The notes beneath the pieces were generated by a model. That model saw nothing but the letters and a program-made list of their open reading frames with translations, did not search any database and had not been told where the DNA came from. The translations under genes were made by a program, and so were the position numbers. 26,088 nucleotides of DNA, from positions 1 through 26,088 of IMG/VR virus record IMGVR_UViG_3300042377_000135, one strand, 5' to 3'. The stretch is from a virus. Positions 1 to 26,088 of this stretch are shown here, piece after piece. Numbering within the stretch: position 1 is the stretch's first letter; every line of letters begins with the position of its first letter.

Positions 1-107
1 TATTCGTGTTGAACAGCATCTTTAGCCATAGCCAAGATATCTGTGCGTAGTTCATAGCCGTTTTTGTTAAATTTAACTTCGGGCAATTTTGGTGTAAAGT
101 CTGTCAT
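1..107 (-). CDS. Conserved phage protein, N-terminal part only
   Basis: Partial gene cut by the left window edge; 35 codons are visible, beginning MTDFTPKLPEVKFNKNGYEL. The start is clear: ATG at 105-107 preceded by AAGGAAATAAA, a good Shine-Dalgarno sequence. The wording 'KFNKNGYEhRTDhLxMA' resembles, from memory, a short hypothetical protein of T4-like cyanophages; no function is known to me. It is served by a consensus-like sigma70 promoter at 139-167 that lies inside the tail of the preceding tiny gene. Confidence 0.75.
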   Translation of the reverse strand, partial: MTDFTPKLPEVKFNKNGYELRTDILAMAKDAVQHE

Positions 108-135
108 TTTATTTCCTTAAAAAAGTGTATGTGTG

Positions 136-237
136 TTAATTGTAGTTTGTTTTGACTGGAATGTCAACGGGTTTTGGTAATGTACCATGATTAACCCACT
201 CCCAATCTTCGTCAGTCATAGGTTGCCATTGATTCAT
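136..237 (-). CDS. Very small conserved-style phage protein (33 aa)
   Basis: A 33-residue protein beginning MNQWQPMTDEDWEWVNHGTL and ending KTNYN, rich in Trp and acidic residues in its first half. It is supported by context: its ATG overlaps the TGA of the 27-residue gene upstream in an ATGA junction, typical of translational coupling in T4-like phages, and there is no competing frame. No independent Shine-Dalgarno sequence is visible, so coupling would supply the ribosomes. Function unknown. Its last codons contain the -35 and -10 of a promoter for the next gene. Confidence 0.55.
   Translation of the reverse strand: MNQWQPMTDEDWEWVNHGTLPKPVDIPVKTNYN
139..167 (-). promoter_or_regulatory. 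Sigma70-like early promoter (TTGACA-17-TACAAT)
   Basis: On the minus strand TTGACA (162-167) is followed after exactly 17 bases by TACAAT (139-144). It points at the partial gene that starts at 107 and lies within the last codons of the 33-residue gene at 136-237. The architecture matches the other minus-strand promoters in this window. Confidence 0.75.
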
Positions 238-317
238 TTTAGTTTACTCGCTTTGTAGTCTTTGATAGACTGTATTGCCTCTAGTAAACTGTTGAATAGT
301 TGTTTAAGTGTGTTCAT
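234..317 (-). CDS. Very small phage protein (27 aa)
   Basis: Starts MNTLKQLFNSLLEAIQSI and ends in a Lys-rich tail. The ATG at 315-317 has GGAGA seven bases upstream and overlaps the TGA of the preceding gene (ATGA); its own TGA overlaps the next ATG in the same way. The pattern (L.QLF.SLLEAI) suggests one amphipathic helix. Function unknown. Confidence 0.6.
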   Translation of the reverse strand: MNTLKQLFNSLLEAIQSIKDYKASKLK

Positions 318-481
318 AGAAATCTCCAATCTGATTGTTTGCGATGGAACTCGTAGGTCAATCGCTCAATGTCACCTGAATCTTGTGGATTACGGCTGAC
401 TATATATTTTTCTAACTCTGTTCCGTAGGTGTCTGTAGAGAAACCTAGGAACACTAATAGCATTCCTAGAATTTTATTCAT
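314..481 (-). CDS. Small membrane-anchored or secreted phage protein (55 aa)
   Basis: Fifty-five residues starting MNKILGMLLVFLGFS: a short hydrophobic N-terminus that could be a membrane anchor or signal peptide, followed by a hydrophilic stretch ELEKYIVSRNPQDSGDIERL. The start at 479-481 is chosen because AGAAG lies just upstream and the previous gene ends one base away; a longer frame opening at 538 would lie inside the phasin-like gene. The 'EKYIVSRNPQ' segment resembles a short hypothetical of cyanophages (from memory). Function unknown. Confidence 0.65.
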   Translation of the reverse strand: MNKILGMLLVFLGFSTDTYGTELEKYIVSRNPQDSGDIERLTYEFHRKQSDWRFL

Positions 482-482
482 A

Positions 483-755
483 TTACTTCTTAGCTTTCTT
501 AGTGTTGAAAGCAGGAACCATTGCTTTAAACTGGTCACCCATTTCTGTGTAGAAGTCTTTGCTTGTGAAAATCATACCCAAGCTCATCATAGATTGCATT
601 CCTGCATCTGCGGCTGCTTTAGTGTATTTTGATTGTGCATCAACGAAACCGTGTAATGCTGTTTTGATGCCTTCGTGTTGAACTGTTTGTTCTACGAATT
701 GTTTTTTTAAGTCTGAAACGCTATCAATAAAGGCGTAAGTTGCTGTGTTAAACAT
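483..755 (-). CDS. Phasin-like small protein (90 aa)
   Basis: Ninety residues starting MFNTATYAFIDSVSDLKKQF. ATG at 753-755 has an excellent AGGAG Shine-Dalgarno; the frame extends upstream to 815 but without a ribosome site. The protein is mostly predicted helix (VDAQSKYTKAAADAGMQSM) with a basic tail KKAKK, the composition of phasins, which coat polyhydroxyalkanoate granules or act as small amphipathic-helix proteins. The phasin call is a similarity judgement from memory and pattern, not a proven match; a structural or DNA-associated helper is an alternative. A CATAAATA late-promoter-like box and a leader hairpin lie upstream, suggesting its own, perhaps strong, late transcript. Confidence 0.5.
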   Translation of the reverse strand: MFNTATYAFIDSVSDLKKQFVEQTVQHEGIKTALHGFVDAQSKYTKAAADAGMQSMMSLGMIFTSKDFYTEMGDQFKAMVPAFNTKKAKK

Positions 756-794
756 TTTATATCTCCTATGTGTGTGTTTAAAAGTTAGGTTTTT

Positions 795-815
795 ATGAAG
801 AACCCGTAACTTCAT
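795..815 (-). promoter_or_regulatory. Leader hairpin of the phasin-like gene
   Basis: ATGAAG (795-800) and CTTCAT (810-815) form a perfect 6-bp stem around a 9-base loop. No U-run follows on either strand, so it is not a terminator. If transcription starts about six bases past the CATAAATA box at 819-826, the stem lies at the extreme 5' end of the mRNA, where such hairpins can protect transcripts from decay (inference). Confidence 0.4.
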
Positions 816-818
816 ATA

Positions 819-826
819 TATTTATG
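819..826 (-). promoter_or_regulatory. Possible T4-type late promoter (CATAAATA)
   Basis: Minus-strand CATAAATA, one base from the T4 late promoter TATAAATA, overlapping the stop codon of the gene at 822 and 64 bases upstream of the phasin-like ATG. There is no sigma70 -35 at the right distance. Short motif in AT-rich DNA, so chance is possible. Confidence 0.4.
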
Positions 827-1127
827 CCGTCTTATAGATTTCTCTATATTTTGACATAGCCAATTCTCTGGCTAAGAACAATCTTAACTTGACATAATCA
901 CTTAATTCCTCATCGTCATGTAAGGATGTTTCAATCTTTAGTATGATGCGACGGGAATTAACTAATATATCCTCATCACTAACTAGAACCTGATTTGGAT
1001 CAAGTCCCCAAGTTCTAATTGCGATAAGTCTGTATGGATTACTTCTTAGAAGCTTCGGCTTTTTTATCGTCGGCTTTTGCAGGACTAGCAGGCTTTGCGT
1101 CACTTTTTGTGTCTGCCTTGGGAGCAT
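822..1127 (-). CDS. Hypothetical protein with unclear start
   Basis: The C-terminal ~65 residues (from IRTWGLDPNQVLVSDEDI to LAMSKYREIYKTA) look like a genuine acidic/helical protein. The N-terminal part of the open frame (to about residue 27) lies inside the preceding secreted-protein gene (1039-1290), out of frame, and is low-complexity. After that gene's stop codon there is no ATG, GTG or TTG in frame before the conserved-looking part; the only canonical options are ATG at 1125-1127 or GTG at 1101-1103, overlapping by 89 or 65 bases. It may start at a rare codon such as ATT at 1017-1019, be made by +1 frameshifting, or be an N-terminally truncated remnant. I do not recognise a family. Confidence 0.45.
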   Translation of the reverse strand: MLPRQTQKVTQSLLVLQKPTIKKPKLLRSNPYRLIAIRTWGLDPNQVLVSDEDILVNSRRIILKIETSLHDDEELSDYVKLRLFLARELAMSKYREIYKTA

Positions 1128-1290
1128 CCTTTTTCTTAGCCAATTTCATTTCTTCTTTTGGTGCTTCTGCTTTAGCAGCCGGTGCTGTAGCTGCCGGAGC
1201 AGGTGTTGCTGGCTTTGCGGCAGGGGTTGCAGTCTGGGCAAATGCTGTCAATGACAATGCTGATAGGATTACGATTGCTAATGTTTTCAT
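1039..1290 (-). CDS. Secreted Ala/Pro/Lys-rich protein (83 aa)
   Basis: Residues 1-18 (MKTLAIVILSALSLTAFA) form a textbook Sec signal peptide: short basic start, hydrophobic core, AFA-Q cleavage site. The mature ~64 residues are low-complexity Ala, Pro and Lys with KAEAPKEE- and KADTKSD-like blocks, probably disordered and periplasmic or outer-membrane associated. Start supported by AAAGGAAA about seven bases upstream. Such proteins are common in Proteobacteria, so it may be host-derived. Function unknown; the composition resembles periplasmic spacer regions, which is only an analogy. A TATAAATC late-promoter-like box lies 29 bases upstream. Confidence 0.7.
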   Translation of the reverse strand: MKTLAIVILSALSLTAFAQTATPAAKPATPAPAATAPAAKAEAPKEEMKLAKKKDAPKADTKSDAKPASPAKADDKKAEASKK

Positions 1291-1318
1291 TTTAAGTTTC
1301 CTTTAGGTTAATGAAGTA

Positions 1319-1326
1319 GATTTATA
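1319..1326 (-). promoter_or_regulatory. Possible late promoter (TATAAATC)
   Basis: Minus-strand TATAAATC, one mismatch from the T4 late box, placed 29 bases before the ATG of the secreted Ala-rich protein with a Shine-Dalgarno in between. It overlaps a 7-bp perfect inverted repeat at 1323-1338. Confidence 0.45.
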
Positions 1327-1338
1327 TGTCTACATATA
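1323..1338. repeat. Perfect 7-bp inverted repeat between divergent genes
   Basis: TATATGT-CT-ACATATA. It sits in the only divergent gap of this end of the window, between the secreted protein (minus) and the pseudo-phosphodiesterase (plus), and overlaps the minus late-promoter-like box. It could be an operator, but AT-rich palindromes arise easily by chance. Confidence 0.3.
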
Positions 1339-1367
1339 TATAACGCGGTAGCTATTGATTCCGTTGA

Positions 1368-1375
1368 CATAAATA
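1368..1375 (+). promoter_or_regulatory. Possible late promoter (CATAAATA) very close to the start codon
   Basis: Plus-strand CATAAATA ends seven bases before the ATG at 1382. If used like a T4 late promoter, transcription would start at or next to the ATG, giving a leaderless mRNA, which fits the absence of any Shine-Dalgarno sequence. A TTGACA at 1364-1369 also exists, but its matching -10 would fall inside the gene. Confidence 0.35.
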
Positions 1376-1381
1376 CATATT

Positions 1382-1873
1382 ATGTTATATATATCTTATC
1401 AGGGAATTTACGACGGGCAAAACTATGAAGATGCCAATACTCCAAAACAAATAAACAAAGCACTTGGAAAAGGGTTTAGCTGTTTAATAGATGTTTGGCG
1501 CATTGATAATAAACTCTATGTCGGGACTGAACAACCAGTTATTGAAGTAACCGAGAAATATATACAAGGTCCACGCTTCTGGATTAATGCTGTAAATGAG
1601 GATATGCAAACTTGGATAGCTACCCAATCAAGTACATTGTATCCAAACTACTTTAACTTTGCGGCAAGTACTCCACCTCCACCATATGCTACTGCTAGCA
1701 ATGGTAAACTGATTACCCCGGGCACAGTACCTATCAATACTGATAGTGTTATGTTTTTACCAGAAATAAACGACCGTAGCTTATATACTATGGTTAAAGT
1801 AAAAAGCTACGGAATATGTAGTGGATTTTTAACCCTCATCAAGCGTATGCGTAACGAAGGTATTTGGTATTAA
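1382..1873 (+). CDS. GDPD-like phosphodiesterase fold, apparently inactive (163 aa)
   Basis: One of three plus-strand genes. The layout 'MLYISYQGIYDGQNYEDANT', 'INKALGKGFSCLIDVWRIDN', 'KLYVGTEQP', then 'FWINAVN' follows the order of glycerophosphodiester/PLC-like phosphodiesterase barrels, where one expects SHRG, EN, EIDVW, GHD and WIHCKN. Here His-Arg is Tyr-Gln, the Glu of EID is Leu, HD is TE, and IHCKN is INAVN, so essentially every catalytic position is lost. The protein is also shorter than usual GDPD enzymes (~240 aa). It is probably a binding or structural pseudoenzyme. The start ATG has no Shine-Dalgarno sequence. The stop codon overlaps the stop of the opposite-strand gene in TTAA. 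Confidence 0.65.
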   Translation: MLYISYQGIYDGQNYEDANTPKQINKALGKGFSCLIDVWRIDNKLYVGTEQPVIEVTEKYIQGPRFWINAVNEDMQTWIATQSSTLYPNYFNFAASTPPPPYATASNGKLITPGTVPINTDSVMFLPEINDRSLYTMVKVKSYGICSGFLTLIKRMRNEGIWY

Positions 1874-2034
1874 CCACCCCGACCGGTACGTCTAACTACA
1901 CTTGCACCACCGAATCCCTTACTTGGCTTAGGAGCTTTTTGTTCAGCTTTCTTGCCTGTCATCATTGGTGCGTTTTTCTTTTTAGCTTCATTGGCCATGT
2001 TAATAAATGGATTGGGGTTTTTCTTTTCTGTCAT
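1870..2034 (-). CDS. Small basic phage protein (54 aa)
   Basis: Starts MTEKKNPNPFINMANEAKKK and ends SKGFGGASVVRRTGRGG. Lys-rich and probably disordered, with a Gly/Arg C-terminus that recalls short basic proteins of T4-like cyanophages ending in VVRR(T/S)GRG (from memory). The ATG overlaps the TGA of the upstream gene (ATGA), and its TAA overlaps the plus-strand TAA. Could bind nucleic acid; function unknown. Confidence 0.65.
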   Translation of the reverse strand: MTEKKNPNPFINMANEAKKKNAPMMTGKKAEQKAPKPSKGFGGASVVRRTGRGG

Positions 2035-2435
2035 TTTCTTACCTTTACTGAATCTAAGTAACTTACTATATTACCATATAACTCAATCATCATAGCTATT
2101 TTGCTATCATATAATCTCATGTATGGTTGTTTTTTCTTACCTTCAATCTTATTTACACCCAAGAAGAAGGGGCATTTGATTTTTTTATTGATCTCCATGA
2201 CATACGCATGTTCACTAGTACCTTCTCTAAGTTTAAAATCACATTGATAATATTCAATCTCTGCCATTCTAAAAAGAAAATCACCGTACTCAGTAAGACG
2301 TAAACCATCTTGTCTGCCGCTTACCCATATACGCATCATAAGGGAATCGGCACTTGAATCCACACTGTGGTTGTTAGGTAGTTCGGCCAATACGGCTTCG
2401 GTTATAATTTGTTTAAGTGACTTGCGTTCACTCAT
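2031..2435 (-). CDS. Conserved hypothetical phage protein (134 aa)
   Basis: Soluble protein with segments GRQDGLRLTEYGDFLFRMAEIEYYQCDFKL and MRLYDSKIAMMIELYGNIVSYLDS (written here as the signature of the family). These closely resemble a hypothetical protein widely seen in T4-like cyanophages, where 'GLRLTE.GD..FR.AEIE' and 'YDSKIAM...YG' are the conserved parts (from memory). Overlaps the upstream gene by 8 bases and the downstream gene by 4. No catalytic motif recognised. Confidence 0.7.
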   Translation of the reverse strand: MSERKSLKQIITEAVLAELPNNHSVDSSADSLMMRIWVSGRQDGLRLTEYGDFLFRMAEIEYYQCDFKLREGTSEHAYVMEINKKIKCPFFLGVNKIEGKKKQPYMRLYDSKIAMMIELYGNIVSYLDSVKVRK

Positions 2436-2721
2436 CTGGATAAACTTTACTGCCGTTGTTCATAAACACGACACTAAATTTATCAGTTTTAAACTGTGCG
2501 TTTAGTTTACGACACAGATTTCTTGCATGTCCTGGATTACTAAAACTGGTCTTTTTATATTTAGGAGTTGCGTCAGGATCTTGATAATGCTGGCTCTTTA
2601 GATTGATAGGCTGACCATCATAGAAGACCGCCCATATACCTGCTGCCTCAACAATCTGGTCACATTTGTATGTTGTCTTGTCTACTAGTTCTAGTAATAC
2701 ATTAGGTTGTGTTCTACTCAT
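2428..2721 (-). CDS. Conserved hypothetical phage protein (97 aa)
   Basis: Starts MSRTQPNVLLELVDKTTYKC. Mixed alpha/beta composition, with FSNPGHARNLCRKLNAQF near the middle and a closing strand SVVFMNNGSKVY. No membrane segment. It abuts the gene before it and overlaps the one after by 8 bases, so it belongs to the run of small genes transcribed from the promoter at 3397-3424. Function not recognised. Confidence 0.65.
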   Translation of the reverse strand: MSRTQPNVLLELVDKTTYKCDQIVEAAGIWAVFYDGQPINLKSQHYQDPDATPKYKKTSFSNPGHARNLCRKLNAQFKTDKFSVVFMNNGSKVYPDE

Positions 2722-2916
2722 TTACCATTTACCGCCGTTAATTTCTAGTTGTATAACAGCATCGTCATCATTTACTTTTTTGTTAAGTAAGTCATAGTTT
2801 TCTGCTATTAACTTAGCTATCTCATCACGCAACATTTTAGCCTCTTCTATAGGCAATACTAATGTATTGCCCCTAGTGGCTGAAACCTTGTCAATGAAAC
2901 GCTTTATAATAATCAT
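2722..2916 (-). CDS. Small hypothetical protein, coiled-coil-like (64 aa)
   Basis: MIIIKRFIDKVSATRGNT followed by a heptad-like helix EEAKMLRDEIAKLIAENYDL. ATG overlaps the TGA of the preceding gene (ATGA at 2913-2916). A GATAAATA seen just upstream is part of the previous gene's codons and too close to be a promoter. Function unknown. Confidence 0.65.
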   Translation of the reverse strand: MIIIKRFIDKVSATRGNTLVLPIEEAKMLRDEIAKLIAENYDLLNKKVNDDDAVIQLEINGGKW

Positions 2917-3377
2917 ATATTATTTATCAAGGCCTCAGCATCATCTTTAGTTTTAAACGGACCTTGATACTCATATCGCTGAATAAAGATGTATTTAGGG
3001 CAAAAAATCACTTTATCTTCACTTCCTTGCTTAAACGTATACCATCCTGCGGCATAATAACACTTGCTTTTAGTCGTTTTGGTAAACAAATGAAGCTTGC
3101 GTTTAATGTCTAATATAGAGTTATATACCTTAGCCGTAGTAGGATATTCGCTGAAAGGTACTTCTTTCTTTTCGCTACTAAACTTACTAAAGTTTTGAAA
3201 CTCAATCTGAGTTACTCGTTGAATAGCTTTGGTATTTTTATAATGAGTTTTGTTGCCGTTTAACTTAACTTCAAAGCCTGAGCCGTCTGCTAATACATTT
3301 CCTACTTTTTCATTGCCGTCAGTTACAATCCAGAACTGGTTCTTTACTACTGGTTTTGCGATTAGAGTTTTATTCAT
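2913..3377 (-). CDS. Conserved hypothetical phage protein (154 aa)
   Basis: First gene of the small-gene operon, with AAAGGAAT as Shine-Dalgarno and promoter 3397-3424 just upstream. It begins MNKTLIAKPVVKNQFWIVTD; a beta-rich N-terminal half (VGNVLADGSGFEVKL) is followed by a C-terminal half with Cys/aromatic residues (KCYYAAGWYTF, FCPKYIFIQRY) and a closing FKTKDDAEALI helix. I recall similar hypotheticals in cyanophages, but no function. Confidence 0.7.
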   Translation of the reverse strand: MNKTLIAKPVVKNQFWIVTDGNEKVGNVLADGSGFEVKLNGNKTHYKNTKAIQRVTQIEFQNFSKFSSEKKEVPFSEYPTTAKVYNSILDIKRKLHLFTKTTKSKCYYAAGWYTFKQGSEDKVIFCPKYIFIQRYEYQGPFKTKDDAEALINNI

Positions 3378-3396
3378 TATATTCCTTTGTTATCTA

Positions 3397-3424
3397 ATAA
3401 TAACATATTTTCAGTTTAAGTCAA
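3397..3424 (-). promoter_or_regulatory. Sigma70-like promoter with extended -10
   Basis: TTGACT (3419-3424), 16 bases, then TATTAT (3397-3402) preceded by TG one base away (ATGTTATTAT). It drives the gene starting at 3377. The -35 lies in the last codons of the radical SAM gene at 3411. The extended -10 context AAATATGTTA is nearly identical to that of the uvdE promoter at 10685. Confidence 0.65.
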
Positions 3425-4940
3425 TAGATTTGGTTAACCTATTAAACAATAGCTTCTTGTATTCTTCAATATATAAATCTTTGTTAAAGGATATATCTTG
3501 CCATTGTACTTCTTTATACTTGACAGTTGAAATGTAATCATCCGTATATCCTAAATTCTTTAACGAAAATCCTATCTGCCCGGGCAAGCCTAGTCTATTA
3601 CTATTTTGTGCCGTTGTATTAAACTCGTTTGCTAACTCAGTTGCAATCGTATTGTCTAAATGTTGATTTTTCCAATTGATCTTGGGACTATTTTGATCCG
3701 TATTTAGTTCGGTATAACCGTAATCTTTAAAATTCTTACCCAACTCACTATTAAAGGGAACTGCTTCATTCTTATACAGATTCAATCCATGAAAGATAAA
3801 CGTATGTAACGGGATACTATCATCCATTAGTTGATTAAAAGTATGGCGCATAGAGTCTATTGGTTCTTCTGGTAATCCTAGTATAAAACTCCCGTGCATT
3901 GTTACTTGATTTCCATATCGTTCACGTATTTGTTTTATAGTATTGATTTGTTTTGCCCTATCAAACCCTTTACCAATTATTAATCCTGTGCGTTTATGTA
4001 GTGTCTCAATACCAAAATAAATCCCACGTAAACCTATATCATATAACTTATCAATCAATCCGTTGTTCTGTGCTATTAAATCTAAACGTGTGTAGGCCCA
4101 GAACTTGGGTTGAAAGGTCAATCGTTTAACTGTGTCGTGTAATATATCTAACTTGTATGTACTATCATTAAAGGTATCATCAAGTATATAAAAATTAGAT
4201 ACGCCGAACTTGTCATAGCTTGATTGCATTTCTTCATATAAGATATCACTGTGTCTAATAAAATCTAAGTTCTGTTTTCCATTCAATGGATAACTACAAA
4301 ACTTACATTTAAAAATGCATCCACGTGCTATCTCTAATGGTAATACCTTAGCATTACCAACATCTAAATCTTCCCATTCAAATTTGCTATTGACAAAATC
4401 ATAGTTATCATTTGTTCTGTTATCAACTATTGTAATACCGTATAAATTTTTATAGCTATTGACTAGTGGTGTATTATTTTTTAAATGATTGGCAATAGAT
4501 AGAATACTGACTTCCCCGTACCCAATCACACTATAATCTATGTTCTTATCATTTAAGTTAGCGTGAGACTTTGTACCGCCTACTACAATTTTACAGTTAT
4601 AGTTTCTGGATTTAATATGATTAACAACTTGAGTTTCAAAGTCAATACCCTGTGGCATAACTCCGGACAAGACAGGTTTATATGTTTTTGATCCGTCTGT
4701 GTTACTAGAGTCAATGATATTATTAAAGAAGGTTGTACTAAATCCTACAAACAATGTATTAACTGATACTGATTTGTCAATGACTTGTTTAAATTCTTCT
4801 AATGTAAATGCGTGTAGGTGATCTACAACTAAACAACTATATCCTTGTTGTCGTAGAGTATTGGCAATCTTATATGCACCGATTGCTTTATAGATAGTTA
4901 CTGTGTCTGTTACATCAGTAAATATTACAGTATCATACAT
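3411..4940 (-). CDS. B12-binding-domain-type radical SAM protein (509 aa)
   Basis: The radical SAM cluster motif CIFKCKFC places C208, C212 and C215 (CX3CX2C), preceded by LEIARGC as in B12-binding-type enzymes such as methyltransferases and methylthiotransferases. Residues 1-160 form an alpha/beta Rossmann-like domain (VVGGTKSHANL, VIGYGE) like the cobalamin-binding domain, but the usual DxHxxG cobalamin motif is not evident, so B12 use is doubtful. Downstream barrel motifs: FYILDDTF, GIYFGIETL, GSFILGLPEE. The substrate is unknown; such genes occur in phage and bacterial surface-glycan or natural-product clusters. It overlaps the SGNH-like gene by 8 bases, suggesting joint function. Confidence 0.75.
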   Translation of the reverse strand: MYDTVIFTDVTDTVTIYKAIGAYKIANTLRQQGYSCLVVDHLHAFTLEEFKQVIDKSVSVNTLFVGFSTTFFNNIIDSSNTDGSKTYKPVLSGVMPQGIDFETQVVNHIKSRNYNCKIVVGGTKSHANLNDKNIDYSVIGYGEVSILSIANHLKNNTPLVNSYKNLYGITIVDNRTNDNYDFVNSKFEWEDLDVGNAKVLPLEIARGCIFKCKFCSYPLNGKQNLDFIRHSDILYEEMQSSYDKFGVSNFYILDDTFNDSTYKLDILHDTVKRLTFQPKFWAYTRLDLIAQNNGLIDKLYDIGLRGIYFGIETLHKRTGLIIGKGFDRAKQINTIKQIRERYGNQVTMHGSFILGLPEEPIDSMRHTFNQLMDDSIPLHTFIFHGLNLYKNEAVPFNSELGKNFKDYGYTELNTDQNSPKINWKNQHLDNTIATELANEFNTTAQNSNRLGLPGQIGFSLKNLGYTDDYISTVKYKEVQWQDISFNKDLYIEEYKKLLFNRLTKSIDLN

Positions 4941-5724
4941 TATTTTTAAAACTTTTTTCTACCTTCATATCAAATACTACATGTTCAGCCCATTTATGTA
5001 ATGTCTCTATACCCGGATGTATATTATCTCTTGCCAAATCAACATGGTTTTCCAATGTTATATTTACTAAATCAATGTCCGGATTTGTAAACCAAGTGTA
5101 ATCAAAATAAGGTATGTCTTTACACATTACTTTAGCTGAATTTATTGCACGTTTAGCAAAACCCAATCCCTGATAATCATGTGTAACCCAACCAAAAGAT
5201 AAAGGATGCTCTTCGGCTGAAGTAATATTACCCGCAGACCAATCTTTAAGTCTTTTGTTTGGCATCATTTCTAAAACTCTACTAGGATCAGGCCAAATAG
5301 TCACTATAGCTTTTGGTTTTATTCCGGCATTAAGAAAATCAGTAAGTAATGACCAGATCCTCATCACACTTGAATGTGGCATACCTAGATTAATAGTAGG
5401 TATATTAGTAATACGTTGTATATGTCCGGTGATAGTATTTTCTACATCAACGCCCACCCCAAACACATTGCTACATCCAAACACTGCGATTGAACATTCC
5501 CAATCAATATCATTAAAATCTTTATCACATCGATAGCCGTGACTATTTACCTTGTATGATATTTCTTTACTACGCCATACCCAATCGATTGGCATTTTTT
5601 TTAAAGATTGCTCATAGTTTTCTAAACTATCAGGGCCCATCCAATAGTTACATTTATCTTGATCCTGAATCAATAATCCATTTAAATGATCGTCTACGTT
5701 AGGGAAATTATATTTTTTTGTCAT
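4933..5724 (-). CDS. SGNH/GDSL-type hydrolase-like protein (263 aa)
   Basis: Block I is FGCSNVFGVGV with the presumed nucleophile S85; block II resembles TINLGMPHSS with a Gly/Asn for the oxyanion hole; block V is ARDNIHPG, giving D233-x-x-H236. That is the order and spacing of SGNH esterases/acetylhydrolases acting on acyl groups of sugars or lipids. There is no signal peptide, so it is cytoplasmic or virion-borne. The frame opens at a TTG (5727), but the next codon is ATG (5722-5724), which I take as the start. Sandwiched among radical SAM genes; a role in glycan tailoring is an inference. Confidence 0.7.
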   Translation of the reverse strand: MTKKYNFPNVDDHLNGLLIQDQDKCNYWMGPDSLENYEQSLKKMPIDWVWRSKEISYKVNSHGYRCDKDFNDIDWECSIAVFGCSNVFGVGVDVENTITGHIQRITNIPTINLGMPHSSVMRIWSLLTDFLNAGIKPKAIVTIWPDPSRVLEMMPNKRLKDWSAGNITSAEEHPLSFGWVTHDYQGLGFAKRAINSAKVMCKDIPYFDYTWFTNPDIDLVNITLENHVDLARDNIHPGIETLHKWAEHVVFDMKVEKSFKNNV

Positions 5725-5968
5725 CAAACGTTGTTAATCTAGTAACACCTTTGTGTTTAGTAAACAGATGGTCAGTATACTTACCGTCAATCTTTAATGG
5801 TAAATCTAAATGAATATGTAATATAGGTCCTATTTGGTCACTGATAACAGTATCATTGCCCACACTGCCTATCCATCGTATCTTTCCATGCATACCGGTC
5901 ACTCTAGCCATAAACTCATATTTAGGCTTATAACGATGTTGTTCAAAATATTCAGCTAGACTTGCCAT
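5708..5968 (-). CDS. Hypothetical protein (86 aa)
   Basis: Starts MASLAEYFEQHRYKPKYEFM; beta-rich middle with RVTGMHGKIRWIGSVGNDT and a His-containing strand LHIHLDLPL. Overlaps neighbours by 17 bases on both sides. Looks like a small beta-barrel, but I recognise no family. Confidence 0.6.
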   Translation of the reverse strand: MASLAEYFEQHRYKPKYEFMARVTGMHGKIRWIGSVGNDTVISDQIGPILHIHLDLPLKIDGKYTDHLFTKHKGVTRLTTFDDKKI

Positions 5969-6152
5969 TTTTTAATTCCATAACAGGTAGAATACTATTA
6001 TCAAAAATCTGAGCCATTGTGTTATACAATCCCTTACGCTCTTCCGGTGTCATTCCTGATAACCAAGGAGGGCCATTTGGATCTTTGTCTAATCCATAAT
6101 CATGTCGATATGTATAGCACATATCATTAATGATTTCTTCACGGGTTTTCAT
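5952..6152 (-). CDS. Conserved small phage protein (66 aa)
   Basis: MKTREEIINDMCYTYRHDYG at the start and GMTPEERKGLYNTMAQIFDN in the second half; this is a well-known short hypothetical of T4-like cyanophages (from memory). Mostly helical. ATG overlaps the TGA of the radical SAM gene (ATGA at 6149-6152), so it is translationally coupled to it. Function unknown. Confidence 0.7.
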   Translation of the reverse strand: MKTREEIINDMCYTYRHDYGLDKDPNGPPWLSGMTPEERKGLYNTMAQIFDNSILPVMELKNGKSS

Positions 6153-7288
6153 GGCAACTTTCCTAGTACACTACAAGTGTCTTTTAATACATTATAAAAT
6201 TCGGGTAATGATTCACTAAACTTTTGTTTTCTATGCTCATCAATAGTTATTATATACTGAAATGCTTTTTCTAGCAAGTGTTGGTTATCCAAAGTATTCA
6301 TATAGTTTAATACTTGTATTGAATGTGGGTCAGTTAACTTGCTACACAAATATTCTTTTGTTTCTTTACTCAATGCATCTACGCTATAATAGTCTGGTCT
6401 AAACACCATACCAATGAATGGTTTGGGTAGTTCTTCAACACGACACCATTCAATAAACTCATCAACATAAAATACAGTAAAGATACTCATGGTATGAGAT
6501 ATACTTAACATAAGATTACTATTCTCTTTACGTTTTTGTTTATAGTGTTGTATGTTCTCATACACTTCTGACCATACACCTGGCCATCTAGTATATTCAT
6601 ATACTAGACCAGTACCGTCAATACTTAACTGCATGTTGATAGCTTTAAACTTACTCCATCGTTCCCAAAATCTTTCGTCGGGCATGATAGTACAGTTGGT
6701 TGTATAGTGTATAGTTATGTTCTTTGCGTTATGTTCTATCAGATAATCTAGGTATTCTAAATGTTCTTCAATGCCACTAACGAATGGTTCACCACCTGGC
6801 ATTTCAATCAATATTAAATCATCAGATACACTTTTTATATTCGTTAAAAAGTTTGGTTCTGCATAATATCTATTATGAGGCCAAGATTTAGTTTCGGGGA
6901 ATACTTTTTTAAGCTTATGTTCTTCAGTAAGCCATCTGCTACTTGCATAGCTTTTACACGTTCTACAAGCTAAGTTACATATGTTGCCAAATGGAACTGA
7001 AAGTACTTTAAATGAGTTTAAGTCAGGTTCAGTCTCATTAAATACCGTTACCCAATCTCGTTGGCGTTTAGATAATATACCGGAAGCTTCGTCTTGCCAA
7101 CATCTACTACAACCTTCAGGCTTTTTTCCGTCTAGGAAATCTTGTTGTAGTTGTTTACGTTCATCACTTGCTAAGAAATCAGGTAAGTTTTTTGCAAGCA
7201 TATTTTTATACTTACAACAAGGTCTAAAGTCTTGTTGAACTTCAATATCTAACCCTACCCAAGGGTAATAGCAAATGTGTTCATTCAT
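6149..7288 (-). CDS. Twitch-domain radical SAM protein (379 aa)
   Basis: CNLACRTC gives the SAM-cluster ligands C104, C108 and C111. An unusual N-terminal Cys-rich segment (C6, C24, C25, C60, C63; CYYPWVGLDIEVQQDFRPCC) resembles an auxiliary-cluster 'twitch/SPASM' element placed before the barrel, as in the twitch-domain radical SAM family common in marine phages and surface-polysaccharide clusters. The PGGEPF motif (GGE, binds the SAM amino group) follows at about residue 165. The reaction is unknown. The start overlaps the preceding stop by one base (TGATG). Confidence 0.75.
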   Translation of the reverse strand: MNEHICYYPWVGLDIEVQQDFRPCCKYKNMLAKNLPDFLASDERKQLQQDFLDGKKPEGCSRCWQDEASGILSKRQRDWVTVFNETEPDLNSFKVLSVPFGNICNLACRTCKSYASSRWLTEEHKLKKVFPETKSWPHNRYYAEPNFLTNIKSVSDDLILIEMPGGEPFVSGIEEHLEYLDYLIEHNAKNITIHYTTNCTIMPDERFWERWSKFKAINMQLSIDGTGLVYEYTRWPGVWSEVYENIQHYKQKRKENSNLMLSISHTMSIFTVFYVDEFIEWCRVEELPKPFIGMVFRPDYYSVDALSKETKEYLCSKLTDPHSIQVLNYMNTLDNQHLLEKAFQYIITIDEHRKQKFSESLPEFYNVLKDTCSVLGKLP

Positions 7289-7491
7289 CAGTTATTTAAC
7301 TGAAACTTTTTTAAGTATTTTTTTGCAATGGAATAATCTTCTACAAATGGCTCATCTAGCATCTTACGATATTCGATAATGATTTCCATAGCATAGGACC
7401 GATCTTCATCTTCTAAAGATTCCCACCAAACTGCTAGTTCTTCGGGTGTTTTGTTTAAAATGTATTGTAAGTTGTTGTAATCTCTGTTCAT
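7288..7491 (-). CDS. Small acidic phage protein (67 aa)
   Basis: MNRDYNNLQYILNKTPEELA, then WWESLEDEDRSYAMEIIIEY; helical and acidic. AGGAG lies upstream of the ATG, overlapping the stop of the preceding gene. The pattern is that of short hypotheticals of T4-like phages. Function unknown. Confidence 0.65.
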   Translation of the reverse strand: MNRDYNNLQYILNKTPEELAVWWESLEDEDRSYAMEIIIEYRKMLDEPFVEDYSIAKKYLKKFQLNN

Positions 7492-7492
7492 T

Positions 7493-7720
7493 TTATTCTC
7501 CTAGTTTTTCCCAAACGTATTCAGATTCTTTCATATATGCTATTGGTTGTAGCCAACCATTCTTTATAGCTTCCATAATCATAAGTTTATATTGTCTTGG
7601 GCAGTCATTGCTAATCTCAAATCCAGCACGTGGCGCCATAAGAAATCCATTATGAATATGAAAGTCAGGGTCATCCTGTCGTATTGTTTTAATAGTTTTG
7701 TCAGGCGTAGTAAAGGTCAT
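7493..7720 (-). CDS. Conserved small phage protein (75 aa)
   Basis: The core FHIHNGFLMAPRAGFEIS and CPRQYKLMIMEAIKNGWL matches a very conserved short protein of T4-like cyanophages (from memory; 'MAPRAGFEI' is diagnostic). No known activity. Its ATG overlaps the end of the AbrB-like gene, with which it is regularly associated here by 4-base overlap. Confidence 0.7.
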   Translation of the reverse strand: MTFTTPDKTIKTIRQDDPDFHIHNGFLMAPRAGFEISNDCPRQYKLMIMEAIKNGWLQPIAYMKESEYVWEKLGE

Positions 7721-8178
7721 TTTTCTTGGTCAGCTAATGTTGTGAAAAAGGTTTTAACTTTGGTATCATTATCCCAAGCTACAGTATAATCATTATCTTT
7801 ATCAGATAATACCAATGCCTCATCATATGTAACAACACGGTGACTGATAATCTGTTCCCCGATATACTCTTGGCTGAATTCCTTTGCCTTTTCCATTGTT
7901 ACTGTATCTAACGCCCATAATGTTTTGTCGTTGCCATAGTCGTCAGTGCCTACAGGTACCTCAATCATATAACGTTTACGGAAGGTATCAATAGATTCTA
8001 CAAGAACCCATTGTGTTTCTTTCTTAGTTAACATAAAACTTCCATCTCCATTATCTTTCCAAGTTAATGAATCACCTTCGACCCAACCCGTTTGTTCCAA
8101 CATATCCGGTGGAAACTCCAAAATAAAGTCGCCGGTATCAGGATCTTCCTGTAATTCAACTGTCCAGCTAGTTTTCAT
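7717..8178 (-). CDS. AbrB/SpoVT-like swapped-hairpin protein (153 aa)
   Basis: Residues ~15-52 (FPPDMLEQTGWVEGDSLTW followed by DNGDGSFMLTKK) match the swapped-hairpin AbrB/MraZ-type fold: 'P.ML...GW.EGD.L.W.D.GDGS..L'. This fold usually binds DNA as a dimer. The C-terminal ~100 residues (TQWVLVESIDTFRKRYMIEV, AKEFSQEYIGEQIISHRVVT) are a phage-typical extension of unknown fold. Likely a transcription or DNA-associated factor, though the binding loops are acidic, so DNA binding is uncertain. It overlaps the exonuclease gene by 4 bases and is transcribed with it. Confidence 0.65.
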   Translation of the reverse strand: MKTSWTVELQEDPDTGDFILEFPPDMLEQTGWVEGDSLTWKDNGDGSFMLTKKETQWVLVESIDTFRKRYMIEVPVGTDDYGNDKTLWALDTVTMEKAKEFSQEYIGEQIISHRVVTYDEALVLSDKDNDYTVAWDNDTKVKTFFTTLADQEK

Positions 8179-9173
8179 ACTAAACTCCCTTGATAAGGAC
8201 TATTCAACCATTTTGCATATGTTTCAGCTTGCTCACTAATCTTAGTCAGCTCATACTTACCGCAGAACTTCATAAAGTGAATGCCAACCTGAGGGATAGT
8301 CGTAGTACGAACACCCTCTTTAATACGTGCATCAACCAAGTCTTTGATTTCTTGGGGTTGTGCAGTCAGGTCAATAAGTACACGATTACGTTCATAGTCA
8401 TCTTTTACCCTATGCTCAACTTCATTGTGGTCTACCCAGCGTTGCAACATCATGTTGTTCCAATGAAAGCCTTGCTTATTTCTATCAGCATAAGCCTCAG
8501 TTAGTCCAACTTTGTTCTTACTACCTTTCTCACGTACCCCGGGATAAGCAGAAAATACATTGTCAGAACTATCACCACGCATACACTTCATAAAAAGATG
8601 CCATTGCGGGTCACCTAACAGTTTGGGTTCTTTAGTTTTCTTATCTTTAACAATCTTACCCTTGTCATCAAAATAACCGTCAAGTGTAATCAGTTGATTA
8701 GACACCCCATTATATTGCTTGACATTTTCATTGATAAGTTGAACATAGTCGGTATCGCTTGAAATGATAAAATGCTCATCGGTCGGATGTAAGTGAATAA
8801 AACGGGCAATCATGTCGTCAGCTTCAGCCCGTTCATGTCTGAGTACTGATACGTTTGTTTTTTCTTTTAGAAATGTAGTGAACTTTTCATAAGTATCCCA
8901 AAACATTTCATTTTCTTCACGTTCTGTTTCAGTTTGTGATAGCGCATCAACCACACGATTTTTCTTGTAGGGCTCATAATGATCCTTACGCCAGCTACGA
9001 CCTTCTAAGCAGAATACAACGTGATCGATTCCAAACTTGCGAACGATTTGATTAGTACTTGCTAGTGTTAAGTGAAGTGCCATGCCGATCTTTTCCCATG
9101 TATCACTATTACGTGATGCAATGTGACGGGCACGGAAGAATGTGTTAGCAGTATCAATGAGTGCGTATTTCAT
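8175..9173 (-). CDS. 5'-3' exonuclease, T4 RNase H/FEN family (332 aa)
   Basis: Removes RNA primers and 5' flaps during replication. Acidic metal-binding residues of the FEN fold are in order: LIDTANTFFRA (D7), FCLEGRSWRKDHYEPYKKNR (FEN helical-arch type Lys/Arg run), ERAEADDMIA, SSDTDYVQL, and RGDSSDNVFSAYPGV, the helix-hairpin region with GDxSDN. The length suits T4 RNase H (305 aa). It is the first gene downstream of a perfect consensus promoter (9203-9231). No Shine-Dalgarno is visible in its AT-rich leader. The gene name rnh would fit the T4 analogue, but I leave the symbol open. Confidence 0.9.
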   Translation of the reverse strand: MKYALIDTANTFFRARHIASRNSDTWEKIGMALHLTLASTNQIVRKFGIDHVVFCLEGRSWRKDHYEPYKKNRVVDALSQTETEREENEMFWDTYEKFTTFLKEKTNVSVLRHERAEADDMIARFIHLHPTDEHFIISSDTDYVQLINENVKQYNGVSNQLITLDGYFDDKGKIVKDKKTKEPKLLGDPQWHLFMKCMRGDSSDNVFSAYPGVREKGSKNKVGLTEAYADRNKQGFHWNNMMLQRWVDHNEVEHRVKDDYERNRVLIDLTAQPQEIKDLVDARIKEGVRTTTIPQVGIHFMKFCGKYELTKISEQAETYAKWLNSPYQGSLV

Positions 9174-9202
9174 ATGTATAAAGGTAATGTTAATATGTAT
9201 AT

Positions 9203-9231
9203 ATTATACACTATGTTTGATTTATTGTCAA
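9203..9231 (-). promoter_or_regulatory. Perfect consensus sigma70 promoter (TTGACA-17-TATAAT)
   Basis: TTGACA at 9226-9231 and TATAAT at 9203-9208 with a 17-base spacer, upstream of the exonuclease ATG (9171-9173). The -35 overlaps the TGA stop of the upstream gene. It would be recognised by host RNA polymerase without phage factors, so it is an early promoter. Confidence 0.9.
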
Positions 9232-9638
9232 CTAACTTCTGTACGACCGTCACCTAAGTTTTTAGTACGGACCATACGTAAGTCACGGTTTGTAGGATCA
9301 GCTTGTTGTTGCTCATAGACCTCGAGCGCAATATTTCTGCAAATTGTTTGAAACCAACGATCCACCAACACATTGTCTGTGTCACTATCTTTTTGTTTGT
9401 AACCTGCACGAATCAGATTTAAAATGAACTTTTCATTCCAATCAAGTTCAAACGCACCATTGTTAACATCATTGGGATCAAGCTCCATACTCAGTATGTT
9501 GATGTACGGCTCACCTGCTGCCGTTGCTTTTTCTTTAGCAGTAAGTTCGGGTGCAACTTTCTTTTCCTTAACCTTTTTAGGTTCAGGTTCAGATTTAACT
9601 TCTGGCTTCTTAAATAAGTTTTTTATTTTTTCAAACAT
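9228..9638 (-). CDS. Conserved hypothetical phage protein (136 aa)
   Basis: A Lys/Glu-rich disordered N-terminus (MFEKIKNLFKKPEVKSEPEP) leads to a folded part with PYINILSMELDPNDVNNGAF, ELDWNEKFILNLIRAGY and VDRWFQTICRNIALEVYEQQ. The 'DP.D...G.FELDWN..F...L...GY' pattern recalls a hypothetical of T4-like marine phages (from memory). It overlaps uvdE by 16 bases and belongs to its operon. Function unknown. Confidence 0.7.
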   Translation of the reverse strand: MFEKIKNLFKKPEVKSEPEPKKVKEKKVAPELTAKEKATAAGEPYINILSMELDPNDVNNGAFELDWNEKFILNLIRAGYKQKDSDTDNVLVDRWFQTICRNIALEVYEQQQADPTNRDLRMVRTKNLGDGRTEVS

Positions 9639-10654
9639 TTGTATCTTTCGTGTAGTTTAAAGCTGGCAAGATTTTTTGCCTTCGATTCGCACATCATATC
9701 AAAGTTATCGATAAATGTCAATGCCCAATCGTTCACTGCTTCGTTCCAATAGTAATCACTATGTGCCCGAAGCTTCTGTTTACTGTATCCCGCTTCAATC
9801 AACGCACCATGAGAGGGTAACTGTGATCCGGAATGTCCGACAAGTACATCTTCACGGCTGACGGAGTAATGTAAAGTAGGCCGAACACCACGCCAACTAT
9901 CAATGACCATTTTAACACGGTCGTCAGAAGGTTCGATGTATTCTCCTTCACGTATCCAATTATGGTGTATGTCCATGACCGTAGGTACGAGGTCAGATAA
10001 TGATAAGCAGTCAGTAAGTCCATGTGTGTATTCCTCATTTTCTAGTGTTAGTGTGTTTCTTGCTTCGGGGCTGAGTCTTCCGTAAACATCTCTGATTCCT
10101 TGTGGGCCTCTACGCCCAGATATGTGTATATTAATCTTAAAATCCTGGAAATTTCTACCGAACCCCATCCATCTGGCCATATCTGCATGATATTCAAACT
10201 CCTCTATACTCTTATTTACTACCTCATCACGGTCGCTTGCTAAAACTACAAATTGATCGGGATGAAATGAAAGACGTACATCATTTGCTCTAGCTGTCTC
10301 ACCGATGGGTGCAAACCATCGTTGTAAACTATTTTGTACATCAGTACTTTGCCAAAATTCTTTGTATCCATCCATAGTATAAAAACTAAGCATATCACTA
10401 GTAAGACGAACCATACGCAATTCGGGTTCTAATGTAGCAACACGCTTAACCAATGCGTGAGTATTCATAATATTGCGTTTAGCAACATCCATAATCTTTT
10501 CTTCCACTACACTACGGTTATTACGTTTTGCCCATGCTTGAGTAGTGCCACCCGTGTTAAGACCTTCGGCTGAAACAATCTCACCTTTGTGATTGATTTC
10601 TGCCCATTTACAAGCAAAACCAATGCGTTTAATGTTAGTGTCAAAAGAGTGCAT
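9623..10654 (-). CDS. uvsE: UV damage endonuclease UvdE/UvsE family (343 aa)
   Basis: TIM-barrel endonuclease that nicks 5' of UV photoproducts and other lesions, using a cluster of metal ions. The family signatures appear in order: RIGFACKW (start), RLSFHPDQFVVL, INIHISGRRG, LTLENEEY, TVMDIHHNWI, LHYSVS and LRAHSDYYWN. The His, Glu and Asp ligands expected from Thermus UVDE all have counterparts. Length is slightly above bacterial members (~300 aa). A phage copy fits sunlit-water viruses. The start ATG (10652-10654) has only a weak GGA upstream. Promoter at 10685-10713. Confidence 0.88.
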   Translation of the reverse strand: MHSFDTNIKRIGFACKWAEINHKGEIVSAEGLNTGGTTQAWAKRNNRSVVEEKIMDVAKRNIMNTHALVKRVATLEPELRMVRLTSDMLSFYTMDGYKEFWQSTDVQNSLQRWFAPIGETARANDVRLSFHPDQFVVLASDRDEVVNKSIEEFEYHADMARWMGFGRNFQDFKINIHISGRRGPQGIRDVYGRLSPEARNTLTLENEEYTHGLTDCLSLSDLVPTVMDIHHNWIREGEYIEPSDDRVKMVIDSWRGVRPTLHYSVSREDVLVGHSGSQLPSHGALIEAGYSKQKLRAHSDYYWNEAVNDWALTFIDNFDMMCESKAKNLASFKLHERYKCLKK

Positions 10655-10667
10655 AGAAGTCCAAAGT

Positions 10668-10675
10668 GATAAATA
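10668..10675 (+). promoter_or_regulatory. Possible late promoter (GATAAATA) of the plus operon
   Basis: GATAAATA 57 bases before the ATG at 10732, on the plus strand. It drives genes for products that should be packaged in the head, which in T4 are late. The minus-strand uvdE promoter lies in the same divergent gap. Confidence 0.5.
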
Positions 10676-10684
10676 ATAAGATAT

Positions 10685-10713
10685 AGTGTAACATATTTAC
10701 GCAATAAAGTCAA
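10685..10713 (-). promoter_or_regulatory. Sigma70-like promoter of uvdE (TTGACT-17-TACACT, extended -10)
   Basis: TTGACT at 10708-10713, 17 bases, TACACT at 10685-10690, with TG one base upstream of the -10 (ATGTTACACT). It reads toward UvdE, whose start is 31 bases further on. Confidence 0.7.
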
Positions 10714-10731
10714 CTATTTACGGATATCATT

Positions 10732-11148
10732 ATGAAAATTACTGAAGTTATTACCGAAGCCGCAAACCCAGCACAACAAGCCGCTATTGCTATTGCTAAA
10801 AAGAAAGAGCAAGGAATAGATGAGGATTGGAACAAGGTCAACAGGAAAGACAAAACGTCCGGTATGAGCCGTAAGGCGGTAAAAGCATATCGTAGAGAAA
10901 ATCCAGGTAGCAAATTGCAAACAGCAGTTACTACCAAACCTAGTAAATTAAAGCCTGGATCAAAAGCTGCCAAACGCCGCAAGAGTTTCTGTGCTCGTAT
11001 GAGTGGCAACAAAGGTCCTATGAAAAAGCCTAATGGTAAACCTACTCCCAAAGCATTAGCACTACGCAGATGGAATTGCGAGAGTGTAGAGCAAATGGAA
11101 GAATTAGTAATGCTAGCTGAACAATATATTAGAAACCTTAAGAAATAA
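10732..11148 (+). CDS. Basic DUF6321-like protein with capsid-targeting-like N-terminus (138 aa)
   Basis: Residues 1-10 MKITEVITEA resemble the T4 internal-protein capsid-targeting sequence (M-K-x-x-x-E-F-I-x-E-A), with a predicted prohead-protease cut after ITE. Residues ~29-90 (DEDWNKVNRKDKTSGMSRKA, AYRRENPGSKLQTAVTTKPS, KPGSKAAKRRKSFCARMSG) form a Lys/Arg-rich domain seen in many marine phages that I associate with DUF6321. RRWNC follows, then a helical tail. The high positive charge suggests DNA contact inside the head. First gene of the plus operon; only a weak GGA ribosome site. A role in head assembly or DNA ejection is inferred. Confidence 0.75.
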   Translation: MKITEVITEAANPAQQAAIAIAKKKEQGIDEDWNKVNRKDKTSGMSRKAVKAYRRENPGSKLQTAVTTKPSKLKPGSKAAKRRKSFCARMSGNKGPMKKPNGKPTPKALALRRWNCESVEQMEELVMLAEQYIRNLKK

Positions 11149-11149
11149 C

Positions 11150-11827
11150 GTGCGAGCAAACGAATTCATTAGTGAAGCTATTAACCGTAGAGACCTGCTT
11201 AAAGGTGTAGCAGGCGCTGCCGCATTAGGTGCTACCGGTTTAGCTAAAGCAGGTGAATATCAAGATTTAGAAACTATAAAAAAAGAACCTGACGTTTGGA
11301 TGCCTAGATTTGAACAACTGCAACAACGCAGTAATGGTATGCTGGGTAAGTTAATGCGAGCTGCCGGACCAGAATGGGCACAAAGACTGAAGGGTGCAAA
11401 AGTTATTGTTATGTCAAATGACCAATGGGTTCAAGGAAATGCTGGCAATCGTACTGTCAGTCTTGACCTAACTGTGTTTTGGGATGCTCCTGACTCCACA
11501 CTAGCATTTGCTATAGCACACGAACTGGGACACATTGCCCTAGCACACAATGACCAGCCAGATCCTAAGAAAGCACGTCAGGAAGAAATGGATGCTGACG
11601 ACTTTGCTATTAAGTTATGCAGGGCTTTGGGTTACAACAAAGTTGAGATGTTCAAGTTCTTGCATCAAAAACAATCTGATTACGACTTTTATAATAGTAT
11701 AACTAAACTACCTAATAGCAGTCATCCTAGTTATGACCAACGTATCAATCGTGCAGATCAAAAAGGATTTCAGTTATCAAAAGGTGGTGTTAAACAAATG
11801 AATACGCTAATGACACACTTAGCTTAA
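11150..11827 (+). CDS. M48-like zinc metallopeptidase with capsid-targeting and Tat-like N-terminus (225 aa)
   Basis: Start is GTG one base after the preceding TAA, so it is probably coupled. MRANEFISEA (1-10) matches the capsid-targeting pattern with a predicted cut after ISE. NRRDLLKG plus a hydrophobic Ala/Gly stretch to AKA (12-34) is a Tat-type signal peptide. The catalytic site is HELGH (H124, E125, H128), with EEMDADDFA (about 145-152) supplying the third ligand, as in M48-like peptidases. Substrate unknown; cell-wall or host-protein attack is possible. Its TAA overlaps the convergent methylase stop (TTAA), and the operon terminator follows at 11845. Confidence 0.8.
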   Translation: MRANEFISEAINRRDLLKGVAGAAALGATGLAKAGEYQDLETIKKEPDVWMPRFEQLQQRSNGMLGKLMRAAGPEWAQRLKGAKVIVMSNDQWVQGNAGNRTVSLDLTVFWDAPDSTLAFAIAHELGHIALAHNDQPDPKKARQEEMDADDFAIKLCRALGYNKVEMFKFLHQKQSDYDFYNSITKLPNSSHPSYDQRINRADQKGFQLSKGGVKQMNTLMTHLA

Positions 11828-12810
11828 GCTGTCTCAAACATTGCAGGATCCAACTCAAGGGATCCTTTTTTTACCTTCTTCTCGGCTTTAACTGTCTTAG
11901 TTATTGTACAGTTCATTGCAGTAATCATTGGGCTATATAACAGTATCTCTCTTGCCACTGTAGCAGTCTGACTAGTTATCTTACCATCACTATCCTTGTT
12001 CTGCTTACGTCTTCCTGCAGTATAAGTTACATCATAATAACTGATAGATAGTTGACCTTGATTGTCGGTATAAAAAGTATCACCTGCATCACGGTTACAA
12101 TACATAACAAGATTGCCAGCTAAGTCAGATTGTTTACAAAAGTCCATTAGTTGTATATGTTGATTGTCATCGAACACCTGACTATAACTAGTGAAACTAT
12201 CTCTATAAGGTGGGTCAAAGAAGAACAATGCTTTGCCTTCAATATGCTTAGTACAAGCACTCCAGTCACCACAAAAGATATCAACCTTTTGTAAGAAGTT
12301 GTGCCATTCAATCACGTTTTGCTTGTCATAGCATGATGTAGTTTGAGTTAATAAACCACAAGGTGTAGCATATCTACCTTTACTAGCTTGAGTAGTTTGC
12401 CAAATACCATTAAAGCCAGTCTTCATTAAGAAATACAATGTAGCCGACTCAGTAGTTTTATTCCACTGAGAGTAGTTAGTTGTATATTCTGTACGTAGAT
12501 TGTAATAGAATGTTTTACGATCCACTTTACTTAGTGGCAAGTATTGAGATTCTAATGTATCCATTCTTGCGATAAAGTTAAGGTGATCTGTTTTGATAGC
12601 AGTATAGATGCCTACAATCTCAGGGTTAATATCGTTCATAATGAACTTCTTAACTGTGGGATTATTTTCGTAGATATGAATCATCATAGCACCACCACCG
12701 AAGAAGGGTTCTACAAAAGTGTCATAACCTGAGTATGGGATGCCGGGGTCAAGCTGGTACTTAGGTATCATCTTATTCTTGCCACCGGCCCAGATGTATA
12801 AAGGTTTCAT
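11824..12810 (-). CDS. D12-class DNA adenine methyltransferase, Dam-like (328 aa)
   Basis: N6-adenine methylase. MKPLYIWAGGKNKMI is the class signature at the N-terminus (WAGGK), FVEPFFGGGAM is the SAM-binding motif I, and LFFFDPPYRD is catalytic motif IV (DPPY). Order FxG - target domain - DPPY matches the D12 (alpha) class that includes T4 and host Dam, which usually methylate GATC, but the site cannot be read from sequence. Length is larger than T4 Dam (259 aa), owing to a C-terminal Lys-rich tail partly dictated by the embedded terminator. It directly follows a putative nuclease gene and shares its promoter. Confidence 0.88.
   Translation of the reverse strand: MKPLYIWAGGKNKMIPKYQLDPGIPYSGYDTFVEPFFGGGAMMIHIYENNPTVKKFIMNDINPEIVGIYTAIKTDHLNFIARMDTLESQYLPLSKVDRKTFYYNLRTEYTTNYSQWNKTTESATLYFLMKTGFNGIWQTTQASKGRYATPCGLLTQTTSCYDKQNVIEWHNFLQKVDIFCGDWSACTKHIEGKALFFFDPPYRDSFTSYSQVFDDNQHIQLMDFCKQSDLAGNLVMYCNRDAGDTFYTDNQGQLSISYYDVTYTAGRRKQNKDSDGKITSQTATVAREILLYSPMITAMNCTITKTVKAEKKVKKGSLELDPAMFETA
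11845..11872 (+). terminator. Rho-independent terminator inside the convergent methylase gene
   Basis: AGGATCC (11845-11851), 8-base loop, GGATCCT (11860-11866), then a run of seven T (11866-11872) on the plus strand. It lies 18 bases after the stop of the metallopeptidase. The same bases encode residues VKKGSLELDP near the methylase C-terminus. On the minus strand the hairpin is preceded, not followed, by the homopolymer, so it terminates only plus transcripts. Confidence 0.85.
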
Positions 12811-12811
12811 A

Positions 12812-13726
12812 TTATATACTTATGTTTACATAGCCATCAGAAATTGCTTGAGAATCATGACCACGCTCACTCTTCCAGTCAAACTTCAATTTAGAAAATA
12901 ATGATAAGTCATCAGTATCTGCAATGTTTACCATCTTCATTTTATCTTGGTCAATGATAACTAAACTATCCCAGTTATCAACTTCTTTGTACCATGCCAA
13001 TACTGATTTTCCTATTGTTCTATAAAAATCATCTGCTGATCTTTTAGTTAATAATTCACTAACCAATGTAGTAACATCACGGCCCGGATATAGTTGCGTA
13101 AAATATGTTAACAATATTTCTTTTTTGTTAGTGTTAGTGTCAAACCATGATAACCATTTACTAAAACACTGACCTTTTGTTCTTTTAGTTTCTTTTGTTG
13201 GACCTGCCCTATGGCCCTCAAAAACTGTTAAATTTAGTTGGTCTTGTACACGTACTGCGTTGGCCAATGGCTTAAGACTTGCCCCGTTGTTTTTTAACTC
13301 CCGAATACCACCGGCTACTTTGCCGTCACCTTTACCCCCAGTACGCTCAAAGGTCCAACCTTGAATAACTAATGCAAGGTATAGTTCACCGACACCTAAA
13401 CCTTTGCCTTTAAATCCAACTAAAGCCGGCAATAGACGTTGCCAAGTTTTGTTGTTTTTCAATGCTTCTGGATATAAATCTTCAAACTTGAGAATAAACG
13501 TAGTATTAAACTTTTCACCACCTATCAAGTTATCTTCATTAAGAAGAATGTCAAGCATCTCATGACCATCTCCGCATTTACAGTGTTCAGTCCATGCAAA
13601 TGCCATAAAGTATTTACACCACGCCTTGAGTCCGATTTTTTTACTAGGCATCATCTTACGCTTAGTAAGAAGAAAGTTAACCTTTTTTTCAAAATCAGCA
13701 ATATTCATGTTGTTCATATTATTCAT
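12812..13726 (-). CDS. Putative PD-(D/E)XK-type nuclease next to a DNA methylase (304 aa)
   Basis: Family not recognised with certainty. Around residues 114-145 the sequence GELYLALVIQ, GGKGDGKVAGG, IRELKNN gives E114, D134 and E143-x-K145, the spacing of the PD-(D/E)XK nuclease core (E, D, ExK). Its partner gene, one base away, is an adenine methylase, so a restriction-type endonuclease is a reasonable guess. Against it: other marine-phage proteins with a similar 'GE...KGD....ELK' stretch are annotated only as hypothetical. Start chosen at ATG 13724-13726 (MNNMNNMNIADF); it overlaps the upstream stop; 13717 and 13708 are alternatives. Its frame is also open upstream to 13780, but that part overlaps the upstream gene. 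Confidence 0.55.
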   Translation of the reverse strand: MNNMNNMNIADFEKKVNFLLTKRKMMPSKKIGLKAWCKYFMAFAWTEHCKCGDGHEMLDILLNEDNLIGGEKFNTTFILKFEDLYPEALKNNKTWQRLLPALVGFKGKGLGVGELYLALVIQGWTFERTGGKGDGKVAGGIRELKNNGASLKPLANAVRVQDQLNLTVFEGHRAGPTKETKRTKGQCFSKWLSWFDTNTNKKEILLTYFTQLYPGRDVTTLVSELLTKRSADDFYRTIGKSVLAWYKEVDNWDSLVIIDQDKMKMVNIADTDDLSLFSKLKFDWKSERGHDSQAISDGYVNISI

Positions 13727-13889
13727 TGTAGTCTGCGTTGTCAATCTGATCTTGCCTAAATGCCCGGGCATCGGCTTCATTGGTAAATGAGTCTATAATA
13801 CTCATTCCACCTAATGGGTGTGGGAACCAAACAAGCCATTCTGCTTGGTCCTCGTCATACGTACAATAAAGTTCTACTTTTTCTGTCAT
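13719..13889 (-). CDS. Small conserved-style protein at the head of the methylase operon (56 aa)
   Basis: MTEKVELYCTYDEDQAEWLV, PHPLGGMSIIDSFTNEADAR: an acidic alpha/beta protein of 56 residues. ATG at 13887-13889 chosen because GGGA stands just upstream; an ATG four codons earlier (13899-13901) lacks a ribosome site. First gene after the perfect promoter at 13922. Could be a regulator or accessory of the nuclease-methylase pair, but nothing in the sequence proves it. Confidence 0.6.
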   Translation of the reverse strand: MTEKVELYCTYDEDQAEWLVWFPHPLGGMSIIDSFTNEADARAFRQDQIDNADYNE

Positions 13890-13921
13890 TTTTGATCCCA
13901 TTAATCAACTGAATAAACATT

Positions 13922-13950
13922 ATTATAGCACAGTTCCCATTATTTGTCAA
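13922..13950 (-). promoter_or_regulatory. Perfect consensus sigma70 promoter with extended -10
   Basis: TTGACA (13945-13950), 17 bases, TATAAT (13922-13927), with TG one base before the -10 (GTGCTATAAT). It drives the small protein, putative nuclease and methylase. The -35 is part of the last codons (V-D-K-stop) of the epimerase gene. Confidence 0.92.
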
Positions 13951-14770
13951 CCTTTAGCAAATCCGTCATATCGTACAGATTCCGCATATAGGGAGATACA
14001 TTATCTAATACTGAACTAGCAATATCACCTTTTCTTCTAGGACCATATTTGATGTTAATATCAATATCATTTACTTCCATAAACTTATTAACAATCTCAT
14101 TAACAGTATATCCTACACCGTGACCCAAACATTCTATACTATTACCGGGTTTCTCAATAGCTTGTTTTAATGAATCACATATTTCATTGACATGGACATA
14201 ATCACGTATACAGGTACCGTCATTACTAATATCATAATCATTACCGAATATAGTAAACTGTTTTGATTGCATGGCCATTATTAGATTGTACATTAATCCA
14301 TCGGGGTTAGTGGGAGCAAAGCCTTCGCTTCCAATAACATTATAAAATCTAAAGATTGTATATGGTATTTGACGATGAGTTGTACAATATTCTTTCACTA
14401 CGTCCTCTGCCGCACGTTTACTAATACCATAAGCACTTTCACAATCTTGTGCGGCTCCTGTACTTGCAAAGATAAAGTTCTTTGTCTTAATCTTGTTTAG
14501 TACATTCATTGTACCATTCAAGTTAGTAATATAGTATTGAATAGGTTTCTGTTCGCTTTCACCTACATTAACTAATGCAGCCAAGTGAATAACACAATCA
14601 AACTCATCTTCTAAACTAAACGGTCTATTGATATCACAATGATAGAATGTATGAGGTGACTCTTGTGGTTCTACTTTATCTAATCCATGTACTTCATATT
14701 CATTTTTCAACATCTGTGTCAAATGTGAACCTATATAACCACTGTTACCTGTTATTAAAATCTTTTTCAT
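13940..14770 (-). CDS. NAD-dependent sugar epimerase, GalE-like (276 aa)
   Basis: Extended SDR enzyme acting on nucleotide sugars. GNSGYIGSH (G8-x-x-G11-x-x-G14) binds NAD; HLAALVNVG follows; S103 with Y114 and K118 (YGISK) form the catalytic set; FGNDYDISNDGTCIRDYVHV is the hallmark of UDP-glucose 4-epimerases. At 276 residues it is shorter than bacterial GalE (~338), mostly from loops and the C-terminal region. Substrate not certain; UDP-glucose/galactose is the family default. Overlaps the glycosyltransferase gene by 4 bases, so both likely serve one glycan. Confidence 0.85.
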   Translation of the reverse strand: MKKILITGNSGYIGSHLTQMLKNEYEVHGLDKVEPQESPHTFYHCDINRPFSLEDEFDCVIHLAALVNVGESEQKPIQYYITNLNGTMNVLNKIKTKNFIFASTGAAQDCESAYGISKRAAEDVVKEYCTTHRQIPYTIFRFYNVIGSEGFAPTNPDGLMYNLIMAMQSKQFTIFGNDYDISNDGTCIRDYVHVNEICDSLKQAIEKPGNSIECLGHGVGYTVNEIVNKFMEVNDIDINIKYGPRRKGDIASSVLDNVSPYMRNLYDMTDLLKVDK

Positions 14771-16116
14771 AATCCTTCAAACAAGCTAACACCTGTTTCT
14801 TCCTCTACTGGTTTGTATGATGGGTCTTTGCTTAAGTATGTGTCAGTATCAGTATAATACACACTTAAAAACTTATGCTTATTACCCAACACACTTTCAA
14901 AATCTTCCCGTGCTAAATGCTTACGATTTAGTTCTGTAATGTAATCACTATACTTAACTGTTTCATATGTATTAATCTTGGCGGCATTTGTATTGCTACG
15001 CTTACCTACAAAGTTATCTAAGAAATTAACCCAACCCTCTGCTACTTCATCGTCTAACTCACATACATAATCTAATGCTTCTGCTGATTGTACTGAGCAA
15101 TATATTTCTGTGATAGTCTCTCCGGCATCTTTGATGTTTACTTTGTGAAAATATTTCTCATTAAAGTTATCACTCCAATCTTGATTATCTAATACAACAC
15201 ACGGCATATGTCCTAGACATTCTAAGAATGCGAATGGATAGTTCTCACGCAAGCTTGGCATAAAGAATACACCACTACTGCGAATGAAATCTACTTTCTC
15301 CTGACCAGTAATGCCTGCACGTATCTCATAATCAGTGATGCCTGCTTCTGCAAAAGCTTTTTCAAACTTCTTTGCACCGTTGCTGTTAGTCATTACTTTA
15401 CAGTGTATTTTACATTCTTTCATTACACGAATATATGCTTCTGGGTTTTTACCTTCTTCCCATCGTCCAATAAATAATACACCTTTATGAGTGCCTGTGT
15501 ATGGTTCTAATAGGCCACGCTCACTCATAGGCATACGCAATAACTGACAGTTAGTAGCACCAAACTTAGTGAGTTCGTCAATGTTCTTTTGACTCTGTGT
15601 ACCAATGATTATATCAGTAAACTCCATATGTTTGTTATAAAAGTTATGATAACTGTCTAAGAATACATCACTACCCTGACTATCACGGAAAATCATACTA
15701 TGTAAATGTGTATAGAATACAACAGGGATATACTTATTGACGGTCATTGCATAACTTGCAGTCATTGCTTCCTGTGTATTACATACAATCATATCATATA
15801 CATTAGTTTCAAATGCTTTTAATATTGCTTTGCGGAAGTTAATAATCTTCTCAAAGTTAATAGTATCACTAAATGCAAACGTAGCAGTATGGTCGCTATA
15901 TCTTAGTGGTTCGTCTGGATAGACAATATTAGCACCCAATGATATAATCAGTTCACTAAAATCATTAGTAGGTTGTTTGTCTAATATGATATCAACCTTC
16001 CAGCCGATACGACCGCACATCTCAGTGAAGCCTTTAGCAAAACTACCGATACCACCGTGTGGTATAAAGTGTTGGTCACTAATCAAAAAAGCAATTCGTT
16101 TATTATATAATTTCAT
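14767..16116 (-). CDS. GT-B glycosyltransferase, family 4-like (449 aa)
   Basis: N-terminal domain starts LYNKRIAFLISDQHFIPHGGIGS (glycine loop GGIG at 21-24). The C-terminal nucleotide-sugar domain begins GVLFIGRWEEGKNPEAYIRV and ends with the E-x7-E motif in SLRENYPFAFLECL (E291...E299), which contacts the donor in retaining GT4 enzymes. Long C-terminal extension (~390-449) of unknown role. Acceptor unknown: phage DNA bases, virion protein or host glycan are all possible. Coupled by ATGA overlaps to the epimerase and to the 57-residue gene. Confidence 0.85.
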   Translation of the reverse strand: MKLYNKRIAFLISDQHFIPHGGIGSFAKGFTEMCGRIGWKVDIILDKQPTNDFSELIISLGANIVYPDEPLRYSDHTATFAFSDTINFEKIINFRKAILKAFETNVYDMIVCNTQEAMTASYAMTVNKYIPVVFYTHLHSMIFRDSQGSDVFLDSYHNFYNKHMEFTDIIIGTQSQKNIDELTKFGATNCQLLRMPMSERGLLEPYTGTHKGVLFIGRWEEGKNPEAYIRVMKECKIHCKVMTNSNGAKKFEKAFAEAGITDYEIRAGITGQEKVDFIRSSGVFFMPSLRENYPFAFLECLGHMPCVVLDNQDWSDNFNEKYFHKVNIKDAGETITEIYCSVQSAEALDYVCELDDEVAEGWVNFLDNFVGKRSNTNAAKINTYETVKYSDYITELNRKHLAREDFESVLGNKHKFLSVYYTDTDTYLSKDPSYKPVEEETGVSLFEGL

Positions 16117-16286
16117 TTATCCTCTACAGTGGGCACATCCTGCCATTCAGTCCATTCACGTTTTTTAGTAAAACTACCCTGAATAGTAGTTGTACTATAA
16201 TCAGTTACTTCAAATTGTGTTCTATATTGTAACACTTTTTCAGGTCCGTCTAAACCGTTTCGGACAAGATATCTTAATTCATACAT
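16113..16286 (-). CDS. Small hypothetical protein (57 aa)
   Basis: MYELRYLVRNGLDGPEKVLQ at the start, REWTEWQDVPTVEDK at the end. Good AAGGT ribosome site upstream, and its TGA overlaps the ATG of the glycosyltransferase (ATGA). Beta-rich; the pattern 'LRYLV....G....VLQYR......W..WQDVP' resembles short phage hypotheticals. Function unknown. Confidence 0.65.
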   Translation of the reverse strand: MYELRYLVRNGLDGPEKVLQYRTQFEVTDYSTTTIQGSFTKKREWTEWQDVPTVEDK

Positions 16287-16290
16287 ATAT

Positions 16291-16512
16291 TTACCTTTTT
16301 AATAACCACATAATATGGGCATTCTTATCGTGCCATCTATACTCTAATATAGACTCACCTGGACCAGTAATAATCCTAGTCAACCTATAAGCCCACTCTA
16401 ACCAAATTCGTCTACCAGTCAAGTTGCATCGTTCAGGGAACCAAGCAAATTTAAGTTCGGCTCCGATCATCATTCTACTGTAAAATGAATCGTATGATTC
16501 TGTTTGTGGCAT
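16291..16512 (-). CDS. Conserved small phage protein (73 aa)
   Basis: MPQTESYDSFYSRMMIGAEL, then FAWFPERCNLTGRRIWLEWA and GPGESILEYRWHDK. ATG at 16510-16512 forms a TAATG junction with queE; a GTG four codons upstream is less likely. The 'WFP..C..(S/T)G..IWL' and 'GPGE...E.RW.D' pattern is a marine-phage hypothetical (from memory), possibly metal-binding or virion-related. Function unknown. Confidence 0.65.
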   Translation of the reverse strand: MPQTESYDSFYSRMMIGAELKFAWFPERCNLTGRRIWLEWAYRLTRIITGPGESILEYRWHDKNAHIMWLLKR

Positions 16513-17360
16513 TAAGTGCCCCACTCGTTTTTAAACAGTGGAACTTGTAGTCTATCGCTATAACGATAACCACGATTCATTGCTTCAATAGCAACATTCT
16601 TTGCATTTAAGTTATACAATGATTCTACCCCACCGCATGGCATAAAGTATACTGGACCTCTGAATCCACCATTGCGAAATTCTTTTACTGCTTTATCTGC
16701 TTCAAGTGCATCTTCCTTAGTAGCAATAACAAACTTCAAATATACAAAGCCAATACTTTCATATTGACGAATAATATTAGGACAGATTGCTTCACTCCAC
16801 TTCTCGCCACTGATACTTAGTTTAGGGCTAACACTAAATGTTAATGCATTCTTCTCTCTATTAATCTTCCATTGCTGTAAGTAGACTGATAGGTCTTGAC
16901 TTAGTTCTTGTGTGCCGTTAGTTTCAAATGTAATCTCTTTGAGACCCCTCATCTTTTCGTTTGAAAGTAGTTCTGGATATGCTCTTTGCCATCCAAGAAG
17001 AGGTTCACCACCAGTGATGACAAGGTGCTCATCCATCCAGCGACCGTGAGGAAGGATAGTAAGAATAGAGTCAACAATAGAAACGGTACTGAGCACAGGA
17101 CTAAGATGCTTAAACCTAGGGTCCCAACTTGCGTAACTATCACATCCCGTACTGACAAGCGGTAAGGATTTATAATCTGTATAATCTTCTGCTTTAATTG
17201 CGATAACATCTCTCTCACTACTCAATTCCCCTTTAGGCATTCCAAAGCCACCGCATGTAAAATTGCATCCATATGTTCGTAGAAACACAGAAGGTACACC
17301 CATGTATCTACCTTCACCTTGAATGCTATAAAATAACTCTGAAATTTTAATTTGACTCAT
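16512..17360 (-). CDS. queE: 7-carboxy-7-deazaguanine synthase QueE, variant cluster loop (282 aa)
   Basis: Radical SAM enzyme converting 6-carboxytetrahydropterin to 7-carboxy-7-deazaguanine (third step toward preQ0). SELFYSIQGEGRYMGVPSVF is the QueE N-terminal signature; HLVITGGEPLL carries the SAM-binding GGE; FETNGTQ and VSPKLS are later QueE motifs. Cluster cysteines are C32 and C36 (GCNFTCGG) and C73 (GCDSYASWD): the usual CX3CX2C has about 34 extra residues between the second and third Cys, with the expected 'CDS' kept. Coupled (TAATG) to the gene after it. FolE and QueD are nearby. Function confident; the loop is unusual. Confidence 0.88.
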   Translation of the reverse strand: MSQIKISELFYSIQGEGRYMGVPSVFLRTYGCNFTCGGFGMPKGELSSERDVIAIKAEDYTDYKSLPLVSTGCDSYASWDPRFKHLSPVLSTVSIVDSILTILPHGRWMDEHLVITGGEPLLGWQRAYPELLSNEKMRGLKEITFETNGTQELSQDLSVYLQQWKINREKNALTFSVSPKLSISGEKWSEAICPNIIRQYESIGFVYLKFVIATKEDALEADKAVKEFRNGGFRGPVYFMPCGGVESLYNLNAKNVAIEAMNRGYRYSDRLQVPLFKNEWGT

Positions 17361-17637
17361 TATCAGGACCTCTTGTAAACATATTTTTCATTTTTGTTTG
17401 ATATCCTTTTTTCTTATCTTCTTTTCCGCGCTCTCGTCTACCACATTGGGTGCATTCGTGATAGTAAACTACATTATCGTACATACTGCCCTTAGGACTT
17501 TTAATAACTTCAGTACCTTCTTTTGTAAACTTATTGATGCACTCATTAAATGAGCATACCCTTTGCATGGTTACTGGATCAATGTATATTACATCGTTTT
17601 TCTTTTTTGATAATTTTGTCTTTTTTAAATGACTCAT
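17347..17637 (-). CDS. Putative zinc-binding small protein (96 aa)
   Basis: Very Lys-rich. C28-x4-C33 and H60-x-C62-x2-C65 (HECTQCGRRERG) could hold one zinc ion. The residues after the second pair are basic (KEDKKKGYQTK). Nucleic-acid binding is plausible. It overlaps queE by 14 bases and is coupled (TAATG) to the gene upstream, so it is co-translated with the deazaguanine gene. No family recognised. Confidence 0.6.
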   Translation of the reverse strand: MSHLKKTKLSKKKNDVIYIDPVTMQRVCSFNECINKFTKEGTEVIKSPKGSMYDNVVYYHECTQCGRRERGKEDKKKGYQTKMKNMFTRGPDNESN

Positions 17638-17831
17638 TATTTACCTATCTTTATGTCAAAATGTTTAAGAATAACTTCACCCCAAGTACCGCCACCTTGT
17701 TTATAAAGATGATTAACTTGTTTAGCGCAGTCTCTAATTATTAACTCTGCGAAATGTTCATAACGTTTTTCATCCATTATATCATCTCGTTGAGCGGCTT
17801 GCTCCCATAGCTCTTTTATTTTTTTGTTCAT
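17637..17831 (-). CDS. Small conserved phage protein (64 aa)
   Basis: MNKKIKELWEQAAQRDD, then EHFAELIIRDCAKQVNHLYK and a C-terminal LKHFDIKIGK. This 'h..LIhR.C......hhK.HFGI' layout is a very common short hypothetical in T4-like marine phages (from memory). Helical, cytoplasmic. Function unknown. Confidence 0.65.
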   Translation of the reverse strand: MNKKIKELWEQAAQRDDIMDEKRYEHFAELIIRDCAKQVNHLYKQGGGTWGEVILKHFDIKIGK

Positions 17832-17834
17832 ATA

Positions 17835-18026
17835 TTACCAATGATGTAAAGTGTTTGCTATGATGAAACAACATGTTATCACATGTAGCACCACCCAGAA
17901 AGTTTTTAGGAACAATGCGATTTTTGCTTCACGCAATGTAAGAATAGGAACATCAGGCCTGTCATCATCCGTGTTACCCATCAGATGACCGGTTGCTCTT
18001 GCCCAGATTTTTTCTAAACTGTTCAT
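17835..18026 (-). CDS. Small membrane protein (63 aa)
   Basis: Hydrophilic N-terminus with WARATGHLMGNTDDDRPDVP, then one membrane segment (about 38-60, FLKTFWVVLHVITCCFIIAN). Start joins the psiE-like stop in TAATG, so the two are co-translated and may act together at the inner membrane. Function unknown. Confidence 0.65.
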   Translation of the reverse strand: MNSLEKIWARATGHLMGNTDDDRPDVPILTLREAKIALFLKTFWVVLHVITCCFIIANTLHHW

Positions 18027-18442
18027 TAAGCTACCTCATCTTTATTGTTGTTAGGATATTTTGCGCTAGTATATCTAATAACTAATACGCTTATTGCTAT
18101 AACAAATGTGGATCCAGCCACAGCCATCATTTCAACAACATTGATTGGCTGATGACTCATTATATCTACCATATGTCGTGTCAATGCTGTTATTGCAATG
18201 TACAACAGGAACCTGACAGGCATATGATTAGTCTTGAAATAAATGCCTACCATTGCACCTATTTCCAAATAGATAAACATTAGTAACAAGTCACCAACTG
18301 TTGCGTGATGTTTTTGAAACAGTTCAGCAAAGGTCCAACCGGCAGCCCATACTGTTGCGGCGCCAATAGCAAATAATGCAAGTCTATGAAATATGTCTAC
18401 TAAGGTATGTCCTACCCTATCTACTATTTCTGTTTTTAACAT
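18026..18442 (-). CDS. PsiE-family inner-membrane protein (138 aa)
   Basis: Four predicted membrane helices (about 20-40, 48-70, 74-95, 100-125). The segment LLLMFIYLEIGAMVGIYFKT and MPVRFLLYIAITALTRHMVD match the PsiE family (phosphate-starvation-inducible protein E), whose function is not known in bacteria. Its presence in a phage suggests interference with host envelope or phosphate stress, an inference from the family name only. Placed between queD and a small membrane protein, with 1-base overlaps on both sides. Confidence 0.8.
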   Translation of the reverse strand: MLKTEIVDRVGHTLVDIFHRLALFAIGAATVWAAGWTFAELFQKHHATVGDLLLMFIYLEIGAMVGIYFKTNHMPVRFLLYIAITALTRHMVDIMSHQPINVVEMMAVAGSTFVIAISVLVIRYTSAKYPNNNKDEVA

Positions 18443-18924
18443 TATTCAAACTCTCTATCTTCTCTGTGACCACCACGTCCTGCCATATTACTATCAGTCT
18501 CACGGACCTCTACTCTGCAACACCATACTCGTTTAGCTTCTTCACTACCACAGTTAGGTAAGAATATTGTGTTAATGTATTCGTACAAGAAGTCAGCAAT
18601 ACCCTCACAGCCAGTACGTTCTACTTCTGTAATCTTTGCTAATTTCAAACGACCTAGTTCTAATAGATGTTCACGCATTGGGTCATCTTGTGCGACTAAT
18701 AGAGTATGGTCAAACCATTCTTCTAGTTTATCTTTTAATGGTCGTAATCCACCGAAGTCTGTTACCCAGTTACGGGCATCAAGTGTATCGGCTTCAAACT
18801 CAAAGTGAAAACTCATAGCATAGCCATGAATTAAGTTACAATGACTGTCTGCACGCCACTGACGATATGCAACAGGACCTATTTGTCTGTATGTCTTTGT
18901 TGAAAAGAATTTTTTGTTTGCCAT
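18442..18924 (-). CDS. queD: 6-carboxytetrahydropterin synthase QueD, HGY variant (160 aa)
   Basis: Converts dihydroneopterin triphosphate from FolE into 6-carboxytetrahydropterin. SHCNLIHGYAMSFHFEF holds the catalytic-type C29 and metal His H33, but the third canonical His (HGH) is Tyr35, and no 'AAH' His is seen upstream; H28 may substitute. Further family marks: VTDFGGLRPLKDKLEEWFDH, GCEGIADFLYEYI and VEVRETDSN with the catalytic Glu. I recall this SHCxxxHGY subtype in phages and alphaproteobacteria. First gene after the promoter at 18943-18971, with a strong AGGAG site. Confidence 0.85.
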   Translation of the reverse strand: MANKKFFSTKTYRQIGPVAYRQWRADSHCNLIHGYAMSFHFEFEADTLDARNWVTDFGGLRPLKDKLEEWFDHTLLVAQDDPMREHLLELGRLKLAKITEVERTGCEGIADFLYEYINTIFLPNCGSEEAKRVWCCRVEVRETDSNMAGRGGHREDREFE

Positions 18925-18942
18925 TGTGTTCTCCTATGTTGT

Positions 18943-18971
18943 ATTATAGCATAGGCAGCAGAATTTGTAAA
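18943..18971 (-). promoter_or_regulatory. Sigma70 promoter of queD operon (TTTACA-17-TATAAT, extended -10)
   Basis: TTTACA (18966-18971), 17 bases, TATAAT (18943-18948), with TG one base before the -10 (ATGCTATAAT). It reads into queD, psiE-like, small genes and queE, giving an early transcript for most of the deazaguanine steps. Confidence 0.9.
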
Positions 18972-19000
18972 GCGGGAATGATGCCAAAAGACCGCTGTTT

Positions 19001-20080
19001 TCAATATATTTTTACCAATTCATTTTGGTCATTAATCAAATCAATTTGATCTCCACAAATGGCACCACATCGTTCTAACTTGTTATCATTAGACCAACTA
19101 GACTCTAACGTGTCAAACCATTTACCATTAATGATTTGGTGAATATCAGTATGATTCACATTAGCTAGATGTTTGCCACCGGCATGCTGAAACAAGTCAT
19201 CTAACTCTACCGTATCATTATTACTTTCAACTTCATACCCATATATGCGGTCAGCTAACCATCCACATGGGAACACATATCCATCTGCACTTAGATATAG
19301 CTTCTTTAGATTTTTTGATTTACAAGTTACTGATGTGTTTTTGAAATAGTTTTTTAATGTATCTTTTGTTTTAATAAACTCAATCTTACTATAAGAACTA
19401 TTAATATATTGAGGGTCCGTTGGGATTTCAATATGATATTCTACCTCACCTGCCTCACTGTACACCGCTAATGTCTGTTGTATTTCGTGTTTCTTATTAA
19501 AGAATCGACTGGTACGTTTGATATTGAAATCAGCAAAACCCAACTCTTTACTTAAAGCATGTGCTTCTTCAACTTGATGTTGATTATGTTTGAATACAAT
19601 ATAGTTCCAATATGCTTTTCCACCGGCATTAATAAATGCTTTGGCATTGTCAATAGCTTTGTTGAAGCTCACCTTACGTCTATATAAATGATTAGTATCC
19701 GCTAATCCATCAATAGAAAAGAACACATAACCTTTAGGACCTATTACTTTAGCCAATCTTGCCCACCAACTGGTATCACGCAAACCACCATTAGTTTTTA
19801 ATGATATCTCTAGTGATGGATTTACAGTTAATAACCATTCAATGATATTAGGTAAATCATTGTTTAATATAGGATCACCGTATGTACCGCAGAAGTCTAT
19901 TCTATCTAAGTTATTAATAAAGTCAGATGGCAAATGATTTTTTGCCCACTCTAAGTTGTTATTAATCACTGGTAAGCTAGACCATGTTTTGCCACCATAA
20001 TAGTTTCTAGGGCACTGTGGGCAAGCCGCATTGCAGTTAGTAGTTACTTCCCACTCTAACAGATTATATTCATATGTCAT
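19001..20080 (-). CDS. Radical SAM/SPASM protein (359 aa)
   Basis: N-terminal CNAACPQC gives C16, C20 and C23 for the SAM cluster. FCGTYGDPIL takes the place of the GGE motif, FFSIDGLADTNHLYR is a barrel strand typical of the peptide/sugar-modifying SPASM group, and the C-terminus YLSADGYVFPCGWLADR plus CGAICGD supplies auxiliary-cluster cysteines. Substrate unknown; similar proteins are frequent in marine T4-like phages and in LPS clusters. Shares a 1-base junction (TAATG-like) with the SDR gene upstream. Confidence 0.78.
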   Translation of the reverse strand: MTYEYNLLEWEVTTNCNAACPQCPRNYYGGKTWSSLPVINNNLEWAKNHLPSDFINNLDRIDFCGTYGDPILNNDLPNIIEWLLTVNPSLEISLKTNGGLRDTSWWARLAKVIGPKGYVFFSIDGLADTNHLYRRKVSFNKAIDNAKAFINAGGKAYWNYIVFKHNQHQVEEAHALSKELGFADFNIKRTSRFFNKKHEIQQTLAVYSEAGEVEYHIEIPTDPQYINSSYSKIEFIKTKDTLKNYFKNTSVTCKSKNLKKLYLSADGYVFPCGWLADRIYGYEVESNNDTVELDDLFQHAGGKHLANVNHTDIHQIINGKWFDTLESSWSNDNKLERCGAICGDQIDLINDQNELVKIY

Positions 20081-20637
20081 TATTTACAAACTATCTTTAA
20101 TATATGCATTGGATCATCAATGATTGATTCTACCTGATTCACAACTAAGTTAATATCAGCACCGGTGTTATTACTCATGGTAGATTGAAACCTAGATGGT
20201 TCTAATATAGTTATTCTATTTTTAGATGAATCTCTATGTATTAGACCATACACAAAGTTAGTTAATCCTGACTTTGATGAGTTATATACTAGTCTATTTA
20301 TGTCTATGCCTGGCCAGCTAGTCCACGATGAACCATGACTTGTAACTGCTATAATCTTTTTATTAGAGTATTTGTTTTCTAAGTTTGATATAATATATGC
20401 AGGCCCTACATTATTTACCATCCACATGTCCCAAATATCTTCGCTATGTTTACCTGCAGTAATAACAACAATATTGTAGGATTCTAATCCTACAATGATA
20501 TCATTACATTGTTCTTTGTTCCTAATGTCAAACTTATCATGCCCAAATACATTGATATCAAACTTTTGATTAAGTTGATTTACAATAGCAGTAGATAGTT
20601 CCCCACCGCCTAGTATAGCCATTGATTGTTTTGTCAT
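20080..20637 (-). CDS. Short-chain dehydrogenase/reductase-like protein (185 aa)
   Basis: MAILGGGELSTAIVNQL is a Rossmann start; NNVGPAYI follows; VTSHGSSW and Y118-x3-K122 (YNSSK) form the Ser-Tyr-Lys catalytic set of SDR enzymes. At 185 residues it lacks parts of the usual ~250-residue domain, chiefly the N-terminal loops, so it is a compact member. Substrate unknown; setting among nucleotidyltransferase and radical SAM genes suggests sugar or pterin chemistry. It overlaps the nucleotidyltransferase gene by 4 bases. Confidence 0.75.
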   Translation of the reverse strand: MTKQSMAILGGGELSTAIVNQLNQKFDINVFGHDKFDIRNKEQCNDIIVGLESYNIVVITAGKHSEDIWDMWMVNNVGPAYIISNLENKYSNKKIIAVTSHGSSWTSWPGIDINRLVYNSSKSGLTNFVYGLIHRDSSKNRITILEPSRFQSTMSNNTGADINLVVNQVESIIDDPMHILKIVCK

Positions 20638-21107
20638 TTATTAAGAACGTTAATGATCTGGGCATCAGCTACCCGTTTTCTCAGACTTGAACTACTGAAA
20701 CTATGGTCACGACCATTGAATACAATTTCAATGCCACGTTCACCACCTTCATATCTTCCAGTAAACTCTTTATCAGCATATTCTACACCTAGTATGCGAA
20801 CATCTAACGGTAGAATAAGTAGTAGGTCTATAAGGTCCTGTTCAGTTTGATATACAACAACCTCATCAACATAGCGACAAGCCGCAAGTTGAATCTGTCG
20901 TTCTACAATACTTTGAATGGGTTTATTCTTAGTATCAGGTCTATCAATCGTTGGGTCAGTTTGTAATCCACAAATCAAGTAATCACAATGATTCTTTGCC
21001 TCACTTAACATAGCAACGTGACCTGCGTGTAATAAGTCAAATGTACTGAATGTGATACCAATCTTCTTACCTTGTGCTTTAAGTTCTTTAATATGATTGA
21101 AAATCAT
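20634..21107 (-). CDS. Cytidylyltransferase-like nucleotidyltransferase (157 aa)
   Basis: KKIGITFSTFDLLHAGHVAM carries the HxGH nucleotide-binding motif, and HSFSSSSLRKR corresponds to the C-terminal 'S-S-S/T-x-[IL]-R-x-R' loop of TagD/RfaE-C-type transferases that make CDP-glycerol or ADP-sugars. Start at 21105-21107 is chosen for its ATGA overlap with the preceding stop; an upstream ATG at 21125 is less likely. Substrate not determinable. A second, fused member lies at 24851. Confidence 0.8.
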   Translation of the reverse strand: MIFNHIKELKAQGKKIGITFSTFDLLHAGHVAMLSEAKNHCDYLICGLQTDPTIDRPDTKNKPIQSIVERQIQLAACRYVDEVVVYQTEQDLIDLLLILPLDVRILGVEYADKEFTGRYEGGERGIEIVFNGRDHSFSSSSLRKRVADAQIINVLNK

Positions 21108-21340
21108 TTTGAAAGAGTTCTCCACATTTTAGTTTGTTCATGTTCTTTTAAGAAGTCATCTTCACCTACAAATGTAGGACTATCTGCCATAATCTCATCA
21201 AGTAACCACTTAATACGATGTAAATCTTTTTTGATTTCAAAGGTAGTAAATCCATCGTTGTACGGACTATGAAGTTCTACTCCACTCAAGTAGATTTGAT
21301 GATGCACACTATTATAATCCATTTGTTTACGCATTCCCAT
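21104..21340 (-). CDS. Conserved small phage protein (78 aa)
   Basis: The core HHQIYLSGVELHSPYNDGFT and FEIKKDLHRIKWLLDEIMAD matches a highly conserved short hypothetical of T4-like marine phages (from memory; 'GxELHSPYNDGFT' is diagnostic). It starts exactly where folE stops and is translated with it. Function unknown; repeated linkage with pterin genes here may be fortuitous. Confidence 0.7.
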   Translation of the reverse strand: MGMRKQMDYNSVHHQIYLSGVELHSPYNDGFTTFEIKKDLHRIKWLLDEIMADSPTFVGEDDFLKEHEQTKMWRTLSK

Positions 21341-22020
21341 TATTTACAACCTTTGTTAGCAATTTGTAGAAACTCTTGTCGTGCCGCTGGATCAGACTTA
21401 AATCCACCACCTAAGCGACAAGTAACGGTACTACTACCTGTATCTTCTACACCACGACTTTTAACGCAATAGTGCTGTGCATCAATCATAACTGCAACAT
21501 CTTCTGTTTGAAGGATGAACTGTAAGGTGTGAAAAATTTGCTCTGTTAACCTCTCTTGAATCTGAGGCCTTTTGCTAAAATATTCTACGATACGGTTGAT
21601 CTTACTAAGCCCTAATACTTTTTGTTTAGGGACATAAGCTACAGTAGCCAATCCATCAATCACTACAAAGTGATGTTCGCAGTTAGATTGAACATTAACA
21701 TTACGCTCTACAACCATTTCGTTGTATTGCATCTTGTTATTAACTGTTGTACATTTAGGGAATGCTTCATAATCAAGTCCCCAAAAGATTTCATTAACAT
21801 ACATCTTAGCTACACGTTTGGGTGTTTCAGTTAAGCTGTCATCAGTTAAATCTAATCCAAGATATTGCATGATAGCAGTGAAGTGTTCTTCAATGCGGTC
21901 AATCTTATCTTTTCTGTCTAAACTGTTTGGCAATGTAGGTGTCTCAACACCCATTTTGACCAAGTATTCGTGTACTTGTTGACCCAACTCTGGATCTGTT
22001 TTTGTTTTATTATAACTCAT
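21340..22020 (-). CDS. folE: GTP cyclohydrolase I FolE (226 aa)
   Basis: Makes 7,8-dihydroneopterin triphosphate from GTP, the entry step to folate and to 7-deazaguanine. Zinc ligands lie in [12 protein letters not shown] (Cys and His) and [12 protein letters not shown] (Cys); [27 protein letters not shown] is the active-site helix region, shown here only as its family signature pieces LSKINRIV and RPQIQERLT. Length matches bacterial FolE (~220). ATG at 22018-22020 has AAGGAAGG upstream; the frame runs further to 22077 but that part is leader with a hairpin. With QueD and QueE nearby, 7-deazaguanine synthesis is the likely use. Confidence 0.93.
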
Positions 22021-22055
22021 AGATAACCTTCCTTTGTGATGGTTTTGTTTTGATA

Positions 22056-22079
22056 TTGTGTTACCGTTGTGTAACACAA
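22056..22079 (-). promoter_or_regulatory. Perfect 9-bp stem hairpin in the folE leader
   Basis: TTGTGTTAC (22056-22064) and GTAACACAA (22071-22079) pair perfectly around a 6-base loop. No U-run follows on either strand, so it is not a terminator. It lies just downstream of a GATAAATA box, which would put it at the 5' end of the folE mRNA; an operator function on DNA is an alternative. It does not look like a known preQ1 riboswitch. Confidence 0.55.
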
Positions 22080-22080
22080 G

Positions 22081-22088
22081 TATTTATC
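22081..22088 (-). promoter_or_regulatory. Possible late promoter (GATAAATA) of folE
   Basis: Minus-strand GATAAATA, overlapping the end of the gene at 22087 and 61 bases upstream of the folE ATG. It is identical to the box before the plus-strand capsid operon. No convincing sigma70 -35 is seen at the proper distance. Confidence 0.4.
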
Positions 22089-22317
22089 ACTTTGATTTAG
22101 CAACTGATTTTTTTGATTTAGCTCTGACAGCAGGCTTCATATTGGCAAGTTCAACACTAGCGCAGGCCTCACGTACCTCTTTAACTAACGCATCCCAATC
22201 CCATTCTAATTCAGTACGACCGTCGGAGTAGGTAGACACAGTTAAGTGACTACCTACTTTTACTGAGTCTGGCAATGAACTAACTTCTTGAAGTTGAATT
22301 TTCTTGCGGGTTGCCAT
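22087..22317 (-). CDS. Small protein with basic tail (76 aa)
   Basis: Starts MATRKKIQLQEVSSLPDSVK, includes a conserved-looking strand TVSTYSDGRTELEWDWDALV, then a helix and a Lys/Ser-rich tail (AVRAKSKKSVAKSK) like those of histone-like proteins. Two bases separate it from the Hc1-like gene upstream; the two may act together in DNA compaction (inference). Family not recognised. Confidence 0.65.
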   Translation of the reverse strand: MATRKKIQLQEVSSLPDSVKVGSHLTVSTYSDGRTELEWDWDALVKEVREACASVELANMKPAVRAKSKKSVAKSK

Positions 22318-22319
22318 AG

Positions 22320-22514
22320 TTAAGCCTTAGCTTTTGCTTCTGCACGTGCGGTTTTTTCTGCTGTAATTTCGTTACGGCGAGCCTTAACTGCTTTAGCTAA
22401 CTCTGCTAATGCTTTGCGGGCACGTGTACCAGCGGCTGCATTGCCTTTGTTAAACTTATCGTTCTCGGCATTGTATGCTGCCAAGCTAGTTTCAATATCA
22501 TTTTGTGCGCTCAT
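22320..22514 (-). CDS. Histone H1-like (Hc1-type) small protein (64 aa)
   Basis: YNAENDKFNKGNAAAGTRAR followed by KALAELAKAVKARRNEI matches the 'KF..GN.AAGTRARK.L.ELK.....R.EI' signature of the small Hc1-type histone-like proteins of Chlamydia and Bacteroidetes. C-terminus is Ala/Lys-rich. It probably binds DNA in a sequence-independent way. AGGAG before the ATG. Its job could be phage or host DNA condensation. The short length limits certainty. Confidence 0.7.
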   Translation of the reverse strand: MSAQNDIETSLAAYNAENDKFNKGNAAAGTRARKALAELAKAVKARRNEITAEKTARAEAKAKA

Positions 22515-22537
22515 GTTTTCTCCTATTTGAAATGAAC

Positions 22538-22954
22538 TTATTCTGTATCACCAGAACCTACTACATTACCATCTTCATCTGATAATTCTAACGGACCTTG
22601 TAAGATATAATCTGTATCATCATTACTCCATCCTAATTCTTCCATGCCTTCAAAGTAATTTTCTTCCCAAGCATTTTCAATTTCTTCTCGTTCTTCTTCA
22701 GTTATTTCATCAGGGTATTCCCATTCAGCCCAACACCCATCATCAAGACTTTCAAGTTCCCACTCATAATCATCTTGACCGATTTCATAACCATCATCAT
22801 TATCTAGGTCAATGTCGGGTTTTTCATCACTTTCGCAATAGAATGTCCCCCAACGATAACCTTCCTCACGGATGATTGTTTTACCATCTTTGTACCAATG
22901 CTGTCTTTCATAAGCACTCTTTTTGTGAAGTGTTTTTAATGTCCATGTTGCCAT
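22538..22954 (-). CDS. Highly acidic conserved phage protein (138 aa)
   Basis: About 44 of 138 residues are Asp or Glu against roughly 11 Lys/Arg. MATWTLKTLHKKSAYERQHW and IREEGYRWGTFYCESDEKPD open a pattern known to me as a hypothetical of T4-like cyanophages; the rest (DGYEIGQDDYEWELES, GCWAEWEYPDEITEEEREE, GLGWxxDDTDY type) is aromatic and acidic. Such composition fits a DNA-mimic inhibitor or a protein that binds basic partners, but no evidence is direct. AGGAAA ribosome site. Confidence 0.7.
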   Translation of the reverse strand: MATWTLKTLHKKSAYERQHWYKDGKTIIREEGYRWGTFYCESDEKPDIDLDNDDGYEIGQDDYEWELESLDDGCWAEWEYPDEITEEEREEIENAWEENYFEGMEELGWSNDDTDYILQGPLELSDEDGNVVGSGDTE

Positions 22955-22956
22955 GA

Positions 22957-23646
22957 TTATTTCCTATCACCAAACAGTTGTAACAAGTTGATGAACAAGT
23001 TGATAAAGTCCATATACAAAGTTAATGCACCACGTACTTCTGCAACATCACTGGCTTGTACACTGAGTTCCTCACGGATCTTCTGTGTGTCATAGGCAGT
23101 TAATCCTAGAAAGATAATGATGGCTAATGCTGAGATTACCATCTGCATCACCGTTGATCCAATAAAGATGTTGACAATGCTGGCAATGATGATTGCAATC
23201 AATCCAACAAACATAAACTTGCCAACACTATCTAAACTTTGTTTAGTAAAATAGCCATAGCCACTCATAACACCAAACAGTATGGCTGCACCCATAAATG
23301 CTGATACGATACTACCCATAGTGAATACAGCAAAGATTGTAGCAAAACTCAATCCCATTAATGCCGCAAATCCATGTAAGCATAACTGCGCTACACTCTT
23401 ACTAGGGTTAGTAGCTAATATCATACTAACACCAAAGATTGCTACTAGCGGAGAAAAGATTACAATCCACTTTAGCATTCCGGTAAAAAAGAATTCAAGT
23501 AACTCTGGGCTAGAGCCTACAAAGTAACTAACAATCATTGATACAATAACAGCAACACTCATATGTCCGTAGACACGGCCCATTGCTGAGTTTACCTCGC
23601 TTGCCGAACGATACGACATTTCATTTTCATAAGTTGTTTCAAACAT
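22957..23646 (-). CDS. Bax inhibitor-1/YccA-family membrane protein (229 aa)
   Basis: About seven membrane helices spread over residues 28-220 (VAVIVSMIVSYFVG, WIVIFSPLVAIFGV, CLHGFAALMGLSFATIFAVF and others), ending in the family motif GLTAYDTQKIREEL followed by RGALTLYMDFINLFINLLQL. Bacterial members (YccA, YbhL) form calcium/proton leak channels or inhibit FtsH. In phages it may protect against host-membrane stress or proteolysis (inference). Very strong AAAAGGAG ribosome site. Confidence 0.9.
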   Translation of the reverse strand: MFETTYENEMSYRSASEVNSAMGRVYGHMSVAVIVSMIVSYFVGSSPELLEFFFTGMLKWIVIFSPLVAIFGVSMILATNPSKSVAQLCLHGFAALMGLSFATIFAVFTMGSIVSAFMGAAILFGVMSGYGYFTKQSLDSVGKFMFVGLIAIIIASIVNIFIGSTVMQMVISALAIIIFLGLTAYDTQKIREELSVQASDVAEVRGALTLYMDFINLFINLLQLFGDRK

Positions 23647-23658
23647 AATAGTCTCCTT

Positions 23659-24858
23659 TTAGTATTTATTTTCTCTGGTATGTTTGCGATAGTCTGTGTC
23701 CATACGCAACCAATCTTGTCCCTTACCCTCTAGAATATCGCAGATTCTATCAATAGTACCATCAGTCCAGTCACTAATCTTACCTTGATTAACGTGCGGC
23801 TGATGTAACATATGATACAATTTAATAGTTGCATCTTCAACAGACCAGGGAGTATAAAGTCTTGTATAATCATTCGCAAACGTTTCTGGGAAACTGCGAT
23901 ATGCCGGGTACAATACATTACAACCTAATGCATCTGCTTCACTTACTGTATTACTTACCCAGTCTTGTAATGCACAGTTAAACAATACTCTAGTATCGTT
24001 TAGTAACTCATAGTATGTATTCTTATCTAGGTCTTCACATATACGCAATAGACCACGATTTTGCATATCTTGTGTACGCTTCATATAACTATCGTTGTTA
24101 CTTTTTAGTTTACTACCACTAAACACACAGAACTCTACCCCACGATATACACCATGACGATCCTTCTGTCCATAACGGTTGTAGAATTCTTCAATCACAT
24201 CCATATAGAAGTCTGGTTGTTTTTCTTGATCCCATCTTGCACTAAATGCAATACGCATAGGTCGTTCATTGAACGGCTTAATGTTATTGTTGATACGACC
24301 ACGAACTTCTTCTTTACCAAATGCTAGACCTGAGATATTGTAGATCGGTGCCTTCCAACCTGCAATCTTCATATGCATAACCATTTCTTCATTACTAGCA
24401 AGTACGCCATCAACGAATGAGTCAACCATCTTCTCATAGTGTCCCATAAACTCACTCATACCCCACACGTGTACGAAATCATCAGGGTCAATTGACTGAG
24501 CAAGACAGCGAACATAAATCTTAGGACGACTTGTGATCGGAATCTGTTTCATAATGTAGGGCAATGACTCAATGCCCGGCTGAAACATATCTTCAAAATA
24601 AACTATATCACCTGCGCCCACTTCGCCCTGCTTCATCATCTTAACTAGATTCATTAGTTGACTCATACCAAAGTATGTGCGACCATGGGCATCTAATACT
24701 TGACCGGTAACAATAGCTTGGTCATTAGATAATGTTTCACCCGGGACAATAACATAGTTAATGCCTCTGCGTTTGAATACACTTTCATTCCAGTCTTGTA
24801 ACTGTAATGTATATCGTGCTTTGTAAGGCTCTAGGCCCATGTAAAATAGTTTATGCAT
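23659..24858 (-). CDS. GT-B glycosyltransferase (399 aa)
   Basis: Two-domain GT-B enzyme. N-terminal domain contains GDIVYFEDMFQPGIESLPYI; the C-terminal donor domain has RIAFSARWDQEKQPDFYMDV and later DWVSNTVSEADALGCNVLYP, where the E of 'SEADALG' is the usual donor-binding Glu. Similar phage proteins are annotated as family-1/4 glycosyltransferases. Acceptor unknown. It overlaps the cytidylyltransferase-cupin gene by 8 bases, so it is likely fed by, or acts on, the product of that enzyme. Confidence 0.8.
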   Translation of the reverse strand: MHKLFYMGLEPYKARYTLQLQDWNESVFKRRGINYVIVPGETLSNDQAIVTGQVLDAHGRTYFGMSQLMNLVKMMKQGEVGAGDIVYFEDMFQPGIESLPYIMKQIPITSRPKIYVRCLAQSIDPDDFVHVWGMSEFMGHYEKMVDSFVDGVLASNEEMVMHMKIAGWKAPIYNISGLAFGKEEVRGRINNNIKPFNERPMRIAFSARWDQEKQPDFYMDVIEEFYNRYGQKDRHGVYRGVEFCVFSGSKLKSNNDSYMKRTQDMQNRGLLRICEDLDKNTYYELLNDTRVLFNCALQDWVSNTVSEADALGCNVLYPAYRSFPETFANDYTRLYTPWSVEDATIKLYHMLHQPHVNQGKISDWTDGTIDRICDILEGKGQDWLRMDTDYRKHTRENKY

Positions 24859-25618
24859 TTTGTCGTTTAATATCTTCTTCTACACATTTCTTACCATACT
24901 GAATTTCTACGATTTTGCATGGTTTACTAAATGTGTTAACTAACTGATGCCATTCATCAGGCTTAATAGTGATTGTATCATGTTTAGCTAACTGTGTCTC
25001 AACTATTTCACCCGTTTCAGCATACTTGCGTATCTTACACTTGCCCTCAGTAACAATCCAATACTCGCTACGTTTGGAATGCTTCTGCATACTGAGAGAT
25101 TGCTTTGGTTCTACTGTAAGTTCTTTTACCTTAGTACCTTCTACCTCATGTAATACACGATAGTAGCCCCACTCACGTTCTGTTTTGGGTGCTTTCCATT
25201 CTTGTAGAATCCAACTACTACTATTCATTTTGGTGTCTCCACCTACATTGAATGCAAATAATAGATTCACATCTTCTTCAAATCCTGCCATCTCAGGAAT
25301 ATTTGATTGATTTCTATCTCCACCATTAGCAAAGATAATAGTATCGTTAGGATGTAGTTCACGTAGCTTAACAATAGCATCACGGCTAGTGTTATCAGTG
25401 TCATCAAACTTAATGATACCGTCAACATCTTGTAACGCCCAAATGATTCCTGCACGTTCCTCATAAGGCATAAAAGGCTGACCCTTCTTGCGAGCCAACC
25501 ATTCGTCACTGTTGATTCCAACGATAAGCTTGTCGCCTAGTTGTTTTGCGGCATTAAAATAAGCAATATGACCTGTGTGTAATGGGTCAAATCCGCCTGT
25601 GACTAATACGATGTTCAT
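24851..25618 (-). CDS. Cytidylyltransferase-cupin fusion (255 aa)
   Basis: Residues 1-~140: nucleotidyltransferase with VTGGFDPLHTGHIAYF (HxGH, H14-H17), KLIVGINSDEW and EERAGIIWALQDVD. Residues ~155-250: a cupin like the C-terminus of type-II mannose-6-phosphate isomerase/GMP, with YYRVLHEVEGTKVKELTVEP, MQKHSKRSEYWIVTEGK (metal His/Glu) and PDEWHQLVN. The combination suggests sugar-1-phosphate activation plus isomerisation, but substrates cannot be told. ATG at 25616-25618 overlaps the preceding TGA (ATGA); a start seven codons earlier is less likely. Confidence 0.85.
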   Translation of the reverse strand: MNIVLVTGGFDPLHTGHIAYFNAAKQLGDKLIVGINSDEWLARKKGQPFMPYEERAGIIWALQDVDGIIKFDDTDNTSRDAIVKLRELHPNDTIIFANGGDRNQSNIPEMAGFEEDVNLLFAFNVGGDTKMNSSSWILQEWKAPKTEREWGYYRVLHEVEGTKVKELTVEPKQSLSMQKHSKRSEYWIVTEGKCKIRKYAETGEIVETQLAKHDTITIKPDEWHQLVNTFSKPCKIVEIQYGKKCVEEDIKRQNA

Positions 25619-25821
25619 GGACGAGTATCCTCTGCCCATTGATCTTTAGCCCATTTGCCTGTTAGATTTTTTTGATGTTGACGAAATGCAAAACTACGCA
25701 TGTCGTACAGTGTTGATTCGTCAAACTTATAACCAAAATCTTGACAGAATGCCAAGTAGTTTTCGAGATCCTCGAAAATTTGATTAACACGTGGGTTAGA
25801 TTGATATTGATTTTTTGCCAT
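25615..25821 (-). CDS. Conserved small phage protein (68 aa)
   Basis: MAKNQYQSNPRVNQIFEDLE, then FCQDFGYKFDESTLYDMRSF. 'NPRV..IF.DL..Y..FC...GY.FDE..LY.MRS(F/Y)' is a common short hypothetical of T4-like cyanophages (from memory). AAAGGA ribosome site. Function unknown. Confidence 0.7.
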   Translation of the reverse strand: MAKNQYQSNPRVNQIFEDLENYLAFCQDFGYKFDESTLYDMRSFAFRQHQKNLTGKWAKDQWAEDTRP

Positions 25822-25834
25822 TTTATTAATTCCT

Positions 25835-26088
25835 TTAAATAGCTAGTGATTGATAAGGTTTGTTTGTGTTATAGACAATCGTAGCACCATTCTCATTATC
25901 TTCTGATACTTGAATAACGATGTTACGATCTGGATATCGAGTTGCAATGACTTCATAGAGGTCATCACTAATCATTTCACAACTTTTGTAATCCAACGCA
26001 AGAATGTTTTGAGAATATTGATTCTCTAACCATCGCTTGAACTGAATAAACTCAATATCACGGTCGTTGTGAAACACTTCAATAGACA
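25835..26088 (-). CDS. Conserved small phage protein, start just beyond the window
   Basis: The frame is open to the right edge: residues SIEVFHNDRDIEFIQFKRWL, preceded by the last two bases (TG) of what is very likely an ATG whose A is base 26089. An internal GTG (26075-26077) is possible but less natural. The rest (NILALDYKSCEMISDDLYEV, VIQVSEDNENGATIVY) resembles a short phage hypothetical; the 'SEDxENG' ending may be a beta hairpin. Function unknown. Confidence 0.7.
   Translation of the reverse strand, partial: SIEVFHNDRDIEFIQFKRWLENQYSQNILALDYKSCEMISDDLYEVIATRYPDRNIVIQVSEDNENGATIVYNTNKPYQSLAI

Follow-up and report, generated by a model that had tools for sequence, protein, structure and literature searches.

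The window analysed here, a stretch of 26,088 nt of viral DNA, is an IMG/VR record that represents a 26-kb fragment. The open reading frame of interest (Table 1) translates as MRANEFISEAINRRDLLKGVAGAAALGATGLAKAGEYQ...AIAHELGHIALAH...EEMDADDFA... and encodes the HExxH motif and glutamate ligand of peptidase family M48, with a PF01435 score of 35.2 bits (cut-off 20.3). The active-site residues H124, E125, H128, E146, A149, D150 and H192 are invariant in 14 relatives. In an AlphaFold model residues 41-212 are mostly confident and residues 1-35 are unstructured; the nearest solved folds are 3c37 and Escherichia coli BepA (Foldseek probability 0.99-1.00, E about 6e-3). The first 34 codons correspond exactly to positions 11150-11251, for which a preliminary description had proposed a capsid-targeting peptide followed by a concealed twin-arginine translocation (Tat) signal.

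The GTG start codon lies 1 nt past the stop of an upstream gene with a similar N-terminus, an arrangement that the window shares with 12 of its 13 close IMG/VR relatives, the 13th being a fusion. Searches of named phages by tblastn, with either the whole protein or its N-terminal cassette, gave no match, and a scan of bacterial genomes returned remote M48 matches only and no close bacterial relative. The T4-type late promoter core TATAAATA occurs nowhere in the whole window, against 4.8 occurrences expected in shuffles; a single site with one mismatch, at 10668, was not counted as evidence. An Rfam search gave no match.

Table 1 Features of the metallopeptidase locus and of the surrounding window
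Feature	Position	Strand	Basis
M48-family metallopeptidase gene	11150..11827	+	GTG start, 225 aa, HELGH zinc motif and ExxAD
Tag MRANEFISE, codons 1-9, ending in the prohead-protease motif I-S-E	11150..11176	+	Tag common to at least 193 phage proteins; T4 control; motif avoidance in protein bodies
Tat signal AINRRDLLKGVAGAAALGATGLAKA, codons 10-34, with signal-peptidase-type end AKA/G	11177..11251	+	TIGR01409 above cut-off; conserved in relatives
Twin-arginine codons R13-R14	11186..11191	+	Invariant in all Tat-bearing relatives
HELGH zinc-binding motif, H124-H128	11519..11533	+	Sequence; invariant in relatives
Upstream partner gene, DUF6321, 138 aa, N-terminus MKITEVITE/A	10732..11148	+	1 nt between its stop codon and the M48 start
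Tag MKITEVITE at codons 1-9 of the upstream gene, same type as the M48 tag	10732..10758	+	Sequence
Hairpin resembling a terminator, flanked by the cargo gene and a convergent methyltransferase-like gene	11845..11866	+	Weak: one found where shuffles predict 1.2
Possible further tagged gene, MSERKSLKQIITE/AVLAEL, 134 aa	2031..2435	-	Weak; longer spacing

The N-terminus of the metallopeptidase reads MRANEFISE/AINRRDLLKGVAGAAALGATGLAKA/G, that is, a T4-type capsid-targeting sequence (CTS, here also "tag") directly followed by a complete Tat signal. In phage T4 the capsid-targeting sequence is formed by the first 10 residues of the internal protein IPIII, and the prohead protease gp21 cleaves after L/I-x-E (PMC9026906). 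The only [LIV]-x-E in the 225-residue window protein is I7-S8-E9. The pattern MRA[NS]EF[ILV]xE opens at least 193 distinct phage proteins in IMG/VR, many of them plainly unrelated and belonging to many families, and all but three of the 193 distinct matches listed mark the start of a frame 40 or more residues long. A generalised form of the tag, M-x(1-6)-E-hydrophobic-hydrophobic-x-E, is present on 45 of 1305 genes (3.4%) in 16 contigs, which were chosen for tags or Tat signals, compared to 0.2% when positions inside these proteins are scored, and several different tagged genes occur per contig. As a positive control, the generalised pattern matches 5 of 272 T4 open reading frames, namely IPII, IPIII, gp24, Alt and gp61.1, the first four being head proteins processed by gp21 (PMC9026906); for gp24 this processing is noted in the T4 record itself as well. 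The fifth match, the uncharacterised gp61.1 (L419:18966-19130, minus strand), starts MKTFKEFIKED and is possibly an internal head protein so far overlooked.

Among tag-bearing records, an S77 prohead protease was found in 6 of 10 and a gp23 capsid gene in 8 of 10; neither is present in the ten records nearest to the window, every one of which is a fragment. The clamp loader relates the tag-bearing clade to the jumbo phages PA5oct, Atu_ph07 and SCTP-2, and these isolates encode the S77 protease too. The capsid proteins of the tag-bearing phages have S or N after an L-x-E motif around residue 42 and are presumably cleaved there. The PA5oct record lists two proteins that start with a related tag (MKINDIITE and MKIKDILVE) as detected in the virion by mass spectrometry, but as it does so for many proteins the support is weak. 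A looser tag pattern proved too noisy in PA5oct and SCTP-2 and was not counted. In the isolated phage SCTP-2, tandem genes at 208780-214398 (L410), all annotated as hypothetical, start MKINDLLKEN and MKVNDILKED and resemble a second dialect of the tag.

Tagged proteins that enter the prohead would have to withstand its protease, and the number of cleavage motifs in their bodies therefore provides an independent test. In 127 non-redundant tagged proteins [LI]xE was seen 107 times in the bodies against 136 expected (ratio 0.79, each protein being shuffled individually), whereas untagged proteins showed a ratio of 1.19 (n=1454). For [LI]xE[AGS] the ratios were 0.56 and 1.39, respectively. Control motifs were not depleted in the tagged proteins (the reversed motif E-x-[LI], 1.29; [LI]xD, [LI]xQ and [LI]xK, 1.08 to 1.24).

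The segment behind the tag contains NRRDLLKG, 14 uncharged and weakly hydrophobic residues, and AKA/G. The NCBI Tat-signal model TIGR01409 matches residues 11-31 with 19.2 bits (cut-off 16.7). The Pfam model TAT_signal (PF10518) gives the window protein 20.6 bits, below its gathering threshold of 22.7, and two relatives 22.0 (G009) and 22.9 (L314). The twin arginine, the uncharged stretch and AxA are retained in relatives down to 30-37% identity. Between the window and its relative L006 the Tat segment has dS 0.50 and dN 0.018, i.e. the changes are mainly silent, as far as so few codons can tell. M48 relatives with a tag-like start (MKIIEILE) and no Tat signal also exist (L193 and L196, 52-56% identical to the window protein).

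A relaxed scan of IMG/VR for a tag followed by RR, with gaps of 1 to 11 residues allowed, yielded at least 16 in-frame proteins, all with a Tat-like stretch, and RR falls at residues 12-14 in all tag-plus-Tat proteins found. An earlier strict scan (E[AG] then RRxxLK) had matched the window family alone and missed the forms with D, N or I after the tag. Together with homology searches, the relaxed scan places the combined signals on three unrelated enzyme types: M48 (the window group, L175/L182, L183, L184, L187, L185 and L323), GH19 (PF00182, 55 bits; L314, L315, L319, L323, L327 and L331) and a LysM-SLT transglycosylase (PF01476 and PF01464; L078). The co-occurrence of the two signals in related phage genomes, suggested in the preliminary description as something to look for, is found beyond the window family. 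Apart from these, none of the 193 tagged proteins listed has RRxhh within its first 40 residues, and no convincing Tat signal without a tag was found in the 16 contigs. Since the substrate of GH19 and SLT enzymes is peptidoglycan, an export signal on them is functionally sensible. The M48 gene of L185 and the GH19 gene of L315 share 81% DNA identity in the tag and 86% in the Tat segment, and only 29% thereafter, about the level of chance for unrelated sequences. Likewise, when the window gene is compared with L183, L184 and L187, pS rises from 0.18-0.27 in the Tat segment to 0.63-0.68 in the body, rough values for 26 codons. Judged from these comparisons, the CTS-Tat cassette is exchanged as one block between unrelated enzymes.

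Elsewhere, G026 (L351:14401-16786 and on) carries a cargo island in which five tagged genes lie within about 3 kb, encoding an SLT enzyme with Tat signal, proteins that by eye are acetyltransferase-like and ADP-ribosyltransferase-like, and others. In another locus (L271:9-395, plus strand) the tag precedes an apparent signal peptide without RR, MRANEFLTEEQLDELNWKNALITGALAATTALGSMSPAHAG.

Chance resemblance of the metallopeptidase N-terminus was considered and is ruled out by the recurrence of the tag, its rate at interior positions and the T4 control. At the level of sequence, our comparisons confirm the tag and the Tat signal as real, adjacent and conserved, with chance accounting for neither.

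The preliminary description regarded the Tat signal as hidden until the tag is cut off. A stretch of 12 residues ahead of the twin arginine is an ordinary n-region for a Tat signal, and because RR at residues 13-14 is nothing unusual the signal in the window protein need not be hidden. The idea does hold for certain fusion proteins. In G009, a 111-kb contig, the Tat-M48 part forms the second half of a 508-residue protein that starts MRASEFLSE/A, and the junction reads KTNNELAE/AISRRDLLKG; L097 has the same arrangement with the junction RTNNKVSE/AINRRDLLKG. The Tat signals of both lie near residues 292-296. In-frame ATG, GTG and TTG codons are missing from residue 231 up to the Tat signal in G009 and beyond residue 241 in L097, a distance of about 50 or more codons; without a start codon close by, a functional Tat signal in these proteins would need a cut at [LV]xE/A. 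The same front domain is joined in L175 through KTNNEITE/A to a different domain and occurs on its own in L104. Its model resembles the ADP-ribosyltransferase DarT, a lead only at a mean pLDDT of 53. Proteins of the G009, L097 and L175 type appear to be cargo fusions destined for separation by cleavage.

The fused M48 gene of L097 (at 10531) is broken after DSTL, with the HELGH part lost, and represents a decayed or misassembled copy. The second cargo domain (PLPADWD...) is fused behind EITE/A in L175 (7215-8729) and seemingly forms a tagged gene of its own in L218 (at 4535, by eye). Proteins of about 1500 residues in L194, L198 and L200 combine a nucleotidyltransferase-like front with an internal M48-like domain and are possible packaged polyproteins.

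In the window protein I-S-E is followed by A10, the residue that the proposed cut would leave at the new N-terminus. Within the window lineage the residue after E9 varies between A and D, and in most Tat-bearing relatives it is D, N or I. Among the tags listed, 120 of 193 have A, G or S after the glutamate, and the Tat-bearing set differs from this (Fisher p 0.003, with small numbers). An obligatory cut between E9 and A10 is therefore not supported across the family. In T4, S and L follow the presumed cuts of gp24 and Alt (positions taken from the L/I-x-E rule), so that D, N or I need not block cleavage, although the claim of an obligatory cut is still weakened. Cleavage after E9 may be optional in Tat-bearing proteins, as the variation at this position suggests.

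We propose that the first 34 codons may constitute a bipartite address. By analogy with T4, MRANEFISE would bind the prohead core late in infection and bring the metallopeptidase into the head, where the S77 prohead protease would cut after I-S-E, so that the mature protein would start AINRRDLLKG. At ejection the enzyme would accompany the DNA into the next cell, whose Tat system, from the sequence, would read RRDLLKG and export the folded enzyme, with signal peptidase cutting after AKA. The target of the enzyme would be an envelope protein, cleaved early in infection at the membrane or in the periplasm. We consider this route, from tag-directed packaging and prohead cleavage through ejection and host Tat export to early action in the envelope, to be probable for the window protein. 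That three envelope enzymes carry one cassette fits packaging, injection and Tat export better than coincidence. Slightly less confidently, though still as somewhat more likely than not, we extend the route to large T4-related phages in general: an exchangeable capsid-in/Tat-out address would preload M48, GH19 and transglycosylase enzymes in the virion, the newly infected cell would export them to the periplasm, and in polyprotein-like fusions the prohead protease would unmask the Tat signal.

As n-regions of 12 residues are normal for Tat, export of the uncut protein could take place already in the producing cell, which is the main rival explanation. The GH19, SLT and M48 enzymes would in this case serve lysis or envelope remodelling in the manner of Sec-exported phage lysins, and the tag would add a packaged fraction or retain the enzymes in proheads until late. 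It would require no cleavage ahead of RR at 13-14, it agrees with the frequent D or N after E9, and GH19 is a common phage endolysin family matched by 1829 phage records. Nevertheless, the tag is common to many proteins of a cytoplasmic cargo type, the prohead-protease motif is avoided in tagged bodies, and the Tat signals deep within the G009 and L097 fusions are unusable without a cut. We regard export in the producing cell as unlikely, though less so than the further alternatives.

It is also conceivable that the enzymes derive from captured bacterial Tat substrates to which the tag was prepended, the Tat signal persisting as a mere leader of proteins that act in the capsid or cytoplasm. 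Typical bacterial Tat proteins start with the same SRRxFL core, and M48 relatives devoid of a Tat signal exist. A vestigial signal is difficult to reconcile with the mainly silent changes in it, with the persistence of RR, uncharged stretch and AxA at 30-37% identity and with its co-transfer between enzymes; moreover, no cytoplasmic substrate is known for SLT or GH19, and the bacterial genome scan gave no close relative. This explanation appears improbable. Marginally more so is the notion that the tag is some other N-terminal signal, e.g. for control of translation or degradation, merely resembling the T4 CTS. In its favour, the PA5oct evidence comes down to two proteins whose tag is related, and many proteins of the record are noted as detected; yet the T4 control retrieves known gp21-processed head proteins, tagged bodies avoid the protease motif and most large tag-bearing records encode the S77 protease.

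Should packaging, injection and Tat export be correct, virion cargo would not be confined to the cytoplasm of the next host, as the host Tat system would deliver folded enzymes to the periplasm when infection begins, and Tat would be a host factor for infection. Virion cargo of unannotated jumbo phages could then be recognised by a code readable at the N-terminus, which flags T4 gp61.1 too, and two well-studied and previously unconnected sorting systems would be linked. The preliminary description knew of no such case; correspondingly, no combination of tag and Tat signal was found described in the open-access full texts searched.

The closest known counterparts are the T4 internal proteins IPI-IPIII and Alt (Black and colleagues; PMC9026906), which share a tag of about 10 N-terminal residues ending in L/I-x-E (MKTYQEFIAE/A in IPIII versus MRANEFISE/A in the window) and varied cargo behind one tag, including an ADP-ribosyltransferase. 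However, none of them is known to have an export signal behind the tag, and they act in the cytoplasm. In phage P1 the N-terminal 30 residues of DarB suffice to bring a reporter into the capsid (PMC9024508). This is likewise an N-terminal packaging signal, although DarB shares no consensus with the tag and has no described Tat signal. The periplasmic M48 peptidase BepA/YfgC of E. coli resembles the window protein in fold and in its envelope location, but is a bacterial gene product without a capsid tag, with a sequence identity of about 16%. T7 gp16, an ejected wall enzyme (transglycosylase), similarly represents a wall-degrading activity present in the virion and released during infection; in contrast to the proposed route, it acts from the ejection conduit and is without a Tat signal. 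Proteins of the thylakoid lumen are made with a bipartite presequence, in which a stromal transit peptide is followed by a Tat signal. Here, too, two addresses stand in series and removal of the first leaves the twin arginine near the new N-terminus, although the setting is organelle import with no virus involved, and the analogy is one of working, not of descent.
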